A model generated the notes under the pieces. It was not told where the DNA came from, did no database searches, and saw nothing but the letters and a program-made list of their open reading frames with translations. From positions 558,001 to 622,000 of the forward strand of contig NZ_JARVCO010000010.1 of assembly GCF_034531395.1 (NCBI RefSeq): DNA of 64,000 bases. The letters run 5' to 3'. A program made the translations under genes and the position numbers. The stretch is from Pontiella agarivorans. Its GTDB lineage: Bacteria; Verrucomicrobiota; Kiritimatiellia; Kiritimatiellales; Pontiellaceae. Positions 1 through 64,000 of the stretch are shown piece by piece. Positions within the stretch are counted from its first letter, which is position 1. Each line of letters begins with the position of its first letter.

Positions 1-2
1 GC

Positions 3-884
3 GATTGGCCGGGCTGGGTGGCCTGGGATATCGCCAAGGAAAAAGGATTTTTTGAAAAGCATGATGTGGAAGTGGAGCTGCTCTGGTTTGAGTATGTGGC
101 TTCCATGGATGCCTTCGCGGCGGGTAAAGCCGATGCGGTCTGTGTGGCCAACGGCGACTCGGTGGTGCTCAATGCCACCGGCGCCCGCAACGTGATGATT
201 CTGGTGAATGATTATTCGAACGGGAATGACAAGATTGTGGCCCGGTCGGGGATTACCGATGTGAAGGCGCTGAAAGGAAAGAAGATCGGTGTCGAAATCG
301 GTTTTCTCAGCCACGCGCTGCTGATCAAGGCGCTGGAGGATAACGGCATGACGGAAAAGGATGTGGAGCTCATCAATATGCCGACGCATCAGGCGGCGCA
401 GGTGCTGGCCTCCGGCGATGTGGATGCCATTGTGGCCTGGCAGCCGCATTCCGGTATGGCGCTGAAAGCTTCCGAAGGATCCTCGGCTGTTTACACCACT
501 GCCGACGCCCCGGGCATCATCTACGACACGCTCGCTGTGGCACCGGGCAGTATTCTGAAACGTAAAGCCGACTGGCAGAAAGTCGTGGCGGCCTGGTATG
601 ACGTGATCGATTACATGGCCGACCCCGCCAACGAAGAAGAAATGCTCAAAATTCTTTCGGCCCGCGTCGGTCTCTCGCCGGCGGAATATAAACCCTTTCT
701 CTCCGGCACCTACATGATGAGCAAAGACGAAGTGCTCAAGGCGCTGAAGCCCGTCTCCGGATTTGAATCGCTCTACGGCTCCTGCGACGTGGTGAATAAT
801 TTCTTTGTGGCCAACAAGGTCTATGAAGAACCGGTGGCGGTTAAGCGCACCATCGATCCGTCGTTCACTAAATCCGTGAAATAA
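3..884 (+). CDS. ABC transporter substrate-binding protein, NMT1/TauA-SsuA type (5' partial)
   Basis: This is the periplasmic binding component of an ABC importer of the nitrate/sulfonate/taurine class, here probably for guanidine or a related nitrogen compound. The reading frame is open to the window edge, and the in-frame residues DWPGWVAWDIAKEKGFF match the ligand-site start of mature family members, so the signal peptide and N-terminus lie outside the window. A GTG at 18 is internal, not a start. The body shows family features such as DVKALKGKKIGVEIG and the late VEKDVELINMP-type segment (here EKDVELINM). Permease and ATPase genes follow. Guanidine-associated operons commonly carry this transporter type, so the substrate is inferred from context rather than from sequence. 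Confidence 0.88.
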   Translation, partial: DWPGWVAWDIAKEKGFFEKHDVEVELLWFEYVASMDAFAAGKADAVCVANGDSVVLNATGARNVMILVNDYSNGNDKIVARSGITDVKALKGKKIGVEIGFLSHALLIKALEDNGMTEKDVELINMPTHQAAQVLASGDVDAIVAWQPHSGMALKASEGSSAVYTTADAPGIIYDTLAVAPGSILKRKADWQKVVAAWYDVIDYMADPANEEEMLKILSARVGLSPAEYKPFLSGTYMMSKDEVLKALKPVSGFESLYGSCDVVNNFFVANKVYEEPVAVKRTIDPSFTKSVK

Positions 885-902
885 TCTCTCCTCAAACCTC
901 CT

Positions 903-928
903 GGCGGGCCGGCGCAAGCCGGCCTGCC
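903..928 (+). terminator. Strong intercistronic hairpin between binding protein and permease genes
   Basis: An 11-bp GC-rich stem closes on a GCAA tetraloop, with one G-U type mismatch. No T-run follows, so this is more likely an mRNA-stabilising or attenuating hairpin than a full terminator. Such hairpins often let the binding protein be made in excess over the membrane parts. More GCCGGC-rich sequence follows to about position 957. Confidence 0.55.
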
Positions 929-993
929 GAACTTTTGCCGGCATTTTGCCGGCCGGTTACCAAACTTCGGGAAAGCCGAAGAACAGGGGTGTT

Positions 994-2007
994 ATGTCAA
1001 AACAGGAAAAATGGTTCAGATTCGGAAAGAGCCTTTCGCCAAGGCGCGTCAGGGGGCTGACCGTTGCGTCGTTTGTTCTTCCGCTCGTGCTCTGGTCGCT
1101 GATCAGTTACGTCCCCGCGCTGTGGCATCCGGAAGTGCAGATTCAATCGGTCGGCGATACGATCTATTTTGATGCGGGCGACCGGGTCGACGTAGAGACG
1201 TTTGCGCTGGAAAATAACAATCTGCTGGAAAGCGACGGCGTTCCAATGGTTGGAAAACGCGTGAACCCGGTTTATTTCCCGGCACCGCACGAAGTGACCC
1301 GGGCGCTCTATTCAGCCTTTTTCACCGAGCCGCGTCGCGATGGCGAACCGTGGTTTCATGAAAGCGTGGCCCACAGTGTGCGGGTGGTCTTCTGGGGCTT
1401 TCTGCTCTCTTCGCTGTTCGGGGTTCCGCTCGGGATTCTTTGCGGCGTCTTCAGTTATTTTTCGAAACTGATCGAACCGTTTGTTGAATTTTTCCGTTAT
1501 TTCCCGGCCCCGGTTTTCGGTGCGCTGGCGGTGGCGATTCTGGGCATCAACGATGCGCCGAAGGTAGCGATCATTTTTATCGGAACGTTTTTCCAGCAGG
1601 TGCTGGTGATTGCCAACACGACGCGTACGGTCGATTTCAGTCTGGTCGAAGCCGCGCAAACGCTGGGAGCCAAACCGGGACGACTGCTTTTCAAGGTCGT
1701 GATTCCGGCGGTCCTTCCGAAGCTGTATATGGATATGCGCATTCTGCTGGGCTGGGCCTGGACCTATCTGATTGTGGCGGAGGTTGTCGGCACCAGCACC
1801 GGCATCAGCTGGTTCATCAACCAGCAGGCCAAATACCGTATGTTCGACAATGTCTATGCCGCGATCCTGGTGCTCGGTTTTATCGGCCTGGGCACCGACA
1901 TGCTGCTCGGTGCGCTCGGGAAACAGCTGTTTGCCTGGGAGGACGGGCGGCGTTCAGGATTCGGCAAAATGCTGCGAAAAATAAAACCTGCACCGGTGGA
2001 GGCCTGA
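994..2007 (+). CDS. ABC transporter permease, SsuC/TauC type
   Basis: This is the inner-membrane permease of the importer, 337 residues. ATG 994 is chosen because AGGGGTG lies just upstream; an in-frame TTG at 946 lies in the hairpin region and lacks a site. After the first membrane segment (about residues 25-45) there is an unusually long, polar, probably periplasmic stretch (about 45-105). The standard BPD_transp_1 core follows. The ATPase-coupling EAA loop starts at Glu219 (EAAQTLGA). The gene ends two bases before the ATPase start, so translation is probably coupled. The long insert is more than SsuC/TauC proteins usually have, and its role is not known. Confidence 0.92.
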   Translation: MSKQEKWFRFGKSLSPRRVRGLTVASFVLPLVLWSLISYVPALWHPEVQIQSVGDTIYFDAGDRVDVETFALENNNLLESDGVPMVGKRVNPVYFPAPHEVTRALYSAFFTEPRRDGEPWFHESVAHSVRVVFWGFLLSSLFGVPLGILCGVFSYFSKLIEPFVEFFRYFPAPVFGALAVAILGINDAPKVAIIFIGTFFQQVLVIANTTRTVDFSLVEAAQTLGAKPGRLLFKVVIPAVLPKLYMDMRILLGWAWTYLIVAEVVGTSTGISWFINQQAKYRMFDNVYAAILVLGFIGLGTDMLLGALGKQLFAWEDGRRSGFGKMLRKIKPAPVEA

Positions 2008-2008
2008 G

Positions 2009-2911
2009 ATGACCGATTTGCCCAGTACACTGAATTTGCCATCGTATAAAGAACAGTCTTCTGATGTGAAAAAGCGTCTGGACCATATCAAAAGCCAGCC
2101 GGTCGTTATCGAAGTCGATAAGCTGGTGAAGGATTTTCCAACGGAAGAGGGCATGCGCCGCATTCTCGATCAGGTATCGTTCAAAGTGCACAAGCGCGAG
2201 TTCCTTTCGATCATCGGCCCGTCGGGCTGCGGCAAGTCGACCGTGATCCGCATGATGGCCTGTCTGGAGGATATTACCGATGGACTGATTCTGGTGGACA
2301 GTTATCCCGTGACCGAGCCGGGGGCCGACCGCGGCATGGTGTTCCAGAAGTACACGCTCTTTCCCTGGCTGACCGTAAAGAAGAACGTCATGTTCGGCCT
2401 GGAGGTCGGCGGCGCCAGTAAATTTGATGCCGAGCGCGATGCCCTCCAGTGGCTGGATATTGTCGGGCTCGAACCCTATGCCGATCTTTATCCGGCACAG
2501 CTTTCCGGCGGGATGCAGCAGCGCGTGGCCATTGCCCGTGCGCTGGCGAACAAGCCGAAGGTGTTGCTGATGGACGAGCCGTTCGGGGCGCTTGATGCGC
2601 AGACGCGCGCCAAAATGCAGGCCTATCTCCTGCAGATCTGGAAGAAGATCGACATCACCATCATTTTTATTACGCATGATCTGGATGAGGCCGTCTACCT
2701 GTCCGACCGTGTACTCGTGCTCGAGGCCAACCCGGGCCGGGTGCAGGAAATGGTCGAGGTGCCGGTCAGTCGCCCGCGTTCGCCGAGCCAGTTTTTATCG
2801 CCGGAATTTCTGACCACCAAAATCCATCTTGAAGAACTGATTCATCCAAGTCCGGAAGAGGCGCAGGATGATTTTGAGGTGGTTAAAATGGTGGCCAAAG
2901 AAGCTGGATGA
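2009..2911 (+). CDS. ABC transporter ATP-binding protein, SsuB/TauB type
   Basis: This is the ATPase that powers the upstream permease. Walker [10 protein letters not shown] starts at residue 70, the signature LSGGMQQR at about 165 and Walker [13 protein letters not shown] at about 185. A Q-loop follows the phrase [15 protein letters not shown]. About 40 extra residues precede the usual start of the domain, and the C-terminal tail of roughly 45 residues is also longer than the minimal family form. GGAGG sits just upstream of ATG 2009. The gene overlaps the possible early start of the next gene, giving a tightly coupled operon. Confidence 0.95.
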
Positions 2912-2925
2912 TCAGAGGAAAGGGA

Positions 2926-3369
2926 ATGAAGAAAGAAAAACAGAATTACAAACGGTTCAGTGTCACCATGCCGGCCGAGCTCTATGAAGAGCTCGAAGAG
3001 ATGGCGGAAGATCGGGGGATGGATAACCGCTCCATGATGATCTCGGATCTGGTGAAACGCGAAGTACTCAAGCACCGGCAGATGGACCGCACCCGCGTGA
3101 TGGCGGGAACGCTGACCATCACCTACGACGCGGCGATTGACGACTGCGCCAACAGGCTGATCGCGCTGCGCCGCAACTATCTGGATGAAGTGATCTCCAC
3201 CTTCCAGGTGATGCTGGAGGATGGAAAGAATCTGGAAATCTGGCTGGTGCAGGGCCAGGTGGAAGTGCTTCACACCCTGCTTTCCCAGGCGCTCAAATGC
3301 AGCAAAAGCATGATGGGGCAGATTACGTTTGCCGATGCCATCCTGCCGCCGCTCAGAACCAATCGATAA
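2926..3369 (+). CDS. NikR-like ribbon-helix-helix regulator lacking the nickel ligands
   Basis: This 147-residue protein has the NikR layout: an N-terminal ribbon-helix-helix DNA-binding domain (KRFSVTMPAELYEELEEMAE, then NRSMMISDLV) and a C-terminal ACT-like ligand domain. ATG 2926 is preferred because AGAGGAAAGGG precedes it; ATG 2908 overlaps the ATPase stop. Compared with the E. coli NikR segment LHVHINHDDCLE, the equivalent here is FQVMLEDGKNLE. The two ligand histidines and the cysteine are absent, and the HHHH stretch before it is also gone. Nickel sensing is therefore unlikely. Its place inside the guanidine/allophanate operon suggests a local regulator that may sense a pathway compound, which is an inference. 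Confidence 0.8.
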   Translation: MKKEKQNYKRFSVTMPAELYEELEEMAEDRGMDNRSMMISDLVKREVLKHRQMDRTRVMAGTLTITYDAAIDDCANRLIALRRNYLDEVISTFQVMLEDGKNLEIWLVQGQVEVLHTLLSQALKCSKSMMGQITFADAILPPLRTNR

Positions 3370-3385
3370 ACAAAGGATGCAGAAG

Positions 3386-4111
3386 ATGAAACCTATACCC
3401 GAAGAAAAAATACTGTATGAAACCGTGGTTTCCGGAGGCTGGAACTTTTCGCGAATCGTGCGCCGCGGCCGCACACTGCGGATTACCGATCTGGAAGGCG
3501 GGGGCAATGCCTCGGCGCTGTTCTATAATGCGGATAACTATGCCGAGCGCTACAACATGGGCGACACCATGAAAATCCAGCACATCTCGTCGCTTTTCAA
3601 AAACGCCTGTATCTATTCCGACATGGGCCGCGTGCTGATGAGCATCACCGATTCAACGTCCGACTGGCACGATGTCATCTGCGGCGTGACCTATCGCGAG
3701 GATTTGCTGCAGCGCTTCGGCACCAAAACCTATCAGGACGCGCATAACGGGTTTTACCGCAGCGGCTTTGATTCGCTCACCGTTGAACTCGCTAAATACG
3801 GCATGACCAAACGCGACTTCACCAACGTGGTGAACTTCTTTGCAAAAACCGACATCGATGCGGACGGCAACATGACGTTTGTGGCCGATGCCTCGCCCGC
3901 CGGCTCCTACGTCGACCTGCGCGCCGAAATGGATACGCTGGTGATTCTCGATGCCGGCATGCATCCGCTGAATCCCTCGAGCGAATATGTGGCGAAGCCG
4001 GTCGGCATCACACTGTATGAATCCGAACCCGCCGCGGCCGATGATCCCTGCCGCATGCTCTGCCCCGAAAACCAGCGCGGATTTGAAAACTCGGAAACCT
4101 ATTACCTTTAA
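3386..4111 (+). CDS. cgdB: Urea carboxylase-associated protein 2 / carboxyguanidine deiminase subunit (DUF1989)
   Basis: This 241-residue DUF1989 protein matches the urea carboxylase-associated protein 2 family in length and phrases (RITDLEGGGNASALFYN, AERYNMGDTMK, SDMGRVLMSI). Related pairs have been shown to deiminate carboxyguanidine, the product of guanidine carboxylase, to allophanate. The protein has several Cys/His positions, as expected for a metal-dependent deiminase (for example DWHDVICGV). ATG 3386 follows AAGGA by eight bases. A paralogous subunit follows after a hairpin repeat. The subunit letter is assigned from family type and gene order and is less certain than the family. Confidence 0.82.
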   Translation: MKPIPEEKILYETVVSGGWNFSRIVRRGRTLRITDLEGGGNASALFYNADNYAERYNMGDTMKIQHISSLFKNACIYSDMGRVLMSITDSTSDWHDVICGVTYREDLLQRFGTKTYQDAHNGFYRSGFDSLTVELAKYGMTKRDFTNVVNFFAKTDIDADGNMTFVADASPAGSYVDLRAEMDTLVILDAGMHPLNPSSEYVAKPVGITLYESEPAAADDPCRMLCPENQRGFENSETYYL

Positions 4112-4120
4112 GATGAAAGA

Positions 4121-4200
4121 TTCTAACCACAAAGGCTCTAAGTACACGAAGATTCACTTCGTGGTCCCTTGGTGCTCTTCGCGTCTTTGTGGTTAAGAAA
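4121..4200. repeat. Intergenic hairpin repeat
   Basis: This palindromic element fills the gap between the two DUF1989 genes. The outer arms carry AACCACAAAG and CTTTGTGGTT, and a perfect inner stem CACGAAG-n5-CTTCGTG sits in the centre. It resembles the elements at 4875-4953 and 57774-57826 and probably belongs to one dispersed REP-like family. Confidence 0.7.
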
Positions 4201-4216
4201 GTTCAGGAGCTTTGTT

Positions 4217-4867
4217 ATGAGCGAATTGAAAGAAAGTACTTTAGTTGAAGAAAATGCGCGGCTGAGCGAAACGGTTCCGGCGGGTGAATACTGGATGAAA
4301 GAAGTGAAGAAGGGTGAGATCCTGCGCATCACCGATCTCGAAGGCAACCAGGCGGCCGACACGCTGTTCTTCAACGCGAACAATACCGAAGAGCGCTACC
4401 ATGCGAACAATACGCTGCGGATGCAGAACAACGTCTATATCAAGCTGGGCACCGAAATCCGTTCGAATGAAAATAACGTGATGATGAAAGTGGTGGCCGA
4501 CACCTGCGGGCGGCACGATACGCTGGGTAGTGCCTGTTCCTGCGAAAGCAACACTTCGCGCTATGCGCATGAAAAACGCTACATGCACAGCTGCCGCGAT
4601 ACCTTTCTGCAGGGTATTCTCGACTGGGGGCAGGGCATGGATAAGCGCGATCAGGTCTGCAATATCAACTTTTTCATGAATGTGCCGGTCGATCCGGAAG
4701 GCGGGTCCAAGTTTTCCGACGGCATTTCCGGCGCCGGGAAATATGTGGAAATGGAAGCGATGATGGATACTGTCGTCTTTGTCTCCAACTGCCCGCAGCT
4801 CAACAATCCCTGCAACGGCTATGACCCGACGCCGGTGCAGATGACCATCTGGGACAACGGAAACTAA
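4217..4867 (+). CDS. cgdA: Urea carboxylase-associated protein 1 / carboxyguanidine deiminase subunit (DUF1989)
   Basis: This 216-residue DUF1989 protein is the second subunit of the predicted carboxyguanidine deiminase. Diagnostic stretches are ILRITDLEGNQAADTLFFNA and the metal-ligand region CGRHDTLGSACSCESN, which is rich in Cys and His, plus a later HSCRD. ATG 4217 follows CAGGAG; longer in-frame starts run through the upstream repeat and are rejected. It acts with its neighbour after the carboxylase step, giving allophanate and ammonia. The pairing of both subunits directly before a biotin carboxylase is the signature gene order for this route. Confidence 0.84.
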   Translation: MSELKESTLVEENARLSETVPAGEYWMKEVKKGEILRITDLEGNQAADTLFFNANNTEERYHANNTLRMQNNVYIKLGTEIRSNENNVMMKVVADTCGRHDTLGSACSCESNTSRYAHEKRYMHSCRDTFLQGILDWGQGMDKRDQVCNINFFMNVPVDPEGGSKFSDGISGAGKYVEMEAMMDTVVFVSNCPQLNNPCNGYDPTPVQMTIWDNGN

Positions 4868-4874
4868 AGGAAAT

Positions 4875-4953
4875 TTAGCCACGAAAAGGCACAACATACA
4901 CAAAGACTCTCCGGAATAGCTTTTCGTGCCTTTTTGTGTTTTTTGTGGCCAAA
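4875..4953. repeat. Intergenic hairpin repeat
   Basis: Arms GCCACGAAAAGGCACAA and TTTTCGTGCCTTTTTGTG, with a distal TTTGTGGC, can fold into an imperfect stem that fills the gap before the carboxylase gene. It shares the CACAAAG/CTTTGTG theme with the element at 4121-4200. Confidence 0.7.
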
Positions 4954-4978
4954 ACAGTAGTAGAGCCGAGGATGTTTT

Positions 4979-7900
4979 ATGTTTAAGAAAGTACTGGTAG
5001 CCAACCGCGGCGAAATTGCGTGTCGCATCATCCGCACCCTGAAGGAAATGGGCATTGCCGCCGTCGCGGTTTATTCCGATGCCGACGCCGATGCGGAGCA
5101 CGTAGCGATGGCCGACGAGGCGTACAACATCGGTCCGGCGCTGGCGAAAGAGAGTTATCTCAACACGGATAAAATTCTTTCAGTGATGAAGGAAAACAAC
5201 GTGGAGGCGGTGCATCCGGGCTACGGCTTCCTGAGTGAAAATGTCGAGTTCCGGAAAATGTGTCTGGAACAGGGGATTGAATTCATCGGTCCCGAGGAAA
5301 GCCACATTCTGGAGTTCGGCCTCAAACACATGGCGCGCGATCTGGCGGAATCCGCCGGCGTGCCGCTGGTGCCGGGAACGCCGCTGCTTAACAGTATGGA
5401 AGAGGCGCTCGAAGCGGCGGAGCATATCGGCTATCCGGTCATGCTCAAAAGTACCGCCGGCGGCGGGGGCATCGGCATGCGCATCTGCAACGAATCCGAC
5501 GAGCTCGAAGCGCATTACGATACGATCAAACGCCTCGGTAAAAACTACTTTAAAGACGAAGGCGTCTTTCTTGAAAAATATATCCGCACGTCGCGGCACA
5601 TCGAAGTGCAGGTGTTCGGTAACGGCAAAGGCGATGTGGTGGTGCTCGGCGAGCGCGACTGTTCCGTGCAGCGCCGGAACCAGAAGGTGATTGAAGAGAC
5701 GCCGGCACCGAATATTACGGAGGAGACCCGCACGGCCCTGCATGCCGCCGCGAAAACTCTGACCGAAAAGGTGTCCTATCGTTCCGCCGGTACCGTTGAA
5801 TTTATTTATGACACCGAGACCGGGCAGTTTTACTTCCTGGAAGTGAACACCCGCCTGCAGGTGGAGCACGGCATCACCGAAGAGGTGTTCGGCGTCGACC
5901 TGGTGCGCTGGATGGTGGAGCTGGCCGCCGGCGAAGATCCAACCCCTGGAAACTTTGAGCTGAAACCGTCCGGCTGTGCGATGGAGTTCCGCGTCTATGC
6001 CGAGGATCCCGGCAAGGACTATCAGCCATCGAGCGGCATCATTACCAAAGCCGAATTTCCGGAAGGCATTCGGGTGGATAAATGGGTGGAAACGGGCACC
6101 GAAGTTTCGGCCTACTATGATCCGCTGCTGGCCAAGGTGATTGTGACCGGCGAAACGCGCGACGAAACGATTGCCCGATCAATCGATGCACTGACGGCGA
6201 CCAGCCTCTGCGGATTTGAAACCAACATCTTTCTCATGAAGCAGGTGCTGGAAAATAAAATTTTTCAGAGCGGCGAGGTATTCACCGGGCTGCTGAATAC
6301 CTTCGACTATTCGGTCAGCACGATTGAGGTGGTTGTGCCGGGAACGCAGACCACGGTGCAGGATGTGCCGGGCCGTACCGGCTTCTGGGGCGTCGGGGTT
6401 CCGCCGTCGGGGCCGATGGATATGCTCAGTTTCCGCATCGCCAACCGCCTGGTCGGTAATGAGGAAAAGGCCGCGGCGCTGGAAATGACCATGTCGGGCG
6501 GAAGCTATAAATTTAATTGCGCGGCGACCGTAGCGGTGGCCGGCGGCGATTTGACCGTGATGCTGAATGAAGCCGTCGTTCCGCAGCATGAAGCCTTTGA
6601 AGTGAAGGCCGGCGATACGGTCAGTGTGAGTGCATTTTACAAAGGGCAGCGCGCGTATCTTGCGGTGCGCGGCGGGCTGGATGTGCCGGATTATATGGGC
6701 AGCAAATCGACCTTTATTCTCGGGCGCTTCGGCGGCCATGCGGGACGGGCGCTGACGGCCGGCGATGTGCTGCATATCGGCGATGCGGTTTCCAAGGATT
6801 GGACCATGAAAAAACTGCCGGAAACCGCGGTGCCGGAAATTTCCAACCATTGGAAAGTCGGCGTGATGTACGGCCCGCACGGCGCGCCCGATTTCTTTAC
6901 GGAGCAGGATATTGAAACCTTCCTGGAGCATGAATGGGAAGTGCACTTTAACTCGTCGCGCACCGGCGTGCGCCTGATCGGCCCGAAGCCGGAATGGGCG
7001 CGGACGGACGGCGGCGAGGCTGGACTGCACCCCTCGAATATTCATGACAATGCCTATGCGGTCGGCGCGATTGACTTTACCGGTGATATGCCCGTGATTC
7101 TAGGCCCCGACGGCCCGAGTCTCGGCGGCTTTGTCTGCCCGGTGACGGTGGTGGGTGCGGAGCTCTGGAAAATCGGGCAGCTGAAGCCGGGCGATACGGT
7201 ACAGTTTATTCCGGTGACGCTGGAAGAGGCCGGGCGGCTTGAAAAAGAGAATGCCGCGCTTATTCAGTCGGGCGAACCGATGACGGTGCCGAACTATGCG
7301 ACCATCGAGGATACGCCGGCGATCATCGGCACGTGGAATGAAGACGATGAATTTGAAAAGGTGGTCTGCCGCCAGGCGGGGGATCAATATCTGCTGCTGG
7401 AGTTCGGTCCGCTGCAGCTCGACCTGCGGCTGCGGTTCAAGGTGCACGCCTGGAACCTGAAATTTGAAGAGCTGAACCTGCCGGGCATTATTGATATGAC
7501 GCCGGGCATCCGCTCGTTCCAGCTGCATTTTGATCCGGCGGTCCTGTCGCGCACCCAACTGCTCGAACTGATCGATTCGCTGATCAAAGAGCTCGGCGAA
7601 AATCCGCCGGAGGAAGTGGAGTCGCGCATCGTTCATCTGCCGTTGAGCTGGGATGATCCGCAGACGCGCGTAGCGATTGAAAAATATATGTCGTCGGTGC
7701 GCAAAGATGCGCCGTGGTGCCCGAGCAATATTGAATTTATCCGGCGCATCAACGGGCTCGATTCGATTCAGGATGTGCAGAATATTCTGTTTGATGCGAG
7801 CTATCTGGTGATGGGCCTGGGCGATGTGTATCTGGGCGCGCCGGTCGCCACGCCGCTGGATCCGCGGCACCGGCTGGTGACCACAAAATATAATCCGGCG

Positions 7901-8569
7901 CGGACGTGGACGCCGGAAAATGCGGTGGGTATCGGCGGCGCCTATATGTGCGTCTACGGCATGGAAGGGCCGGGCGGCTATCAGTTTGTCGGCCGTACCG
8001 TTCAGATGTGGAACCGCTATCATCAGACCAAAGAATTTGAGCCGGGCAAACCGTGGCTGCTGCAGCCGTTCGATCAGATCCGATTTTACCTCGTCGGCGG
8101 CGATGAGCTGATGCAGATGCGCCGCGATTTCCTGAAGGGCCGCTTCTCACTGAAGATTGAAAAGACGACCTTCAACATTAATGCCTATAACACCTTCCTC
8201 GAGGAAAATGCAGAGGCCATCGACGCGTTTAAAACCACGCAGCAGGCGGCGTTTGCAAAAGAGTATCAGCACTGGGTGGATAACGATCTGCTGACGTTTG
8301 AAGAAGCCGTGCAGCAAGTGTCATCGGAAGAGACGGAAATCATGGACGGCGCCGAAGCGGTGACGGCCTCGGTGGCCGGCAGCGTCTGGCAGTGCAAGGT
8401 CGAGGTCGGTGATACGGTGGAAGCCGGGGATGAAGCGGTCGTTCTGGAAAGTATGAAGACGGAGATTCCGGTGATTGCCCCCGTGGCCGGCGAAGTGGTG
8501 CAGCTCTTCTGCAAACCCGGCGATACTGTTAAACAGGGACAGGCCGTCTGTTCCATTAAATCTAAATAA
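4979..8569 (+). CDS. Biotin-dependent guanidine carboxylase (urea carboxylase family)
   Basis: This 1196-residue enzyme has the urea carboxylase layout: biotin carboxylase domain (about 1-445; glycine-rich ATP loop GGGGIGM near 161), carboxyltransferase halves of the KipA/AHS2 and KipI/AHS1 type (about 447-1085) and a C-terminal biotinyl domain with Lys1160 in LESMKTE. It would carboxylate guanidine or urea using ATP and bicarbonate. At residue 699 the motif YAVGAIDFTGD has Asp. By position this appears to match the site where guanidine carboxylases have Asp and true urea carboxylases Asn (position 1330 in the K. lactis enzyme). The adjacent deiminase pair also argues for guanidine. The start follows GAGGA. 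The allophanate hydrolase gene follows at once. Confidence 0.88.
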   Translation: MFKKVLVANRGEIACRIIRTLKEMGIAAVAVYSDADADAEHVAMADEAYNIGPALAKESYLNTDKILSVMKENNVEAVHPGYGFLSENVEFRKMCLEQGIEFIGPEESHILEFGLKHMARDLAESAGVPLVPGTPLLNSMEEALEAAEHIGYPVMLKSTAGGGGIGMRICNESDELEAHYDTIKRLGKNYFKDEGVFLEKYIRTSRHIEVQVFGNGKGDVVVLGERDCSVQRRNQKVIEETPAPNITEETRTALHAAAKTLTEKVSYRSAGTVEFIYDTETGQFYFLEVNTRLQVEHGITEEVFGVDLVRWMVELAAGEDPTPGNFELKPSGCAMEFRVYAEDPGKDYQPSSGIITKAEFPEGIRVDKWVETGTEVSAYYDPLLAKVIVTGETRDETIARSIDALTATSLCGFETNIFLMKQVLENKIFQSGEVFTGLLNTFDYSVSTIEVVVPGTQTTVQDVPGRTGFWGVGVPPSGPMDMLSFRIANRLVGNEEKAAALEMTMSGGSYKFNCAATVAVAGGDLTVMLNEAVVPQHEAFEVKAGDTVSVSAFYKGQRAYLAVRGGLDVPDYMGSKSTFILGRFGGHAGRALTAGDVLHIGDAVSKDWTMKKLPETAVPEISNHWKVGVMYGPHGAPDFFTEQDIETFLEHEWEVHFNSSRTGVRLIGPKPEWARTDGGEAGLHPSNIHDNAYAVGAIDFTGDMPVILGPDGPSLGGFVCPVTVVGAELWKIGQLKPGDTVQFIPVTLEEAGRLEKENAALIQSGEPMTVPNYATIEDTPAIIGTWNEDDEFEKVVCRQAGDQYLLLEFGPLQLDLRLRFKVHAWNLKFEELNLPGIIDMTPGIRSFQLHFDPAVLSRTQLLELIDSLIKELGENPPEEVESRIVHLPLSWDDPQTRVAIEKYMSSVRKDAPWCPSNIEFIRRINGLDSIQDVQNILFDASYLVMGLGDVYLGAPVATPLDPRHRLVTTKYNPARTWTPENAVGIGGAYMCVYGMEGPGGYQFVGRTVQMWNRYHQTKEFEPGKPWLLQPFDQIRFYLVGGDELMQMRRDFLKGRFSLKIEKTTFNINAYNTFLEENAEAIDAFKTTQQAAFAKEYQHWVDNDLLTFEEAVQQVSSEETEIMDGAEAVTASVAGSVWQCKVEVGDTVEAGDEAVVLESMKTEIPVIAPVAGEVVQLFCKPGDTVKQGQAVCSIKSK

Positions 8570-8593
8570 ATGATGAAACCCAGGACCTGCAGG

Positions 8594-10360
8594 ATGAAAA
8601 GTTTACAGATCAGTGCGCTGCATCAGGCGTATGCAAAGGGTGAAGAGACGGTGGAGTCCGTCATGGAAAAATGTCTGCAGCGGGCGGACGAACTTGCGCC
8701 GGAGGTGTGGATCCGGAAGCTGACGGCGGAAGAGGTTGCGGTTTATGTCCAGGCATTGGAAGGCGAGTCGCCGGAAACGAAACCGCTCTACGGCATTCCG
8801 TTTGTGATTAAAGACAATATCGACCTGGGCGGTATTCCGACGACGGCCGGCTGCCCGGACTATAAATTTGTACCGGAGCAGTCGGCGCATGTGGTTGAAC
8901 AGCTGATTCAGGCCGGTGCCATTCCGCTGGGAAAAACCAACCTCGATCAGTTTGCAACGGGGCTGGTCGGCACGCGGTCGCCCTACGGTGCCTGCCCGAA
9001 CAGCTTTGATCCGGACTATGTTTCCGGCGGATCGAGCAGCGGTTCGGCGGTGGCGGTGGCGGACGGCTGTGCGTCGTTTTCGCTGGGAACGGATACGGCC
9101 GGCTCCGGTCGCGTTCCGGCGGCATTCAATAATCTGATCGGGCTGAAACCCTCTAAAGGCTTGCTGAGCTGCTCGGGTGTGGTACCGGCGTGTAAGAGCC
9201 TTGACTGCGTTTCAATTTTTGCGCTCGATGCGGCCGATGCGCAGGCGGTGTTTGATGTGGCGAACCATTTTGATCCGTCGGACTGCTATGCCCGCGAGCT
9301 GGAGCAGGCGCCTGTGATTTCCAGCGGTTGGAAATTCGGGGTGCCGAAAAGAGAGCAGTTGAAGTTTTTCGGAAGCCGCGAATATGAATCCGCATTTTCT
9401 GAAAGCCTGGATATGCTGGAGAAGGCGGGCGGCACACGGGTTGAGGTGGATTTTCAGCCGTTCCTTGATGCGGCAAACCTGCTCTATTCCGGCGCCTGGG
9501 TGAATGAACGCCATGCGGCGGTGGGTGAATTTATTGAAGCAAATCCCGAGGCCGTGCTGGATACCACGCGGACGATTATTCTCTCCGGCCTCGCGATTCC
9601 GGCGCCGGATGTATTCAAGGGTTTTTATAAGCTGCAGGAGTTCAAACGCGTTGCCGATGAGGTGATGGGATCGGTCGATCTGATCGTTACGCCGACGGCG
9701 GGGACGCCCTATAAAATTGATGAAGTGAATGCGGATCCGGTTCAGCTGAACACGAATCTCGGTTATTACACGAACTATATGAACCTGCTCGACTATGCGG
9801 CGATCGCTGTGCCGACTGCACTGACCCCGTCGGTGCCGTTCGGCGTGACGCTGGTCTCATTTTCCGGGCACGATCTGAAGCTGCTTCAGCTGGCGGACCG
9901 TCTGCATCAGGTTTCCGGATTGAATGTTGGAAAAACAGAGCGGCGCCCGATGCCGCTGGAGCTTTCACCGAATAAAAAACGGACGATTGATGTGGCGGTT
10001 TGCGGCGCACACTTGAACGGCTACCCGCTGCATCATCAGCTGGAAGATCTCGGTGCGGTTTTTGTGGAGTCAACCGAAACGGCGAAGGCCTATCGGATGT
10101 TTGCTTTTGAAACCGACGGCATCGCCAAGCCCGGCCTGATCCGTGATGCGGAAAACGGCGGGCGGATCTATGTGGAGATCTACCGGCTGACCTATCAGAA
10201 CTTCGGGAAATTTGTCGCGGCCATTCCGGCTCCGCTGGGCATTGGCAAAATAAAACTCCGGGGCGGAGCGGAGGTCTGCGGCTTTATCGCCGAGCCGGAA
10301 GTTTCAAGCCTTGGAAAAGATATCACCGAACTCGGCGACTGGCGAAAGTTTGCCGGTTAG
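8594..10360 (+). CDS. atzF: Allophanate hydrolase (AtzF/DUR1-type)
   Basis: This 588-residue enzyme hydrolyses allophanate, releasing two ammonia and CO2 overall. The N-terminal amidase-signature domain has the Lys-cisSer-Ser triad: Lys73 in FVIKDNI, Ser147 in GGSSSGSA and nucleophile Ser171 in GTDTAGSGR. The C-terminal part from about residue 465 (VAVCGAHLNGYPLHHQLEDLG) is the AtzF-specific domain that completes the second step, so this is a full-length enzyme rather than a bare amidase. ATG 8594 lies eight bases after AGGA; ATG 8570 lacks a site. The stop overlaps the stop of the converging metallo-hydrolase gene. It is the meeting point of the guanidine branch and the presumed biuret branch. 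Confidence 0.94.
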   Translation: MKSLQISALHQAYAKGEETVESVMEKCLQRADELAPEVWIRKLTAEEVAVYVQALEGESPETKPLYGIPFVIKDNIDLGGIPTTAGCPDYKFVPEQSAHVVEQLIQAGAIPLGKTNLDQFATGLVGTRSPYGACPNSFDPDYVSGGSSSGSAVAVADGCASFSLGTDTAGSGRVPAAFNNLIGLKPSKGLLSCSGVVPACKSLDCVSIFALDAADAQAVFDVANHFDPSDCYARELEQAPVISSGWKFGVPKREQLKFFGSREYESAFSESLDMLEKAGGTRVEVDFQPFLDAANLLYSGAWVNERHAAVGEFIEANPEAVLDTTRTIILSGLAIPAPDVFKGFYKLQEFKRVADEVMGSVDLIVTPTAGTPYKIDEVNADPVQLNTNLGYYTNYMNLLDYAAIAVPTALTPSVPFGVTLVSFSGHDLKLLQLADRLHQVSGLNVGKTERRPMPLELSPNKKRTIDVAVCGAHLNGYPLHHQLEDLGAVFVESTETAKAYRMFAFETDGIAKPGLIRDAENGGRIYVEIYRLTYQNFGKFVAAIPAPLGIGKIKLRGGAEVCGFIAEPEVSSLGKDITELGDWRKFAG

Positions 10361-11142
10361 TTACCCCTGTCCCAGATCGCCTCGTAGTGCCGGATGATTT
10401 CAAGCATGCGTGTCCGGTCAAAACTGGAATCGTGCCCTCCGTGTATGGTGACGATCGGCAGCGATTTCAGGAGCTCAAACATCTTCCGGTAATCTGGGAT
10501 ACTGGTGCCCGGGCCTTCAAAAATAAGCGGTCCGTCATAGATCGCATCACCCGCAAAGAGTACGCCCGTACTGGTTTCAAACAGGCCGATGCTGCCCGGC
10601 GAATGGCCCGGCAGATGTAGCACCCGGTAGAGATGGTTGCCCAGGTCGACGGTATTCCCGGGGTTCAACAGTCCTGTTGGGGCTGCGCCCTGCAGTCGAT
10701 AGGTTGCCGGATCGTAGCCGGCATAGGGCGGGGCTTCGAGCAGGGTTTCGCCAATCGGGGGGTAGCCTGCATCCAGCAGTAATTGTAAAATATTGTCGGG
10801 CATCTCGTTCCGAAATAAAGTGAGTTGGTCTGTGGGCTTTGCCATCTCCTCAGCCTCGATGGGGTGAACCAGTCGGGCGTCAAACTCGTGCACTGCACCG
10901 ATATGGTCAATATGGGTGTGTGACGCCACGCAGATGATTTCCTTGGAGGGATCGCGGCGCAACGTATCCAGAAAGGGTTTCAAAGGGATCACACCCATAC
11001 CCGTATCAAAGATCATGTCTCTTTCGGAGCCTTCAACCAGAAACATGTTTGCCCGGACCAGGACGTGGGCATGCGGCTCGAAAATCAGCGTTGTATCCGC
11101 GCTGAGCTTTTTAGTTTTAAACCAGTCATTAGCAATATTCAT
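10357..11142 (-). CDS. Metallo-beta-lactamase-fold hydrolase, unknown substrate
   Basis: This 261-residue cytoplasmic protein has the binuclear metal motif HTHIDH at residues 75-80, then LPGHSPGS, GDAIYDG and a late HGGHD, so all expected metal ligands are present. The fold covers glyoxalase II-like, lactonase and other hydrolases, and no subfamily is recognised. It lies downstream of the biuret-type operon on the same strand, with a 252-bp gap, and converges on the allophanate hydrolase gene with overlapping stops. A role in the same nitrogen pathway is possible but rests on position only. Confidence 0.85.
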   Translation of the reverse strand: MNIANDWFKTKKLSADTTLIFEPHAHVLVRANMFLVEGSERDMIFDTGMGVIPLKPFLDTLRRDPSKEIICVASHTHIDHIGAVHEFDARLVHPIEAEEMAKPTDQLTLFRNEMPDNILQLLLDAGYPPIGETLLEAPPYAGYDPATYRLQGAAPTGLLNPGNTVDLGNHLYRVLHLPGHSPGSIGLFETSTGVLFAGDAIYDGPLIFEGPGTSIPDYRKMFELLKSLPIVTIHGGHDSSFDRTRMLEIIRHYEAIWDRGN

Positions 11143-11394
11143 AATCGTATGTGTTCTCTTTGTTATTTGGTTTTCCGGATTGATCAGTGGATTTTAGCAG
11201 GGAAGAATCTGCTACAGAAGGTGTGCCATCGAAGGCCGGCGGCAGGAGCATTTTTATAAGTAACGAATAAGCGGCCGGTTGGAAACTGACGTGTTGGAAG
11301 TAACTTCACAGTATTGCTCCTTAGTTGTGCAGTAATGTTTTCGAGGGGAACATGAGTGTGTTATGCGCGCGAGAGTCTTTTTTTCGGGGCCGCG
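11143..11394. other. Gap between metallo-hydrolase and ABC ATPase genes
   Basis: This gap is 252 bp long. It probably carries the end of the minus-strand ABC operon and a promoter for the metallo-hydrolase gene. No reading frame, RNA gene or clear intrinsic terminator was seen. A pyrimidine-rich run lies right behind the ATPase stop. Confidence 0.5.
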
Positions 11395-12228
11395 TCAGCA
11401 GCCTTGGGCCAGCAGTTCCCGCAGGCGTTTCGTCCGATCCACTTTTTCCCCCTCCTGCTGACAGAGGAGTTCATGGATTTCCTTTTTGAGGTTCAGGAAG
11501 GTTTTTTCATGCTTAATGTCGAGGGGCCGGTCCTCTCCGTAGGGCACGGTGATGTCGGCAATAATGCGGCCCGGCCGCGCGGAGTACACCAGGATCCGGC
11601 CGGAAAGGTAGATGGCCTCCTCCACATCATGCGTTACAAAGATGGTGGTTGTTTTATCGTGCTGGCTGAGCAGGCGCAGCATCTCCTGCATCTCTTCGCG
11701 CGTCTGCGCATCGAGTGCGCCGAACGGTTCGTCCATCAGCAGGAGCTCGGGGCGGGTGACGAGGGCGCGGGCGATGGCGACGCGTTGTTTCATTCCGCCG
11801 GAAAGTTCGCGCGGATACGCATCGAAAAAATCAACCATACCGACGGCATCGAGCAGATATTCGGCGCGGCCTTTCAGTGACATGTTGGCCCGGCCCGGCA
11901 GTTCAAAGTTTTTATTTTTTTTCAGGGTGGTGCCGAACTGCGCATTTTCCAGGACGGTCATCCAGGGATATAAGGTGTAGTTCTGGAACACCATGCCCCG
12001 GTCCCGGCCCGGTTCGGTGACCTCGTTTCCGTCGAGCAGAATCGTGCCGTCCGTGGCTCCCTCCAGTCCGGCCATAATGTACAGGGAGGTCGATTTGCCG
12101 CAGCCGGAGGGGCCGACAATGCTGATGAATTCGCCCTTCTGGACCTCAAAATCCACCGGGCCGATGGCATGCACTTCGCCCCGGCGGGACTGATAGGTTT
12201 TGGTCAGATTTTCAATTTTAAAGCTCAT
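11395..12228 (-). CDS. ABC transporter ATP-binding protein, SsuB/TauB type (second system)
   Basis: This 277-residue ATPase has Walker [10 protein letters not shown] starting at residue 39, the signature LSGGMKQR and Walker [16 protein letters not shown] 12228 is chosen because it overlaps the permease stop as ATGA and begins the usual MSFKIENLTK start. The frame stays open much further upstream, but that part is antisense-like composition lying over the permease gene. It powers the second importer of region 1. It resembles the first ATPase in family but lacks its N-terminal extension. Confidence 0.94.
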   Translation of the reverse strand: MSFKIENLTKTYQSRRGEVHAIGPVDFEVQKGEFISIVGPSGCGKSTSLYIMAGLEGATDGTILLDGNEVTEPGRDRGMVFQNYTLYPWMTVLENAQFGTTLKKNKNFELPGRANMSLKGRAEYLLDAVGMVDFFDAYPRELSGGMKQRVAIARALVTRPELLLMDEPFGALDAQTREEMQEMLRLLSQHDKTTTIFVTHDVEEAIYLSGRILVYSARPGRIIADITVPYGEDRPLDIKHEKTFLNLKKEIHELLCQQEGEKVDRTKRLRELLAQGC

Positions 12229-13022
12229 CGTTTGCTCGTATCTGCCCAATGGAAAAGGCGGGCGTTCAGTTTTCTGAAAAAATAGTCCAGCAGGAGTCCG
12301 ATGACCCCGAGCAGGATCAGATAAACGAAAATCTCGGGCGTTTGAATGAAGCGGTAAAACCGCATGATCCGGAAACCCATGCCCTCGGTGGAGGCCACCA
12401 GTTCCGCCACAATGACGTAGGTCCAGGCCCACCCGTTGCACAGGCGCAGCGCATCGAAAATACCGGGCATGGCGGCACGGGCGAGCACGGACCGGATGAT
12501 CTCGCCGCGGGAGGCACCGAGGGTCTGGCTGCATTGGATGAGATCGATCGGAATACGGCGGACTTCGTCGGCGATCATGAGCACCAGCTGAAAGAAGGTG
12601 CCGAGAAAGATGAGCATAATTTTGGCCCACTCGCCGATGCCGCAGAAAATCATGACCAGCGGCACCAGCGCTGGAACGGGGACATAGCGCAGGAATTCCA
12701 TCTGGGGCTGAAAGAAGGATTCCACGGAGCGGAAGGTGCCCATATAGATGCCCAGCGGGAGAGCAAAAAGCGTCGCCAGTAAAAAACCGCCGGTCACCCG
12801 GTAGAAACTGCTCTTTATATCCATCCAGAGTTCGGGCGACTGCATCTGGCCGATAAACGCCGTCCAGATCTGGCCCGGCTTCGGAACAAACAGGGGGTTG
12901 CACCAGGACTGGTGGCTGATCCAGGTGTAGAGCAGAATGGAAAAAAGAAATCCAAGCACGGCCAGGGTATAATAGTGGGCGGCCGGGATACTTTTGCGGA
13001 TGGCAAACAGATCCAGCTTCAT
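12225..13022 (-). CDS. ABC transporter permease, SsuC/TauC type (second system)
   Basis: This 265-residue inner-membrane permease has a first membrane helix at about residues 18-36 and a BPD_transp_1 core with the coupling loop near CSQTLGASRGEIIRSVL. Here the usual EAA is replaced by QCS, while the following GA and the spaced G are kept. It overlaps its neighbours by four bases on each side (ATGA junctions), so it lies in a tightly coupled operon with the hydrolase and the ATPase. Unlike the first permease it has no long periplasmic insert. Confidence 0.93.
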   Translation of the reverse strand: MKLDLFAIRKSIPAAHYYTLAVLGFLFSILLYTWISHQSWCNPLFVPKPGQIWTAFIGQMQSPELWMDIKSSFYRVTGGFLLATLFALPLGIYMGTFRSVESFFQPQMEFLRYVPVPALVPLVMIFCGIGEWAKIMLIFLGTFFQLVLMIADEVRRIPIDLIQCSQTLGASRGEIIRSVLARAAMPGIFDALRLCNGWAWTYVIVAELVASTEGMGFRIMRFYRFIQTPEIFVYLILLGVIGLLLDYFFRKLNARLFHWADTSKR

Positions 13023-13678
13023 GGGTGGGTGCCTTCGATATGATTTTCGGTTAAGGCTGAAACAAAATCCTGCACCTCGGTCAGGACGCCCCAGACCGAA
13101 CCTTCCTGCACCACCAGATTTTCGCAGGCGGTGCGGACGGCCGGATCGAATGCGGAGATGGCGTCTTTAAGATAGTAACAGACATACCCCCGGTCGGCGG
13201 CTTCCCGCAGGGTGGTATGCACACAGACGTCGGCCGTCACACCGGCAAGAGCCAGATGGGTGATGCCGTTTTCTTTCAGAATCTGATCGAGCGGGGTGGT
13301 TAAAAATGCGCCGTAGCTTGATTTGTCCAGTACGGTTTCGCCGGGCTGCGGCGCCAGTTCATCAATGATGTCGTTGCCGTATTCGCCGCGGATCATGATG
13401 CGGCCCATCGGGCCTTCTGATCCATATCGTGCGCCGGCCCGCTCGGAGCAGCGCAGTTTCGTGGCCGGGCAGTCGGATAGATCCGGCGCATAGTTTTCCC
13501 GGGTGTGAATGATCCGCATTCCATGCTGCCGGGCGGCCTCCAGGGCACGCTGCGCATACGGAATGATCGGGCGCACCCATTCAATGCCTGCGCATTGATC
13601 GGCATAGCCTCCCGGCGCGCAGAAATCGCGCTGGAAATCGATTAAAAGAAGGGCGGTGTTTGCTGAGTTCATAGTCAT
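13019..13678 (-). CDS. biuH: Isochorismatase-family cysteine hydrolase, probable biuret amidohydrolase
   Basis: This 219-residue enzyme of the isochorismatase-like cysteine hydrolase fold has the Asp-Lys-Cys triad: Asp14 in LLIDFQRDF, Lys119 in VLDKSSYGAF and Cys152 in VTADVCVHTT. Long conserved stretches (PGGYADQCAG, RPDLSDCP-like PDLSDCPATK, MIRGEYGNDIIDEL) are those I associate with biuret amidohydrolases, which convert biuret to allophanate and ammonia. Many family members use Gly-Lys where Ser-Tyr stands here. It sits between binding-protein and permease genes, and the chromosome also encodes allophanate hydrolase next door, which supports biuret as substrate. Ureidoacrylate hydrolase or another amide is the alternative. 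Start chosen at ATG 13678; ATG 13672 is also possible. Confidence 0.78.
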   Translation of the reverse strand: MTMNSANTALLLIDFQRDFCAPGGYADQCAGIEWVRPIIPYAQRALEAARQHGMRIIHTRENYAPDLSDCPATKLRCSERAGARYGSEGPMGRIMIRGEYGNDIIDELAPQPGETVLDKSSYGAFLTTPLDQILKENGITHLALAGVTADVCVHTTLREAADRGYVCYYLKDAISAFDPAVRTACENLVVQEGSVWGVLTEVQDFVSALTENHIEGTHP

Positions 13679-13738
13679 TGCGGCCGTGCGGATAAGAAAG
13701 CGTACGGCGGGCCGCACGCTTTCCGGTGAAGCGGTTGT

Positions 13739-14686
13739 TTATTTCGCGAGGAAGGAGGTATCCATCAAGCCCGCAACATCAACGGACTTCGGGATCATGT
13801 CTTTGCTCAGCAGAAAGCTGGAAACTTCGCTGGCGGCTTCCAGCGCCGTTCCGTGCATATTCTCTACCGATGCGGCGGCGGAATAGAGCTCGATTTCGGT
13901 GAGGATGGCTTCGATTTCCTCCGCAGGAATATCGATCATCGGGGCCGCGATTTCTGAGGCTTCCTTCGGGTTGCTCAGGACAAAATCCATACGTTTATAG
14001 ATAATGTCCATGAAGGTCTGGATCTCCGCCTGTTTTTTCTTCATGGACTTTTTGCTGACGGCGATGCAGTCCAGAATGAGGCCCGGTTCATCGGCCGTGC
14101 TGTACAGTTTTGTTCCGCCCGTGCCGATGATCTGGCTGATCCAGGGTTCCCAGGTCACCGCGGCATCAACCTTGCCGGCAGACAGTGCGGTTCCCGCGAG
14201 ATCCGGCGTCATATTAATCAGCTCCACATCCTTTTCGGTCAGGCCGTTTTTCTGCAATGCTTTTACCAGAAGCAGGTGCCCGCATTCATTCAGCGTGACG
14301 CCGATCTTTTTGCCTTTGAGGTCTGCGACGGAAGCAATGCCTTTTGCCGAAGCAATGGCATCAGCACCGGCCGAGGTGTCGACCAGTCCGATTATTTTAA
14401 ACATGCCCGGAGCGGCTCCCGCCCGCAGCACGACGGCATCAGCCGTTGTAAAATGCACATCCAGCCGATTCGCCAGCAGCGGTACCAGTCCGTCGCCCGG
14501 GGCATCGAAAGATTTCGCCTCAACCGTCAGGCCGGCCTTTTCAAAGTCACCTTTTTCCAAAGCCACAAAGAAAGGGATGAAGCCCACCCAGTTGTTGTAT
14601 CCCACACGCAGGGTTTCGGCTGAAACCGTCCGGGAGGCCAGGCAGGCGCACAGGGCGCTGAATAAGAGTATGGTTTTGAATTTCAT
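13739..14686 (-). CDS. ABC transporter substrate-binding protein, NMT1/TauA type (second system)
   Basis: This 315-residue protein has a clear signal peptide (Lys-rich start, hydrophobic core, cleavage probably after VSA near residue 23), so it is periplasmic. The mature start has the family phrase RVGYNNWVGFIPFFVALEKGDFEKAG. Later parts resemble the first binding protein of the window (KKIGVTLNE, EKDVELINM), so the two systems are paralogous. AAGGA precedes the start. It is the first gene of an operon with the biuret-type hydrolase, permease and ATPase, and probably captures biuret or a related ureide. Confidence 0.92.
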   Translation of the reverse strand: MKFKTILLFSALCACLASRTVSAETLRVGYNNWVGFIPFFVALEKGDFEKAGLTVEAKSFDAPGDGLVPLLANRLDVHFTTADAVVLRAGAAPGMFKIIGLVDTSAGADAIASAKGIASVADLKGKKIGVTLNECGHLLLVKALQKNGLTEKDVELINMTPDLAGTALSAGKVDAAVTWEPWISQIIGTGGTKLYSTADEPGLILDCIAVSKKSMKKKQAEIQTFMDIIYKRMDFVLSNPKEASEIAAPMIDIPAEEIEAILTEIELYSAAASVENMHGTALEAASEVSSFLLSKDMIPKSVDVAGLMDTSFLAK

Positions 14687-14763
14687 TCTGATGTCCTTGG
14701 TTCGGAGTTTTATTGATTCAGGATGGCCTTAGTCGTCCATGTTGTTGATGGTTAGCTTATTAT

Positions 14764-14776
14764 GCACAGAGTGTGC
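14764..14776. promoter_or_regulatory. Short palindrome upstream of second binding-protein gene
   Basis: GCACA-GAG-TGTGC is a 13-bp interrupted palindrome about 80 bp upstream of the minus-strand start. It may be an operator or a short leader hairpin; no protein is assigned. Confidence 0.35.
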
Positions 14777-14858
14777 CACGGAATCGGGGTGTCCCAGACG
14801 CTTCCTAAGCACTTCAGAATGAAATGGATGCACGTTTACAAATTAAATATATCCAACC

Positions 14859-14889
14859 AGTAATACTCCGAATATGTCGAGTAATACTC
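14859..14889. promoter_or_regulatory. Pair of 10-bp direct repeats spaced two helical turns apart
   Basis: AGTAATACTC occurs at 14859-14868 and again at 14880-14889, exactly 21 bp apart. Each copy is itself nearly palindromic. Repeats on one face of the helix about 170-200 bp upstream of the second binding-protein gene suggest binding of a dimeric regulator or activator. Confidence 0.5.
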
Positions 14890-15172
14890 TAAGGGATTCA
14901 AAATTGTCACAGCCTGTAGATGGAAATGCTGTGCGGAATGGTTCATGACTGGAAATAGAGATTAACCTGTAAAAATCGATTATGGGCCGGGAGCTTCAGG
15001 TTCTTTCATGAAAAATCCGCGCGATGAATCAAGCCCCGAGATCGGTGATGCTGAAAAGAGGTCCTGTAAAACGGCTGGTTTCTAGGCTTTGGAAGTATAC
15101 CGAAGGGCAGAATCTGTGTTGCGGAGCTGCGGTGACAAGCCGAATAAGAAACAAAAACGTAGTGAGCAAGTG

Positions 15173-15231
15173 CATATACATACATATATGAATGTAAGAG
15201 ATTGGGCCATATACATACAGGTATGAATGTA
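15173..15231. promoter_or_regulatory. Two near-identical 24-bp imperfect palindromes (operator-like)
   Basis: Copies at 15173-15196 and 15208-15231 differ only in the two central bases. Each begins CATATACATACA and ends TATGAATGTA, giving an imperfect dyad with TACAT and ATGTA half-sites. The 35-bp spacing and the location upstream of the polyamine transporter operon suggest an operator pair, possibly for the TetR-type regulator encoded at 29754. That link is an inference. Confidence 0.55.
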
Positions 15232-15361
15232 TTTAGTATTTCGTAATGCCTTGCAGTGTATGTGAAAGCGATGTGCTGGAGTCAGTTGATGAGTTGTAAA
15301 ACCATTCCGGTGGCACGAGGTGTGCGTATGGGTCGGCAAGGATGCACGGATACTATTTGAA

Positions 15362-15375
15362 CGGGGCGCGCCCCG
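15362..15375. promoter_or_regulatory. GC-rich perfect palindrome in the leader
   Basis: CGGGGCGCGCCCCG is a 14-bp perfect palindrome about 27 bp before the binding-protein start. It could fold as a leader hairpin or bind a regulator; function is not known. Confidence 0.35.
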
Positions 15376-15402
15376 GAATCTTAAACCAACATGGAGATTG
15401 AA

Positions 15403-16434
15403 ATGAATATGAAATATGGAGCCCTTGCCCTCGGAGCTCTTCTGGCCGGCTCGGCAGCCGCCAAGGAAGAACTGAACATCTACATCTGGTCGGAATACAC
15501 TGAGCCGGAGCTGACGAAAGCATTTGAAGAAAAGTATGACTGCAAGGTCATTGAAACGAACTATGAAAACTGTGAAGAGATGGTGGCCAAGCTGCAGGCC
15601 GGCGGCCTTTCCCAGTATGACATGGTTTTTCCGTCGGACTACATCCTGCCGTCGATGATTCAGCTTGGCCTGCTCGAAGAGCTCGACCACTCCAAAATTC
15701 CGAACATTAAAAATCTGACCGATACGTTTACCTCGCCGGGCTTCGATCCGGGAAACACATATTCGGTGGCGTACCAGTGGGGTACCGTCGGCCTGATCTA
15801 CAACACCGAAAAATTCGGTAAAATTGATTCCTGGAAAGCGATTCTGGAAGCGGATGATTCAACCCGCTTTTCGCTCTTTGATTCCGAGCGCGAAATGACC
15901 GGTATTGCGCTGACGTATCTGGGGTATTCCATGAATACGACCAATAAGAAAGAGTTGATGGAAGCTGCTCAGCTGCTGATCAAAGCGAAGAAGAAAAAAG
16001 GTTATTCCGGTTTCGATGCGAACGTCGGCGGTTTTTCCAAGGTACAGGCCGGCACGCTCGATATGTCGTTCTGCTACAGCGGCGACGCTTTCGCCAACTT
16101 TAAAGAAAACGATCACCTCTCTTATGCCATTCCGAAGGAGGGAACAGCGGCCTGGTGCGACAGCATGTGCATCACCAAAAAAGCGCCGAACAAGGAACTG
16201 GCCTACAAATACATTAATTTCATCCTGGACGCGAAAAACGGTGCGCAGCTTTCCAACTACATCGCGTTTGCCACGCCGAACAAAGCGTCGCTTCCGCTGA
16301 TCGACAAGGAACTGATTGAAAACCCGTCCATCTATCCGGACGCAGCCACCGAAAAGAAACTGGAGTTCATTCTCGATGCCGGCGCGAATACCGCCATGTA
16401 CGGCGAACTCTGGAAAATGATCAAAACCCGCTAA
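15403..16434 (+). CDS. potD: Spermidine/putrescine ABC transporter substrate-binding protein, PotD/PotF type
   Basis: This 343-residue periplasmic protein has a short signal peptide (cleavage probably after AAA near residue 20) and the PotD-like mature start LNIYIWSEYTEPELTKAFEEK. Internal phrases such as YDMVFPSDYILPSMI and the GTVGLIYNTEKFG segment are typical of polyamine-binding proteins. ATG 15403 follows GGAG at 15393; an upstream ATG at 15391 lacks a site. It is the first gene of the polyamine operon, but an amidase gene separates it from the matching ATPase and permeases. Whether putrescine or spermidine is bound cannot be told from the sequence alone. Confidence 0.9.
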   Translation: MNMKYGALALGALLAGSAAAKEELNIYIWSEYTEPELTKAFEEKYDCKVIETNYENCEEMVAKLQAGGLSQYDMVFPSDYILPSMIQLGLLEELDHSKIPNIKNLTDTFTSPGFDPGNTYSVAYQWGTVGLIYNTEKFGKIDSWKAILEADDSTRFSLFDSEREMTGIALTYLGYSMNTTNKKELMEAAQLLIKAKKKKGYSGFDANVGGFSKVQAGTLDMSFCYSGDAFANFKENDHLSYAIPKEGTAAWCDSMCITKKAPNKELAYKYINFILDAKNGAQLSNYIAFATPNKASLPLIDKELIENPSIYPDAATEKKLEFILDAGANTAMYGELWKMIKTR

Positions 16435-16446
16435 CCAACCCATAAC

Positions 16447-16521
16447 GATCCACAGATTACGCAGATTCCCACGGATTAGTACACCTGAAGAAAGCCAACT
16501 AATCCGTGAAATCTGTGGATC
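16447..16521. repeat. Intergenic hairpin repeat (CAGATTACGCAGATT type)
   Basis: The arms CACGGATTAGT (16470-16480) and ACTAATCCGTG (16498-16508) pair perfectly, and the outer arms GATCCACAGAT and ATCTGTGGATC extend the stem. The element fills the gap between the binding-protein and amidase genes and may act as a REP-like mRNA stabiliser or an attenuator. Confidence 0.75.
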
Positions 16522-16544
16522 AGAAATTCCATCGAGCACGAGCT

Positions 16545-17432
16545 ATGAGCAAAGTAAAAACAGCCGTAACCCAGATGACCTGTTCCGAGGATTTTTCCGC
16601 CAATGTGGATAAGGCGGAAAAATTGGTGCGGGAAGCCGCGGCGCAGGGCGCACAGATTATTCTTCTGCAGGAGCTCTTTGAAGGGACCTATTTCTGCAAG
16701 CTGGAGAAATATGAATATTTTTCCTACGCCCACGAAGCGACGCTTGATGATCCGCTGCTGAAGCGCTTTTCGGATCTGGCGAAAGAGCTGCAGGTGGTGC
16801 TGCCGGTCAGCTTTTTCGAGCGCGCCGGCAAAGCAACCTATAACTCGGTGGCGATGATGGATGCCGACGGAACGATGATGGGTGTCTACCGCAAGATGCA
16901 CATTCCGCAGGGCCCGGGTTACGAAGAGAAATACTATTTTGCGCCGGGCGACCTCGGCTTTAAAGTCTGGGATACGGCCTACGCCAAAATCGGCGTCGGC
17001 ATCTGCTGGGACCAGTGGTATCCGGAAACCGCGCGCAGCCTTTCGTTGCTGGGGGCCGACCTGCTGCTCTATCCGACCGCGATCGGCTCCGAACCGCGCG
17101 TTCCCGGTTATGATTCATCCGACCACTGGCGCCGCACGCAGATCGGCCACGCCGCGGCGAACCTCGTTCCGGTCTGTGCTTCCAACCGAATCGGAACCGA
17201 GCGCGACGAAGATGTTGAAATGACGTTTTACGGCCGCTCGTTCATTACCGACGAAACCGGCGCGCTGGTCGCCGATGCCGACCGCGAGACCGAAGGCGTC
17301 TGGACGGCGGAATTTGATTTTGAAGCCATGCGCGATTTCCGGTCGGGCTGGGGCTTTTACCGCGACCGCCGCCCGCAGTATTACGGCGCGCTTTTAACCC
17401 ACGACGGCGTCAACCGCGTCGCAGGAATTTAA
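16545..17432 (+). CDS. aguB: N-carbamoylputrescine amidase (copy 1)
   Basis: This 295-residue nitrilase-superfamily enzyme hydrolyses N-carbamoylputrescine to putrescine, CO2 and ammonia. The Glu-Lys-Cys triad is visible: Glu43 in LLQELFEG, Lys117 in YRKMHIP and Cys154 in GICWDQW. Full-length AguB signatures include NLVPVCASNRIG and the C-terminal FRDRRPxYYG-like stretch. It sits between the binding-protein gene and the transporter ATPase. A second copy at 26971, about 85% identical by eye, lies in the same cluster. The start at ATG 16545 has only a weak upstream site, GAGCACGAG. Confidence 0.94.
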   Translation: MSKVKTAVTQMTCSEDFSANVDKAEKLVREAAAQGAQIILLQELFEGTYFCKLEKYEYFSYAHEATLDDPLLKRFSDLAKELQVVLPVSFFERAGKATYNSVAMMDADGTMMGVYRKMHIPQGPGYEEKYYFAPGDLGFKVWDTAYAKIGVGICWDQWYPETARSLSLLGADLLLYPTAIGSEPRVPGYDSSDHWRRTQIGHAAANLVPVCASNRIGTERDEDVEMTFYGRSFITDETGALVADADRETEGVWTAEFDFEAMRDFRSGWGFYRDRRPQYYGALLTHDGVNRVAGI

Positions 17433-17444
17433 GGAGACGAAATC

Positions 17445-18464
17445 ATGGACCTGAAGGTATTTGCAGTCTGTAAAAACTACGGCGAGGTGCAGGCTTTGAA
17501 ATATGTCGATCTCAAGGTGGAGACCGGCGAGTTTTTCACCCTGCTCGGGCCGTCCGGCTGCGGAAAAACCACGCTGCTGCGCGTGATCGCCGGCCTGGAG
17601 ATGGCCGACAGCGGGATGGTGATGCTCGGCGGCGAGTCGATCACCTGGAAGCCGGCCAACGAGCGCCCGGTGAATACCGTCTTCCAGAGCTATGCGCTTT
17701 TCCCGCACCTCACCGTGACCGAGAATATCTGCTTCGGCCTGATTTCCCGTAAGGTGCCGAAAGCCGAGGCCCTGGCCAAAGCCAGGGAAATGCTCGACCT
17801 CGTACAGTTGGAGGGGTTCGGCGACCGCAAGCCGGATCAGATGTCCGGAGGGCAGCGTCAGCGGGTGGCGCTGGCCCGCGCTCTGGCCAACGAGCCGGAG
17901 CTGCTGCTGCTCGACGAACCGATGTCTGCGCTTGATGCCAAACTCCGTGTACAGGTGCAGATTGAATTGCGCCAGATTCAGCAGCGCCTCGAAAAAACTT
18001 TTATCATGGTGACGCACGACCAGCATGAAGCCCTCACGGTTTCCGACCGTATGGCCGTCATGAATGTCGGGGAAGTCGCGCAGATGGGCGGCGTCCGCGA
18101 GGTCTACGACCGGCCTCAATCTAAGTTTGTGGCCGACTTCCTCCAGACCCAGAACTTTATCGAAGCCGAAAAGGTTTCCGACAGCATGATCAGAACGCCC
18201 TACGGCGACTGGTCGGTGGCCGACCGTGTTCCGTGGCACAAAGGAACCGTCACGGTACGGCCGGAAAATATGAGCGTCACCACAGATGCTGCAGCCTGTA
18301 CGTTCAGGGGAAAAGTCGAAACTTCGCTCTATCGCGGCTGTTATCAGGAGCTGTTTCTGAACAACGGATTGCAGGTGGAAACTGAATCCGTTCAACCGTT
18401 CAGGAAAGGTGAAGAAGTGATGGTTAACGTTCCGGAACAATCGGTGGTGATACTCAATGATTGA
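17445..18464 (+). CDS. potA: Spermidine/putrescine ABC transporter ATP-binding protein
   Basis: This 339-residue ATPase has Walker A GPSGCGKTT at residues 35-43, the signature MSGGQRQR, Walker B LLLLDEPMSALD and a C-terminal TOBE-like regulatory domain (from about residue 245), which is typical of PotA/PotG. AAGGAG precedes the start. It overlaps the first permease gene by eight bases. With the two following permeases and the upstream binding protein it forms a complete polyamine importer. Confidence 0.94.
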   Translation: MDLKVFAVCKNYGEVQALKYVDLKVETGEFFTLLGPSGCGKTTLLRVIAGLEMADSGMVMLGGESITWKPANERPVNTVFQSYALFPHLTVTENICFGLISRKVPKAEALAKAREMLDLVQLEGFGDRKPDQMSGGQRQRVALARALANEPELLLLDEPMSALDAKLRVQVQIELRQIQQRLEKTFIMVTHDQHEALTVSDRMAVMNVGEVAQMGGVREVYDRPQSKFVADFLQTQNFIEAEKVSDSMIRTPYGDWSVADRVPWHKGTVTVRPENMSVTTDAAACTFRGKVETSLYRGCYQELFLNNGLQVETESVQPFRKGEEVMVNVPEQSVVILND

Positions 18465-19395
18465 CGCAGAAAAAAAAGCACCGTCCAGGCCGGACAACAG
18501 CTATACCGTTTTTCACGGCGGATTGGTCAAAAAGAAAACTCTCTCACGGCGCGCCTTCAGTTTTATTTCGCCCGGATTCGTCTGGTCGCTGATTTTTCTC
18601 GTGATTCCGTGTCTTGCGCTGTTTGTAGTGAGTTTTACCACGCGTGGCGACTACGGTCAGATTGAGTGGACCTTTACCTGGGAAAATATGAAGCAGCTGG
18701 CCGGCTTTGGTTTCTTCGGGTGGTCGGCGGATAATCTTCTGATTGTCTGGCGCAGTATTGTTGTGGCGGTGGTGACGACGTTTCTGTGTGTCGTACTTTC
18801 GTATCCGCTCGCCTTTTTTCTGGCGAGCCGTCCGGACAAAACGCGCACCATCTGGCTGGCGCTGCTGCTGATTCCTTTCTGGACCAACCTGGTGATCCGC
18901 ACCTATGCGTGGTTTCTGGCGCTGGCCCCGAACATGCCGCTGGCCCAGCTGCTGCAGAATATCGGCGCGATCGATCCCGGCCAGCCGCTCTATCCGAGCA
19001 CCTTTGCGGTGTATCTCGGTATGATCTCGATGTTTCTGCCGTTTGTGGCGCTGCCGCTCTATACGGCCGTAGAAAAAATGGACTGGGCGCTGGTTGAAGC
19101 CGCGCACGATCTCTATGCCGGCCGGTGGCGCGTTTTCCGCCATGCCATTCTGCCGCAGACGATGCCCGGCCTTTCGGTGGGCATCACGCTCACGCTCGTT
19201 CCGGCGATGGGAATGTTTGTGGTGCCGGACATGCTCGGCGGGTCGCGCTATATGCTGATCGGCAATCTGATTCAGCAGCAGTTCGGAACGTCCCGGAACT
19301 GGCCGCTCGGTGCGGCACTCAGTCTGGTGCTGATGCTGCTGACTCTCTCGGCCCTGATGGCTTCGCGCCGTCGTGAACTCAAGAAGGAGGCCTGA
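18457..19395 (+). CDS. potB: Spermidine/putrescine ABC transporter permease
   Basis: This 312-residue inner-membrane protein has a hydrophobic first helix (about 37-55) after a basic cytoplasmic start and five more helices. The coupling loop is near VEAAHDLYAGRWRVF, with the EAA motif intact. Polyamine-permease phrases such as PFWTNLVIRTYAW and DMLGGSRYMLIGN identify it as PotB rather than a generic permease. The start overlaps the end of potA, and its stop lies one base before the potC start. Confidence 0.93.
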   Translation: MIDAEKKAPSRPDNSYTVFHGGLVKKKTLSRRAFSFISPGFVWSLIFLVIPCLALFVVSFTTRGDYGQIEWTFTWENMKQLAGFGFFGWSADNLLIVWRSIVVAVVTTFLCVVLSYPLAFFLASRPDKTRTIWLALLLIPFWTNLVIRTYAWFLALAPNMPLAQLLQNIGAIDPGQPLYPSTFAVYLGMISMFLPFVALPLYTAVEKMDWALVEAAHDLYAGRWRVFRHAILPQTMPGLSVGITLTLVPAMGMFVVPDMLGGSRYMLIGNLIQQQFGTSRNWPLGAALSLVLMLLTLSALMASRRRELKKEA

Positions 19396-19396
19396 A

Positions 19397-20203
19397 ATGA
19401 ACCGCTGCTCCACAGGACATGTCATCAACTCGGGACTGATTTTTATCTTCCTCTACATTCCGCTGCTCTGCGTCGCAATGTTCTCGTTCAACGCCAATAA
19501 GTTCGGCCTGACGTGGGACGGTTTCACGTTCGACTGGTACAGACAGATGTTCCACAACGAGGTCATCCTCAAAGCCGCGTGGAATACGCTGCTGCTCGCG
19601 GTGGTTTCGACGATCATCTCCACCGTCCTCGGCACGATGCTGGCGATCGGGATGTACCGTTTTCCGTGGAAAAAGAAAACCATGCGCAAGCTCGATACAC
19701 TGCTGCATCTGCCGGTGGTTACACCGGATATCATCTTTGCCGTTGCGCTTGTGATTGCCTTCAGCGTGATCCGTCATTTCACAGGATTATTTGAGCTGGG
19801 CATGCCGTCGATGATTGTCGGTCACGTTACTTTTCAGATTTCGTTTGTGGCTTTGGTGGTGCGCGGGCGGCTGGAAGTGATCGGGCACGATGTGGAAGAG
19901 GCGGCTTATGATTTGTATGCCGATCACAAGCGCGTTTTGTTCAAGGTGCTTCTGCCGCTGCTCAAACCGGGCATCATTGCGGGGGCGATGCTGGCCTTCA
20001 CGCTGTCGCTCGACGACTTTGTGATCAGCTTTTTCACGGCCGGCCCCAAGTCGACCACGCTGCCGCTGTTCATCTATTCGGCGCTCAAGCGCGGCATCAC
20101 GCCGGAGATCCATGCGCTCTCCACCATCATCATGGTGCTGACCATTGTGCTGGTGCTCGTCATGCAGAAGTTTACAGCTAAAAACGGCGGGGAGATTCAC
20201 TGA
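19397..20203 (+). CDS. potC: Spermidine/putrescine ABC transporter permease
   Basis: This 268-residue partner permease has a first helix at about residues 12-32, the loop VEEAAYDLYADHKRVLFKV (EAA present) and the PotC-typical TLSLDDFVISFFTAGP. AAGGAGG directly upstream fixes the start at ATG 19397. About 108 bp follow before the next gene, with GC-rich inverted stretches that are not convincing as a terminator, so read-through into the aminotransferase gene is likely. Confidence 0.93.
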   Translation: MNRCSTGHVINSGLIFIFLYIPLLCVAMFSFNANKFGLTWDGFTFDWYRQMFHNEVILKAAWNTLLLAVVSTIISTVLGTMLAIGMYRFPWKKKTMRKLDTLLHLPVVTPDIIFAVALVIAFSVIRHFTGLFELGMPSMIVGHVTFQISFVALVVRGRLEVIGHDVEEAAYDLYADHKRVLFKVLLPLLKPGIIAGAMLAFTLSLDDFVISFFTAGPKSTTLPLFIYSALKRGITPEIHALSTIIMVLTIVLVLVMQKFTAKNGGEIH

Positions 20204-20311
20204 ATGATCTGGAACCTTCAAAGACAGGACTGCGCCTACACCCCGATTCCGCCGGGTGATCCGGCCCGGCCCATTACCCGATTTTAAACAAAACCTTTAA
20301 GGAGAAATAAC

Positions 20312-21658
20312 ATGCCAAGAAATATTGAAAACGCTAAAGCTGAAGTACAATGGATCAACAACATCATCTCGGGAAAAACTGAGCTGACCCAGCAGGTCAA
20401 AGAGGAGATCTCAACGAAGACCGTTGAAAACTTCCGGGACCACATCAACAAGGGCTTTCTCGAATACCGTAAATCCGCCACCATCGCCGGCGACTTCGCC
20501 ATGACCGAATGGTCGGGTCAGGGCTCCATCATCACCGATATGCTCGGCCGTGAATTCATCGACATGCTCGGCGGCTACGGCCTCTACAGCCTGGGTATCC
20601 GCCATCCGAAAGTGGTGGAAGCGGTCAACGCTCAGCTGCACCGCTCTCCGCAGTATTCGCAGGAACTGCTCGACCCGCTGCGCGCCCAGCTCGGCCGGGT
20701 ACTCGGCGAACTGACGCCCGGTGATATTCAGTACGGCTTCTTTGCGAACTCCGGTACCGAAGGCGTTGAAGGCGCCCTGAAACTGGCCAAGCTTTATACC
20801 GGTAAATCCGGCTTCATTTCCACCATCGGCAGCTTCCACGGTAAAACCGCCGGCTCGCTTTCGGTGATGGGTAAATCCGTCTATCGCAAGCCGTTGCTTC
20901 CACTCCTTGGAAACGTGAAATATGCGCCGTACGGCGATGCCGATGCCATGGAAATTGAACTGATGAAAGCCGCGACGGTCGGCGACGATATTGCCGGCAT
21001 CATTGTTGAGCCGGTACAGGGCGAAGCCGGTGCCATTGTGCCGCCGGATGACTACTGGCCGCGTCTGCGTGAAATGTGCGACCGCTACGGCGTGCTGCTC
21101 ATCGCCGATGAAGTGCAGACCGGTTTCGGCCGCGTCGGCGAAATATTCGGGGTCGACTGCTGGGACGTTGCGCCCGACATTATGGCGTTCGGCAAAGCGC
21201 TCGGCGGCGGTGTGGTTCCGTGCAGCGGCTTCATGTCCACAGCCAAGATCTGGGAATGCATGGAGCCCAACCCGTTCATGCACACCACCACCACCGGCGG
21301 CAACCCGATCGCCTGCGCCTCGGCCCTGGCCGCCATCGGCGTGATGCTCGAAGAAGATACGCCGAAACAGTCTGCTGAAAAAGGCATCTACATGACCGGA
21401 AAGCTCAATGAGCTGAAGGACAGGTATCCGGGCATGATCAAAGAAGTCCGCGGCAAAGGCCTGCTGATCGGCATTGAGTTTGTTGACGGTGAGGTGGGCT
21501 ATCACGTTGTGGCCGGCATGTTCAAGCGCGGCGTCCTCACCGGCGGTACGCTCAACAATGCCCAGACCATCCGCATTGAGCCGGCGCTGACCGTGCCGTA
21601 TGAGCTGCTCGATAAAACCGTCGAGATCATGGAAGAAGCCATCAAGGACCAGATCTAA
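20312..21658 (+). CDS. patA: Putrescine aminotransferase
   Basis: This 448-residue class-III PLP aminotransferase resembles YgjG/PatA from end to end, including an extended N-terminus (NFRDHINKGFLEYRKS) that plain ornithine or GABA aminotransferases lack. PLP Lys295 lies in AFGKALGGG, with IADEVQTGFGR before it. It should transfer the amino group of putrescine to 2-oxoglutarate, giving 4-aminobutanal (1-pyrroline). Context agrees: polyamine transport upstream, agmatine deiminase downstream. AAGGAG lies before the start. Confidence 0.92.
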   Translation: MPRNIENAKAEVQWINNIISGKTELTQQVKEEISTKTVENFRDHINKGFLEYRKSATIAGDFAMTEWSGQGSIITDMLGREFIDMLGGYGLYSLGIRHPKVVEAVNAQLHRSPQYSQELLDPLRAQLGRVLGELTPGDIQYGFFANSGTEGVEGALKLAKLYTGKSGFISTIGSFHGKTAGSLSVMGKSVYRKPLLPLLGNVKYAPYGDADAMEIELMKAATVGDDIAGIIVEPVQGEAGAIVPPDDYWPRLREMCDRYGVLLIADEVQTGFGRVGEIFGVDCWDVAPDIMAFGKALGGGVVPCSGFMSTAKIWECMEPNPFMHTTTTGGNPIACASALAAIGVMLEEDTPKQSAEKGIYMTGKLNELKDRYPGMIKEVRGKGLLIGIEFVDGEVGYHVVAGMFKRGVLTGGTLNNAQTIRIEPALTVPYELLDKTVEIMEEAIKDQI

Positions 21659-21659
21659 G

Positions 21660-21995
21660 ATGAAATTAGGTTGGTTCATTCTATTCCTGTCTATGCTGGC
21701 AGATGTTGCCGCCTCGCTGATGGCAAAGCAACTGGATGGTCTTCGGCGTCCGTTCCGGATGGCTGCCGTGATCGGCCTTTATGCACTTACGATGGGGCTG
21801 TTCACATACTGCATGAAGGTGCTGCCTATTGGTCCGGCATTTGCCATTTGGTCGGGCGTCGGGATGGTGCTGATTTCAGTGCTGTCCATGGTCTTCTATC
21901 GCCAGATTCCGGACGGCCCGGCCATTGTAGGAATGAGCCTGATTGTGCTCGGAACGGTGGTGCTCAGCACCATGTCGAAAATGCAAGTACACTGA
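21660..21995 (+). CDS. Small multidrug resistance (SMR) family transporter with Asp in place of the key Glu
   Basis: This 111-residue protein with four membrane helices belongs to the EmrE/SugE/MdtIJ family (AIWSGVGMVLIS is the conserved third-helix stretch). The essential membrane Glu of the family (Glu14 in EmrE, in LAEV) is Asp15 here (LADV). SMR members export quaternary amines, guanidinium or, for MdtIJ, spermidine. In this polyamine operon, export of putrescine, agmatine or another cationic intermediate is a fair guess. The start lies one base after the patA stop, so the genes are coupled. Confidence 0.85.
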   Translation: MKLGWFILFLSMLADVAASLMAKQLDGLRRPFRMAAVIGLYALTMGLFTYCMKVLPIGPAFAIWSGVGMVLISVLSMVFYRQIPDGPAIVGMSLIVLGTVVLSTMSKMQVH

Positions 21996-22008
21996 TTTGG
22001 AGAAAATA

Positions 22009-23046
22009 ATGTTTACAGAAGAGAAAGTAAAAACACCGAAGTCGGATGGATATTATATGCCGGCGGAATGGCATAAGCATGAAGCCTGCTGGATGGCCTG
22101 GCCGTATGACAAGATCGCCTGGCGCGGCCATCACCGTGAGGGCAAGCATTCTATTGCCACGCTGGCCAACTCCGTCAGCGAGTTTGAACCGGTTAAAATG
22201 CTCGTACCGCCGCAGGCGCGGGAGGAAGCGGAGCGCTTTCTCGGCAAGGGCGTTGAGATCGTTGAATGCGAAATTGACGACGCCTGGACGCGCGACACCT
22301 GTCCGTCGTTTGTGCTGCATAAAGACGGCGGCCTGGCTGGAGTGAACTGGAACTTTAACGGCTGGGGCGATCTCGATGTGGCGAATTGGGAGTCGGACAA
22401 AAAGCTGGCCCGGCGGGTATGCCGGCAGTTGGATGTGCCTTGCTACGATGCGCCTATTTTCAACGAAGGCGGTGCGATTCATGTGGACGGCGAAGGCACG
22501 GTGCTCTGCACCCGCTCGACCATCCTGAATGATAACCGCAACCCGGAACATACGGAAGAGGAGGTGGAACAGATTCTCTGCGATTACCTCGGCGTGGAAA
22601 AAGTGATCTGGCTCGACGAAGGGTATGAGCAGGATGAAACCGATGGACATATTGATGTGATTGCCTGTTTTGTAGCCCCCGGAAAAGTGATGCACCTCTC
22701 CACCGAAAATAAGAACGACCCCAACTACAGTCGCTTTGAGCAGAACATGGCCTACCTCGAAAGCCAGACCGATGCAAAAGACCGGAAGATTGAAGTCATC
22801 CGTATGCCGCAGCCGTCGCTATGGATTGAGGGGGACCGCCGTATCTCGTGCAGCTATGTAAATTACTACATTGCAAACGGCGCGGTCTTTGTTCCGGTGT
22901 TCAATGATCCGGTGGATGAACTTGCTGTTGAGATTTTCAAAGCGCTCTACCCGGACCGCAAAATAATCGATATGCCCGAAAATGCGGCCAATTTTTACGG
23001 CGGCGGCGGCATCCACTGCTGTACCCAGCAGCAACCCGCAATTTAA
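22009..23046 (+). CDS. aguA: Agmatine deiminase
   Basis: This 345-residue enzyme converts agmatine to N-carbamoylputrescine and ammonia. It shows the family's pentein-fold marks: WPYDKIAWRG near the start, DDAWTRDTCPSF, GGAIHVDGEGT, and the catalytic cysteine in GGGGIHCCTQQQP at the C-terminus. GGAG precedes ATG 22009. Together with the two aguB genes and speA it completes the arginine-to-putrescine route without ornithine. Confidence 0.95.
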   Translation: MFTEEKVKTPKSDGYYMPAEWHKHEACWMAWPYDKIAWRGHHREGKHSIATLANSVSEFEPVKMLVPPQAREEAERFLGKGVEIVECEIDDAWTRDTCPSFVLHKDGGLAGVNWNFNGWGDLDVANWESDKKLARRVCRQLDVPCYDAPIFNEGGAIHVDGEGTVLCTRSTILNDNRNPEHTEEEVEQILCDYLGVEKVIWLDEGYEQDETDGHIDVIACFVAPGKVMHLSTENKNDPNYSRFEQNMAYLESQTDAKDRKIEVIRMPQPSLWIEGDRRISCSYVNYYIANGAVFVPVFNDPVDELAVEIFKALYPDRKIIDMPENAANFYGGGGIHCCTQQQPAI

Positions 23047-23071
23047 ATCTATTTCAATGGAGAACCAATCC

Positions 23072-24343
23072 ATGACAGAACTTGCAGATTATTCCGACCT
23101 ATCCACCGTTTATTCCCACGCCACCGATCATATCATCACCGGCGGGAAGGGCTCTGAACTCTATACCACCGAAGGTAAAACCCTGCTCGATTTCACCAGT
23201 GGAATCGGAGTCAACAGCACCGGCCATTGTCATCCCCGTGTGATTGCGGCGATCAAGGAACAGGCGGATAAGCTGATCTTCGCGCAGATCAATATTGTCT
23301 ACAACGAGCCTGTTGCCAAACTCTGTGCGCAACTCAAACGCGTGATGCCCGAAGCACTGGATACCTACTTCTTTTCCAACAGCGGGGCGGAAGCGGTCGA
23401 GGGTGCCGTTAAGCTGGCCAAGCATGCCTCCGGAAAACCCAATATCATTGTGCTGCACGGAAGCTTTCACGGCCGCACGCATCTGACGATGGCCATGACG
23501 ACCAGCAAAACGGTTTATCGCCTGAAATATCCGAACCTTCCGGCGGGCATCTATGTCGCCCCGTACCCGTATGCCTATGCCTCCGGCCGTACGGAAGAGG
23601 AAGAAACCGCTTACGCGCTGGCCGAACTGGAACTGCTGCTCTCCACGCAAACCGCGCCGGAAGAAACGGCGGCGATAGTGGTGGAACCGGTGCTGGGCGA
23701 AGGGGGCTATCTGCCCGCAAGCAAAGGCTATCTCCAGGGGCTCCGCGATCTGTGCGATAAACACGGCATTATGATGATCTGTGACGAAGTTCAGACCGGG
23801 TTCGGGCGTACCGGAAAAATGTTCGCCCATACCTATGATGACGTGACGCCGGACATCATGACCATGGCGAAGGGGCTCGGTTCCGGGATGCCGATCTCCG
23901 GTATCGCCTACAAAGCCGAGCTGGGTAAAAAATGGATTACGGGAACGCACGGCGGAACCTATGCCTGCAACCCGATGGCCGCGGCGGCGGCGGCCGCGAC
24001 CATTGAAACGCTGATCGATGAAAAGCTGGTCGAGAATGCGATGGAACGCGGGGCGCAGCTGATGGCCGGGCTGAAGGCGCTGCAGAAAAAATATCCCTGC
24101 ATCGGGGATGTGCGCGGCCGCGGCCTGATGATCGGGATCGAGCTGATGGACGGGGAGCGGCCGGACACCGCCTTGCCGGGTAAAATTCTGAAGGAAGTGT
24201 ATCAGCGCAATCTGCTGCTGCTCAGCTGCGGAATGCGCAGAAATGTGCTGCGCTGCATTCCGCCGCTGGTGGTAACCGAAGAGGAGATCGAGCGCGGACT
24301 TAAAATTATTGAAGAAGCGCTGGAGGCCGTCGCATGCATCTGA
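23072..24343 (+). CDS. gabT: Class-III aminotransferase, GABA/acetylornithine type
   Basis: This 423-residue PLP enzyme has Lys267 in TMAKGLGSG after ICDEVQTGFGR. The GabT-like marks are NSTGHCHPRV, FFSNSGAEAVEGAVKLAK and GTHGGTYACNP. It most likely moves the amino group of GABA to 2-oxoglutarate, forming succinic semialdehyde downstream of putrescine aminotransferase; acetylornithine or another omega-amino acid remains possible. ATG 23072 is preferred because TGGAGA precedes it at a good distance; ATG 23057 is an alternative. The end overlaps the next gene by ten bases. Confidence 0.85.
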   Translation: MTELADYSDLSTVYSHATDHIITGGKGSELYTTEGKTLLDFTSGIGVNSTGHCHPRVIAAIKEQADKLIFAQINIVYNEPVAKLCAQLKRVMPEALDTYFFSNSGAEAVEGAVKLAKHASGKPNIIVLHGSFHGRTHLTMAMTTSKTVYRLKYPNLPAGIYVAPYPYAYASGRTEEEETAYALAELELLLSTQTAPEETAAIVVEPVLGEGGYLPASKGYLQGLRDLCDKHGIMMICDEVQTGFGRTGKMFAHTYDDVTPDIMTMAKGLGSGMPISGIAYKAELGKKWITGTHGGTYACNPMAAAAAAATIETLIDEKLVENAMERGAQLMAGLKALQKKYPCIGDVRGRGLMIGIELMDGERPDTALPGKILKEVYQRNLLLLSCGMRRNVLRCIPPLVVTEEEIERGLKIIEEALEAVACI

Positions 24344-25464
24344 TTCCCATGCCGGAAATTTTCTGCGGCTCCGATGCGCTGGAGGCCCTCGGTACTACAC
24401 TTGCGCAGGTGTGTGCCAGGCGCGTCTTTATTGTCACGGGTCCGCATGTTTCCCGGACGGACGGCTTTGCCGCCATGAAGGCGGTTGCGGAAAAGGGCCG
24501 CGATGTCGCGGTGTTTAATGAAACGCAAGGCGATCCCTCGATGGAGCAGGTCACCGAAATGATTGCGCAGGCGAAAGCATTCGGCGCGGATGCCGTGATC
24601 GGGATGGGCGGCGGCAGTCCGATTGATGCTGCGAAAGTGGTGGCTGCTGCGCTTTCCAATGATCGGAAGGTTGAGGAAATGGTCGGGACGGACCGGGTGC
24701 CGAAACGCTGCGCGCCGCTGTTTATTATTCCCACAACGGCCGGTACGGGATCCGAGGCGACGAATATTTCGATTCTGACCGATACTGCAGAGCAGATGAA
24801 AAAGGCGGTGGTTTCAAATCATATTCTGCCACACATGGCTTTTCTGGTTCCGGAACTCACGGTATCGATGCCGAAGCGTATCACCGCCACAACCGGCATC
24901 GATGCCTTTTGCCACGCTACGGAAGCCTATCTTTCCAAACGCCGTAATCCGTACAGCGACGGCATGGCACTCCGGGCGCTGGGCCTGATTGCCCGGTGGC
25001 TGGAGAAAGCGTGCTGCGAACCGGAAAATCTGGCGGCGCGTGAGGGGATGCTGATGGCGAGTTTTTTTGCGGGGCTGGCTTTCACCAACGCAAGTGTCAC
25101 AGCGATTCATGCTTTTGCGTATCCGCTGGGCGGACGGTACCACACGCCGCATGGCATGGCCAATGCGCTGATGCTCGCGCCGGTGCTGAAACATAATTTC
25201 GCGGGGAATGAGGAGCGTTTTGCGGATCTTGCCGAAGCCTTCTGCGGCGCGCGCGATCCCGGGGCATTTGTACCGGCGGTGCAGGTGCTTAAAAAAAATA
25301 TCGGCCTGCCGATGTCGCTTGATGACGCCGGGATTCCGGAGAGCGATCTGGAGTCGATGGCCGAAGCGGTGATGGGTGTGACGCGGCTGCTGGAGGTGAA
25401 TCCCAATGCGATTGTCTTGGATGATGCGAGGCGGATTTATCAGGAAGCATTCAAAGGAGAATAA
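24334..25464 (+). CDS. Iron-containing alcohol dehydrogenase
   Basis: This 376-residue enzyme is a type-III (Fe-ADH) dehydrogenase. NAD-binding GMGGGSPIDAAK and the TTAGTGSE loop are present, and metal ligands appear in DAFCHATEAY (one His), AIHAFAYPLGG and HTPHG. Its start overlaps the aminotransferase gene. In this pathway it could reduce succinic semialdehyde to 4-hydroxybutyrate or 4-aminobutanal to an amino alcohol. Substrate assignment within Fe-ADHs is unreliable, so this is inferred from context only. Confidence 0.86.
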   Translation: MHLIPMPEIFCGSDALEALGTTLAQVCARRVFIVTGPHVSRTDGFAAMKAVAEKGRDVAVFNETQGDPSMEQVTEMIAQAKAFGADAVIGMGGGSPIDAAKVVAAALSNDRKVEEMVGTDRVPKRCAPLFIIPTTAGTGSEATNISILTDTAEQMKKAVVSNHILPHMAFLVPELTVSMPKRITATTGIDAFCHATEAYLSKRRNPYSDGMALRALGLIARWLEKACCEPENLAAREGMLMASFFAGLAFTNASVTAIHAFAYPLGGRYHTPHGMANALMLAPVLKHNFAGNEERFADLAEAFCGARDPGAFVPAVQVLKKNIGLPMSLDDAGIPESDLESMAEAVMGVTRLLEVNPNAIVLDDARRIYQEAFKGE

Positions 25465-25466
25465 CG

Positions 25467-26942
25467 ATGAGTGATGTGAAGAAGATGTTTATTGACGGGG
25501 AATGGGTGGAAGCCCTTTCCGGTGAAACGCGTGAGTCGATTAATCCGGCGAACGGTGAAGTTCTGTCAGCGGTGGCGGAAGGTGCGGCGGCGGATGTCGA
25601 TAAAGCCGTCGAAGCGGCGAAGGAAGCGTTTTATAACGGACCGTGGGGTTCCGCTCCGGCGCAGGAGCGGGCGGCCCTGCTGTTTAAGCTGGCTGATCTG
25701 GTGGATGCGAATGCCGGGGAGCTGGCGGAACTGGAGATGCGCGATAATGGAAAACCGCTGCGCGAAACGGAGTATGATGTAGCGGATACGTCGGCCTGTT
25801 TCCGCTATTATGCCGGACTCTGTACGAAGCCGATGGGCCAGACCTACGACGTGGCCGATCCTATGCAGGCGATGACGGTGCGTGAGCCGATCGGCGTGGT
25901 CGGCCTGATTGTGCCGTGGAACTATCCGCTGCTGATGGCCACGTGGAAAATTGCGCCGGCTTTGGCAGCGGGCAACTGCATTATTTTCAAGCCGGCGGAA
26001 TTGACCCCGCTTTCGGCGGTGCGTCTGTTTGAACTGATTGAAGAAGCCGGATTCCCGAAGGGCGTGGCCAACCTCGTGATGGGAGCCGGTCCGGCGGTCG
26101 GAGCACGTATGGCCGAACATCCGGACATTGACAAGATTGCTTTCACCGGCGGGACAGCGACGGGCCGGAAAATTATGACGGCCGCTACGGGCAACCTGAA
26201 AAAGATTTCCCTCGAGCTCGGCGGTAAATCGCCGTGCGTGGTGTTTGAAGATGCCGACATGGAGGCTGCGGTGGACTGGGCGCTGTTTGCCATCTTTGCC
26301 AACCAGGGTCAGGTCTGCTCCGCGGGATCGCGCCTGCTGCTGCAGGAGAGTATTCACGATGAGTTCGTGGAAAAACTCGTTGCGTGTGCCGAAAAAATAA
26401 AGGTGGCTCCGGGCGATGCCGAGGGTGTGGAAATGGCGGCCATGATTTCGGAAGCGCACATGGAAAAGGTGCTCCGCTATATAGAAATCGGGAAACAGGA
26501 GGGGGCAACGCTGCGGTGCGGCGGTATGCGTCTGACTGAGGGCGAGCTGAGCAAAGGCTTTTTTGTTGCACCGACCGTCTTTACCGACACGACACCGGAT
26601 ATGCGTATTGTGCAGGAGGAAATCTTCGGACCGGTGCTTGTGGTTCAAAAGTTTACCGACGATGAAGACGCGGTGCGCCTGGCCAACGATTCGATCTACG
26701 GCCTCGCCGGCGGGGTCTTTTCGGAAAACGGTGCGCGGGCGCTGAACTTTATCAAAAAGCTGCGCGCGGGCATTACCTGGATCAACTGCTACCACCCGAC
26801 GTACAGCGAAGCGCCGTGGGGCGGTTATAAACAGAGCGGCATCGGCCGCGATCTCGGCACCTACGGATTCGATGAATATACCGAAGTGAAGCAGATTAAC
26901 ATTAATCTGGAACCGGGACCCGTCGGCTGGTTTGAGAATTAA
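25467..26942 (+). CDS. Aldehyde dehydrogenase, aminobutanal/betaine-aldehyde type
   Basis: This 491-residue NAD(P)-dependent dehydrogenase has catalytic Cys284 in NQGQVCSAGSR, the general-base Glu in LELGGKSP and the cofactor loop FTGGTATGR. It has the length and style of 4-aminobutyraldehyde and betaine-aldehyde dehydrogenases, and fits oxidation of 4-aminobutanal to GABA after PatA. It could also serve succinic semialdehyde, since no separate succinate-semialdehyde dehydrogenase is seen here. GGAG precedes the start. Confidence 0.88.
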   Translation: MSDVKKMFIDGEWVEALSGETRESINPANGEVLSAVAEGAAADVDKAVEAAKEAFYNGPWGSAPAQERAALLFKLADLVDANAGELAELEMRDNGKPLRETEYDVADTSACFRYYAGLCTKPMGQTYDVADPMQAMTVREPIGVVGLIVPWNYPLLMATWKIAPALAAGNCIIFKPAELTPLSAVRLFELIEEAGFPKGVANLVMGAGPAVGARMAEHPDIDKIAFTGGTATGRKIMTAATGNLKKISLELGGKSPCVVFEDADMEAAVDWALFAIFANQGQVCSAGSRLLLQESIHDEFVEKLVACAEKIKVAPGDAEGVEMAAMISEAHMEKVLRYIEIGKQEGATLRCGGMRLTEGELSKGFFVAPTVFTDTTPDMRIVQEEIFGPVLVVQKFTDDEDAVRLANDSIYGLAGGVFSENGARALNFIKKLRAGITWINCYHPTYSEAPWGGYKQSGIGRDLGTYGFDEYTEVKQININLEPGPVGWFEN

Positions 26943-26970
26943 ACCCCATCCTGAATTGGAGAATTTGAAA

Positions 26971-27858
26971 ATGAGTAAAGTCACTGTAGCCGTAACCCAA
27001 ATGACCTGCGGCGAAGATTTCGAAGCAAATATTGATAAAGCTGAAAAAATGGTGCGCGAGGCGGCGGCGCAGGGTGCGCAGATCATCCTGCTACAGGAGC
27101 TTTTTGAAGGGCCCTATTTTTGTAAACTTCAGAAATATGAATATTTTGCTGATGCCCACGAAGCCACGCTCGCGGACCTGTTTCTGGCTCGCTTTGCCGC
27201 GTTGGCCAAAGAGCTGAAGGTGGTCCTGCCTATCAGCTTTTTTGAGCGCGCCGGCAAAGCGACCTATAACTCGGTTGCGATGATGGATGCGGACGGAACG
27301 ATGATGGGGGTCTATCGGAAAATCCATATTCCGCAGGGCCCGGGCTATGAAGAAAAATATTATTTTGCGCCGGGCGATCTCGGCTTTAAGGTGTGGGACA
27401 CGGCGTACGGGAACGTCGGGGTTGCCATCTGCTGGGATCAGTGGTTTCCGGAAACCGCCCGCAATATGGCGCTCATGGGAGCCGATATCCTGTTTTTCCC
27501 GACGGCGCTTGGTTCCGAACCGCGGATGCCTGACTACGACTCGTCTGATCATTGGAGAAGAACGCAGATCGGTCATGCGGCGGCCAACCTGGTGCCGGTT
27601 TGTGCTTCCAATCGCATTGGAACGGAGCGTGATGAGGATATTGAAATGACCTTCTTCGGCCGTTCGTTCATTGCCGATGAAACCGGCGCGCTGGTCGTCG
27701 ATGCTGATCGTGAGACCGAAGGGGTCTGGACCGCTGAATTTGATTTTGAAGCGATGCGCGATTTTCGCTCGGGCTGGGGATTCTTCAGGGATCGCCGACC
27801 ACAGCATTACGGTCCGCTGTTAACGCATGACGGCGTGAACCGCGTTGCCGGAATTTAG
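26971..27858 (+). CDS. aguB: N-carbamoylputrescine amidase (copy 2)
   Basis: This second 295-residue AguB is roughly 85% identical by eye to the copy at 16545, with the same Glu43-Lys117-Cys154 triad (LLQELFEG, YRKIHIP, AICWDQW). Differences cluster at about residues 54-80 and 147-175. ATG 26971 is chosen by alignment with copy 1 and because TTGGAGAA precedes it; the longer frame overlaps the aldehyde dehydrogenase. Two full copies in one cluster suggest recent duplication or different expression timing, or a second carbamoyl-amine substrate. Confidence 0.94.
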   Translation: MSKVTVAVTQMTCGEDFEANIDKAEKMVREAAAQGAQIILLQELFEGPYFCKLQKYEYFADAHEATLADLFLARFAALAKELKVVLPISFFERAGKATYNSVAMMDADGTMMGVYRKIHIPQGPGYEEKYYFAPGDLGFKVWDTAYGNVGVAICWDQWFPETARNMALMGADILFFPTALGSEPRMPDYDSSDHWRRTQIGHAAANLVPVCASNRIGTERDEDIEMTFFGRSFIADETGALVVDADRETEGVWTAEFDFEAMRDFRSGWGFFRDRRPQHYGPLLTHDGVNRVAGI

Positions 27859-27863
27859 CTGAG

Positions 27864-29306
27864 ATGGAATCAAAAGAAATGAAGATGAATCCTGTAACAA
27901 CAAATCCTCACGTGGATCCCGCGCTGGTTGAGCGCGCCCGCGAGATCATCGGCCGGGAGCTTGAGTTTTTCAGCGAACGGACTCCGCGTTCAGCCGAGTG
28001 GCTTGCCGATGCAGAACAATCGATGCCCGGCGGCGTGCCGATGGCATGGATGCGGTCGCTTTATCGGCATGCGCCGGTGGTGGCCGTCCGGGGCCGCGGT
28101 GCCGAGTTTGAGGATCTGGATGGAAATACCTATCTGGATTTCAATGCCTGTGATCTGGCCATGCCGGCCGGGTTTGCGCCGGAGCCGATTGTTCGTGCCA
28201 TACAGAACCAGGCTTTGCTGGGAAATCATTTTCTGCTTCCGGTACCTGACTCAGTCGAAGTGTGCCGCTTGCTTCGCGAGCGGTTTGGTCTGCCGCAATG
28301 GCAATTCACGCTCTCGGCAAGCGGGGCCAACGCCGATGCGCTTCGTATTGCCCGTGTGGCTACCGGCCGTTCGACGATTCTGATTTTCGATGGCAAGTAT
28401 CATGGGCATCTGGATCAGACCTTGTGGTCTCGTAACGAGCAGGGCGGCATGGATGCGGACCTGAGTGGTCTGGACCCCGCCAGTGCACAGGGCACCGATA
28501 TGATTCCGTACAATGACCCCCAAGCGCTTCGGGACCGGCTTGCGCGCGGAGATGTTGCTGCGGTTATTATGGAGTCGGCACTGACCAACTGCGGACTGGT
28601 TAAGCCGACGCCTGAATTTGTCGAGGCGCTCAATACAGAAGTGCGGGCCGCCGGCGCAGTGTTCATCGTGGATGAAACGCATGTTCAGTTTGCGGTCCAC
28701 GGCGGAGGAACCTCCTTCTTTAATATCGAACCGGATATCCTTACCGGCGGCAAGGGGATCGCCGGCGGTGTGCCGATCGGGGTATACGGCATGACGGACC
28801 GGATTGCAGCCGTACTCTGGGACCACCGCGACCATGACCCGGGCCTGGAAGAGGTCAACGACGCTCATGGGCTGGCTGTTGGCGGCACCCTCTACGGCAA
28901 TGCCTTGTCCCTGGCCGCCGCCCGTGCTGGGCTCTCGGAGATTTTTACGCCTGAAGCAGGACAGCGGGTGGATGAGCTGGGGAAAAAACTGCAGCATGGA
29001 CTGCAGGAGCAGGTGGATCGGGTTGGGCTTCCATGGAAAATAGATCGGCTGGGCGGCCGTATTCAATGGCGGCTTACGCCGGAGGAACCGAGTAATGGCG
29101 CCGAGAGTTTTGCGTCTCTTGTACTGGCCATCGCCGATGCGCGGAAAGTGTTTATGATCAACCGGGGCGTTTGGGACTCCATTGCCACAGCCGGACCATC
29201 CGTCTCCTATGCCATGGATGAGAGCGGTGTCGAAAGATACATCGCGCTGGCCGGAGAGTTTTTAAGCGAGCTTACCCGCGGCGTTTCAGGAGAAGGGCGA
29301 GAATGA
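27864..29306 (+). CDS. Class-III PLP aminotransferase, glutamate-1-semialdehyde aminomutase-like
   Basis: This 480-residue PLP enzyme has the aminomutase-style substrate-site start SMPGGVPMAWMRS and PLP Lys297 in TGGKGIAGGVP. IVDETHVQF stands where many relatives have DEV. It is not HemL: length, active-site phrases and context differ, and its substrate is unknown. It begins five bases after aguB copy 2 and overlaps the acetyltransferase gene, so it belongs to the polyamine operon. An amine or amino acid derived from polyamine breakdown is a reasonable substrate. In-frame ATGs at 27879 and 27885 are alternative starts. Confidence 0.8.
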   Translation: MESKEMKMNPVTTNPHVDPALVERAREIIGRELEFFSERTPRSAEWLADAEQSMPGGVPMAWMRSLYRHAPVVAVRGRGAEFEDLDGNTYLDFNACDLAMPAGFAPEPIVRAIQNQALLGNHFLLPVPDSVEVCRLLRERFGLPQWQFTLSASGANADALRIARVATGRSTILIFDGKYHGHLDQTLWSRNEQGGMDADLSGLDPASAQGTDMIPYNDPQALRDRLARGDVAAVIMESALTNCGLVKPTPEFVEALNTEVRAAGAVFIVDETHVQFAVHGGGTSFFNIEPDILTGGKGIAGGVPIGVYGMTDRIAAVLWDHRDHDPGLEEVNDAHGLAVGGTLYGNALSLAAARAGLSEIFTPEAGQRVDELGKKLQHGLQEQVDRVGLPWKIDRLGGRIQWRLTPEEPSNGAESFASLVLAIADARKVFMINRGVWDSIATAGPSVSYAMDESGVERYIALAGEFLSELTRGVSGEGRE

Positions 29307-29746
29307 TGATCATACAGGCAACGACAGATCATATTCTGCATGCGGCAAAGCTGTTTGATTTATATCGGCAGTTTTATGACCAACCGAAAAATCCGGCGCT
29401 GGCGGAATCGTATATCCGTCAACGTATCGTAAATGATGAATCGGCGATTTTTTTGGCTTTTGAAGGTGGGGAGGCGGTTGGTTTTGTTCAGCTCTATCCC
29501 TCGTTTTGTTCGGTGGATGCGATCAAGATTCAGATTCTATACGACCTCTACGTAAAAGAAGCGTTTCGCGGAAACGGCATTGCCCGCTCGCTTATGAATA
29601 AAGCCAGAGCATATTCAAAAGCGAGCGGAGCAAAGCGGATTGATCTGTTGACCGGTGTTGAAAATAAGGCGGGCCAGGCGCTCTACGAAAAACTTGACTA
29701 CTACCGGTCGCTGGACGATTTTATCGGTTATACCCTAAACTTGTGA
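29303..29746 (+). CDS. GNAT-family N-acetyltransferase
   Basis: This 147-residue protein has the acetyl-CoA loop in YVKEAFRGNGIARSLM (RGNGIA, close to the Q/R-x-x-G-x-G/A rule). The rest fits the GNAT fold (YEKLDYYRS near the end). Size and neighbours suggest amine acetylation, such as a diamine or polyamine, but no substrate motif was recognised. The start overlaps the previous stop as ATGA, so the genes are coupled. Confidence 0.85.
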   Translation: MMIIQATTDHILHAAKLFDLYRQFYDQPKNPALAESYIRQRIVNDESAIFLAFEGGEAVGFVQLYPSFCSVDAIKIQILYDLYVKEAFRGNGIARSLMNKARAYSKASGAKRIDLLTGVENKAGQALYEKLDYYRSLDDFIGYTLNL

Positions 29747-29753
29747 AAAGAAT

Positions 29754-30365
29754 ATGAGACGTACAAAAGAAGACGCAGATAAGACACGGGCGGCGATCCT
29801 CAAAGCCGCCCTCAAGGTGTTTTATAAAAAAGGGGTCAGCCGTTCGACGCTGACAGATATCGGTCAGGCCGCCGGTGTGACGCGCGGTGCGGTCTACCAC
29901 CATTTCAAAGATAAGGTCGATCTGTTTCTTCAACTCAGTGCTGAGATCACCAATTCGCGGCACTTCAATCCGGAAATCTGGAGCGATGACTCTGTTCAGA
30001 CGTTGGACGACCTGCGCGAAGTGATCCTGGAACGGCTGCGCCTTTTCTTTGATGATCGTGACATGCATAAGTTCATGATGACGATGTTTTCGCGCATGGA
30101 ATATATCGATGATTTCAAGGAGTTCTGGATCAACGCAAAAAAGGATCAGCAGCACTCAATCCAGTCTTTGGAAAAGGCGTTGATCCGGCTGAAAGACAAC
30201 GGCGAGGTGCGTGCTGAAATCAGCCCCGCACATGCTGCGCGGCATATCTATATCTTTATCGACGGGATTTATGACTGCTGGAGCATCGATGAAAAGGAAT
30301 TTCTGATCCGCGAGGAGCTCGAAGAAGCCGTTGATGAATTCCTGATGCTGTTTAAGCCAGTCTAG
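29754..30365 (+). CDS. TetR/AcrR-family transcriptional regulator
   Basis: This 203-residue protein has the N-terminal TetR helix-turn-helix (ILKAALKVFYKKG, then TLTDIGQAAGVTRGAVYHHFKDK, residues about 14-55) and an all-helical ligand domain of AcrR type. It is the last gene of the plus-strand polyamine cluster, seven bases after the acetyltransferase gene, so it is probably a local repressor of that cluster. The twin palindromes at 15173-15231 are candidate targets. Its last 14 bases overlap the converging nspC gene. Confidence 0.9.
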   Translation: MRRTKEDADKTRAAILKAALKVFYKKGVSRSTLTDIGQAAGVTRGAVYHHFKDKVDLFLQLSAEITNSRHFNPEIWSDDSVQTLDDLREVILERLRLFFDDRDMHKFMMTMFSRMEYIDDFKEFWINAKKDQQHSIQSLEKALIRLKDNGEVRAEISPAHAARHIYIFIDGIYDCWSIDEKEFLIREELEEAVDEFLMLFKPV

Positions 30366-31467
30366 CGCGGTAGTCGGCATAGCCGAATTCGCGCAGGACC
30401 TCGATCCGGTCACCGCGCTGCACCGCGATGTCGGGGTGCTGAATGCCATTGAAGAAGGTGGTTTTCACCATGGAATAGTGGGCCATGTCGTTGAAGATCA
30501 GCCGGTCGCCGATCTGAAGCGGTTCGTCGAAGGAGTAGTCGCCGATGATATCGCCAGCGAGGCAGCTGAGCCCGGCCAGCTTATAGGTGTAGGGTTTGGC
30601 CCCGGGAAGCGCGGCATTTTCAATTTCGGGGCGGTAGGGCATTTCCAGCACGTCGGGCATATGGCAGGTGCAGGAGATGTCGAGGATCGCAATCGCGCCG
30701 TCGTTGTCGATGACATCCAGCACGGTGGTCACCAGTACGCCGGCATTCAGGGCGACGGCCTCGCCGGGTTCAAGAATGACCTGCACATCATATTGGGCTT
30801 TGAAGTCGTTGATCAGTTTGACGAGCAGGTCGATGTCGTAGTCGTCGCGCGTAATGTGGTGTCCACCGCCGAAATTGACCCATTCCATTTTCGGAAGCAG
30901 ATCGCCGAACTGCTCTTCAACCGCTTTCAGCGTGGTTTCCAGGTCGTCGGCATTCTGCTCGCACAGGGTGTGAAAATGGAGGCCGGAAATGCCGGTCAGG
31001 TCCTGTTCTTTAAAATCCTTGCGGCGGATACCGAGGCGGGATTGGGGGGCGCAGGGATCGTAGATGGCATGGGCCGGGTCCTGCGTGGAGCATTCGGGGT
31101 TGATGCGTAAGCCGAACTTTATGTCTGAGTTGCCGGCGGTTCGGAAGCGATTAAGCTGATGAAATGAATTAAAGTCGATTTCATCGCAGAGCGTCAGCAG
31201 TTCTGCGAAATCGGCTTCGGAATAGGCGGCGGCGTAGGCGTGAACCTCTTTGCCGAATTCTTCGCGGCCGAGCCGCGCTTCCCACGGCGAGCTGGCGCAT
31301 ACGCCGTCGAGATAGTTTCCAATCATTGGAAACATCGGCCAGAGGGCAAAGCCTTTCAGGGCGAGCAGGATTTTGCAGTCCGTCTGTTGCTTTACGGAAA
31401 CAAGGATCTCGCAGTTTTTTCGAACGAGATCCTCGTCCACGAGGAAGGCTGGCGTTTTAATATCCAT
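30352..31467 (-). CDS. nspC: Carboxynorspermidine/carboxyspermidine decarboxylase
   Basis: This 371-residue PLP decarboxylase of the alanine-racemase fold makes norspermidine or spermidine from the carboxy precursor. PLP Lys38 lies in LLALKGFALWP, followed by the NspC phrase GVCASSPWEARLG. SGLHFHTLCEQ and the C-terminal CTCHMPDV (active-site Cys) are further NspC marks. ATG 31467 shares one base with the dehydrogenase stop, so the two are translationally coupled. Together they form the alternative pathway that uses aspartate semialdehyde instead of S-adenosylmethionine. Confidence 0.94.
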   Translation of the reverse strand: MDIKTPAFLVDEDLVRKNCEILVSVKQQTDCKILLALKGFALWPMFPMIGNYLDGVCASSPWEARLGREEFGKEVHAYAAAYSEADFAELLTLCDEIDFNSFHQLNRFRTAGNSDIKFGLRINPECSTQDPAHAIYDPCAPQSRLGIRRKDFKEQDLTGISGLHFHTLCEQNADDLETTLKAVEEQFGDLLPKMEWVNFGGGHHITRDDYDIDLLVKLINDFKAQYDVQVILEPGEAVALNAGVLVTTVLDVIDNDGAIAILDISCTCHMPDVLEMPYRPEIENAALPGAKPYTYKLAGLSCLAGDIIGDYSFDEPLQIGDRLIFNDMAHYSMVKTTFFNGIQHPDIAVQRGDRIEVLREFGYADYRARLA

Positions 31468-32663
31468 CAATCGAGCTCAGCCACGGCACCCTCGATGACC
31501 TTCCAGGGCAGGCCGTATTTGTTGAGGTCATCCATGAACGGATCGGGGTCCATCTGCTCAATGTTAAAGACGCCGTCGCCGGTCCATTTATTCTCCAGCA
31601 GCATTTTTGCGCCGATCATGCAGGGCACGCCGGTGGTGTAGGAGATGGCCTGCGACTGCACTTCGGCATAGCATTCCTGATGGTCGCAGGTGTTGTAGAT
31701 GGTGACGGTTTTGGACTGTCCGTTTTTGATGCCGCTAACCTGGCAGCCGATCCACGTTTTACCTTTGGTACGCGGGCCGAGCGAAGCGGGATCGGGGAGG
31801 AGGGTTTTGAGGAACTGCAGCGGAATGATTTTCTGCCCGTTGAATTCCACTTCGTCGATGCGGGTCATACCGACATTGCCGAGCACTTCGAGGTGTTTGA
31901 GGTAGGCATCGCCGAAGCTCATCCAGAAGCGTGCGCGTTTCAACCCTTTTATATGTTTTCCGAGCGACTCGAGTTCCTCGTGATACATCAGGTAGATATT
32001 CAGATTTCCGATTTCCTCCGGTACCTCGAAGGCGTGTTTCACGGAAAGCGGGTCGGTTTCGATCCATTCGCCGTTTTGCCAGTAGCGGCCCTTGGCGGTG
32101 ACTTCGCGGATATTGATTTCCGGGTTGAAGTTGGTGGCGAAGGGATAACCATGGTCACCGGCGTTGCAGTCGATGATGTCGATAGTGTGGATTTCATCAA
32201 GATAGTGTTTCTGGATGTAAGTGCAGAAAACCGAGGTGACGCCGGGGTCGAATCCGGAACCGAGCAGGGCCATGAGACCGGCTTCTTTAAAACGGTCGTG
32301 ATAGGCCCACTGCCATTTGTATTCAAACTTGGCCGTGTCTTCGGGTTCATAGTTTGCGGTATCGAGATAGTGCACGCCGGTTTCGAGACAGGCGTCCATA
32401 ATGTGCAGATCCTGATAGGGAAGTGCCACGTTGATGACCAGCTCGGGACCGAAGCTTTTAATCAGTTCCACCAGTTCCGGCACGTTGTCGGCATCGACCT
32501 GCGCCGTCTGGATCGGGCGGTCCAGCTGTGCGGCAATGGCCTCGCATTTTGACTGCGTACGGCTCGCCAGCATGATTTCAGAAAACACCTCCGGAAGCGC
32601 GGCGCATTTGTGCACCACTACGCCACTGACTCCGCCCGCTCCGATGATCAAAACCTTTGACAT
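31467..32663 (-). CDS. Carboxynorspermidine/carboxyspermidine dehydrogenase (saccharopine dehydrogenase family)
   Basis: This 398-residue enzyme condenses putrescine or diaminopropane with aspartate semialdehyde by reductive amination. It has the Rossmann start VLIIGAGGVSGVV and the family-typical FDPGVTSVFCTYIQKHY and DCNAGDHGYPFATNFNPEINIREV. AGGAG before ATG 32663 fixes the start. It pairs with nspC downstream; the AraC-type gene upstream on the same strand is 56 bp away and could share its transcript. Confidence 0.93.
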   Translation of the reverse strand: MSKVLIIGAGGVSGVVVHKCAALPEVFSEIMLASRTQSKCEAIAAQLDRPIQTAQVDADNVPELVELIKSFGPELVINVALPYQDLHIMDACLETGVHYLDTANYEPEDTAKFEYKWQWAYHDRFKEAGLMALLGSGFDPGVTSVFCTYIQKHYLDEIHTIDIIDCNAGDHGYPFATNFNPEINIREVTAKGRYWQNGEWIETDPLSVKHAFEVPEEIGNLNIYLMYHEELESLGKHIKGLKRARFWMSFGDAYLKHLEVLGNVGMTRIDEVEFNGQKIIPLQFLKTLLPDPASLGPRTKGKTWIGCQVSGIKNGQSKTVTIYNTCDHQECYAEVQSQAISYTTGVPCMIGAKMLLENKWTGDGVFNIEQMDPDPFMDDLNKYGLPWKVIEGAVAELD

Positions 32664-32719
32664 ATTCAACTCCTGTAAAATGATGACGCTACATACCTGC
32701 CGGTGCCGCGTTTTGCAAA

Positions 32720-33589
32720 CTAATGTTTATACAGGCTGAGGTGGGTCAGTTTCCGCTCGCGGAATTCTGCCGGTGCAAGCGTGCTGACCTGTTTGAAAAC
32801 CCGGCTGAAATAAGCGCGGTTGGGGAATCCGGTGAGTTCGGCAATCTGGTCGATGGAGAGATCGGAATGTTCGAGCAGATGTCCTGCGCGGCTGATGCGG
32901 ATCTGGTTGACGTAACGGGCCGGCGAGGTGTGCAGGTATTTGCTGAAAAGGCGGCACAGGGTTTCGATGCTGATGCCGGCGTTTGCGGCGAGCAGTTCGT
33001 TCGGCAATTTGTCCGCCATATGTTCATTGATGTAACGAATCACAGTCTGGAGTCTTCCGGGCAGCGGCGGAGCCCAGTTGATGTCGCGGTGGCTGATGCA
33101 GAGGTGGATGAGGGCCAGGCTGCGGTGAAAAATACGGTTTGTGCCGGAAGTGCCCTCGGCAATTTCTTCGGCAAGATTGTGAATCAGCTGTAACTGGAGG
33201 TCGGTCGGTTTGAGGATGACCGGAATCTGCTGTTGGGCGGTGAGGCGTTTTCCCAACGAAAAATGGAGCCACAGGTTGCGGGTGGGTTGCTCGCCGATGC
33301 AGTGAAACAGGACATGATCCGGAATAAGCAGTACCCGGTCGGGTTTCAGGTCATAGATCCGGTTTTCGAGCTGGATGTGATGACCGGGGTCGAAGTTGTA
33401 ATAGAGCCGCCAGAATGGACTGAGTACATTGGGAAAGTTCCAGTTGGTATTGCCCGGAATATAGCCGGCTTCATGCAGCGTCGGCAGTTCCGAAGAGGCT
33501 GTGATGCCGCGCGGCTCGAATTCAATTCCCTTGCCGGAGTACGGGTTTTCGTAGGCGCCGAAATTTAATTTTTTGACAGAATCAGACAT
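32720..33589 (-). CDS. AraC-family transcriptional regulator
   Basis: This 289-residue protein has an N-terminal cupin-like sensing domain (about residues 25-165) and a C-terminal double helix-turn-helix domain (about 180-285; LLAANAGISIETLCRLFSKY and QIAELTGFPNRAYFSRVFKQ). It is divergent from the desaturase gene with an 87-bp shared region, and it lies upstream of the carboxyspermidine genes. It may regulate either side. AraC proteins of this layout often sense a sugar or small amine, but no ligand is evident. Confidence 0.9.
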   Translation of the reverse strand: MSDSVKKLNFGAYENPYSGKGIEFEPRGITASSELPTLHEAGYIPGNTNWNFPNVLSPFWRLYYNFDPGHHIQLENRIYDLKPDRVLLIPDHVLFHCIGEQPTRNLWLHFSLGKRLTAQQQIPVILKPTDLQLQLIHNLAEEIAEGTSGTNRIFHRSLALIHLCISHRDINWAPPLPGRLQTVIRYINEHMADKLPNELLAANAGISIETLCRLFSKYLHTSPARYVNQIRISRAGHLLEHSDLSIDQIAELTGFPNRAYFSRVFKQVSTLAPAEFRERKLTHLSLYKH

Positions 33590-33676
33590 AAGTATGCACC
33601 GAGCGGATATAGCCGGATTTCAGGATCGGTGTAAACGTATTTCCTTATTGAGATCACGTTTAAACAGGAGGCGGTT

Positions 33677-34675
33677 ATGCCTGAGCTCGTTGAAGAAAAA
33701 GTTTGCTGGTATCGCAGTCCCATTGATAAAGCGCTGCGGAAAAAACTGATGGAGCGGAGTGATGCCAAGGGGTTGATTCATGTTGTTTCGCTGATTCTGC
33801 TGTCACTGTCGACCGGATTCGGGGTCTGGTATTCGGCACATCATTTTCACTGGAGCCTTACACTGCTGGCCCTGTTTGTTCATGGCACCTGCTTCACGTT
33901 TCTGGGTGAGCATGCCGGAATTCATGAACTGTCGCACGGCACTGTGTTTAAAACGAAAGTGCTGAATGAATTTTTCCTGAAACTGATCGGTTTTTTTACC
34001 TGGAAGAATATTCATGTATACCGCGCCAGCCACACGCGGCACCACATGGCCACCGTGCACTGCAAGCAGGATCTTGAGGTTCCGCTTCCTTATAAAGTCA
34101 CGCTGCGGCAATGGATTGGGTATTACACGTTTGACGTTGACCGTTTTCTCGGCACCAACTGGCAGATTATCCGCAATGCCTTCGGTGTATTGAGCGGAGA
34201 TTGGGAAAACTATCTGTTTCCCGAAGGTTCCAAAGATCGGAAAAAAGTTTTCGCCTATGCCCGCATCGTCCTCATGGGGCACCTGCTGATTGTGGCTGGA
34301 ATCATCTATTTGCAGGACTGGATTCTGCTGTTGCTTTTCACGTTCCCGACCTATGCCACCTGGCTGGCCTGGCTGGTGACGATTCCGCAGCATGCGGGGC
34401 TGCAGCCCGATACGCCGGATTTCCGTTTGTGCTGCCGTTCGGTCAAGGTTGATCCGTTCACGCTCTTTCTGCACTGGAATATGGACTACCACGTGGAGCA
34501 CCATATGTTTGCCGGGGTGCCGTTCTATAATCTGCCGAAACTGCGTGAAGCGATTAAAGACGATCTTCCGCCGATGCGCCCGTTTTTCGAAACCTGGAAA
34601 GAGATCCGGCATACGCTGAAAAAGCAGAAAACGGATCCGGCCTATTGTTATATTCCGGAGATTCCAAAGGGCTAG
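33677..34675 (+). CDS. Fatty-acid desaturase
   Basis: This 332-residue integral membrane di-iron enzyme has three histidine boxes: HELSH (83-87), HTRHH (119-123) and HVEHH (272-276), and pairs of membrane helices between them. GEHAGIHELSHG is a typical first box. It probably introduces a double bond in an acyl lipid, but hydroxylation or ketolation cannot be excluded. AGGAGG precedes the start. It is divergent from an AraC gene and its stop overlaps the converging PLP-enzyme gene. Confidence 0.88.
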   Translation: MPELVEEKVCWYRSPIDKALRKKLMERSDAKGLIHVVSLILLSLSTGFGVWYSAHHFHWSLTLLALFVHGTCFTFLGEHAGIHELSHGTVFKTKVLNEFFLKLIGFFTWKNIHVYRASHTRHHMATVHCKQDLEVPLPYKVTLRQWIGYYTFDVDRFLGTNWQIIRNAFGVLSGDWENYLFPEGSKDRKKVFAYARIVLMGHLLIVAGIIYLQDWILLLLFTFPTYATWLAWLVTIPQHAGLQPDTPDFRLCCRSVKVDPFTLFLHWNMDYHVEHHMFAGVPFYNLPKLREAIKDDLPPMRPFFETWKEIRHTLKKQKTDPAYCYIPEIPKG

Positions 34676-36150
34676 GGCAGTGCCCGTTCGAGGCGCGCAA
34701 TCAAATCCTCCGGCTCCTCAATGCCGATGGAAATGCGGATGAGCCAGCGCGATGCACCTGCTTTTTCGGCCCATTCGAGTTCATCGTAGTGGGCAATCAG
34801 CACAAAGGGACAGCAGAGGCTGAAGCTGGTTCCCAGGTTCGGACCTTTGGTGATTTCGAGGCGGTCATAGACCGCTTCGGTGTACTTTTCAGGTTCTTTC
34901 AGAACGAAAGAAAGCAGTCCGCCGTAACCGCCGTCGGGGCGGCGGAACTGATCGTAGGTTTCCCGGTCGGTCAGCGACGGATAAAAAACTGAATCCACCG
35001 CCGGATGCCGGTGCAGATATTCGCTGAGCGCCTGCGCGTTGCGATTCGTCTTTTCCACCCGTTCGCGAAAATCGCGGGAATCTTTTTCCAGCTGAATAAC
35101 ATCGGCACCGTAGAATGCTTCCGGTTCATAGATGGTACGCAGTTCCCGGCGAAGGGTCTGATAAAAATCCGAATCTTCGTTCAGGATCAAGGCGCCGCCC
35201 ATGACATCGCTGGTGCCGGAGAAAAATTTGGTCAGGCTGATGGCGGAGATATCGGAGGCGGGCAGGGTATTCTGGTTGATGCAGGCACCGAGGGTTTCAT
35301 CGATGATGACGGGAAAACGGAATTGATCCGCCAGTTCTCGCAATTTTCCGAGGTCGACGCAGGTCAGCAGCGGGTTGGAGGGAAACTCGCAGAAAAGTCC
35401 GCTAATGCTTGATTCGGAGAGGTCCTTTTCCAGCTGTTCGAGATCGGCGGCATCGCCCCTGTTGTAAAACAGGGCGCGGTGCGGGTTGAACTTTTCCTGG
35501 AGTTTCAGCGTATCGCCATAGGGAAAGGCAAACTGCGCGGTCGGGGCATCGAGCCGGTTTTTCCGCACGGCAATATAGGCCGCGTGAATGGCCGCCATGC
35601 CCGAAGGAAACAGATAAATATCTTCCGCTTTCGCACCGGAAAATTCAGCGATGCGCTTTTTAATGATTTCCGCTTCGGCGTCGGCGTCCGGTGCCGGAAT
35701 GCCGTTGAGCAGGGCTTCGGCGCAGCGCGACGAAATGCCTTCGCCGGCGTGCTGCCAATAGGCTTTGGCCAGAGCGGCCAGTTTTTTCGGAAAAGCGATC
35801 AGGTGGACCGCCGATCCGTCCGTTTTACGAATACTGATTTCAGCACTCGGATCATTGACCCAGAGATAGGCTGCGCAACGTTCCGCGGCATCGCGCGTCG
35901 TGTAGAGCTGGGCACATTCGTCGCTCCGTTTGCTGAATTTATGAACGGCGGCCTCGACCAGGGGATGATAAAAAAAACGCGGATAGCCGAGATGCAGCTT
36001 TTCCATGGTCTTCGGATTTTTTTCTTCGTAACCGATCACATCCTGCCAGCGGGGCAGGCACATGGCAACGGCATGCGGGGTGTTGGGAATGGGTTTTCCC
36101 AAATCTTCGGCCCGGCAAAGCGGAGTTTTTCGTAAGGTTTCCTGCGGCAT
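34672..36150 (-). CDS. Cystathionine gamma-synthase-like PLP enzyme with long N-terminal part
   Basis: This 492-residue Cys/Met-metabolism PLP enzyme has the putative PLP Lys in AISLTKFFSG and FPSGMAAIHAAY as the substrate loop. It is about 100 residues longer than typical bacterial MetB/MetC. The extra N-terminal part (about residues 1-150) resembles the layout of fungal cystathionine gamma-synthases. It follows the gamma-lyase-type gene by five bases on the same strand. Cystathionine formation from an activated homoserine is the best guess; the sequence does not decide between synthase and lyase. Confidence 0.8.
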   Translation of the reverse strand: MPQETLRKTPLCRAEDLGKPIPNTPHAVAMCLPRWQDVIGYEEKNPKTMEKLHLGYPRFFYHPLVEAAVHKFSKRSDECAQLYTTRDAAERCAAYLWVNDPSAEISIRKTDGSAVHLIAFPKKLAALAKAYWQHAGEGISSRCAEALLNGIPAPDADAEAEIIKKRIAEFSGAKAEDIYLFPSGMAAIHAAYIAVRKNRLDAPTAQFAFPYGDTLKLQEKFNPHRALFYNRGDAADLEQLEKDLSESSISGLFCEFPSNPLLTCVDLGKLRELADQFRFPVIIDETLGACINQNTLPASDISAISLTKFFSGTSDVMGGALILNEDSDFYQTLRRELRTIYEPEAFYGADVIQLEKDSRDFRERVEKTNRNAQALSEYLHRHPAVDSVFYPSLTDRETYDQFRRPDGGYGGLLSFVLKEPEKYTEAVYDRLEITKGPNLGTSFSLCCPFVLIAHYDELEWAEKAGASRWLIRISIGIEEPEDLIARLERALP

Positions 36151-36155
36151 GGGTT

Positions 36156-37298
36156 TTAAAGGTTTTTAAGTGCAGTTTGGATATCTTCAATCAGGTCGTC
36201 GGCATCTTCGATGCCCACGGAAAAGCGGACGAGGCCATCGGTGATGCCGACCGCTTCGCGTTCGGCTTTCGGGATCGAGGCATGGGTCATCGATGCCGGA
36301 TGGCAGATCAGGGATTCAATGCCGCCGAGGCTTTCCGCCAGTGAAAACAGATTGAGATTGGAGATCAGTTTCACGACCTGTTCGAACGGGAGGTTGAAGA
36401 TGGCGGTGACGATGCCGCTGCCGCCGCGCATCTGTTTTCTGGCGAGTTCATACTGTGGATGTGACGGATGAAACGGATAGCGCACGGCGTCGGTTTCTTC
36501 CAGAGATTGGAGAAAATCGGTGATTTTCAGCGCATTTTCCTGGTGCTGCTTCATGCGTACGGCAAGGGTTTTCAGGCCGCGCGAAATGAGCCAGCAGTCG
36601 AACGGTGACGGATTCAGGCCGACGGCTTTCTGGGCGAAGATCATCTTTTCGTTCCAGTCTTCGGAATTGGTGCAGACCACGCCGCCGAGGCAGTCGGAGT
36701 GCCCGTTGATGTATTTCGTGGTGCTCGACAGGCTGATGTCCGCCCCGAGGGCCAGCGGATTCTGGAAAAAGGGCGAGGCAAAAGTATTGTCGACGAGCAG
36801 CTCTGTGCCGGCTTCGTGTGCGGCGTTGGCAACGGCTTCGATATCGATGATTTTCAACATGGGGTTGGTCGGCGATTCGATCCAGACCAGCGCCGGTTTC
36901 TGTTTTCCGATCTCCGGATAGTTGGCGGGGTCGGAGAGATCGACATAGGAAATGGTGATGCCGAATTTTTTAAAGACCTGGTCGTAGATGCGGTAGGTGC
37001 ATCCGTAGATGTTTTCTTCCGCCACGATGTGGTCACCGGAGGAGAGGGTGGAGATGACGGCGTTGACGGCGGCCATACCGCTACCGAAAACGGTGGCATA
37101 TTCCGCCTGTTCCAGATGGGCCAGTGTGGCGCCGAGACGGTCGAAGGCCGGGTTGCCCGAGCGCGTGTAGTCATAGCCGCGGGTCTTTCCCGGTTCGAGC
37201 TGGGCGAAAGTGGAGGTCAGATAGACGGGCGGAATGACGGCTCCGGTCTCGCGGTCCGGCTCCTGGCCGATATGTATGGCTGCGGTGTCAAATTTCAT
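36156..37298 (-). CDS. Cystathionine gamma-lyase/synthase family enzyme
   Basis: This 380-residue PLP enzyme is a typical member of the Cys/Met-metabolism family. PLP Lys is in SLSSTTKYINGHSD, with PVYLTSTFAQ, YDYTRSGNPAF and LVDNTFASPFFQNP. It most resembles the cystathionine gamma-lyase and O-succinyl/acetylhomoserine branch. With the downstream, longer paralog it suggests transsulfuration between homocysteine and cysteine. The reaction direction is not settled by sequence. Confidence 0.88.
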   Translation of the reverse strand: MKFDTAAIHIGQEPDRETGAVIPPVYLTSTFAQLEPGKTRGYDYTRSGNPAFDRLGATLAHLEQAEYATVFGSGMAAVNAVISTLSSGDHIVAEENIYGCTYRIYDQVFKKFGITISYVDLSDPANYPEIGKQKPALVWIESPTNPMLKIIDIEAVANAAHEAGTELLVDNTFASPFFQNPLALGADISLSSTTKYINGHSDCLGGVVCTNSEDWNEKMIFAQKAVGLNPSPFDCWLISRGLKTLAVRMKQHQENALKITDFLQSLEETDAVRYPFHPSHPQYELARKQMRGGSGIVTAIFNLPFEQVVKLISNLNLFSLAESLGGIESLICHPASMTHASIPKAEREAVGITDGLVRFSVGIEDADDLIEDIQTALKNL

Positions 37299-37446
37299 AA
37301 TCCTATTAATCCGGTCATGTTTTCAGGGTTCGGAAGCTACTGGTCTTGCGTCTTTTCGTCAAACCCGCCTTTAAGAAAAGGAAGTGTGAGGTAGAGGTTG
37401 TCGGTAGGATGTGATTTGTGAGAAAAGGATCGAAAGGAAATTCATT

Positions 37447-38076
37447 ATGAAATCATACCTGTATATCTGGATTGGTCTGTTGGCCGGAGCTGTCGGTGCT
37501 GTAATTCTTTCAGAATTGGTCGGCTCGGGGATTCATGGGAAAATGATGAATGAAGGGGGTTGGGTGGAAACTGCTTCGTGGATTTCCTATTTTGTTGCCG
37601 CCTTTTTCATTTTTCTGAAGATGTTGCGTTCGCCCAACCGCTGGAGCATGTTGGCCGGGACCATGCTGCTCGGGATGCGTGAGCTGGATTTTGATAAGCG
37701 CTTTACCACGATGGGCATTTTCAAGAGTCGCTTCTATTCCAGTTCCGACGTGCCGATTCTGGAAAAACTCATTGCGCTGGTGATTACGGCGGTGATTATT
37801 GCCGCTCTGTTTGTTCTGGTTAAAAATCATTTGAAACCTTTTATCCAGAAGGTGAAGGCCCGATCGGGGGCATCGTGCACTGTGCTGCTGGCGGGCGGCC
37901 TGTTGTTTTTTGCCAAATCCATCGACGGGCTATCCCGCAAACTTGAACCGTTCGGGATTGAACCGTCCGATGCCGTCAACCGCATCGCCGGTTCGGTTGA
38001 AGAGTGTTTTGAACTGACGGGCGCGCTGTTGGTTGTCGTGGCGGCCGTGGGCGCTTATCTTCACCGTTCAAAGTAG
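37447..38076 (+). CDS. Uncharacterised membrane protein with conserved-looking acidic motifs
   Basis: This 209-residue protein has about five membrane helices, starting at residue 4. No family was recognised. Acidic or charged clusters lie next to helices: NEGGWVETASW (about 37-47), MRELDFDKRF (about 78-88) and a late SVEECFELTG. The even spacing suggests a buried polar site, as in membrane-embedded hydrolases, but this is only a pattern. AAAGGAAA precedes ATG 37447; the frame starts earlier without a site. It overlaps the end of speA by 16 bases. Confidence 0.75.
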   Translation: MKSYLYIWIGLLAGAVGAVILSELVGSGIHGKMMNEGGWVETASWISYFVAAFFIFLKMLRSPNRWSMLAGTMLLGMRELDFDKRFTTMGIFKSRFYSSSDVPILEKLIALVITAVIIAALFVLVKNHLKPFIQKVKARSGASCTVLLAGGLLFFAKSIDGLSRKLEPFGIEPSDAVNRIAGSVEECFELTGALLVVVAAVGAYLHRSK

Positions 38077-40031
38077 GTGTAGCCCCGCATACCGCTTTCA
38101 AAGGCATCCATAATGCGGCGGCGCTCTTTGGCGGTGATGGCCTCGGTGCGGACGGCGGTTTCGGCGAGCTTGCGAATGCGGCGGATCATATTTTTCGGAT
38201 CATATTCCACGTAGGAGAGCACATCGGCCACGGAGTCGCCTTCGAGTTCGCGGGAATAGTTCAGGTGTCCTTCGCGGTCGACTTCCACGGTGATGACGTT
38301 GGTGTCGCCGAGCAGGTTGTGCAGATCGCCAAGGGTTTCCTGATAGGCGCCGACGAGGAAGACGCCCAGATAATATTCTTCGGCCGTTAAATTATGAAGC
38401 GGCAGGGAGTTGCGCGTCGTGTGCTGTCCGACGAAACGGTCGATTTTTCCATCGCAGTCGCAGGTGATATCGGCCAGCACAACCTCGCGGGTCGGTTTTT
38501 CTTCGAGCCGGTGAATCGGCATCACGGGAAAGAGCTGATCGATCGCCCAGACATCGGGCAGGGACTGGAAGAGGCTGAAATTGCCGTAGTAGATATCAGC
38601 CAGCATGGCCGGCAGCTGACGCAGCTCGTTCGGAATGTATTCCATCTCTTCGGTCAGCTTGGCCACCCGGGTGACGATATGCCAGAAAATGGTGCCGGCC
38701 ATTGCGCGGTCGCGCAGGGTCATGGCGCCGCGTTTGAAGCGTTCGTGAATTTCGTCGCGGTAATAAAAGGCGTCGTGAAAACACTCCTGGGCATTACGCA
38801 GGTTGACGACTTTGACCACGGCCATCAGGTTGTGCAGCAGCTCGTGGGCGTTATCGGGGAGCTCGGTGGGCAGGTTGCTGATCTCGAAACGGCTCTCATC
38901 GAGAATGTTGAAGAGCAGAACTGAATAATAGGCCACGGTCGCCCGCCCGGATTCCGTGACGATGTCGGGGTGGGGCACGTCGGTTTCAGCCAGCGTGCTG
39001 ACGAGGTTTTCCACAATCGCCACGCAGTATTCATCGAGATTATAATTCCGGCTGGTTTCCGAGTCGCCCTGCGAGCCGTCATAATCAACCGCCAGGCCGC
39101 CGCCGAGGTCCAGAATGCCCATGGGCGCCCCTTCTTTGACCAGGCCGATATACACCCGGCAGGCTTCCACCACGGCTTCGCGGATATCGCGGATGTTGGG
39201 AATCTGGGATCCGACGTGATAGTGGAGCAGCTGCAGGCAGTCGAGCATGCCGGCTTCCTTCAGGCGGTCGACAACATCGCATACCTGCGACGGGTTAAGG
39301 CCGAAAACGCTGCGCTCGCCGCCGGAGTGGTTCCAATGTCCGGAAGCCTGGGTGGAGAGTTTCAGGCGGACGCCGATTTTCGGCGGTATATCCAGGATCT
39401 TTGATCGATCGATAATCAATTCAAGTTCCGAGGGGGTTTCCACCACGAAAATGCATTGGAGCCCCATTTTGCAGGCGTAGAGGCCGAGGTCGACAAACTC
39501 CTCGTCTTTGTAGCCGTTGCAGATGAGGTAGGCCTCGGGATCGTGCATGTAGGAGAGGGCCGCGATCAGTTCCGGTTTGCTGCCGGCTTCGAGGCCGTGA
39601 TGGTAGCGGGCACCGAATGCCGTGATTTCTTCAAGCACCTGCTGCTGCTGGTTGACCTTGATCGGGTAGACGCCGCGGTAGTTCCCCCGGTATTCAAATT
39701 CGCTGATGGCCCGGCCGAAGCCTTCGTGCAGGAGTTTGATGCGGGAGTCGAGGATGTCGGAAAAACGCAGCAGAACCGGCATATCCAATCCGCGATCGAC
39801 GAGACCGTCCACGATATGGCGCAGCGAAACGCCGGTGCCGTTACCGTGCGGGTGCACAATGACCTCGCCGGCATCGGATACGCTGAAGTAATCCGCTCCC
39901 CAGTTGTTGATGCCGTACATATCCGCCGACTGCGCGGGTGACCATGCTGTAGAATTCGTTTTCAAGTGGGTCGATATAGGGAGGTTTCCAATGTTTGGAA
40001 AGTCATTTATGTAAAATTGTAGATGCTGCAT
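38061..40031 (-). CDS. speA: Biosynthetic arginine decarboxylase
   Basis: This 656-residue PLP enzyme decarboxylates arginine to agmatine. PLP Lys125 lies in GVYPIKVNQQ. SpeA marks include YGINNWGADYFSV near the start, GLEAGSKPEL, and the late C-terminal GDTNVITVEVDREGH. ATG 40031 gives a roughly 45-residue leader before the conserved core, as in E. coli SpeA; ATG 39920 is an alternative. It supplies agmatine for aguA in the polyamine island some 15 kb away. A TTTCCAANNNTTGGAAA palindrome lies inside the leader at 39985. Confidence 0.93.
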   Translation of the reverse strand: MQHLQFYINDFPNIGNLPISTHLKTNSTAWSPAQSADMYGINNWGADYFSVSDAGEVIVHPHGNGTGVSLRHIVDGLVDRGLDMPVLLRFSDILDSRIKLLHEGFGRAISEFEYRGNYRGVYPIKVNQQQQVLEEITAFGARYHHGLEAGSKPELIAALSYMHDPEAYLICNGYKDEEFVDLGLYACKMGLQCIFVVETPSELELIIDRSKILDIPPKIGVRLKLSTQASGHWNHSGGERSVFGLNPSQVCDVVDRLKEAGMLDCLQLLHYHVGSQIPNIRDIREAVVEACRVYIGLVKEGAPMGILDLGGGLAVDYDGSQGDSETSRNYNLDEYCVAIVENLVSTLAETDVPHPDIVTESGRATVAYYSVLLFNILDESRFEISNLPTELPDNAHELLHNLMAVVKVVNLRNAQECFHDAFYYRDEIHERFKRGAMTLRDRAMAGTIFWHIVTRVAKLTEEMEYIPNELRQLPAMLADIYYGNFSLFQSLPDVWAIDQLFPVMPIHRLEEKPTREVVLADITCDCDGKIDRFVGQHTTRNSLPLHNLTAEEYYLGVFLVGAYQETLGDLHNLLGDTNVITVEVDREGHLNYSRELEGDSVADVLSYVEYDPKNMIRRIRKLAETAVRTEAITAKERRRIMDAFESGMRGYTYFER

Positions 40032-40057
40032 TCTGCTGCGCCGTGAAGATCGGGCTT

Positions 40058-40147
40058 TTATCGCAGGAAGGTGTTGCGCAGTGTTAAGCGGCTCCTCAGC
40101 AAAACCAGGATCAGAAAATACGTTGTAGGCTCGGGTATTCCGGTCAG
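40058..40147 (-). pseudogene. Relic of a PEP-CTERM protein C-terminus
   Basis: Read on the minus strand this stretch encodes TGIPEPTTYFLILVLLR and a basic end, then a stop. That is the PEP-CTERM layout: Pro-Glu-Pro motif, hydrophobic helix, arginine-rich tail. No gene body lies in frame upstream, because the Hsp70-like gene ends at 40144 in another frame. It therefore looks like the last 30 codons of a lost gene. Targets of the exosortase/archaeosortase-like system are common in some PVC bacteria. Confidence 0.55.
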
Positions 40148-42894
40148 CCTGCCAGGTGCAGTCCGGGGGGGAGGGCTTCGCCGAAAGCGCGGTCCTGTTC
40201 TTCGGAATCGAGCAGACCGCCGGTTTCGACGAGCTTTTGCAGTCGGTTCGGCACCTGGTTGGTCTGCATCCACTGCAGGGCTTTTCGGCGTGCGTCATCG
40301 GAAAGGTCGCGATAACGGTCATCGGTTTTTCGCGCGAGATGCATCAGGGCAAAGGCGCACTCCTTGGTGGATCCGTTGAGCTGCATCAGCCGTTCCGCCC
40401 ATTGTTCCGCCGTGTCGGCCGGGACGACGGTATTGAGCGGACCGTAGCTCGGGACCCGGGCGCCGATGCGGCCGAGTGCCCAGACAGCCGCACCGTTGGA
40501 GATGCGGGTCCCTTTTCGTTCGAGCCAGATCAGCAGCAGTTCACCCAGTTGTTCTTTTCTGGCGACCTGCAGGCGTTCGAGCGATCCGAGCAGTCGCCAG
40601 ACTTCGGCGCTCTCGTGATCGCCGAACTGAAATCCGGTGGGCTTGCCGGTTTTCTTTACGCCCGGGTTACGGATCCGCGAATTCCATTGTTTGATCAACG
40701 GATTGGCCAGTTCGAGCTGCTGGTTCTCGGTCAGACCGCCGGCGATGCGCCGCCAGAGAATCCACCATTCGGCACGGCACATTTCATTCCGCAGATGTTC
40801 CACGCCCGCCTGCTTGATGCGCCAGACGTTGGCCACCCGCCAGTCATCGGCGGCAAAGCCGTAGCCCGGCCGCAGAGCATAGCCCGCCAGATTCAGCCAG
40901 CGTGCTTCGAGTTCCGGGGCGGCTTTGCGGCAGTCGCCCAGCAGCAGTGTCTCTTCGAGCCAGCGCCGCAGCAGAGCCGGCGGCCATTCACTGCGGTCGA
41001 GGCCGGTGTTTTCTTCCAGTTTTTTGAAGAGCCCTTTGGAGGCCTCCTTCTGGCCGGCATGCAGCATTGCGCGGATCACGCCGATGCTCGAGGCGGCCAT
41101 GGATTCGTCCATCACACCGGCCCGGTTGGCGGTATCCTCTTCGACTGCCCGATCGGTCTGGGTGGCGGCGCGGGCATCGAACTGCAACTGCCACGAGCGG
41201 TTGCCGCCCTGTTCCTCCAGCCAGACTTCAATGGTGCCGATGGCTGTAAGTTTGGCGAGCAGCTGAACGTTGACCTGATCGGCGGTTTTCTTTTTTCCGG
41301 AGTTGATGACGGTTTTAATCGACGGCATCGGGCGCATCGTTTCTTCATCGATCGGCAGCAGATCTCCCGGGCGGTCCGTGGTGCGGGTGCCGGAGGTGAA
41401 GAGCGAAAATTCCACCGGCTGGCGGATATACAGCCGGAAGGTGCGGTCGGTCAGCGGGACGGTTTCGCCCTCTTCGAGTCCGGCCGGCAGCAGGCAGATG
41501 GCCGAAGGTTCGCCGCGGTCCTGTCCGACGCCAAGATAGTAGGTGCGCGCGAGGCCGCCGGTGATGCGTGTGCCCTGACCCCGGCGGATGCGTCCGTATT
41601 CGGCCGCTCCGCAGGCCACGGCCAGATTCAGGCGGTCGGCCTGCAGCACCTGCGGTTTCCAGTCGAGCGCTTTTTCCAGCACGTCCAGCAGGCGGCGGCG
41701 CAGTCCGGCCGATTCAAAAAAGCCGCCGTTAAACAGAATGTAGTCGGGGCGCACGTTGCCGTGTTCCGCGAGAAAGGCCGTCAGGTAGCGGGTGATGCCG
41801 GCGTCGGGTGCGTAGGGCAAGCCGAATTCCTGAAAGCCGGACTGGCGAACGTCGGGGCGGTCGCCCGCCGCAACTTCGGGCAGGAAGCCGTCGATCAGCA
41901 GCTGCGCCACTTCATCGCGTTCCAGCTCCACCTGCCGGCTGTCGCCGACCACGCTGCGTCCGCGGGCGGGCAGCTGAATGGTATAATTTTCCGGTGCGTC
42001 TGCTCCGAGCAGGGCTTCTTTGGCCTGTTGGCAGCGACGGACCAGAATACTCCAGACCGCCGGCGCCAGTTTGCTGCCGCCTAGTTTTTTCTCGACGTGA
42101 TACGCCAGCGCCAGATCGAGATTGTCGCCGCCGAGCAGCAGGTGTTCGCCGACGGCGACGCGGCGATAGGTGAGCGGGGCATCTTTGCTTGCTTCCGTTT
42201 CAATAAGCGTCAGGTCGGTGGTGCCGCCGCCGATATCGCAGACGAGAATAGACTGTCCCGCCTCCATGCCGGAGGTTTTCCGGTGTTTGCGCATCCAGGC
42301 ATAAAATGCGGCCTGCGGTTCTTCGAGCAGGCAAAGGCGCGGAAGTCCTGCTGCGCGGGCGGCATCGACGGTCAGTTCGCGCGCCACTTCGTCGAACGAG
42401 GCCGGTACGGTCAGCACCAGATCCTGTTCCGCCAGCGGGGCTTCCGGGTGGGCATGATCCCATGCACGGCGGATGTGTTCGAGGTAGCGCCGACTCGCTT
42501 CGCCGGGGGACAGTTTGTTTACGTCCGGTGCGCCGTGCCACGGCAGCAATTCGGCTTTGCGGTCAACGCCGCTGTGGCTCAGCCACGATTTGGCGGAAAC
42601 GGCCAGACGGCCGGGGACGGCGGCACCATGCTCGCGCGCCAGTATGCCGACCACGGGCGCATGGCTGCTCCACGGCAGCGCTGTGGCTTCGGCTTCGAAT
42701 TCGCCCTGGGCCGGTTCGTAGTGAAATGACGGCAGCGATTCGCGTGCTTCAACCGTTCCCGGCGCCACCAGTTGCGGTACCGCAAAGGGGGCGACGGCAA
42801 AGTTTTTCTGCTGCATGTCGATATAAGCGACGGCCGAATTGGTGGTTCCCAAATCGATCCCTACGACATACCGGGCTTCTATGTCGGGATTCAT
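40144..42894 (-). CDS. Hsp70-like chaperone with DUF3731 C-terminal region
   Basis: This 916-residue protein has an N-terminal Hsp70/actin-fold ATPase (VGIDLGTTNSAVAY at about residue 9, VLTVPASFDEVAREL, SILVCDIGGGTTDLTL) but no standard substrate-binding domain. The C-terminal half (about 560-916), with helical repeats such as WALGRIGARVPSYGPLN, resembles the DUF3731 Hsp70 group. ATG 42894 begins four bases after the companion Hsp70 gene; the frame is open further upstream over that gene but with non-coding character. A distinct client or regulatory role is likely; no J-protein or GrpE is encoded nearby. Confidence 0.88.
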   Translation of the reverse strand: MNPDIEARYVVGIDLGTTNSAVAYIDMQQKNFAVAPFAVPQLVAPGTVEARESLPSFHYEPAQGEFEAEATALPWSSHAPVVGILAREHGAAVPGRLAVSAKSWLSHSGVDRKAELLPWHGAPDVNKLSPGEASRRYLEHIRRAWDHAHPEAPLAEQDLVLTVPASFDEVARELTVDAARAAGLPRLCLLEEPQAAFYAWMRKHRKTSGMEAGQSILVCDIGGGTTDLTLIETEASKDAPLTYRRVAVGEHLLLGGDNLDLALAYHVEKKLGGSKLAPAVWSILVRRCQQAKEALLGADAPENYTIQLPARGRSVVGDSRQVELERDEVAQLLIDGFLPEVAAGDRPDVRQSGFQEFGLPYAPDAGITRYLTAFLAEHGNVRPDYILFNGGFFESAGLRRRLLDVLEKALDWKPQVLQADRLNLAVACGAAEYGRIRRGQGTRITGGLARTYYLGVGQDRGEPSAICLLPAGLEEGETVPLTDRTFRLYIRQPVEFSLFTSGTRTTDRPGDLLPIDEETMRPMPSIKTVINSGKKKTADQVNVQLLAKLTAIGTIEVWLEEQGGNRSWQLQFDARAATQTDRAVEEDTANRAGVMDESMAASSIGVIRAMLHAGQKEASKGLFKKLEENTGLDRSEWPPALLRRWLEETLLLGDCRKAAPELEARWLNLAGYALRPGYGFAADDWRVANVWRIKQAGVEHLRNEMCRAEWWILWRRIAGGLTENQQLELANPLIKQWNSRIRNPGVKKTGKPTGFQFGDHESAEVWRLLGSLERLQVARKEQLGELLLIWLERKGTRISNGAAVWALGRIGARVPSYGPLNTVVPADTAEQWAERLMQLNGSTKECAFALMHLARKTDDRYRDLSDDARRKALQWMQTNQVPNRLQKLVETGGLLDSEEQDRAFGEALPPGLHLAG

Positions 42895-42898
42895 CGGA

Positions 42899-44632
42899 TT
42901 AATCTTCACGGACGCTGAATTCGAGTTTCCAACGGTGGTCGGTGAGGGTGCTGACGCACCAGAGCTCGAAGATGCCGAGCTCGGTGACGCGCGATTCGAA
43001 GCGGACGGGAATATAGCCGTCTTCAATGCCTTCGGCCGCCGGAAGTTCCGCTTCGAGTGAGTCGGTTTCCTGCAGTTCTTCTTCGGTCCACGAGGCGAGC
43101 AGATCGCCGGGTTTGTCGTCCTTGCGTACAGCCGAACTGAGCACGCGGAAGTGGGCCGGCTCGCCGGTGACGAGGCCGAACTCTTCTCCGGGCACCTGAA
43201 TTTCAGTGCCTTCCTCCATGCCGGCGGGTACGACGCAGAAGGCGTTGAGCGGGCGCGGTGCGCCGGGGATGGCAAGGCCGGCGGTTTCGATTCCGAGATA
43301 GTAGGCACGGGCGGTGCCGCCGCGGATGCGCAGGCCGCCGCTATGTTTGGCGGCGGCATAAAATGCACCGCCGGTTGCGACGGCGTGGTCGAGGTCTTCG
43401 TTGCCGTCGAGCAGCTGCGGCGCTTCGCCGAACCAGCGGCCCATCAGTTCCATCAGACGGTTTTTGAAGAGGTCCGATTTAAAGACGCCGCCGTTGAAGA
43501 GTACGTGCGTCGGGCGGACGGATACGCCGTCTTCAGCGTGCATGCCGAGGAAGGCTGCGAGGTGGCGGGTGATGGCGGTGTCGTGCTCGTAGGGAAGCCC
43601 CAGTTCACGGAAGCCGGAGAGGCGCGCACGCTGCGGGCGGTCTTCCAGTCCGCAGACCGGAAAGAAACCTTCGAGCAGTGCGCTGGAAATCTGCTGCTTG
43701 TCGAGGTCGACGGAAATATTGCCGCCGATCACTTTGCGGCCGCGGCCAAGGACGGTGACGGGATGCGTCTGGGCACCGTCGGCCGAGAGCAGGTCTTCTT
43801 TGGCCTGGCGGCAGGCATGCCACAGGGCGGTCGACTGCCAGGCGTCCACGTTAACGCCTTTTTCAGCAAAGGCCTGCTGGGCAATGTGGGCGGTGAGCAG
43901 GTCCATGTTGTCGCCGCCTACGAGAATGTGGTTGCCGACGGCAACGCGGCGCAGGACGAGTTCACCGTCTTCGTCCTCTACGCGAACGAGGGTGAAGTCG
44001 GTGGTACCGCCGCCGACATCGCAGACGAGCAGCGTGTCATCTTTGCTGAGCTGCTTGCGCCAGGCATCGCCGATTTGCGCGAGCCAGGCGTAGACGGCCG
44101 ACTGGGGTTCTTCGAGCAGGATGTAATGATCGGGGAGTCCGGCGTCTTTAGCCGCCTGACTGGTCAGCTCGCGGGCGGAGGCATCGAACGATGCAGGTAC
44201 GGTGAGCACGACCTGCTGTTCGGCGAAGGGGGCATCGGGAAAGCGGGAGTTCCAGGCATTGGAAAGATGCTGAAGGTAGCGCTTTGAGGCTTCGACCGGA
44301 GAGCACTTTTCAACGTCTTCGGGGGCGCCCCACGGCAGGATGGCATCGTGGCGGTCGACGCGGCTGTGGCAGAGCCACGATTTGGCGGCGGCGACGGTAC
44401 GGCCGGGCTGTTCGGCGGCGCGGCGGCGGGCCTGTTCGCCGACGTTCCAGCTGCCGTCGGTGTCGATATGCATGAAAGAGGGCAGGGTGGTACGCGCTTC
44501 TTCGGTGGCTTCGTCGACGAGCTGCGTGATGGGCAGACACTGCACCGGGGCATTGTCGGTTTCGAGGCTGCGATAGGCGAGCGCCGAGTTGGTGGTGCCC
44601 AGGTCGATTCCAATGGCATATTTTGAATTCAT
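42899..44632 (-). CDS. Hsp70-like chaperone (companion of the DUF3731 protein)
   Basis: This 577-residue Hsp70-family ATPase has IGIDLGTTNSALAY at the start, VLTVPASFDASAREL, LLVCDVGGGTTDFTLV and the hinge region near VLFNGGVFKS. After the nucleotide-binding domain there is only a short beta-type region and no helical lid, so it is smaller than DnaK. It pairs with the longer Hsp70 downstream (four-base gap) and the DUF2760 gene upstream. GGAGGA before ATG 44632 is strong. The two are paralogs with the same ATPase motifs, probably forming one complex. Confidence 0.9.
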   Translation of the reverse strand: MNSKYAIGIDLGTTNSALAYRSLETDNAPVQCLPITQLVDEATEEARTTLPSFMHIDTDGSWNVGEQARRRAAEQPGRTVAAAKSWLCHSRVDRHDAILPWGAPEDVEKCSPVEASKRYLQHLSNAWNSRFPDAPFAEQQVVLTVPASFDASARELTSQAAKDAGLPDHYILLEEPQSAVYAWLAQIGDAWRKQLSKDDTLLVCDVGGGTTDFTLVRVEDEDGELVLRRVAVGNHILVGGDNMDLLTAHIAQQAFAEKGVNVDAWQSTALWHACRQAKEDLLSADGAQTHPVTVLGRGRKVIGGNISVDLDKQQISSALLEGFFPVCGLEDRPQRARLSGFRELGLPYEHDTAITRHLAAFLGMHAEDGVSVRPTHVLFNGGVFKSDLFKNRLMELMGRWFGEAPQLLDGNEDLDHAVATGGAFYAAAKHSGGLRIRGGTARAYYLGIETAGLAIPGAPRPLNAFCVVPAGMEEGTEIQVPGEEFGLVTGEPAHFRVLSSAVRKDDKPGDLLASWTEEELQETDSLEAELPAAEGIEDGYIPVRFESRVTELGIFELWCVSTLTDHRWKLEFSVRED

Positions 44633-44712
44633 ATAATTCCTCCTCCGCAGATGCGGATTCGATGAATGAAAAGGGGGCAATAAAGACCCTGATAAGGGGG
44701 TTCAGGGAGCGT

Positions 44713-45195
44713 TTAGAGTTCGATTTCGGCGGGAGCGATGATTCTGGCGGCATCGTCGGAGCCCTGCCAGACGGGCAGGTCGAGTTTGGAGGCGGTCCAG
44801 CCCGGATGCATCAGTTCCCCGGAATAGGGGGCTTCGCCGGAAACGTTGCCGGTCAGTTTGATGGCCGCGGCATCGAATCCGGCGGGGACCGTGATCTTTG
44901 TGCCTTCGTCTTCGGTGCGCAGCGGCTGGAGCGCAAAGACGCGTTCCAGCACTTTGCGGCTGTCGGCCTGAATATCGCGCACGGCGGCCGCGACCTGCTG
45001 GTCGGAATAGCCGTCGAGCGGCTCCATCAGAAAGTCAACGAGCCGCGCTTCGCGCTGCAGAGCGGCCAGTAATGTAAGGGCTTCGCTGCGCGGCGGCTTG
45101 GCGGCGGGAGTTTCCTGTTTTTCGGCTGCCATTGCAGGCGCACCGGATTTCAGGGTTGAGAAAAAGGCTTTGAAGGCCAGTCCCAGTTTGTTCAT
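44713..45195 (-). CDS. DUF2760 protein, associated with Hsp70 pair
   Basis: This 160-residue protein matches the DUF2760 family: a short amphipathic start (LGLAFKAFFSTL), an Ala/Pro-rich linker, then LTLLAALQREARLVDFLMEPLDGYSDQQVAAAVRDI, which is the family's most typical stretch. Its role is unknown. It is the first gene of a minus-strand operon with the two unusual Hsp70 proteins, a set that recurs in other bacteria, so it is likely a cofactor or client adaptor. GGAG lies before the start. Confidence 0.85.
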   Translation of the reverse strand: MNKLGLAFKAFFSTLKSGAPAMAAEKQETPAAKPPRSEALTLLAALQREARLVDFLMEPLDGYSDQQVAAAVRDIQADSRKVLERVFALQPLRTEDEGTKITVPAGFDAAAIKLTGNVSGEAPYSGELMHPGWTASKLDLPVWQGSDDAARIIAPAEIEL

Positions 45196-45278
45196 TTTAA
45201 AGTCTCCGGAAAAAATTATAATTCAGGGGCGCTTCGTGCGCCGGGAAGCCGTCAACGTATGCAATCCTTTGGTAAAGT

Positions 45279-45298
45279 AAAGCGCAACCGTGCGCTTT
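45279..45298. terminator. Perfect hairpin between DUF2760 and ApgM-like genes
   Basis: AAAGCGCA, a four-base loop ACCG, then TGCGCTTT form a perfect 8-bp stem in the divergent gap upstream of the phosphomutase gene. No T-run follows directly on the plus strand. It may be a leader hairpin or an operator. Confidence 0.4.
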
Positions 45299-45402
45299 GT
45301 GTACAAAGCGATAGGCAGGTGGAGGCAAATAGATGCGGTATGGAATTGCCTTTTGAAGGGTTTTCGGCGAAATTCCCGCGCAATTATGTGGAGATTTTCT
45401 CG

Positions 45403-46602
45403 ATGAAGTATGTGTTTTTATGTGGCGACGGGATGGGTGACTATCCGGTTGAGGCGCTGGGTAATAAAACCCCGTTGCAGGCGGCAAACTGTCCGACGAT
45501 TCGGAAATTTGCGGCTTTGGGCGAAACGCGTATGGTTCAAACGGTTCCGGACGGTCTGCCGCCTGGAAGCGATGTCGCCAACATGGCCTTGCTTGGATAT
45601 GATGCGTCCCTGAATTATACGGGGCGTGCGCCGATCGAGGCTGCCGGTGCGGATCTTCCCATGAACCCGACGGATGTGGCATTTCGCTGCAACCTGGTCA
45701 CAGTGACCGAAGACGGGATCATGGATGATTATTCCGCCGGACACATTACGACAGAGGAGGCGCATGCTCTCGTGCATTCGCTTCAGGAAGCACTCGGAAC
45801 GGACGGACTGACCTTTCATCCGGGTGTGCAGTACCGCCATATTCTCGTTTGGAATCATGGCCCTGCGGAGTGCCATTGCGAGCCTCCGCATGAATTCACC
45901 GATAAGCCGGTTGCTGAAAATCTGCCGGCGGGAAATCGGGAGGATGAGATCCGCGATTTAATGGAAAAATCGAAAGCAGTGTTTGCGGATCATCCGGTAA
46001 ATCAGAAGCGTATTGCGGAAGGCAAAAAGCCCGCAACGCAGATCTGGCTGTGGGGGCAGGGAAATGCCATGCAGCTGGAAACGTACAAGGCCCTTTACGG
46101 TCTCGGCGGCGGTGTAATCTCCGCCGTTGACCTGTTGAAGGGCATTGCAAAACTGGCCGGTTTGGAAGCACCCGATGTTGAAGGTGCGACCGGCTTCCTG
46201 GATACCAACTATCAGGGCAAAATCGACGCGGCGTTTGAGATTCTTGAGCGGGAGGACTTTGTCTACGTTCATATCGAGGCGCCCGACGAGTGCGGTCATA
46301 TGGGTGACGCAGAAAAGAAAACCTTCGCCATCGAAGAGTTCGACGCAAAAGTATGTGCGCCGGTTTTCCAATGGTTGGAAAGCCGCGGCGAAGACTACAC
46401 CCTGGTGCTGTGCACCGATCACCGCACACCGGTGGCCCTCAAAGGGCATACCTCCGAGCCCGTTCCCATGACGGTCGTGAAAGGACCGGTGGGGAACATT
46501 GAAAAGCAGGCCCCGTTTGACGAAGAGGTCAACGGAGGAAATGCACAGGGCATGGCCTGCCTTTGGATACAGGATATATTGAAAAATGCATCATCCGACT
46601 GA
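45403..46602 (+). CDS. apgM: Cofactor-independent phosphoglycerate mutase (ApgM-like), possibly homoserine kinase type
   Basis: This 399-residue alkaline-phosphatase-superfamily protein has metal-binding GDGMGDYP at the start and the phospho-accepting Ser56 in LPPGSDVANMALLGYD. Later metal ligands are seen in APDECGHMGD and CTDHRTPV. Its length and phrases also match the group annotated as proposed homoserine kinase, and two transsulfuration-type genes lie 8 kb away. So either 2- to 3-phosphoglycerate isomerisation or homoserine phosphorylation is possible. ATG 45403 begins the conserved core; upstream sequence in frame has no family match. Confidence 0.82.
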   Translation: MKYVFLCGDGMGDYPVEALGNKTPLQAANCPTIRKFAALGETRMVQTVPDGLPPGSDVANMALLGYDASLNYTGRAPIEAAGADLPMNPTDVAFRCNLVTVTEDGIMDDYSAGHITTEEAHALVHSLQEALGTDGLTFHPGVQYRHILVWNHGPAECHCEPPHEFTDKPVAENLPAGNREDEIRDLMEKSKAVFADHPVNQKRIAEGKKPATQIWLWGQGNAMQLETYKALYGLGGGVISAVDLLKGIAKLAGLEAPDVEGATGFLDTNYQGKIDAAFEILEREDFVYVHIEAPDECGHMGDAEKKTFAIEEFDAKVCAPVFQWLESRGEDYTLVLCTDHRTPVALKGHTSEPVPMTVVKGPVGNIEKQAPFDEEVNGGNAQGMACLWIQDILKNASSD

Positions 46603-46606
46603 TGAT

Positions 46607-46707
46607 GGAAGAATGGATTTTGGACTACAGGATTTAAGCTGGATCAGGAAGAACAACAGGCAACCCATTTCAAAGCAAGACATACGGATCCAGTAATCCA
46701 TTCTTCC
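46607..46707. repeat. Intergenic element with 13-bp inverted arms
   Basis: GGAAGAATGGATT (46607-46619) and AATCCATTCTTCC (46695-46707) are perfect inverted arms around 75 bp of unassigned sequence containing GGACTACAGGATT. The element lies between the phosphomutase and helicase genes. It has no gene and looks like a dispersed palindromic repeat. Confidence 0.7.
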
Positions 46708-46717
46708 AGCCCTTCGG

Positions 46718-48646
46718 ATGCGAAAGGACTGGAAATTGAGCTTACTCAAAAAAATCGCTTCCGTGTTCGGTAAGAAAGACGAACCGACCGGGAATAAAGC
46801 AAAGAAACAGCAGGAAACATCGTCTAACGCTAAACAGAAGAAAAAACAGCCTGAACCCGGTACCGTTGAATGGCGTCCCGGTCAGAAGCCCGTAAAAGGA
46901 AAAGGCGAGGGCGGTGAGGGAGGTAAGGCCCCGCGCAAACGCAAGAACCAGGGCCCCAAGGGTGGACCGAAAGGCGGCAAACCGCAGGGGCAGAAAAAAC
47001 CGCGTCCGCAGAAAAAAGAAATTCCTCCGTTCGAGATGTCGGACGAGGAAAGGGCGCGGATGAAGGAATTTCGTCCGGAAGAGGATGACCGCCGGATTGC
47101 GTACGAAAAACGGCTGAAACAACGCTGGGCTGAAAAGCACGGAGGAAGGCCGGAGCGTCCGCCGCGTAAAAAACGCGAGCCGCGCGGTGATGGAGAAAGA
47201 AAACCGCGTCGCGAAGAGGGTGAACGGAAGCCGCGTGAGCGTAAACCGCGCGAAGATCGCCAGGCGGCAACTGCTGCCACCGAGCGCAAACCAGTGAAAG
47301 AAGTGCCTTGGGATCCGGCAAGTTTTAATGTTGAACCGGCTGAAGGGAAAATCCGTTTCCAGGATCTGGATCTGCATCCGAAACTGATGCAGAGCATTCA
47401 TGCACTGGGCTGGGAATATGCGACACCGATTCAGGGTGAGATTCTGCCGGGCACGCTGAAAGGCAAAGATATGGCCGGCCGGGCACAGACCGGTACCGGT
47501 AAAACAGCCGCGTTCCTGATTTCGATCATCAACCACTGCCTGAACAATCCGCTCGAAAAGCACAGTGCGGCGAGTCCGCGTGCATTGATTATTGCGCCGA
47601 CCCGGGAGCTGGCGATGCAGATCGGTGAAGATTCTGCAGGCCTGAACCGGTTTACCGGCCTGCGCACCGTCGTACTCTACGGCGGGATGGATTACAATAA
47701 ACAGCAGCGCGACCTCGAAGACGGCCTCGTTGATATTGTGGTGGCTACGCCGGGCCGACTGCTCGATTTCGAGAACAAAAATGTGGTTAGTATCCGCCAT
47801 GCGGAAATTATGGTGATTGATGAAGCCGACCGAATGCTCGACATGGGCTTTATTCCGGACGTGCGCCGGATTATCTATAAGACTCCGCCAAAAGAGAAGC
47901 GCCAGACCGTGCTGTTCAGCGCAACCCTTTCTGACGACGTCATGCGCCTGGCTGCTGCCTGGATGGTGGACCCGGAGCGGATTGATATTGAGCCGGAGCA
48001 GGTGGCTGTTGATACCGTGGAGCAAAAGGTCTTTATTGTAACTGATGATCAGAAATTCACACTGCTCTACAATATTATCAAGAATGATAATCCTGACCGG
48101 ATCATTATCTTCACCAATCGCCGTGATCAGGCTGAGCGTCTTTCCGAGGATCTCGACCGCTACGGACACAAATGCGAAATGCTCTCCGGTGCCGTAACCC
48201 AGAAAAAGCGGATGCGCATTCTGGAAGATTTCAAGGCCGGAAAAGTCAAAGTACTGGTGGCTACCGATGTTGCGGGCCGCGGGATCCACGTTGACGGTTT
48301 GAGCCATGTGGTGAACTTCAATATTCCGGAGAATCCGGACGACTATGTGCATCGTATCGGCCGTACCGGCCGCGCCGGTTCCACCGGTCAGTCGATCACG
48401 TTCGCCTGTGAAATGGAATCATTTGAGCTGCCGAAGATTGAGGAACTGCTGGGCATGGATCTGCCGTGCAAAATGCCTTCTGAGGCACTGCTGGCAGAGC
48501 TTCCGGCCGCACCGCCGCGCAAGCCGCGGGCGCGCCGCCCGCAGCAGGGTGGGCAGCGTGGAGGCCGTCGGCCGCAGGGGGGACATCACCGGCCCGGCCA
48601 GAAGCGTTCAGGCGGCGGGAGCGGACATCGGGTGCCGCGCGATTAA
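46718..48646 (+). CDS. DEAD-box RNA helicase with long basic N-terminal extension
   Basis: This 642-residue helicase has Walker A AQTGTGKT (256-263), DEAD at 368-371, SAT in LFSATLSDD and HRIGRTGRAG in motif VI. About 200 residues of Lys/Arg/Pro/Gly-rich, low-complexity sequence precede the core (from KPRRE to PVKEV), and the C-terminus is also Arg/Gly/Pro-rich (RPQQGGQRGGRR). This layout fits ribosome assembly or mRNA turnover helicases (RhlE-like). ATG 46718 has no strong site. A terminator-like hairpin follows at 48684. Confidence 0.94.
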   Translation: MRKDWKLSLLKKIASVFGKKDEPTGNKAKKQQETSSNAKQKKKQPEPGTVEWRPGQKPVKGKGEGGEGGKAPRKRKNQGPKGGPKGGKPQGQKKPRPQKKEIPPFEMSDEERARMKEFRPEEDDRRIAYEKRLKQRWAEKHGGRPERPPRKKREPRGDGERKPRREEGERKPRERKPREDRQAATAATERKPVKEVPWDPASFNVEPAEGKIRFQDLDLHPKLMQSIHALGWEYATPIQGEILPGTLKGKDMAGRAQTGTGKTAAFLISIINHCLNNPLEKHSAASPRALIIAPTRELAMQIGEDSAGLNRFTGLRTVVLYGGMDYNKQQRDLEDGLVDIVVATPGRLLDFENKNVVSIRHAEIMVIDEADRMLDMGFIPDVRRIIYKTPPKEKRQTVLFSATLSDDVMRLAAAWMVDPERIDIEPEQVAVDTVEQKVFIVTDDQKFTLLYNIIKNDNPDRIIIFTNRRDQAERLSEDLDRYGHKCEMLSGAVTQKKRMRILEDFKAGKVKVLVATDVAGRGIHVDGLSHVVNFNIPENPDDYVHRIGRTGRAGSTGQSITFACEMESFELPKIEELLGMDLPCKMPSEALLAELPAAPPRKPRARRPQQGGQRGGRRPQGGHHRPGQKRSGGGSGHRVPRD

Positions 48647-48683
48647 CCGGTAGCCAGATTGTTTCTTGTTGTAGAAACTTAAG

Positions 48684-48711
48684 ACCCTTCGCTCATGCGG
48701 AGGGTTTTTTG
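48684..48711 (+). terminator. Rho-independent terminator after the helicase gene
   Basis: CCCTTCGC, loop TCAT, then GCGGAGGG (one mismatch) is followed by a run of T residues. It lies about 40 bases after the helicase stop on the plus strand. Confidence 0.75.
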
Positions 48712-48740
48712 TTTTCGGTGGGATCTCCGTAGGGGGATTG

Positions 48741-51509
48741 TCAGGGGAATACGCGGCGGCGGCCGCCTGCCCGGCGCGTCTTGCGCGTTTCTTTAACTTT
48801 TTCCACCGTCTCTTCTACGGCTCCTTCGACGATTTCGCTGTTGCCTTTGGTAATTTTTCCGACGCCGTCTTTTGCCCCGCTGACCATATCCGAAGTCAGA
48901 CTGCCGAGGCCTTTCAGGGTATCGCCGGCAAAACCGGTTGCTCCGCTGACGGCACTGAGCATCTCTTCGTAGAAGGTGTCATAGACCTGCGTTGCGGCTT
49001 CTGCCGGGGTTGCTCCGCCTTTTTCTTTACCGATATCTTTCAGTACCGGCAGGGGCAGGGGAATGGGCAGGGTCGGCAGAGCTGAAAGTTTGGCGTATAC
49101 AATACAGCCGTCGATGGCAATGCGCTCAATAATAACTTTCTGGCCCTGTTCCTCTTCAGCTTCTGCTGTCGGGGATGTGTCTGCCATTTCAGGGCCGGGT
49201 TCTGTATCTTCGGTATATTCCTCCCGATGGAGCACGGCCTGTTCGATATTCTCCTGAAAGGCTTTGATGTTGTCTTTGAGAATCTGACGTTCGTAGCGAA
49301 CGCGCGGGTTGGTCAGCTGAATATCGCGAATCATGAGAATGTCGCTCTGGATGCTGTCCGGATCGAGATCGAGACTGAAGTGCTCGATTTTGACCATATC
49401 CCGCCGCGAAAAATTCGGAGGGTTGGCGATGCGCAGACCGTTGATCTGCAGTTGGCCTTCGAGCGGTTGGAGCAGGAGATCACGAAATGCTACCATGGTG
49501 ACGGGTGCATCGGGATCGATTTCAGCCTCTTCGTCTTCTGACGAGAGCGGATTGAGTTTCCCGATTTGCTCCATGGGGTTGAGTTTTCCGATCTGCTCCA
49601 TGGGATTGAGGCTTTTCAGACTCATGCCGGCGGTTTCCGTGTGGTTGGTGGTTACCGGAAGTTTAAGGTTTACATTCAGGTTGGTGATCGCGAGCCGGTG
49701 AAGGACCACCGGCTGTTCAGCAATCGGAAGCGGTTGCGTCTTTTTTTCAGTGGCCGGTTGTGGCGGTTTTGTTTCCGGTGTTTTGTCTTCGGTTCCGGGC
49801 GGGGTAAAATGTTTAAAGGTGCTCTGGAGGCTGGCGACATTGCCGCTGGTTTCGGTCTGCTCCAGGTCTACCTGCGGAGAATCAATGAATACCTCATTAA
49901 TGACGACCTGGTCTGAATAAAGGGATTCCGGGTCGAGGGTGACGGCAATCTGTGCCAGGTGGAAAAGGTTGCTGGCGGCAAAGTCCGGATGGTTCGGAAC
50001 GGTAATGTTGTTTATTTCGATCCGGCCATCGATGAGCTTGGCCGAAATTTCATCAACACCGGCGATTATTCTTGGTGTATGGGTGGTGAGATTGGTGTCG
50101 GTGGTGTCCAGCAGGTGAGCCGCTATATTATCGACTACAAGGTGCTGCAGTTCGAGCGGCGGGGTTGCTGTTTTATCGGATTTGGCGGTCGTTGGTTTGT
50201 CCGTTTGCGGTTTTTCCGGAGCGGGAGGGAGGGAGGGAATTTGGTACGTCGGAATGCGTTCGATGTAGCCGTTGGCCAGGCGGAGCCATTCGCTGATGGT
50301 ATTGTTTTTTGCGTTCAGCTCGAGGAAGGCATGCGGGCTGGTAACCCGTACATCATTGATTACCGGGGAGGCCGTTTTGTGTGAGCCGGGTTCGAGTTGG
50401 ACGGCAATATTTTCCAGAGAAAACAGGTTGGGCGTTTTCAGGGTTTTCGGATTGGAAAGCCGGAGGTTCTTCATTTCGACTAGGCCTTCTTCCAATGCCA
50501 CGGAAAACCGAGCGACAGACAGTTGTGTATTCAGATCGGGTTCGCTGATGTTGACCGCGTGAAGCTGCACGTTGTCCACGGCCAGCAGATCCAGCGTAAT
50601 ATCCGGCGGCGGAAGGGTGTTGTCGGGAGCAGCATCGGCTTCGGCGAGGGGATTGGTCGTTTCCGAAGCGGGAGCGTTTGTGGGAATTTTTTCTGCAAGA
50701 CAGGCGGCGATTTTCAGGAATTCACCGGCGGTGTCGGTTTCGGGATTATATTCCACGTAGGCCTGTGGGCTGACGACTTGGATTGTTTTGAAGTGGATGT
50801 TGGTGGAATAAATGGATTCGGGGGCCATTTCAACGTGGATGCGGTCGAGTGTGAACAGGTTGGGGGTTTTCAGTCGTCCCGGATTCTGTATATAAATCTG
50901 ATTCAGAACAAAGGTGCCGTTGGTCATGCTGACCGCCAGTGAGTCAAGGCCGGCTCGGATATCAAGTTGGGGATCGCGGGTGTTGGCTAGTTTCATTTGG
51001 ACATCATTGATGGCCAGTGATTCGATGATGACGATTGGGGCCGGTTTGTTCTGTGGCTTTTTTTCTTTTTCCGGTTTTGGTGCCGAGGGATCGATGTTGG
51101 CAAACGCCTGCACATTGCGGATGAATTCCGTAATATTATCGCGCTGAAGATTCTGCTCATACACAAAGTGCGGACTGTTGATCTCTACCTGATGAACCAG
51201 AATTGTGCTGGAAAAAAGCGAGGCCATATCGACTGAAATATTCAGACTGGCCAGTGAGACGGCATTGGATTGTCCGAAAATATCCGGATTCTGAATGTTG
51301 AAATCCGAAAGGGAGATGGTGCCTTTCAGAGGGTTGATGCTCAATTTATCAATGTTCACTTCCGTGCCGAGAGCCTTGGAGCCGATGGTTTGGGCCGTCA
51401 GTTTGATGGTTGGACCCAGCCAGAAAAGAAAGGTGAGTATAATTATGAGCAACAGTGCCGCTGTTGCACAGGCTAGAATTTTCAGAGTTTTTTTTAATTT
51501 CAGTTTCAT
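48741..51509 (-). CDS. AsmA-like (DUF748-type) large membrane-anchored protein
   Basis: This 922-residue protein has one membrane helix at about residues 10-35 and a long periplasmic part with four repeat blocks of the AsmA kind: INKLSINPLKGTISLSDFNIQNP-like and LDRIHVEMAPESIYSTNIHF-like segments recur, as do short FxVxxVQL-type strands. AsmA-like proteins bridge the membranes and are thought to help lipid transfer. Within it a 9-residue unit (NPMEQIGKL) is directly duplicated at 49551-49604. ATG 51509 is chosen before the Lys-rich anchor; earlier in-frame ATG lacks support. Confidence 0.82.
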   Translation of the reverse strand: MKLKLKKTLKILACATAALLLIIILTFLFWLGPTIKLTAQTIGSKALGTEVNIDKLSINPLKGTISLSDFNIQNPDIFGQSNAVSLASLNISVDMASLFSSTILVHQVEINSPHFVYEQNLQRDNITEFIRNVQAFANIDPSAPKPEKEKKPQNKPAPIVIIESLAINDVQMKLANTRDPQLDIRAGLDSLAVSMTNGTFVLNQIYIQNPGRLKTPNLFTLDRIHVEMAPESIYSTNIHFKTIQVVSPQAYVEYNPETDTAGEFLKIAACLAEKIPTNAPASETTNPLAEADAAPDNTLPPPDITLDLLAVDNVQLHAVNISEPDLNTQLSVARFSVALEEGLVEMKNLRLSNPKTLKTPNLFSLENIAVQLEPGSHKTASPVINDVRVTSPHAFLELNAKNNTISEWLRLANGYIERIPTYQIPSLPPAPEKPQTDKPTTAKSDKTATPPLELQHLVVDNIAAHLLDTTDTNLTTHTPRIIAGVDEISAKLIDGRIEINNITVPNHPDFAASNLFHLAQIAVTLDPESLYSDQVVINEVFIDSPQVDLEQTETSGNVASLQSTFKHFTPPGTEDKTPETKPPQPATEKKTQPLPIAEQPVVLHRLAITNLNVNLKLPVTTNHTETAGMSLKSLNPMEQIGKLNPMEQIGKLNPLSSEDEEAEIDPDAPVTMVAFRDLLLQPLEGQLQINGLRIANPPNFSRRDMVKIEHFSLDLDPDSIQSDILMIRDIQLTNPRVRYERQILKDNIKAFQENIEQAVLHREEYTEDTEPGPEMADTSPTAEAEEEQGQKVIIERIAIDGCIVYAKLSALPTLPIPLPLPVLKDIGKEKGGATPAEAATQVYDTFYEEMLSAVSGATGFAGDTLKGLGSLTSDMVSGAKDGVGKITKGNSEIVEGAVEETVEKVKETRKTRRAGGRRRVFP

Positions 51510-51547
51510 GTTTTGTCGCCTCAAAAGATGGTGAAACGCTACAGGGT

Positions 51548-51564
51548 TTTCCAAACCTTGGAAA
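51548..51564. repeat. TTTCCAANNNTTGGAAA palindrome (intergenic copy)
   Basis: A 17-bp palindrome TTTCCAAACCTTGGAAA lies upstream of the AsmA-like gene. Further perfect copies of the 15-bp core are at 1241-1255, 6840-6856, 31316-31332, 39985-40001 and 46365-46381, all inside genes, and an imperfect copy is at 9318-9334. Confidence 0.75.
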
Positions 51565-51655
51565 GGTGATTTCCCGGCCGAGTGTCCGGTCGGACCCTGA
51601 AGTTGCTTTAAAATGAAGAGCTTTTCAGCGAGTGGAACTTTTTGTGTTTTACCGC

Positions 51656-51684
51656 TTGCACCGCATGGGGTGCCTCTGTATCTT
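51656..51684 (+). promoter_or_regulatory. Sigma70-like promoter of the tRNA cluster
   Basis: TTGCAC (51656-51661), a 17-bp spacer and TATCTT (51679-51684) form a sigma70-like -35/-10 pair about 26 bp upstream of the tRNA-Leu gene. Several tRNA genes follow on the same strand before a terminator, so one transcript is likely. Confidence 0.6.
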
Positions 51685-51709
51685 GCTCCACCTCTTTTCG
51701 ACCAAAACC

Positions 51710-51798
51710 GCTCGGGTGGTGAAATTGGTAGACACGCAAGGTTGAGGGCCTTGTGGGAGTTAAATCCCGTGTGGGTTCGAATCCCACCCCGAGCACCA
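51710..51798 (+). tRNA. tRNA-Leu (anticodon GAG)
   Basis: This is an 89-base cloverleaf with acceptor GCTCGGG/CCCGAGC, anticodon stem CAAGG/CCTTG with loop TTGAGGG (anticodon GAG), a long variable arm and encoded CCA. The long variable arm fits leucine. Confidence 0.95.
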
Positions 51799-51831
51799 TT
51801 TTAAAGAGTTTTGTGTGAAAAGATAAAAGAT

Positions 51832-51908
<77 letters not shown>

Positions 51909-51926
51909 ATTTGAAAAACTTAGGAT

Positions 51927-52003
<77 letters not shown>

Positions 52004-52022
52004 ATTTATAAAAACTTAAGAT

Positions 52023-52099
<77 letters not shown>

Positions 52100-52111
52100 A
52101 CTTATGTGAAG

Positions 52112-52145
52112 CAGGCCGGTCGGAAACGACCGGTCTGTTTTTTTT
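52112..52145 (+). terminator. Rho-independent terminator of the tRNA operon
   Basis: CCGGTCG, tetraloop GAAA, CGACCGG, with a longer outer stem CAG/CTG, is followed by eight T residues, immediately after the third initiator tRNA. Confidence 0.9.
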
Positions 52146-52235
52146 AACGGTTACTCTGCCGGAACAGGGCGGCGGCGGTCTTGACTCGATTTCCGCAGTT
52201 GGTTACCGTCCGCGCGTTTTCAGGAGATTTTAAAT

Positions 52236-52910
52236 ATGCCCGAAATTCAGATTATGCCGTCGATTCTTGCTGCCGACTTCGGCCATCTTGCCGCCGGATG
52301 CCGTCGCGCTGAAGAGGCGGGAGCGGATCAGGTTCATGTGGATGTGATGGATGGAGTTTTTGTTCCCAATATCAGCTTCGGCCCCGATGTGGTGAAAATG
52401 GCGGCGGCGAATGTTTCTATTCCCCGTAATGTGCACCTGATGGTGAAAAAGCCGCAGGATCATATCAATGCGTTTGTTGCTGCGGGTTCGGATACGATTC
52501 AGATTCACATCGAGTCGGTCTGTAATATTGAAAAGACGCTGACGGCCATCCGGGAGGTGGGCAAACGCCCGGCGATTACTCTGAACCCGGAAACTCCGGC
52601 TCATGCCATTTTCCAATGTCTGGATAATCGCTGGGTGGATGAAGTGCTGGTGATGTCGGTGCATCCGGGTTTCGGGGGGCAGAAATATCTCGGCTACGTT
52701 GAAGAGAAGGTGGTTGAAATCCGGCGCCGTGCGGACTGGGTGGATATTGCGATCGACGGGGGAATTGACGGCGAAACCGTTGTTCCGGCGGCAGCGGCGG
52801 GCTGTAATCTGTTTGTGGCCGGTTCCTATCTTTATAAACAGGATGATATGGCGGCGGCTGTTGCGGATATGCGGGAAAAAGCCGCTGCCAATTTCTGTAA
52901 AGCGGTTTAG
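52236..52910 (+). CDS. rpe: Ribulose-phosphate 3-epimerase
   Basis: This 224-residue TIM-barrel enzyme interconverts ribulose-5-phosphate and xylulose-5-phosphate. It has the family marks SILAADFGHL at the start, HVDVMDGVFVPNISFG, MVKKPQDHI, MSVHPGFGGQ and DGGIDGETV. AGGAG lies upstream of ATG 52236. Its stop overlaps the stop of the converging symporter gene. Confidence 0.96.
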   Translation: MPEIQIMPSILAADFGHLAAGCRRAEEAGADQVHVDVMDGVFVPNISFGPDVVKMAAANVSIPRNVHLMVKKPQDHINAFVAAGSDTIQIHIESVCNIEKTLTAIREVGKRPAITLNPETPAHAIFQCLDNRWVDEVLVMSVHPGFGGQKYLGYVEEKVVEIRRRADWVDIAIDGGIDGETVVPAAAAGCNLFVAGSYLYKQDDMAAAVADMREKAAANFCKAV

Positions 52911-54343
52911 CGTTTCCAGACCGTCAGGCCGGAGGGGACTTCCGGTGGTTGGAAAAAACGGCTGGCAATGAGGCCGATACTGAAGCTCACGAAAAACGAC
53001 GCGGGGAAATAGTAGAGCTCGTGAACGGGCGTGAACTTCTGGATCCAGATACTGACGGCAATGGATGCGCCCAGGCCGATGAGCCAGCCTTTGAAATTTC
53101 CTTTTTGTGTCAGGGCTCCCATGAGAAACAGGGCGAGTACGGGGGCGCTGAACATGCCCATAAAACTGAAGAAGGCTTTTAGAATGCCACCGATGGTAGA
53201 GACGTAGAATGCCAGAGCGGTGGCCAGCAGGCCCAGCGCAAGTGTGAGCTGCCGGGCGAGGCGGACTTCATTTTTTACACCGTGGGTGAAATCGCTGATG
53301 AGTACGGTGGCAATGGAATTGATGCCGGAATCCATAGAGGACATGGCGGCCGCAAAGACCGCGGTGATCAGCAGGCCGGAGATTCCTTGCGGAAGATAGT
53401 GGATAATGTAGTAAGGCATCGTTTTGTCCGGCGTGATGCCGGCGGGAAGTTCCGTATTCTGGAAAAAGGCGAAGAGTCCGAGTCCGATAAACATCAGCAG
53501 ACCGATAATGAAAAAATCGGTACAGGCGTTGAAGGCGACGGATTTGACGGTTTTCTTCAGGGAGCCGGTGGCCATCAGTCGCTGAACGGTAATCTGATCG
53601 GTGCCGTAGTCCTGCATGAGTTGAAAAAAGAAGGAGATCGCGACGGCGGGGCCGGTCATGGAGAACAGGTTGATTTTCCAGTCGCCGATATCGAGCCGAC
53701 CGGTTTCTCCGGCGAGAGCGATGATTGCCCCCGCGCCCCCTTCCACCCCCTGGATCAGTGAAATGGAAACCCAGACGGCACCGCCGATGAGGATGATAAA
53801 TTGGATGGCGTCGGTCCAGACCACGGCGGCGAGCCCGCCGAGGGCGGTATAGACGGTGGCCAGCAGGCCCATCATACAGATGCAGATCCAGAGTGGAATG
53901 CCGGTGACGGTGGACATCGCCATGGCCGGGGCATAGACCACGGTGCCGAGCCAGCCGAGACGGGCGAGCAAAAAGAGGCTGGCCACGGCGTATTTGGCCG
54001 GGGCCCCGAAGCGTTTCAGAATGTATTCATAGGATGTGGTGACGCGCAGGCGGTGGTAGAGCGGGTAGAAGATCAGCAGGATGAATGGCGCGACGATCGG
54101 GCTCATGAAACTGACGATGATGAGCGAGATGTTTTCGGCATAGGCGGTGCCGGGCAGGCCGATGTAGGTTACGGCACTGGTAAGCGAGGCATACATGCTC
54201 ATGGCGACGGCGAGCCATGGGAGCTTGCGCCCGCCGAGGAAAAACATTTCGCTGTTTTCCTGTCTTCGGGAAAAGTGGATGCCGATGCCGATCATACCGG
54301 CAAGGTAGAGCAGCAGAACGAGATAATTCAGTGTGCCGAACAT
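52907..54343 (-). CDS. Sodium:solute symporter (SSS family)
   Basis: This 478-residue protein has about 13 membrane helices. The SSS mark is the unwound first-core helix phrase in YLAGMIGIGIHFSRRQENSEMFFLGGRKLPWL, and GLATVYTALGGLAAVVWTDAIQF is the most typical mid-protein stretch. The substrate cannot be told; sugars, organic acids and nucleosides are all possible. The minus-strand iron alcohol dehydrogenase gene lies three bases upstream, so uptake and oxidation of one substrate is possible. Confidence 0.88.
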   Translation of the reverse strand: MFGTLNYLVLLLYLAGMIGIGIHFSRRQENSEMFFLGGRKLPWLAVAMSMYASLTSAVTYIGLPGTAYAENISLIIVSFMSPIVAPFILLIFYPLYHRLRVTTSYEYILKRFGAPAKYAVASLFLLARLGWLGTVVYAPAMAMSTVTGIPLWICICMMGLLATVYTALGGLAAVVWTDAIQFIILIGGAVWVSISLIQGVEGGAGAIIALAGETGRLDIGDWKINLFSMTGPAVAISFFFQLMQDYGTDQITVQRLMATGSLKKTVKSVAFNACTDFFIIGLLMFIGLGLFAFFQNTELPAGITPDKTMPYYIIHYLPQGISGLLITAVFAAAMSSMDSGINSIATVLISDFTHGVKNEVRLARQLTLALGLLATALAFYVSTIGGILKAFFSFMGMFSAPVLALFLMGALTQKGNFKGWLIGLGASIAVSIWIQKFTPVHELYYFPASFFVSFSIGLIASRFFQPPEVPSGLTVWKR

Positions 54344-54346
54344 GAT

Positions 54347-55537
54347 TTACATGTAGAGCGTGGCGTCGCCGTCGATCGGGGCGTCCATCGATTCCTGAAG
54401 GATTGCGATCAGTTCTTCGTCGGTAAGTTTGATGGGGTTGCCTTTCATGCTGCTGGATTTTTTGGCCTTTTCAACAAGGACGGGGATGTCGGCGTGTGTG
54501 ATGCCGAATTCCTCGAGTCCGGGAATGAACATTTGGGCGCAGATATTTTTCAGGCCGTCGAGCGCGTCATCGATGGTGGCGTTGGGGTTTCGCAGAATCA
54601 GTTGTGCGGCTTCCCGGTATTTTTCAAGTGCGCCGGTTTCGTCGGCGCGCGACTGAAGGGCTTCGTGGTTGATGCGGGCGGATGCGTGAAGGAGGCTCGC
54701 ACAGATCAGCCCGTGCGGCGCTTTGAACATTCCGCCGATGGGGCCGGCAAAGCCGTGAATGACACCGAGTCCGGCGTTGGCGAGGGCCAGTCCGCCGCAG
54801 AGACTGGCAAAAGCCATATTGGTGCGGGCTTCGAGGTCGGTGCCTTTGATGTAGACGCGGTACAGCGAATCCCCCATGCGGCGCAGTCCTTCGCGGCAGA
54901 GGGCGTCGGTTATGGGGTTGGCTTTTTTGGAAACAAAGGCTTCCAGTAGCTGGATAAAGGCATCGAGTCCGGTGCTGGCGGTGACTTCGGGCGGCATGGT
55001 GAGGGTCAGTTCGGGATCGACGAGTGCGATGGTGGGCAGCATTCCGGGATGGCGCATGCTGACTTTGACCTGATGTTCTTCCGATAGCAGGACCGCGTTG
55101 CGCGTGACTTCCGATCCGGTTCCGGCGGTGGTCGGAATGGCGATGCAGGGGGCAGGATCTTCGGTGAGCGGGAGGCCTTTGCCGATGACTTCGAGGTAGT
55201 TCATGATATCGTCGGTGTTGGTGAGCAGTGCGGCGATGGCTTTTCCGGCATCGATGACGCTGCCGCCGCCGAAGGCGACTACATAATCGCAGCCGAGCTC
55301 TCGAGCGCCGTCGGCGAGCTGGGCAATGCGGTTGACTGTGGGTTCTCCGCTGATGCTGAAGGCTGCGGGTTCTGTGCCGGCTTTTTTCAGGGTATTGAAG
55401 ATCGGGGCGATTCGCTGGGCACTGCTTCCGGTGATCAGAGCGGCCTTGCTGCCGAGGCCGGGCGCCAGTTCCGGGAGGGTGTTGATTTTTCCGCACCCGA
55501 AGATGATGCGCTGGGCGGTGGCGAATTCAAAGTTCAT
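54347..55537 (-). CDS. Iron-containing alcohol dehydrogenase
   Basis: This 396-residue type-III dehydrogenase has the NAD-binding loop FGGGSVIDAGKAIAA and PTTAGTGSEVTRNAV. Metal-binding positions are in GLDAFIQLLEAF, VIHGFAGPIGGMF and KAPHG. One ligand site has Gln (FIQLLE) where several relatives have His, so metal binding could differ. It shares an operon with the sodium symporter. It is only distantly similar to the Fe-ADH at 24334. Confidence 0.86.
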   Translation of the reverse strand: MNFEFATAQRIIFGCGKINTLPELAPGLGSKAALITGSSAQRIAPIFNTLKKAGTEPAAFSISGEPTVNRIAQLADGARELGCDYVVAFGGGSVIDAGKAIAALLTNTDDIMNYLEVIGKGLPLTEDPAPCIAIPTTAGTGSEVTRNAVLLSEEHQVKVSMRHPGMLPTIALVDPELTLTMPPEVTASTGLDAFIQLLEAFVSKKANPITDALCREGLRRMGDSLYRVYIKGTDLEARTNMAFASLCGGLALANAGLGVIHGFAGPIGGMFKAPHGLICASLLHASARINHEALQSRADETGALEKYREAAQLILRNPNATIDDALDGLKNICAQMFIPGLEEFGITHADIPVLVEKAKKSSSMKGNPIKLTDEELIAILQESMDAPIDGDATLYM

Positions 55538-55665
55538 GCAGGCTCTCCAAATGTTTGGGAGTGCAGTGTAGTTAGGCGGGCAGGCGTGTCCAGAATCAAT
55601 TTGACAATAGAGGCGGAGGCGCTAAATTCCGCGTTTTTTGAATCTGTTTGTAAATGGAGAGTGCA

Positions 55666-55947
55666 ATGCCAACATATGATTATGAATGCAAAGAGTGTGG
55701 TCATCATTTTGAGGCTTTTCAAACGATGTCGGCGGATCCGCTGACGAGCTGTCCGAAATGTGAAGGGGTTGTTCAGCGTTTGATTGGGATGGGATCCGGT
55801 GTGCTTTTCAAGGGCTCGGGGTTCTATGAGACCGATTATCGCAGCTCCGGGTATAACAAGGCAAAGGCCGCTGACAAACCTGCGGAATCTGCTCCGAAAA
55901 AGGGTAAAAAGTCCGCTTCCAATAAGAATGCGAAACAGGCACAGTAG
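55666..55947 (+). CDS. FmdB-family zinc-ribbon protein
   Basis: This 93-residue protein has the FmdB zinc ribbon at the start (PTYDYECKECGHHFEAF and SCPKCEG: four Cys) and a Lys/Ala-rich basic tail. The role of FmdB-type proteins is uncertain; they may act as small regulatory or assembly factors. ATG 55666 lies after GGAGAG; the earlier frame start has no site. It is followed by the ABC-class ATPase gene. Confidence 0.88.
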   Translation: MPTYDYECKECGHHFEAFQTMSADPLTSCPKCEGVVQRLIGMGSGVLFKGSGFYETDYRSSGYNKAKAADKPAESAPKKGKKSASNKNAKQAQ

Positions 55948-56013
55948 TCCACCAATTGCGGCTTGTGGTTGGGCAGGCCGCGTAATTCTCTATTAACGAA
56001 GGATAACTGGACT

Positions 56014-57753
56014 ATGAAGGATAAGAAGGAATTCTACAATCTGTTGGCTGAGCTCGACGGACAGCCGTTCCCGGAGTATCAGAAGCTGATCGGAGATTTC
56101 GATTTCACCCGCTATGTCATTAAGTGCATGAATATGGATCTGACCGAAGAGGCGGGCTTGCGTCCGGTTTTCAGTATCCGTGTTCCGCAGACCATTTCGG
56201 AGATTCCGGAATATCTCTTCGACAGTCCGGTGCGGCGCACTGCGATGGAGGATCTGTTGCTGCGCCGCATGGCTGATCGCATTGCTTCGATTGCGCACTA
56301 TGACCAAAACGGTCTTGCCCGTCGGCATATTCATGTGGCTACGCCCAATCAGAAGATTCTGCCGCGCAATGCTTTGTTGCTGACGCGCGAATATATTGAA
56401 GTCCGTATTGAGATTACGTTGCCGGTGCGGACGATGGTGGTCGATGGTGAGCCGACTGTTTCTATCGACGGTGCCATGGCTCAGCAGATCTTTTATGAAG
56501 ATCTGCCGGAAGTGGTAAGTAATTCGCTGCTCTACTGTAATATTGATATTGCCGAAGCGGACGCTCATGTAAACTGCATGGAGGATGCTGACCGTTTGCG
56601 TCAGTATCTCGGGGCTTCCGGCCAGGTGGCTTTTGTTTCCGAGGGTGCGCTGGTAAGCCGGGAAACTGATGCTGATACGCCTGACTTTTCCCGTCTTGAC
56701 CCGGTTGAGATCGGTGATGAGCTGGCTGAAGAGGTTGAGGTTCCGCATAGCGGAGTGGTACGTGGTCTGGGTATTCCAAATGGCCTGACGCTGATTCTCG
56801 GCGAATCCAACAGTGGTCGCGTGGATTTGATGGATGCGATTGCTCAGGGAATTTACAATCACATTCCCGGCGATGGCCGTGAGCATGTGGTTACGGTAGC
56901 TGATGCGGTGAATATCCGTTCTGAAGTGGGCCGTTCTATTCAGCAGGTGGATATTTCTGCATTTGCCAATCGTCTTTCTGATGGAGGGTTGCCTTCTTCC
57001 TATAGCACAAAGGGGGCGGGCGCATTCACCTCTCAGGCCGCTTCAACGGTTGAGGCACTCGAGGCCGGTGCGCGTGTTCTGTTGTATGATGAGCACAGCT
57101 CTTCATCCACTTTTCTTTCTTCGGACACCCGTGTGGCTTCGCTGATGAATGAATCGTCGCGTAACACGCTGGCCGCCCGGGCGCGGCAGATGGTGGATGA
57201 ACTGGGTATTTCCATGGTTGTGGCCGGCAGCAGTCTGGTTGCAGAATTCATTCCGATCGCCGATAAAATCCTGAAGGTGGAGAATTTTACGGTTACGGAT
57301 ATCACGGAAGAGGCCAAGACGCTCGATATCACGCCGGCGGCGCCGGTGAATGATACTGTAAACTTATCTTCGATGCTCAGTCGTTCTCGTTGGGTTATGC
57401 CGAGCTCCATCGATCCAAGCATCGGCCGCGAGGACCTTGTGATTGAGACGGATGATGTTGATTTTCTGCAGTTCGGCCGTTCTCTGATTGATCTTGATGC
57501 GGTTCGCCAGATTGCGGATGCGGATCAGGCGAGGGCTATCGGCTATGTTCTGTACTATGCGAAGTTGCGCTATATGGATGAAGGGTATCCGTTGCGCGAA
57601 ATACTCGATCTGGTTGACCGGGATCTTTCTAATGAGGGGCTTAATGCTCTGGCGAGGGATGTACGCGGCGATCTCGCCCGTCCGCGGCGTTATGAAGTGG
57701 CTGCGATGCTGAACCGTCTGCCGGCCTTCCGGGTGTCGCACGTTACCGAATAA
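56014..57753 (+). CDS. ABC-class predicted ATPase (PF09818-type) with degenerate Walker A
   Basis: This 579-residue protein matches the predicted ABC-class ATPase group in order: an N-terminal domain, GLTLIxG P-loop region, GIYNHIPGDGREHVVT, RSEVGRSIQQVDISAF and SQAASTVEALEAGARVLL. The Walker B residues are present as Asp359-Glu360 (LLYDEHSS). The Walker A loop reads GESNSGRV (263-270): Lys is replaced by Arg269 and Ser/Thr by Val270. ATP hydrolysis is therefore doubtful. Function is unknown in the whole family. ATG 56014 lies after AAGGAT; the earlier frame start has no site. Confidence 0.85.
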   Translation: MKDKKEFYNLLAELDGQPFPEYQKLIGDFDFTRYVIKCMNMDLTEEAGLRPVFSIRVPQTISEIPEYLFDSPVRRTAMEDLLLRRMADRIASIAHYDQNGLARRHIHVATPNQKILPRNALLLTREYIEVRIEITLPVRTMVVDGEPTVSIDGAMAQQIFYEDLPEVVSNSLLYCNIDIAEADAHVNCMEDADRLRQYLGASGQVAFVSEGALVSRETDADTPDFSRLDPVEIGDELAEEVEVPHSGVVRGLGIPNGLTLILGESNSGRVDLMDAIAQGIYNHIPGDGREHVVTVADAVNIRSEVGRSIQQVDISAFANRLSDGGLPSSYSTKGAGAFTSQAASTVEALEAGARVLLYDEHSSSSTFLSSDTRVASLMNESSRNTLAARARQMVDELGISMVVAGSSLVAEFIPIADKILKVENFTVTDITEEAKTLDITPAAPVNDTVNLSSMLSRSRWVMPSSIDPSIGREDLVIETDDVDFLQFGRSLIDLDAVRQIADADQARAIGYVLYYAKLRYMDEGYPLREILDLVDRDLSNEGLNALARDVRGDLARPRRYEVAAMLNRLPAFRVSHVTE

Positions 57754-57773
57754 GTTTTTTTCAAGGATTCCAG

Positions 57774-57826
57774 AAGGTCGCAGAGGCCGCGAAGAGGGAA
57801 TCTTTGCGAACTTTGCGACCTTTGTG
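57774..57826. repeat. Intergenic hairpin repeat
   Basis: AAGGTCGCA (57774-57782) and TGCGACCTT (57814-57822) form a perfect 9-bp stem, with an extended loop containing GCGAAG and CTTTGCG. It fills the gap between the ABC-class ATPase and dtd genes and belongs to the CTTTGTG/CTTTGCG hairpin family. Confidence 0.7.
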
Positions 57827-57834
57827 TTTAAGCA

Positions 57835-58290
57835 ATGAAACTTGTTGTTCAGCGGGTAAAGCGGGCTTCCGTTACGGTTGAAGGGGAGAAGATCTCCGAA
57901 ATCGGCCGGGGGTTGCTTGTGCTTTGCGGGGTCGGGCATGATGATACAGAGTGTGATGCCCGTTTTCTGGCCAGAAAAACAGCCAACCTGCGCATTTTCG
58001 AGGATGAGGCCGGAAAGATGAACCGCTCTGTAAAGGATGTTGGCGGCGAAATTCTTTCGGTCAGTCAGTTCACGCTCTATGGCAACTGCGCCAAGGGGAA
58101 TCGTCCGAGTTTTATCGATGCTGCCCGTCCGGAGCCGGGCGAGGCGCTGTTTAATGCATATGTTCAGGCATTGGAAAAAATCGGTTTTTTTCCGAAGACG
58201 GGAAAATTCGGTGCGGATATGAAGGTGGATCTGCTTAACGATGGTCCGGTGACGCTGATTCTGGAATCTTCCGGTCGTGCCCGGGATTAA
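57835..58290 (+). CDS. dtd: D-aminoacyl-tRNA deacylase
   Basis: This 151-residue enzyme removes D-amino acids from tRNA. The start [17 protein letters not shown], the SQFTL loop and the late NDGPVTLIL (usual form NSGPVT) are the DTD marks. The Ser-to-Asp change in that last loop is seen in some family members. The start lies just after a hairpin repeat, and no clear ribosome-binding site is visible. Confidence 0.95.
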
Positions 58291-58300
58291 GCGCTGATAG

Positions 58301-58345
58301 TTCTTCAGCATTTGCGTGCATTCGTGTTTATTCGCGGTAAGCAAT
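58301..58345. repeat. Single-arm relic of hairpin repeat
   Basis: The gap before argH contains TTTGCGTGCATTCGTGTTTA and TTCGCGG, like one arm of the intergenic hairpin family, with no matching second arm. It may be a decayed copy. Confidence 0.4.
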
Positions 58346-58360
58346 TTTTAAGGTGAAATC

Positions 58361-59737
58361 ATGGCAAAACAGAAAACAACCGTTGGAATTATTAATAATG
58401 AAACGCTGGCCTATACCGCCGGCCGCGATGTGGAGCTTGATCATGCGTTGATTACGGTTGACTGCATCGGAACGGCGGCGCATGTGACTATGCTTTCTAA
58501 AATGCCGGTACAGCCGAAGTTGATTACCGAGGATGAACGCAAGCGGGTTATTGAAGGACTCGTTGAGATTATCGGTCAGGCGCAGCGGAATAAATTCAAG
58601 ATTCAACTGGCTGATCAGGATGTGCATCTGGCGGTCGAGCGTACGCTGACTAAAAAGCTGGGGGATCTCGGGAAAAAGATTCATACCTGTCGGAGCCGTA
58701 ATGATCAGGTGGCGGTGGATTTGCGTTTATATGCCAAGGAACAGCTTCTGCAGACGTTGGATGAGGCTGCGGCGCTGGCCGCAGCTCTGGTTTCCTTCGG
58801 TCGGAAAAATAAAATGGTTCCGATGGTTGGAAGAACGCATATGCAGCCGGGAATGCCGTCGAGTGTAGGTCTTTGGGCCACGGCGCATGCGGAGAGTTTA
58901 CTGGATGACTGTGTCGGACTGATTAATGCATATGAATTAAATGATCAGTGTCCGCTGGGCTCGGCCGCAAGTTATGGGGTTCCGCTGCCAATTGATCGTC
59001 AGCTGACCTCTGATCTTCTGGGCTTTGGGCGTCCCACGCATAATGTGCTTTATGCCAATAACGGCCGGGGAAAAATGGAGAATCTGGTTTTGTCGGCCAT
59101 GAGTCAGGTGATGCTGACGCTGTCGCGCCTGTCGCAGGATCTGATGATTTTCACAATGCCGGAGTTTGATTATTTTCAGCTGCCGGCTGAGTTCTGTACC
59201 GGCAGCTCGATTATGCCGCAGAAGCAGAATCCGGATGTCTGTGAGCTGATGCGTGCAAAGGCTTCGCGGGTGAAAGCTGCGGAGCTGGGAGTTTATGATC
59301 TGATCAAAGGTTCGCCGACGGGTTATAATCGGGATCTGCAGGAGGCTAAAGAGCTTTTTATGGAGGGGATTGCTACAACGCGGGCCAGTTTGCGGATTAT
59401 GACTCCGATGATTCAGGGTACGAAGGCAAATAAAAAGAAGCTGATCGCCGGATTTACGCCGGATGTTTTTGCCACGGACCGTGCGTTGGAATTGGTGGGC
59501 GAGGGTATGCCGTTCCGGGATGCGTATCACTATATTAAAGAAAATCTTCATGAGCTGGAAAATATCGATCCGACAGAGGCGATTCTGTTGAAAACACACA
59601 TGGGGGCGCCGCTGGGGCTGGATTGGGAGTATTTTAAGGGTCGTATTGCTGCGGTAAAAGAGACCGTGCGCGAGGAGCGCAAGGCCTTTAATCGTGCCGT
59701 CTCTAAATTGCTGGGCGTGAAATATCCGCTGAAATAA
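58361..59737 (+). CDS. argH: Argininosuccinate lyase
   Basis: This 458-residue enzyme of the fumarase/aspartase superfamily cleaves argininosuccinate to arginine and fumarate. The signature GSSIMPQKQNPD lies at residues 281-292, with HTCRSRNDQVAVDLRLY and GRTHMQPGMPSS earlier. It makes the arginine that SpeA can use. The start follows AAGG, a modest site. The next gene begins after one base. Confidence 0.95.
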   Translation: MAKQKTTVGIINNETLAYTAGRDVELDHALITVDCIGTAAHVTMLSKMPVQPKLITEDERKRVIEGLVEIIGQAQRNKFKIQLADQDVHLAVERTLTKKLGDLGKKIHTCRSRNDQVAVDLRLYAKEQLLQTLDEAAALAAALVSFGRKNKMVPMVGRTHMQPGMPSSVGLWATAHAESLLDDCVGLINAYELNDQCPLGSAASYGVPLPIDRQLTSDLLGFGRPTHNVLYANNGRGKMENLVLSAMSQVMLTLSRLSQDLMIFTMPEFDYFQLPAEFCTGSSIMPQKQNPDVCELMRAKASRVKAAELGVYDLIKGSPTGYNRDLQEAKELFMEGIATTRASLRIMTPMIQGTKANKKKLIAGFTPDVFATDRALELVGEGMPFRDAYHYIKENLHELENIDPTEAILLKTHMGAPLGLDWEYFKGRIAAVKETVREERKAFNRAVSKLLGVKYPLK

Positions 59738-59738
59738 A

Positions 59739-60155
59739 ATGGTTTACCGCGAAAAAATTAAGATTGATACGGTTGGGCATCGCGATATGCACGAGATGAC
59801 CAACCGGGTGCAGGCCATTGTGGGCCGGTCCGGGATCGCTGACGGCACGGTGCATGTATTTAACGTTGGCAGTACAGGGATCATCGGAACTATTGAGTAT
59901 GAGCCGGGGTTGGAAAAGGATCTGCCCGATATGCTCGACCGGCTGATTCCTTCGGGGCTTGATTACGGGCATGAGTGTCAGTGGCATGACGGCAATGGCC
60001 ATTCCCATTTGCAGGCCACGCTGATGGGGGCCGAGATTACGGTTCCCGTAGGCGATGGACGGCTGATGCTGGGCACCTGGCAGCAGATCTTTCATCTGGA
60101 AGCGGACATTAAACCACACAGCCGTGAGGTGGTTGTGACGGTTATCGGCGAGTGA
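59739..60155 (+). CDS. Secondary thiamine-phosphate synthase enzyme (YjbQ/UPF0047)
   Basis: This 138-residue protein belongs to the UPF0047 family. The marks are NVGSTGIIGTIEYEPG and the metal-site HDGNGHSHLQATLMGAEI. Its true role is unresolved; thiamine-phosphate synthase activity is a side reaction reported for some members. It lies one base after the argH stop and overlaps the small membrane protein gene, so it is probably in the same transcript. Confidence 0.9.
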   Translation: MVYREKIKIDTVGHRDMHEMTNRVQAIVGRSGIADGTVHVFNVGSTGIIGTIEYEPGLEKDLPDMLDRLIPSGLDYGHECQWHDGNGHSHLQATLMGAEITVPVGDGRLMLGTWQQIFHLEADIKPHSREVVVTVIGE

Positions 60156-60352
60156 TGGATGTGTTCGTAAATATCCTGTTCTGGCTGGGCGTTTTCGCTT
60201 TGGTGGATGGCTCGCTGGGCATTCTTTTGAAGGAAAAATGGCAGAAGATGGCGGGTGAAATGGATATTCAGAAAATTGCTCTAATTGAAATCGGTTTGGC
60301 CTGGGTGTTTTTGATTCTTTATTTTGTGCTCCAGTATGGCTTTGGCGGATAG
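60155..60352 (+). CDS. Small two-helix membrane protein, unknown
   Basis: This 65-residue protein has two predicted membrane helices (about 5-25 and 43-62) separated by a short basic loop (LKEKWQKMAGEMD). No family was recognised. Its ATG shares a base with the UPF0047 stop (TGATG), which suggests real translation by coupling. The function may be tied to its upstream neighbour. Confidence 0.65.
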   Translation: MDVFVNILFWLGVFALVDGSLGILLKEKWQKMAGEMDIQKIALIEIGLAWVFLILYFVLQYGFGG

Positions 60353-60418
60353 CGGAGCAGTGGTTTTCCTGTCTTTGGAAAAAAGGTGAAAAGAGGTCGT
60401 TTTCTTCGATATGCCCGC

Positions 60419-60447
60419 TTGACTTCCAACCCGTTGCTTTCTATGGT
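60419..60447 (+). promoter_or_regulatory. Sigma70-like promoter upstream of tRNA-Gln and prs
   Basis: TTGACT (60419-60424), a 17-bp spacer and TATGGT (60442-60447) form a plausible -35/-10 pair 70 bp before the tRNA-Gln gene. The 164-bp gap has no other gene. Confidence 0.5.
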
Positions 60448-60516
60448 CTTCCGCTCTTTTGAACTTAAGAAAGGAAAAGGGGCGGGTTCGGCTGTGCCTT
60501 TTTTTTACTATTTTAT

Positions 60517-60590
60517 TGCCCGATAGTGTAATGGAAGCACATGTGACTTTGACTCATAGGGTCCTGGTTCGAACCCAGGTCGGGCAACCA
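60517..60590 (+). tRNA. tRNA-Gln (anticodon TTG)
   Basis: This 74-base cloverleaf has acceptor TGCCCGA/TCGGGCA, anticodon loop CTTTGAC (anticodon TTG) and encoded CCA. It lies 17 bases before prs, with no terminator between, so the two may be cotranscribed. Confidence 0.95.
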
Positions 60591-60607
60591 TATAGAAATG
60601 TAAATTT

Positions 60608-61534
60608 ATGAAAATTATTTCAGGAACAGGACATCGGGTATTGGCCGAGCAGATTGCCGCTGCGGCAGGGGCGGATCTTTGCGATGTGGATATCACACGT
60701 TTCCCCGATGGAGAGGTGTTTGTGAAGATCGTGGAGAATGTCCGCGGTGACGACCTCTTTATTGTTCAGTCAGTTTCCGTGAATCCGAATGAGTATCTGA
60801 TGGAGCTGCTCATCATGATCGATGCGGCCAAGCGGGCGTCTGCAGACCGCATTACAGCGGTTCTTCCTTTCTATGGCTACGCCCGGCAGGACCGTAAGGA
60901 TCAGCCGCGCGTTCCGATTACGGCTAAGCTTGTCGCTAATCTGCTGGTTGCGGCGGGAGCGGACCGTATTCTCTGTGTCGATCTGCATGCCCAGCAGATT
61001 CAAGGATTTTTTGATATTCCGGTGGATCATCTTTATGCGTCGCCCGTGATTGTTAAATACCTTCGGTCGCGGGATCTTGATGATCTGGTTGTGGTTTCGC
61101 CGGATGCCGGCGGCCTGAAAATGGCGGATGCCTATTCCAAGCTGCTGGATGCCGGCATTGCACTGGTGGGCAAGCAGCGCAAGAGCGCAACCGATGTGGA
61201 AGCCAATCATCTTGTCGGGGATGTTAAGGGGCGCAATACCCTGCTGGTTGACGATATGACTTCAACAGCCGGTACTCTGACTGCGGCGGCCAAGCTGCTG
61301 GAAAAAGCCGGCGCAAAATCAATTCGTGCGGCGGTCAGTCACTCCCTGCTGACAGAGCAGGGCATTGACCGCCTGAAAGGTTCACCCATTTGCGAGCTGG
61401 TTACCACTGATACGGTGCCGCAGCGGGAATGGACATCATTTAAAGTAACTGTATTATCTGTGGCCGACACGCTGGCGGAAGCCATCTGCCGGATTCACAA
61501 CGACCAATCCGTCAGCTCGCTGTTCCGGGTTTGA
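60608..61534 (+). CDS. prs: Ribose-phosphate pyrophosphokinase
   Basis: This 308-residue enzyme makes PRPP from ribose-5-phosphate and ATP. The marks are FPDGEVFVKI, YARQDRKDQPRVPI, the DLHAQQIQGFFD loop and the PRPP-binding VDDMTSTAGTLTAA. This fits class-I PRPP synthetase. ATG 60608 lies soon after the tRNA with a weak upstream site. Confidence 0.96.
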   Translation: MKIISGTGHRVLAEQIAAAAGADLCDVDITRFPDGEVFVKIVENVRGDDLFIVQSVSVNPNEYLMELLIMIDAAKRASADRITAVLPFYGYARQDRKDQPRVPITAKLVANLLVAAGADRILCVDLHAQQIQGFFDIPVDHLYASPVIVKYLRSRDLDDLVVVSPDAGGLKMADAYSKLLDAGIALVGKQRKSATDVEANHLVGDVKGRNTLLVDDMTSTAGTLTAAAKLLEKAGAKSIRAAVSHSLLTEQGIDRLKGSPICELVTTDTVPQREWTSFKVTVLSVADTLAEAICRIHNDQSVSSLFRV

Positions 61535-61551
61535 TTATTAGGAGAGAATCA

Positions 61552-62178
61552 ATGGAAGATATTAAACTGATTGCTAAGAAAAGAGAGCTCGGGGGTTCTT
61601 CAAATTCACGCCGTTTGCGTGGTGAAGGCGGCCTGCCGGGCGTGGTATACGGAGCGGACAAGGAGCCGGTATCTGTTGTTGTTGATGCGCATGATTTGGA
61701 GCAGATTCTTCATCATCACGCCAGTGAGAGTGTGATGATTGAAATCGATCTCGAAGGCGAAGGTAATACCCGCGTTCTGGTGAAGGAAGTTCAGCATCAT
61801 CCGGTGACCAGTGATCTGATTCACGTGGATATGCAGCGCGTTGTTGCGGGCCAGACCATGCAGATGGATATTCAGATTGAGCTCGTCGGAGAGGCTGCCG
61901 GGGTTAAAGCCGGCGGAACGCTGGATCATGTGATGCACAGCATTACAGTTGAGTGTCTGCCGAAGGATGTTGTTGAGGCGATTGAGATTGATGTTTCCGA
62001 TCTGGAAATTGGTCAGAATCTGCATGTCGCTGATCTCGGTATTGACGATGCCTTCAAGGTGCTGGTTGATGACGATGCAATTGTCTGCGGTGTCTCCGGT
62101 CCGATGGCTGACGTTGATGAAGATGAAGAAGCCGCTGCCGGAGAGCCGGAAGTGCTTACTGAAAAGAATGCTGAGTAA
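61552..62178 (+). CDS. rplY: Ribosomal protein L25, long (CTC) form
   Basis: This 208-residue protein has the L25 5S rRNA-binding domain (residues about 1-90; SSNSRRLRGEGGLPGVVYG) and the CTC-type C-terminal domain, ending in an acidic tail (DVDEDEEAAAGEP). The start at ATG 61552 follows TTAGGAGAG. It precedes pth as in many bacteria. Confidence 0.93.
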   Translation: MEDIKLIAKKRELGGSSNSRRLRGEGGLPGVVYGADKEPVSVVVDAHDLEQILHHHASESVMIEIDLEGEGNTRVLVKEVQHHPVTSDLIHVDMQRVVAGQTMQMDIQIELVGEAAGVKAGGTLDHVMHSITVECLPKDVVEAIEIDVSDLEIGQNLHVADLGIDDAFKVLVDDDAIVCGVSGPMADVDEDEEAAAGEPEVLTEKNAE

Positions 62179-62207
62179 GCAGTGTTCGTTCTTTCCGGGA
62201 GGTTGAT

Positions 62208-62783
62208 TTGAGACTGGTCGTCGGGCTGGGAAATCCCGGAAAAGAGTATGAGCGCACCCGCCACAATGTAGGTTTTATGGTTGTGGAGGAACTGGCCAGG
62301 CGTCAGGGCGCTGTACTCAAAAAAAAGTTTTTGTTTCCCGCCCGTGTGGCGAAATGCCGGATCGGGGAGCACGAGGTGCGGTTGATTGAACCGAGCACCT
62401 TCATGAACTGCAGCGGTAAAGCGGTCTGGGGTGCGATGAAAAAATGGCGTGCTGAACCGGGAAATACTGTGGTGGTTTACGATGATGTCGATGTTGCTTT
62501 CGGCGGAATCAGAGTTCGGGCAAAGGGCTCGGGCGGAAGTCATAACGGCATGAAATCAGTGCTGGAATGGCTTCAGACCAAAGGGTTCCCCCGCGTGCGG
62601 GTGGGCATCGGGCCAAAGCCGCCTGAAATGGACATGATCAAGTTTGTGCTGGGCGGCTTCCCCGAACAGGAGCATTTGAAGTTGGAAAAGGTTGTCGAAC
62701 GTGCCGCTGATGCGGTAGAAAGCATCTTTTCCGTAGGAACTGAACGAACCATGAACGAGTTCAACCAGTTACAGATAGGTTAA
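62208..62783 (+). CDS. pth: Peptidyl-tRNA hydrolase
   Basis: This 191-residue enzyme recycles peptidyl-tRNA. The start RLVVGLGNPGKEYERTRHNVGF, the catalytic His region and VVVYDDVDVAFGGIRVRAKGSGGSHNGMKS are the Pth marks. TTG 62208 is the start: it begins the conserved core directly and GGGAGG precedes it. The last residues lie 16 bases before rpsF. Confidence 0.95.
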   Translation: MRLVVGLGNPGKEYERTRHNVGFMVVEELARRQGAVLKKKFLFPARVAKCRIGEHEVRLIEPSTFMNCSGKAVWGAMKKWRAEPGNTVVVYDDVDVAFGGIRVRAKGSGGSHNGMKSVLEWLQTKGFPRVRVGIGPKPPEMDMIKFVLGGFPEQEHLKLEKVVERAADAVESIFSVGTERTMNEFNQLQIG

Positions 62784-62799
62784 GCATAGGAGAAAACCA

Positions 62800-63108
62800 T
62801 TGAATACGTATGAAGGACTGTTCATCTTTCCGGAGGCACTGGACGAAGAAGGACTCGACCAGGCAATCGGCCGTGTGAAAGAAGAACTCGAAAAGCTGGG
62901 CGGCTCGATTGATAGTGCTGTCCGCATGGGAAAAAAGACGTTTGCCCGCGCGCTGAAAAAGCAGAAGGCCGGCCTTTATGTGAACATTACGTTCAAGCTT
63001 GAAGGTGAAAAGGTTGACACATTCAAAAGCCGTCTGAAACTGACCACGAATGTGTTCCGTCATCAGTTTGTTGTTGCCGAAGGAGCAGAAGTCGCTCAGG
63101 AGGCGTAA
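62800..63108 (+). CDS. rpsF: Ribosomal protein S6
   Basis: This 102-residue small-subunit protein has the start NTYEGLFIFPEALDEEGL, then KKTFARALKKQKAGLYVNITF as the S6 core. TTG 62800 is the start, after AGGAGA. It heads the classic rpsF-ssb-rpsR-rplI order. Confidence 0.93.
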   Translation: MNTYEGLFIFPEALDEEGLDQAIGRVKEELEKLGGSIDSAVRMGKKTFARALKKQKAGLYVNITFKLEGEKVDTFKSRLKLTTNVFRHQFVVAEGAEVAQEA

Positions 63109-63113
63109 GCACC

Positions 63114-63545
63114 ATGGCCAGTTATAATAAGGTCCTGCTCATGGGAAACCTGACGCGTAATCCGGAAATCCGGTATACGCCGTCTGGTACTGCCGTGGCT
63201 GATCTGGGGCTGGCCGTTAATGAAAACTTCAAAAACAAAGCGGGTGAAACGGTTGAACAGACCTGTTTTGTGGATGTGGTTGTTTGGGGACGCCAGGCCG
63301 AAACATCGGCTGAGTATCTCCAGAAGGGCTCTCCCGTTTTTATTGAGGGAAGGCTTCAGCTGGACCAGTGGGAAAACCAGCAGGGCGAAAAACGGAGTAA
63401 GCTGCGCGTACGTGCAGACCGTGTGCAGTTCCTCGGGGCCCCTGGAAAAGGTACGGAGTTTTCTGCGGCACCTTCATCAGCTCCGCAGGATAACGTTACG
63501 CAGCCACCCCCGGTTGCGGACGATGAAGATGATGTGCCGTTTTAG
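63114..63545 (+). CDS. ssb: Single-stranded DNA-binding protein
   Basis: This 143-residue OB-fold protein has the marks KVLLMGNLTRNPEIRYTPSGTAVADLGLAV and FVDVVVWGRQAE. The C-terminal acidic tip ends in DDVPF, which in other bacteria recruits partner proteins. CAGGAGG precedes the start by about eight bases. Confidence 0.95.
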   Translation: MASYNKVLLMGNLTRNPEIRYTPSGTAVADLGLAVNENFKNKAGETVEQTCFVDVVVWGRQAETSAEYLQKGSPVFIEGRLQLDQWENQQGEKRSKLRVRADRVQFLGAPGKGTEFSAAPSSAPQDNVTQPPPVADDEDDVPF

Positions 63546-63561
63546 AGAAAGGATATAAACA

Positions 63562-63774
63562 ATGGCTCGTAGAGATAGAGATGATTACAAGCGCGATCCG
63601 GAGCTCCTGCGTGGAGTCACCGAGGTTGACTATAAAGACGCTGAGTTCCTGAAGAAATTCATGACCGACCGCGGTAAAATTCTTCCGGGACGTATTACCG
63701 GTGCGAATGCCCAGCAGCAGCGTAATATTAAAAAAGCAATCCGCCGTGCCCGTGTAATGGGTCTGGTTCGCTAA
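63562..63774 (+). CDS. rpsR: Ribosomal protein S18
   Basis: This 70-residue protein has the S18 marks [26 protein letters not shown] and the basic end [18 protein letters not shown]. It begins after AAAGGAT at a good distance. Confidence 0.95.
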
Positions 63775-63788
63775 GCAAGGAGTTTACC

Positions 63789-64000
63789 ATGGCTGTTGAA
63801 GTACTGTTGATGGACCAGGTTGAAGGCCTGGGTATTGAAGGCGATATTGTGAAGGTTGCTGACGGCTATGCCCGCAATTTTCTTTTTCCGCGGGGCTTTG
63901 CTTCCGAAGTAACGGAAGGCAAAAAGCGCCAAATCGAGAAAAAACGCCTTGAGCGTTTGGCTCAGCTGGAAAAAGAAAAAGCAGCTGCCGACGAACTCGT
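63789..64000 (+). CDS. rplI: Ribosomal protein L9 (3' partial)
   Basis: The first 70 codons match L9: VEVLLMDQVEGLGIEGDIVKVADGYARNFLFPRG. The window ends within the linker helix, so the C-terminal domain is not seen. AAGGAG precedes ATG 63789. Confidence 0.94.
   Translation, partial: MAVEVLLMDQVEGLGIEGDIVKVADGYARNFLFPRGFASEVTEGKKRQIEKKRLERLAQLEKEKAAADEL

Follow-up and report, generated by a model that had tools for sequence, protein, structure and literature searches.

A DUF2760 protein and two Hsp70 proteins, HspA and HspB, are encoded by one operon in a Pontiellaceae-type genome, and comparison across genomes strongly supports the view that they form one three-part functional unit. We propose that this unit is a membrane-tethered Hsp70 pair that would work independently of J-proteins and GrpE, with DUF2760 as its anchor and adaptor, a reading to which we give a probability of about 0.45.

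The window analysed here, a stretch of 64 kb, carries the three genes on the minus strand at 40144-45195 in the order DUF2760, HspA, HspB. Open reading frames and Pfam searches confirmed both the positions and the family assignments given in an earlier note on this DNA. The first gene (44713-45195) encodes the 160-aa DUF2760 protein (PF10816, E=5.8e-46, 155.8 bits). HspA follows (42899-44632, 577 aa; PF00012, E=1.2e-18), and only 4 bases separate its stop codon from the ATG of HspB (40144-42894, 916 aa), which matches PF00012 together with DUF3731 (PF12531, E=3.7e-80, 269.8 bits); the scores of both DUF families are above the Pfam gathering cut-off of 25. The closest named relative of HspB belongs to a Pontiellaceae MAG. 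The genome (4.4 Mb in 12 contigs) contains one DnaK (C10:920050) besides HspA and HspB, and its fourth PF00012 match is a 346-aa frame. No J-domain or GrpE gene was found in the window, as the same note had observed of the immediate surroundings; the only two J-domain proteins of the genome (C10:322760 and C10:193182, one of them DnaJ) and its only GrpE (C10:322230) are located at least 235 kb from the triad.

In order to follow the families across genomes, we used a phylum sample of 289 genomes, at least 90% complete, and a second sample of 149 genomes from the class of a planctomycete. In the phylum sample DUF3731 was detected in 51 genomes and DUF2760 in 49, all 49 of which also carried DUF3731 (phi 0.98). 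The planctomycete class gave a similar picture, with 104 carriers of DUF3731 and 105 of DUF2760, of which 102 were shared, 5 genomes being discordant and 42 having neither (phi 0.92). An HspA profile (E<=1e-60) matched 50 phylum genomes, namely the 51 DUF3731 genomes minus G026, although this profile also picks up HspB, and in G332 only the HspB match was seen. G026, which is of the same genus, retains HspA and HspB as short adjacent fragments (L035:8190-9034) and has no DUF2760, as if the set had decayed jointly. At 25 named loci HspB stands without HspA, and at least 21 of these genomes have DUF2760 elsewhere. In one genome assembled as a single contig (G160) the three genes lie apart, at 2.10, 3.90 and 4.16 Mb. 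Since co-occurrence persists where the genes stand hundreds of kilobases apart, linkage is not its cause. The distance matrices of the three proteins were also correlated (r=0.75-0.92; none of 500 permutations reached such values), a correlation of which part reflects common ancestry. At the level of gene content, the three families were thereby shown to be gained and lost together. Independent distribution, which the earlier note had named as the outcome that would count against it, is contradicted by this survey. The Hsp70 pair occurs in about 70% of the sampled genomes of the planctomycete class and also in Verrucomicrobiota, Fibrobacterota and Proteobacteria; the triad is common to many environmental bacteria.

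We then compared the architecture of the two Hsp70 proteins. HspA aligns over its full length with residues 1-575 of HspB at about 40% identity, and the two are therefore paralogues, whose common part comprises the ATPase domain plus some 140 residues beyond it. HspA consists of a nucleotide-binding domain up to about residue 436 and a beta substrate domain, after which it stops. In a joint alignment with DnaK, HscA and HscC of E. coli its end falls at about DnaK 505, where the lid begins, so that the description of HspA as an Hsp70 without helical lid was correct; HspB extends past this point into DUF3731. An AlphaFold2 model of HspB from 55 sequences (pLDDT 84, pTM 0.80) shows the ATPase domain (residues 1-440, 41575-42894, minus strand, also supported by residue conservation and Foldseek), followed by eight strands at 448-573, a joint of low confidence at 575-594 and an all-helical part at 597-904. 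The strands correspond to the beta substrate domain (residues ~448-575, 41170-41553, minus strand), and the helical C-terminal region including DUF3731 (residues 597-916, 40147-41106, minus strand) stands at the position of the lid. The best-superposing Foldseek matches of HspB were lid-truncated Hsp70s over about 600 columns, such as BiP (6eoc, TM 0.74 on the target) and DnaK (7kzu, 0.72). A beta substrate domain thus follows the ATPase domain in both proteins, as is typical of the Hsp70 superfamily, on the evidence of model and Foldseek for HspB and of homology for HspA. Because HspA ends at the lid start and HspB goes on from there into DUF3731, the latter takes the place of the lid and not that of the substrate domain, as the earlier note had wrongly supposed. 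Neither protein has the helical lid (SBD alpha) of canonical DnaK, HscA and HscC. As to DUF3731 itself, no PDB relative was found by sequence; the fold search was run with whole HspB as the query, and Hsp70s dominated its matches in both libraries, so that it reports on the Hsp70 part rather than on DUF3731 separately. HEAT_PBS was matched below threshold by 5 of 9 members (best E=0.023), which hints at an alpha-solenoid.

Residue conservation was examined in 35 HspA and 55 HspB sequences (DnaK numbering). The catalytic residues K70, E171, D194, T199 and D201 were present in 35/35 HspA sequences; in HspB all were found in 55/55, except T199 in 54/55. G196-G198 were also invariant or nearly so in both families. 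Both proteins thus have the actin-fold ATPase of the superfamily with its catalytic residues. R167, Q378, D393, D477 and D481 make J-domain or interdomain contacts in DnaK (PMC7289447, PMC8215388). In both HspA and HspB, R167, N170, T173, Q378, D393 and D481 were replaced, usually by residues common to the two families, D477 was mostly charge-reversed, and the hydrophobic interdomain linker VLLLD was replaced, so that this canonical equipment is missing. Two cleft salt bridges of DnaK, K55-E267 and R56-E264, are lost in HscA, where their loss is tied to GrpE independence (PMC8215388). They were broken in both families here, E267 being R or Q and E264 being H or mostly R. At the level of aligned residues, these data show that HspA and HspB have intact ATPase sites and lack the canonical J-docking residues, the hydrophobic linker and the GrpE-linked salt bridges.

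Two other explanations have to be weighed against these residues. Hsp70s usually depend on J-proteins, and the genome does encode a single GrpE and two J proteins, one of which is DnaJ; HspA and HspB could therefore be specialised Hsp70s that still use housekeeping DnaJ/CbpA and GrpE, with DUF2760 as a substrate or regulator. The shared loss of J-contact residues and the broken salt bridges argue against this explanation, which we consider improbable, although the loss of the canonical contacts would still be compatible with a J-protein bound in another way. Alternatively, the two proteins may be no folding machine at all, and instead serve as ATP-switched scaffolds of a dedicated assembly that bind no unfolded clients. 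In line with this, the positions aligned with the peptide arch and pocket of DnaK (M404, F426 and A429) do not show the conservation seen there, and there is a precedent in Ssz1, a known non-canonical Hsp70 partner (PMC8476630, PMC7083937). However, the alignment of the substrate domains to DnaK is uncertain at such distance, and the catalytic sites and beta domains of the two proteins show strong conservation, so that a pure scaffold is equally hard to favour. The eukaryotic ribosome-associated complex, Ssz1-Zuo1 with Ssb, resembles the triad in combining two Hsp70s, one of them non-canonical, with a partner that tethers the assembly to its site; Zuo1, however, has a J-domain and binds ribosomes, whereas a Pfam search found no J-domain in DUF2760.

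A 2021 review distinguishes three prokaryotic Hsp70 types (PMC8215388). In our tree HspA and HspB formed a clade separate from DnaK, HscA and HscC with support 100/100, the HscC row being long-branched, and with 82-99 bits they stayed far below the HscA NCBIfam cut-offs of 620-709 bits. On the tested features they are members of the Hsp70 superfamily outside the DnaK, HscA and HscC types. With DnaK, which works with DnaJ and GrpE, they share a beta substrate domain and a nucleotide-binding domain in which every catalytic residue is kept; they differ from it in the absent lid of HspA and its replacement by DUF3731 in HspB, in the lost J contacts, linker and GrpE-related salt bridges, and in that the triad comprises two obligate paralogues plus DUF2760. 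HscA (with HscB) and HscC (with membrane-anchored DjlB/DjlC) are likewise bacterial Hsp70s that have specialised and have partners of their own, and the partners of HscC are membrane-anchored, as we propose for DUF2760. In contrast to the triad, both use J-domain partners and keep R167/N170/T173/Q378/D393, and the triad stands on its separate, fully supported branch. It is conceivable, at somewhat less than even odds, that the triad represents a fourth bacterial Hsp70 machine besides these three, a J- and GrpE-free pair with DUF3731 in place of the lid and a membrane-tethered DUF2760 for targeting.

The model of DUF2760 (pLDDT 90) consists of an N-terminal helix at 3-16, a helical pair and small strands, and no match was found among the solved folds in the PDB. 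Its N-terminal aromatic/basic helix (residues 1-20, 45136-45195, minus strand) is the putative membrane-binding element. Nearly every homologue shows the motif M-x-R-x-x-x-A-F-x-x-F-F-x-x-L-F there, and a Pro/Ala-rich arm comes after it. In the Bradyrhizobium plasmid copies and at L082, two long hydrophobic segments, TM-like by hydropathy alone, take the place of this helix; with two such segments the DUF2760 core would come to lie in the cytoplasm again, on the side of the Hsp70s. In some members the amphipathic character of the helix is no more than moderate. Because of the N-terminal conservation and the TM-like segments in two lineages, DUF2760 is probably anchored to the membrane via this helix. 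These features also bear on an explanation after Hsp110, in which HspA would be the chaperone, HspB its nucleotide exchange factor and DUF2760 a soluble J-like activator with no membrane role. In layout HspB relates to HspA as Hsp110 does to Hsp70, being the larger of two sister proteins and bearing a helical extension, which could act on the nucleotide-binding domain of the partner; Sse1 and the Hsp110:Hsc70 complex were among the Foldseek matches. HspBP1, which also acts on Hsp70, is an alpha-solenoid exchange factor. In contrast, DUF3731 has no PDB sequence relative, HspB is bacterial and its exchange activity is only putative. A soluble activator accords poorly with the conserved N-terminal element and the TM-like segments, and we regard this explanation as rather unlikely.

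No recurrent fourth gene was found near the triad loci, the best cluster (8 loci) looking like an abundant planctomycete family, and no client-like neighbour recurred around them. In the window, a 221-aa open frame without Pfam match (37411-38076) lies between the triad region and a gene for a Cys/Met PLP enzyme. No CIRCE element indicating heat-shock control was found, nor a sigma-70-like promoter in 40000-45500. A palindrome upstream of DUF2760 (GGCGC-ACGAA-GCGCC, 45228-45242, minus strand) possibly acts as an operator or leader hairpin; four relatives keep it as GGCAC-N5-GTGCC, one compensatory pair change from GGCGC-N5-GCGCC, within a longer conserved block. The triad adjoins a groES-groEL pair on pCB82_1, a Bradyrhizobium plasmid that was typed as conjugative (L163:9857-11901). 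A Thiodictyon plasmid (L118:1-9839) carries DUF2760 and HspA and lacks HspB; the adjacent genes have an anti-phage annotation. That copy, and the presence of two triads on plasmids typed conjugative, could suggest a function in phage defence or on mobile elements. The only PADLOC match, however, was a weak one over the ATPase core (PDC-M61B, 26.6 bits), no defence neighbour recurred at triad loci, and no full-length match was found among 50,697 phage records; the triad thus has neither the defence profile nor the recurrent defence neighbourhood of known anti-phage systems, and such a function is very improbable. A GTPase/tubulin/Hsp70 conflict system (PMC7159879) was considered and dropped, its other components not being seen. 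As to expression, a 65 kDa 'Hsp70 family protein' of B. pseudomallei was detected by mass spectrometry (PMC7085900). Because the forward qPCR primer of that study aligns in frame to HspA of B. multivorans (three mismatches) and the protein masses are consistent, this protein is probably an HspA homologue; the reverse primer found no match. A literature search on DUF3731, DUF2760, PF12531 and PF10816 found no described function, which bears out the statement of the earlier note that none is known for this set.

For the membrane-tethered pair we suggest the following mode of action. The operon would specify one three-part Hsp70 machine apart from DnaK, its parts forming a physical complex. The N-terminal helix of DUF2760, replaced in some lineages by the two TM-like segments, would hold this protein at the cytoplasmic side of the inner membrane, and the flexible Pro/Ala-rich arm would present the conserved core of DUF2760 to HspA and HspB; in this way DUF2760 would provide the targeting that DnaK receives from J-proteins. 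HspA may bind client segments only transiently, since it has no lid. HspB would be its ATP-dependent partner, in which the helical DUF3731 would either clamp the client or act on the nucleotide-binding domain of HspA, like Hsp110 or HspBP1 on Hsp70. Likely clients would be membrane or membrane-associated proteins.

Hsp70s are considered unable to work without J-domain partners. A widespread Hsp70 pair that has kept its ATPase and dropped the J-domain and GrpE interfaces makes it directly testable whether an Hsp70 can be driven by a factor other than a J-domain protein, and it gives two domains of unknown function, DUF3731 and DUF2760, a concrete setting.

Follow-up and report, generated by a model that had tools for sequence, protein, structure and literature searches.

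The closest described relatives of the protein reported here are MRB1590 (KRBP72) from Trypanosoma brucei, with the structures 4yix, 4yiy and 4yj1, and the bacterial proteins named 'predicted ATPase of the ABC class' (PF09818), with the structure 5d6a. According to the structural study (PMC4538832), MRB1590 carries the P-loop GFHGKS, binds ADP and AMP-PNP, binds RNA, and turns over ATP at 6 molecules a minute for each dimer. The same study describes a dimer held chiefly by the central and C-terminal domains, N-terminal domains that form a basic pore, and an RNA-binding mutant in which Arg199-Arg200 is altered. It also describes an S386E mutant, in which binding of AMP-PNP is abolished but binding of ADP is not, and names Asp411 (chain numbering), which corresponds to the third acidic residue after Walker B, as a Mg ligand. 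In the bacterial proteins, all 14 copies whose P-loop was read show GGG(F/Y)HGKST.

We analysed a stretch of 64,000 nucleotides from Pontiella agarivorans (class Kiritimatiellia), called the window below, which contains a gene for a 579-amino-acid protein of this family (Table 1). The protein has the domain plan of MRB1590, by Pfam names, and is homologous to it over aa 68-513; its best solved match is the bacterial structure 5d6a (E 2.9e-60, aa 104-570). The three domains PF20446, PF09818 and PF21117 all pass the Pfam cut-offs, the same architecture is present in three of three divergent Arg forms (defined below) that were scanned, and the initiator M1 is invariant among relatives. Compared with MRB1590, however, the protein lacks the P-loop Lys, the P-loop Ser and the ABC signature, and it is acidic. 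We refer to proteins with Arg in place of the P-loop Lys as Arg forms, and to those that keep the Lys as Lys forms.

Table 1. Features of the pseudo-ATPase locus and other observations in the window (window coordinates)
Feature	Position	Strand	Details
DUF748/AsmA-like gene	48741-51554	-	937-aa protein; four DUF748 stretches matched
Tandem repeat within the DUF748/AsmA-like gene	49549-49602		two 27-bp copies
Promoter-like match 5' of fmdB	55601..55628	+	10/12
FmdB-family zinc ribbon gene	55654..55947	+	TIGR02605; 66 bp upstream of the pseudo-ATPase gene
Pseudo-ATPase gene	56014..57753	+	579 aa; Arg form of the PF09818/MRB1590 family; frame open
N-terminal domain	56038..56535	+	PF20446 (Pfam), aa 9-174; acidic, without an equivalent of MRB1590 Arg199
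P-loop domain	56554..57327	+	PF09818 (Pfam), aa 181-438; E 6e-64
Degenerate Walker A	56800..56826	+	GESNSGRVD, aa 263-271; codon of invariant Arg269 at 56818-56820
Lost ABC signature	57016..57036	+	AGAFTSQ, aa 335-341, replacing ASGSTSQ
Walker B	57076..57096	+	VLLYDEH, aa 355-361; D359 and E360 kept, third acidic residue replaced by His361
C-terminal domain	57445..57735	+	PF21117 (Pfam), aa 478-574
dtd, D-aminoacyl-tRNA deacylase	57835..58290	+	TIGR00256; 81 bp downstream of the pseudo-ATPase gene
argH, argininosuccinate lyase	58361..59737	+	TIGR00838; 70 bp past dtd
tRNA-Gln (ttg)	60517-60590	+	between YjbQ-like and ribose-phosphate diphosphokinase genes

Altered and retained sites of the nucleotide-binding core

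The initial annotation of the gene claimed a Lys-to-Arg change in Walker A, and this claim is borne out. GESNSGRVD stands where canonical proteins have GGG(F/Y)HGKST, in phmmer alignments to 5d6a and 4yix R269 and V270 occupy the places of the Walker A Lys and Ser, and Arg269 is found in 80 of 80 full-length orthologues, specified by five different codons (CGC 44, CGG 19, CGT 11, CGA 4, AGG 2). These 80 distinct proteins, one per genome and spread over 13 family groups, were pooled from searches of the family, order and class, leaving out duplicate loci, the fragments L034, L035, L063, L115 and L116, and Lys forms. The objection that a shifted alignment might hide a proper Lys elsewhere in the loop fails for the window protein, since its residues 256-280 contain no Lys; across the clade, a Lys occurs somewhere in this stretch in 19 of 80 proteins and never at position 269. 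The further claim of a Ser/Thr-to-Val change is correct for the window protein (Val270), but does not extend to the clade, in which the residue after Arg269 varies freely (V 32, K 12, I 11, T 7, R 6, Q 5, A 4, N 1, S 1, P 1) and the P-loop Ser/Thr (MRB1590 Ser320 position) is retained in just 8 of 80 proteins.

Walker B and its surroundings had likewise been described as intact. Column counts for the 80 Arg forms, compared with nine canonical proteins and MRB1590, uphold this for Asp359 (79/80) and Glu360 (80/80), whereas changes are seen at the third acidic residue and in signature, D-loop and switch. The third acidic residue is Asp in three of 80 proteins, and the position of the signature Gly387 is never Gly. 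The MRB1590 Ser386 position is never Ser (D 42, G 26, T 4, N 2, E 2, A 2, V 1, P 1), the window protein having Gly. The adenine-stacking aromatic (MRB1590 Tyr476) is F or Y in 55 of 80 Arg forms, as against nine of nine canonical proteins; in the window protein it is F425. Other sites are kept: Gly263 in 80 and Gly268 in 79 of the 80 proteins, and the residues of a DGRE stretch in 78, 78, 79 and 74. The sole Arg form with a changed glycine before Arg269 (PYERQ) is L111:489-2216 (-). Among positions that are invariant in the canonical proteins (9/9), K269R and M368L are the only ones at which another residue is fixed, at ≥95%, in the Arg clade.

With signature, D-loop and switch lost beside the P-loop, ATP hydrolysis by the Arg form is, judging from the sequences, very unlikely. 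Accordingly, there is little to recommend an active but unorthodox ATPase that uses Arg in place of the catalytic Lys, even though none of the 80 proteins lacks the Arg or the catalytic Glu: the P-loop Ser/Thr has gone together with those three elements, and conservation has moved away from the ATPase core (see below). Descent and architecture fit PF09818/MRB1590, but neither Walker A nor the signature matches that of an ABC ATPase, so on sequence grounds the fitting name for the group is a pseudo-ATPase clade with kinship to PF09818/MRB1590, and not an ABC ATPase.

Loss of hydrolysis could nevertheless leave a nucleotide-binding sensor, in which Arg269 would hold ADP or ATP without hydrolysing it and the bound state would regulate a partner. 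The conservation of Gly263, Gly268, Arg269, Asp359 and Glu360 favours such a sensor, as do the aromatic kept as F425 and the ADP that MRB1590 S386E still binds (PMC4538832). In addition, according to another study (PMC6254361), proteins with a P-loop Lys-to-Arg change often, though not always, bind ATP without hydrolysis. However, that same study reports that in the ABC-class yeast Msh2-Msh6, Arg changes impaired ATP binding at the mutated site. Moreover, few Arg forms keep the P-loop Ser/Thr, the stacker is F or Y in only part of the clade, the switch is lost, and Ser is never found at the very position where S386E abolishes binding of AMP-PNP in MRB1590. A sensor, which the initial annotation also suggested, is the second most likely reading, but a doubtful one.

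Distribution, selection and descent

A protein search with the 579-aa protein gave matches in 26 of 29 genomes at the family level, in 39 of 43 at the order level and in 73 of the 193 that were sampled for the class. After removal of G197, which holds a Lys form only, and of G076 and G152, which hold motif-less fragments, a full-length Arg form is present in 70 of the 193 class genomes. In the phylum sample, 44 of 387 genomes match, and outside the class only three do (G209, G287 and G404), every copy being a Lys form. On whether the change is shared across the phylum, which the initial annotation had proposed as a check, the answer is thus that it is spread over the class and that the three outside-class genomes with a homologue have Lys only. 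Confinement of the Arg form to the class is shown for the phylum sample and not bacteria-wide, because beyond the phylum P-loops came from plasmid and phage records only. The plasmid relatives (11 records, 26-31% identical) gave a matched P-loop in seven of nine fetched copies and the phage relatives (three records, 30-41% identical) in two of two, all of them GKST; no P-loop match was obtained in the plasmid/phage copies L203, with a broken frame, and L209. The former (L203:4001-5650) is a canonical copy on a Persicobacter plasmid that is annotated in pieces. Two scans of viral contigs gave no relatives, a scan of 84,980 species that detects close relatives only returned 28 related loci, and among 14 named control genomes a PF21117 match was present in Thermus composti only. 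Among the papers listed by searches of the PMC literature, none was seen to report the Arg clade; the likeliest place for such forms to be described is the ABC classification of Krishnan et al. 2020 (cited in PMC11754742), which may include them.

The gene is dispensable, being found in 70 of 193 class genomes, missing in some genomes of the family and cut in G076. Three of the 29 family genomes have no match, among them G007, which is 92% complete. In G076, the gene is reduced to about 73 codons (L198:7226-7444 (+)) behind intact matches to fmdB and to a gene for a zinc-ribbon/membrane protein (zrTM), while fragments in G010, G013 and G152 lie at or near contig ends. Since the G076 contig runs on for 5.6 kb, the truncation there is what a decaying gene or a sequencing artefact would predict. 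For the clade, however, this reading is refuted, and we give it practically no weight: 80 genomes each contribute a full-length frame, all share the Arg, which five different codons specify, and dN/dS is below 0.1.

Specifically, dN/dS is 0.034-0.094 in 13 of 14 disjoint closest pairs, the 14th giving no dS; these ratios are rough because several dS values exceed 1. They point to strong purifying selection on the Arg form. The proposal of a pseudo-ATPase in the initial annotation is well supported by such selection acting on a protein in which P-loop Lys and Ser/Thr, signature, D-loop and switch are jointly lost.

The distribution of identity among the domains also differs from that in canonical proteins. 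For pairs with an N-domain identity of 0.30-0.45, which are not independent and of which the canonical set is small, mean identities of the N-terminal, ATPase and C-terminal domains are 0.41, 0.45 and 0.50 over 1102 pairs of Arg forms, as against 0.38, 0.57 and 0.27 over 23 pairs of canonical ones. Unlike in canonical forms, PF21117 is thus the domain of highest mean pairwise identity in the Arg clade. From this shift, the ATPase core appears to have been relaxed and the C-terminal domain tightened.

We built a maximum-likelihood tree of 32 Arg and 10 Lys forms, with a midpoint root for drawing; six of its rows, five of them Lys forms, have an odd composition. All Arg forms lie on one side of a single branch (support 100/99). 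The nearest relative, and the only sister found, is L196:3-1331 (-) of the outside-class genome G209, which adjoins the Arg clade with support 100/100. L196 keeps GKSS where the clade has Arg, and also DED, but its signature is already SADGPTSQ. It lies behind fmdB and the zinc-ribbon/membrane gene, in the order seen in most Arg-form loci examined, and the same genome holds a canonical copy, L123. Since L196 has the Lys, a decayed signature and the same upstream genes, we propose a single loss of the Lys after decay of the signature; this order, the simplest one, is suggested by one gene, L196, which is incomplete at the 3' end and whose 4.4-kb contig belongs to a fragmented genome, the only one of its class covered here.

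Pairs of inactive and active subunits are common among ABC proteins, and the Arg form could therefore be the subunit without activity in a heterodimer, paired with an ABC protein whose catalysis is intact. Candidate partners might be sought among 21 weaker PF09818 matches in the P. agarivorans genome, the next best having E 3.5e-4, and in two further frames that come just over the PF09818 cut-off when summed. However, the same genome gives a single match to the whole protein (in a search at E 1e-5) and a single match to PF21117, and a PF09818-family partner in the shape of a Lys form occurs beside the Arg form only in G057, of 70 genomes, where the two are on different contigs. We consider a heterodimer of this kind highly improbable. 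The idea of a structural partner, the stronger of the two suggestions in the initial annotation, is accordingly better supported for a homodimer than for the partner of an active copy.

The gene neighbourhood

In the window, fmdB, the pseudo-ATPase gene, dtd and argH follow one another on one strand. Promoter-like matches in the region number six, which is within the range for shuffled sequence (mean 4.7, sd 2.2). Wide neighbourhoods were taken for 31 of the 80 Arg-form genomes, including that of the window. In 30 of these 31 loci dtd is directly downstream on the same strand, within ≤220 bp; the exception is G006, a 1.2-Mb genome in which the Arg form is followed by argH with no dtd between. 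A same-strand fmdB is upstream in 27 of the 31 loci and zrTM in 23. In a partly overlapping set of 27 close-relative loci, dtd comes next in 25, and the other two end ≤422 bp past the gene. By comparison, none of fmdB, zrTM, dtd, sec and argH was found beside four Lys-form loci, two of them on short contigs. In G076, dtd was not found within 5.6 kb after the truncated gene, and one deletion may have removed both. The dtd product acts in the recycling of D-aminoacyl-tRNA, and the conserved position of the Arg form beside its gene suggests a shared function.

The zrTM product (L153:7768-8484 (-) and relatives) is a zinc-ribbon protein of about 235 aa with a hydrophobic stretch that looks, by eye, like a membrane helix; C7, C10, C21, C24, N111 and G187 are invariant in 12 sequences, and no Pfam match lies above the cut-off. 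An obligate partnership between zrTM and the Arg form was considered and rejected: 112 of 193 class genomes have at least a partial zrTM match, which is more than hold the Arg form, and in the Arg-form families f1 and f2 the sole zrTM match is one of 57 codons in G012. After dtd, 17 of the 31 Arg-form loci have a gene for a protein of about 430 aa (L153:4153-5460 (-) and relatives) with, by eye, a signal-like N-terminus; it gave no Pfam match at E 0.01. A role in defence was likewise set aside, as PADLOC matched none of the five proteins scanned.

Surface charge and a proposed role as a scaffold

Both MRB1590 and the link to dtd prompted us to consider a role in RNA binding. However, the mean net charge of the N-terminal domain is -8.3 (sd 5.0) in Arg forms as against +2.3 in the nine canonical proteins. 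The same tendency is seen within single genomes: in G057, the Arg form has a whole-protein net charge of -38 and the Lys form of 0, and in G209 the values are -26 for the incomplete L196 and -5 for the canonical copy. In an alignment with insertions at this site, the MRB1590 Arg199 position is Arg in none of the 80 proteins, and the Arg200 position is Arg or Lys in 26. Strong acidity and absence of Arg199 weaken the RNA-binding role, and RNA binding of the MRB1590 kind by the Arg form is, on sequence evidence, unlikely.

On balance, we favour the hypothesis that the Arg form is an ATP-independent homodimeric scaffold and a structural homologue of MRB1590-type ABC ATPases, and give it a somewhat better than even chance. 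The starting point is the loss, in the whole clade, of the residues that hold and hydrolyse ATP, namely Lys and Ser/Thr of the P-loop together with signature, D-loop and switch. The protein would still fold and homodimerise via its central and C-terminal domains, with Arg269, perhaps paired to Asp359/Glu360, steadying the P-loop in its empty state. The dimer would then be held in one state, with no ATP-driven opening and closing, and the Arg form would probably act as a structural part rather than a motor. More tentatively, the acidic surface might be a docking platform for proteins and not for RNA, and the scaffold might do its work in connection with a protein encoded next to it, the likeliest gene being dtd.

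Several observations speak against this scaffold. A ligand might still occupy the site, given the retained Asp359/Glu360 and DGRE, and F425 preserves the aromatic that stacks on adenine. Lys-to-Arg changes often permit ATP binding, as noted above, and the gene is dispensable. An AlphaFold model, based on 28 sequences (that of the window and 27 relatives), is of low confidence, with a mean pLDDT of 48.1 and a pTM of 0.40. A fuller version of the scaffold hypothesis pictures an ABC switch that was converted once, in the ancestor of the class, into a permanently set acidic scaffold, with its empty P-loop held by the invariant Arg paired to the former catalytic acids, and that serves the quality control of translation together with D-aminoacyl-tRNA deacylase; we offer it as a conjecture that is, as a whole, rather improbable.

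Loss of ATP use by one subunit is familiar in ABC pairs. Here, a stand-alone ABC protein would have lost it in a clade spread across a class, with one Arg fixed and the rest of the protein under strong selection, which makes the clade a clean natural experiment. The GKSS sister behind the same upstream genes lets an order of loss, first of the signature and then of the lysine, be proposed from sequence, and dtd provides a genomic link for the little-studied bacterial members of the PF09818 family.
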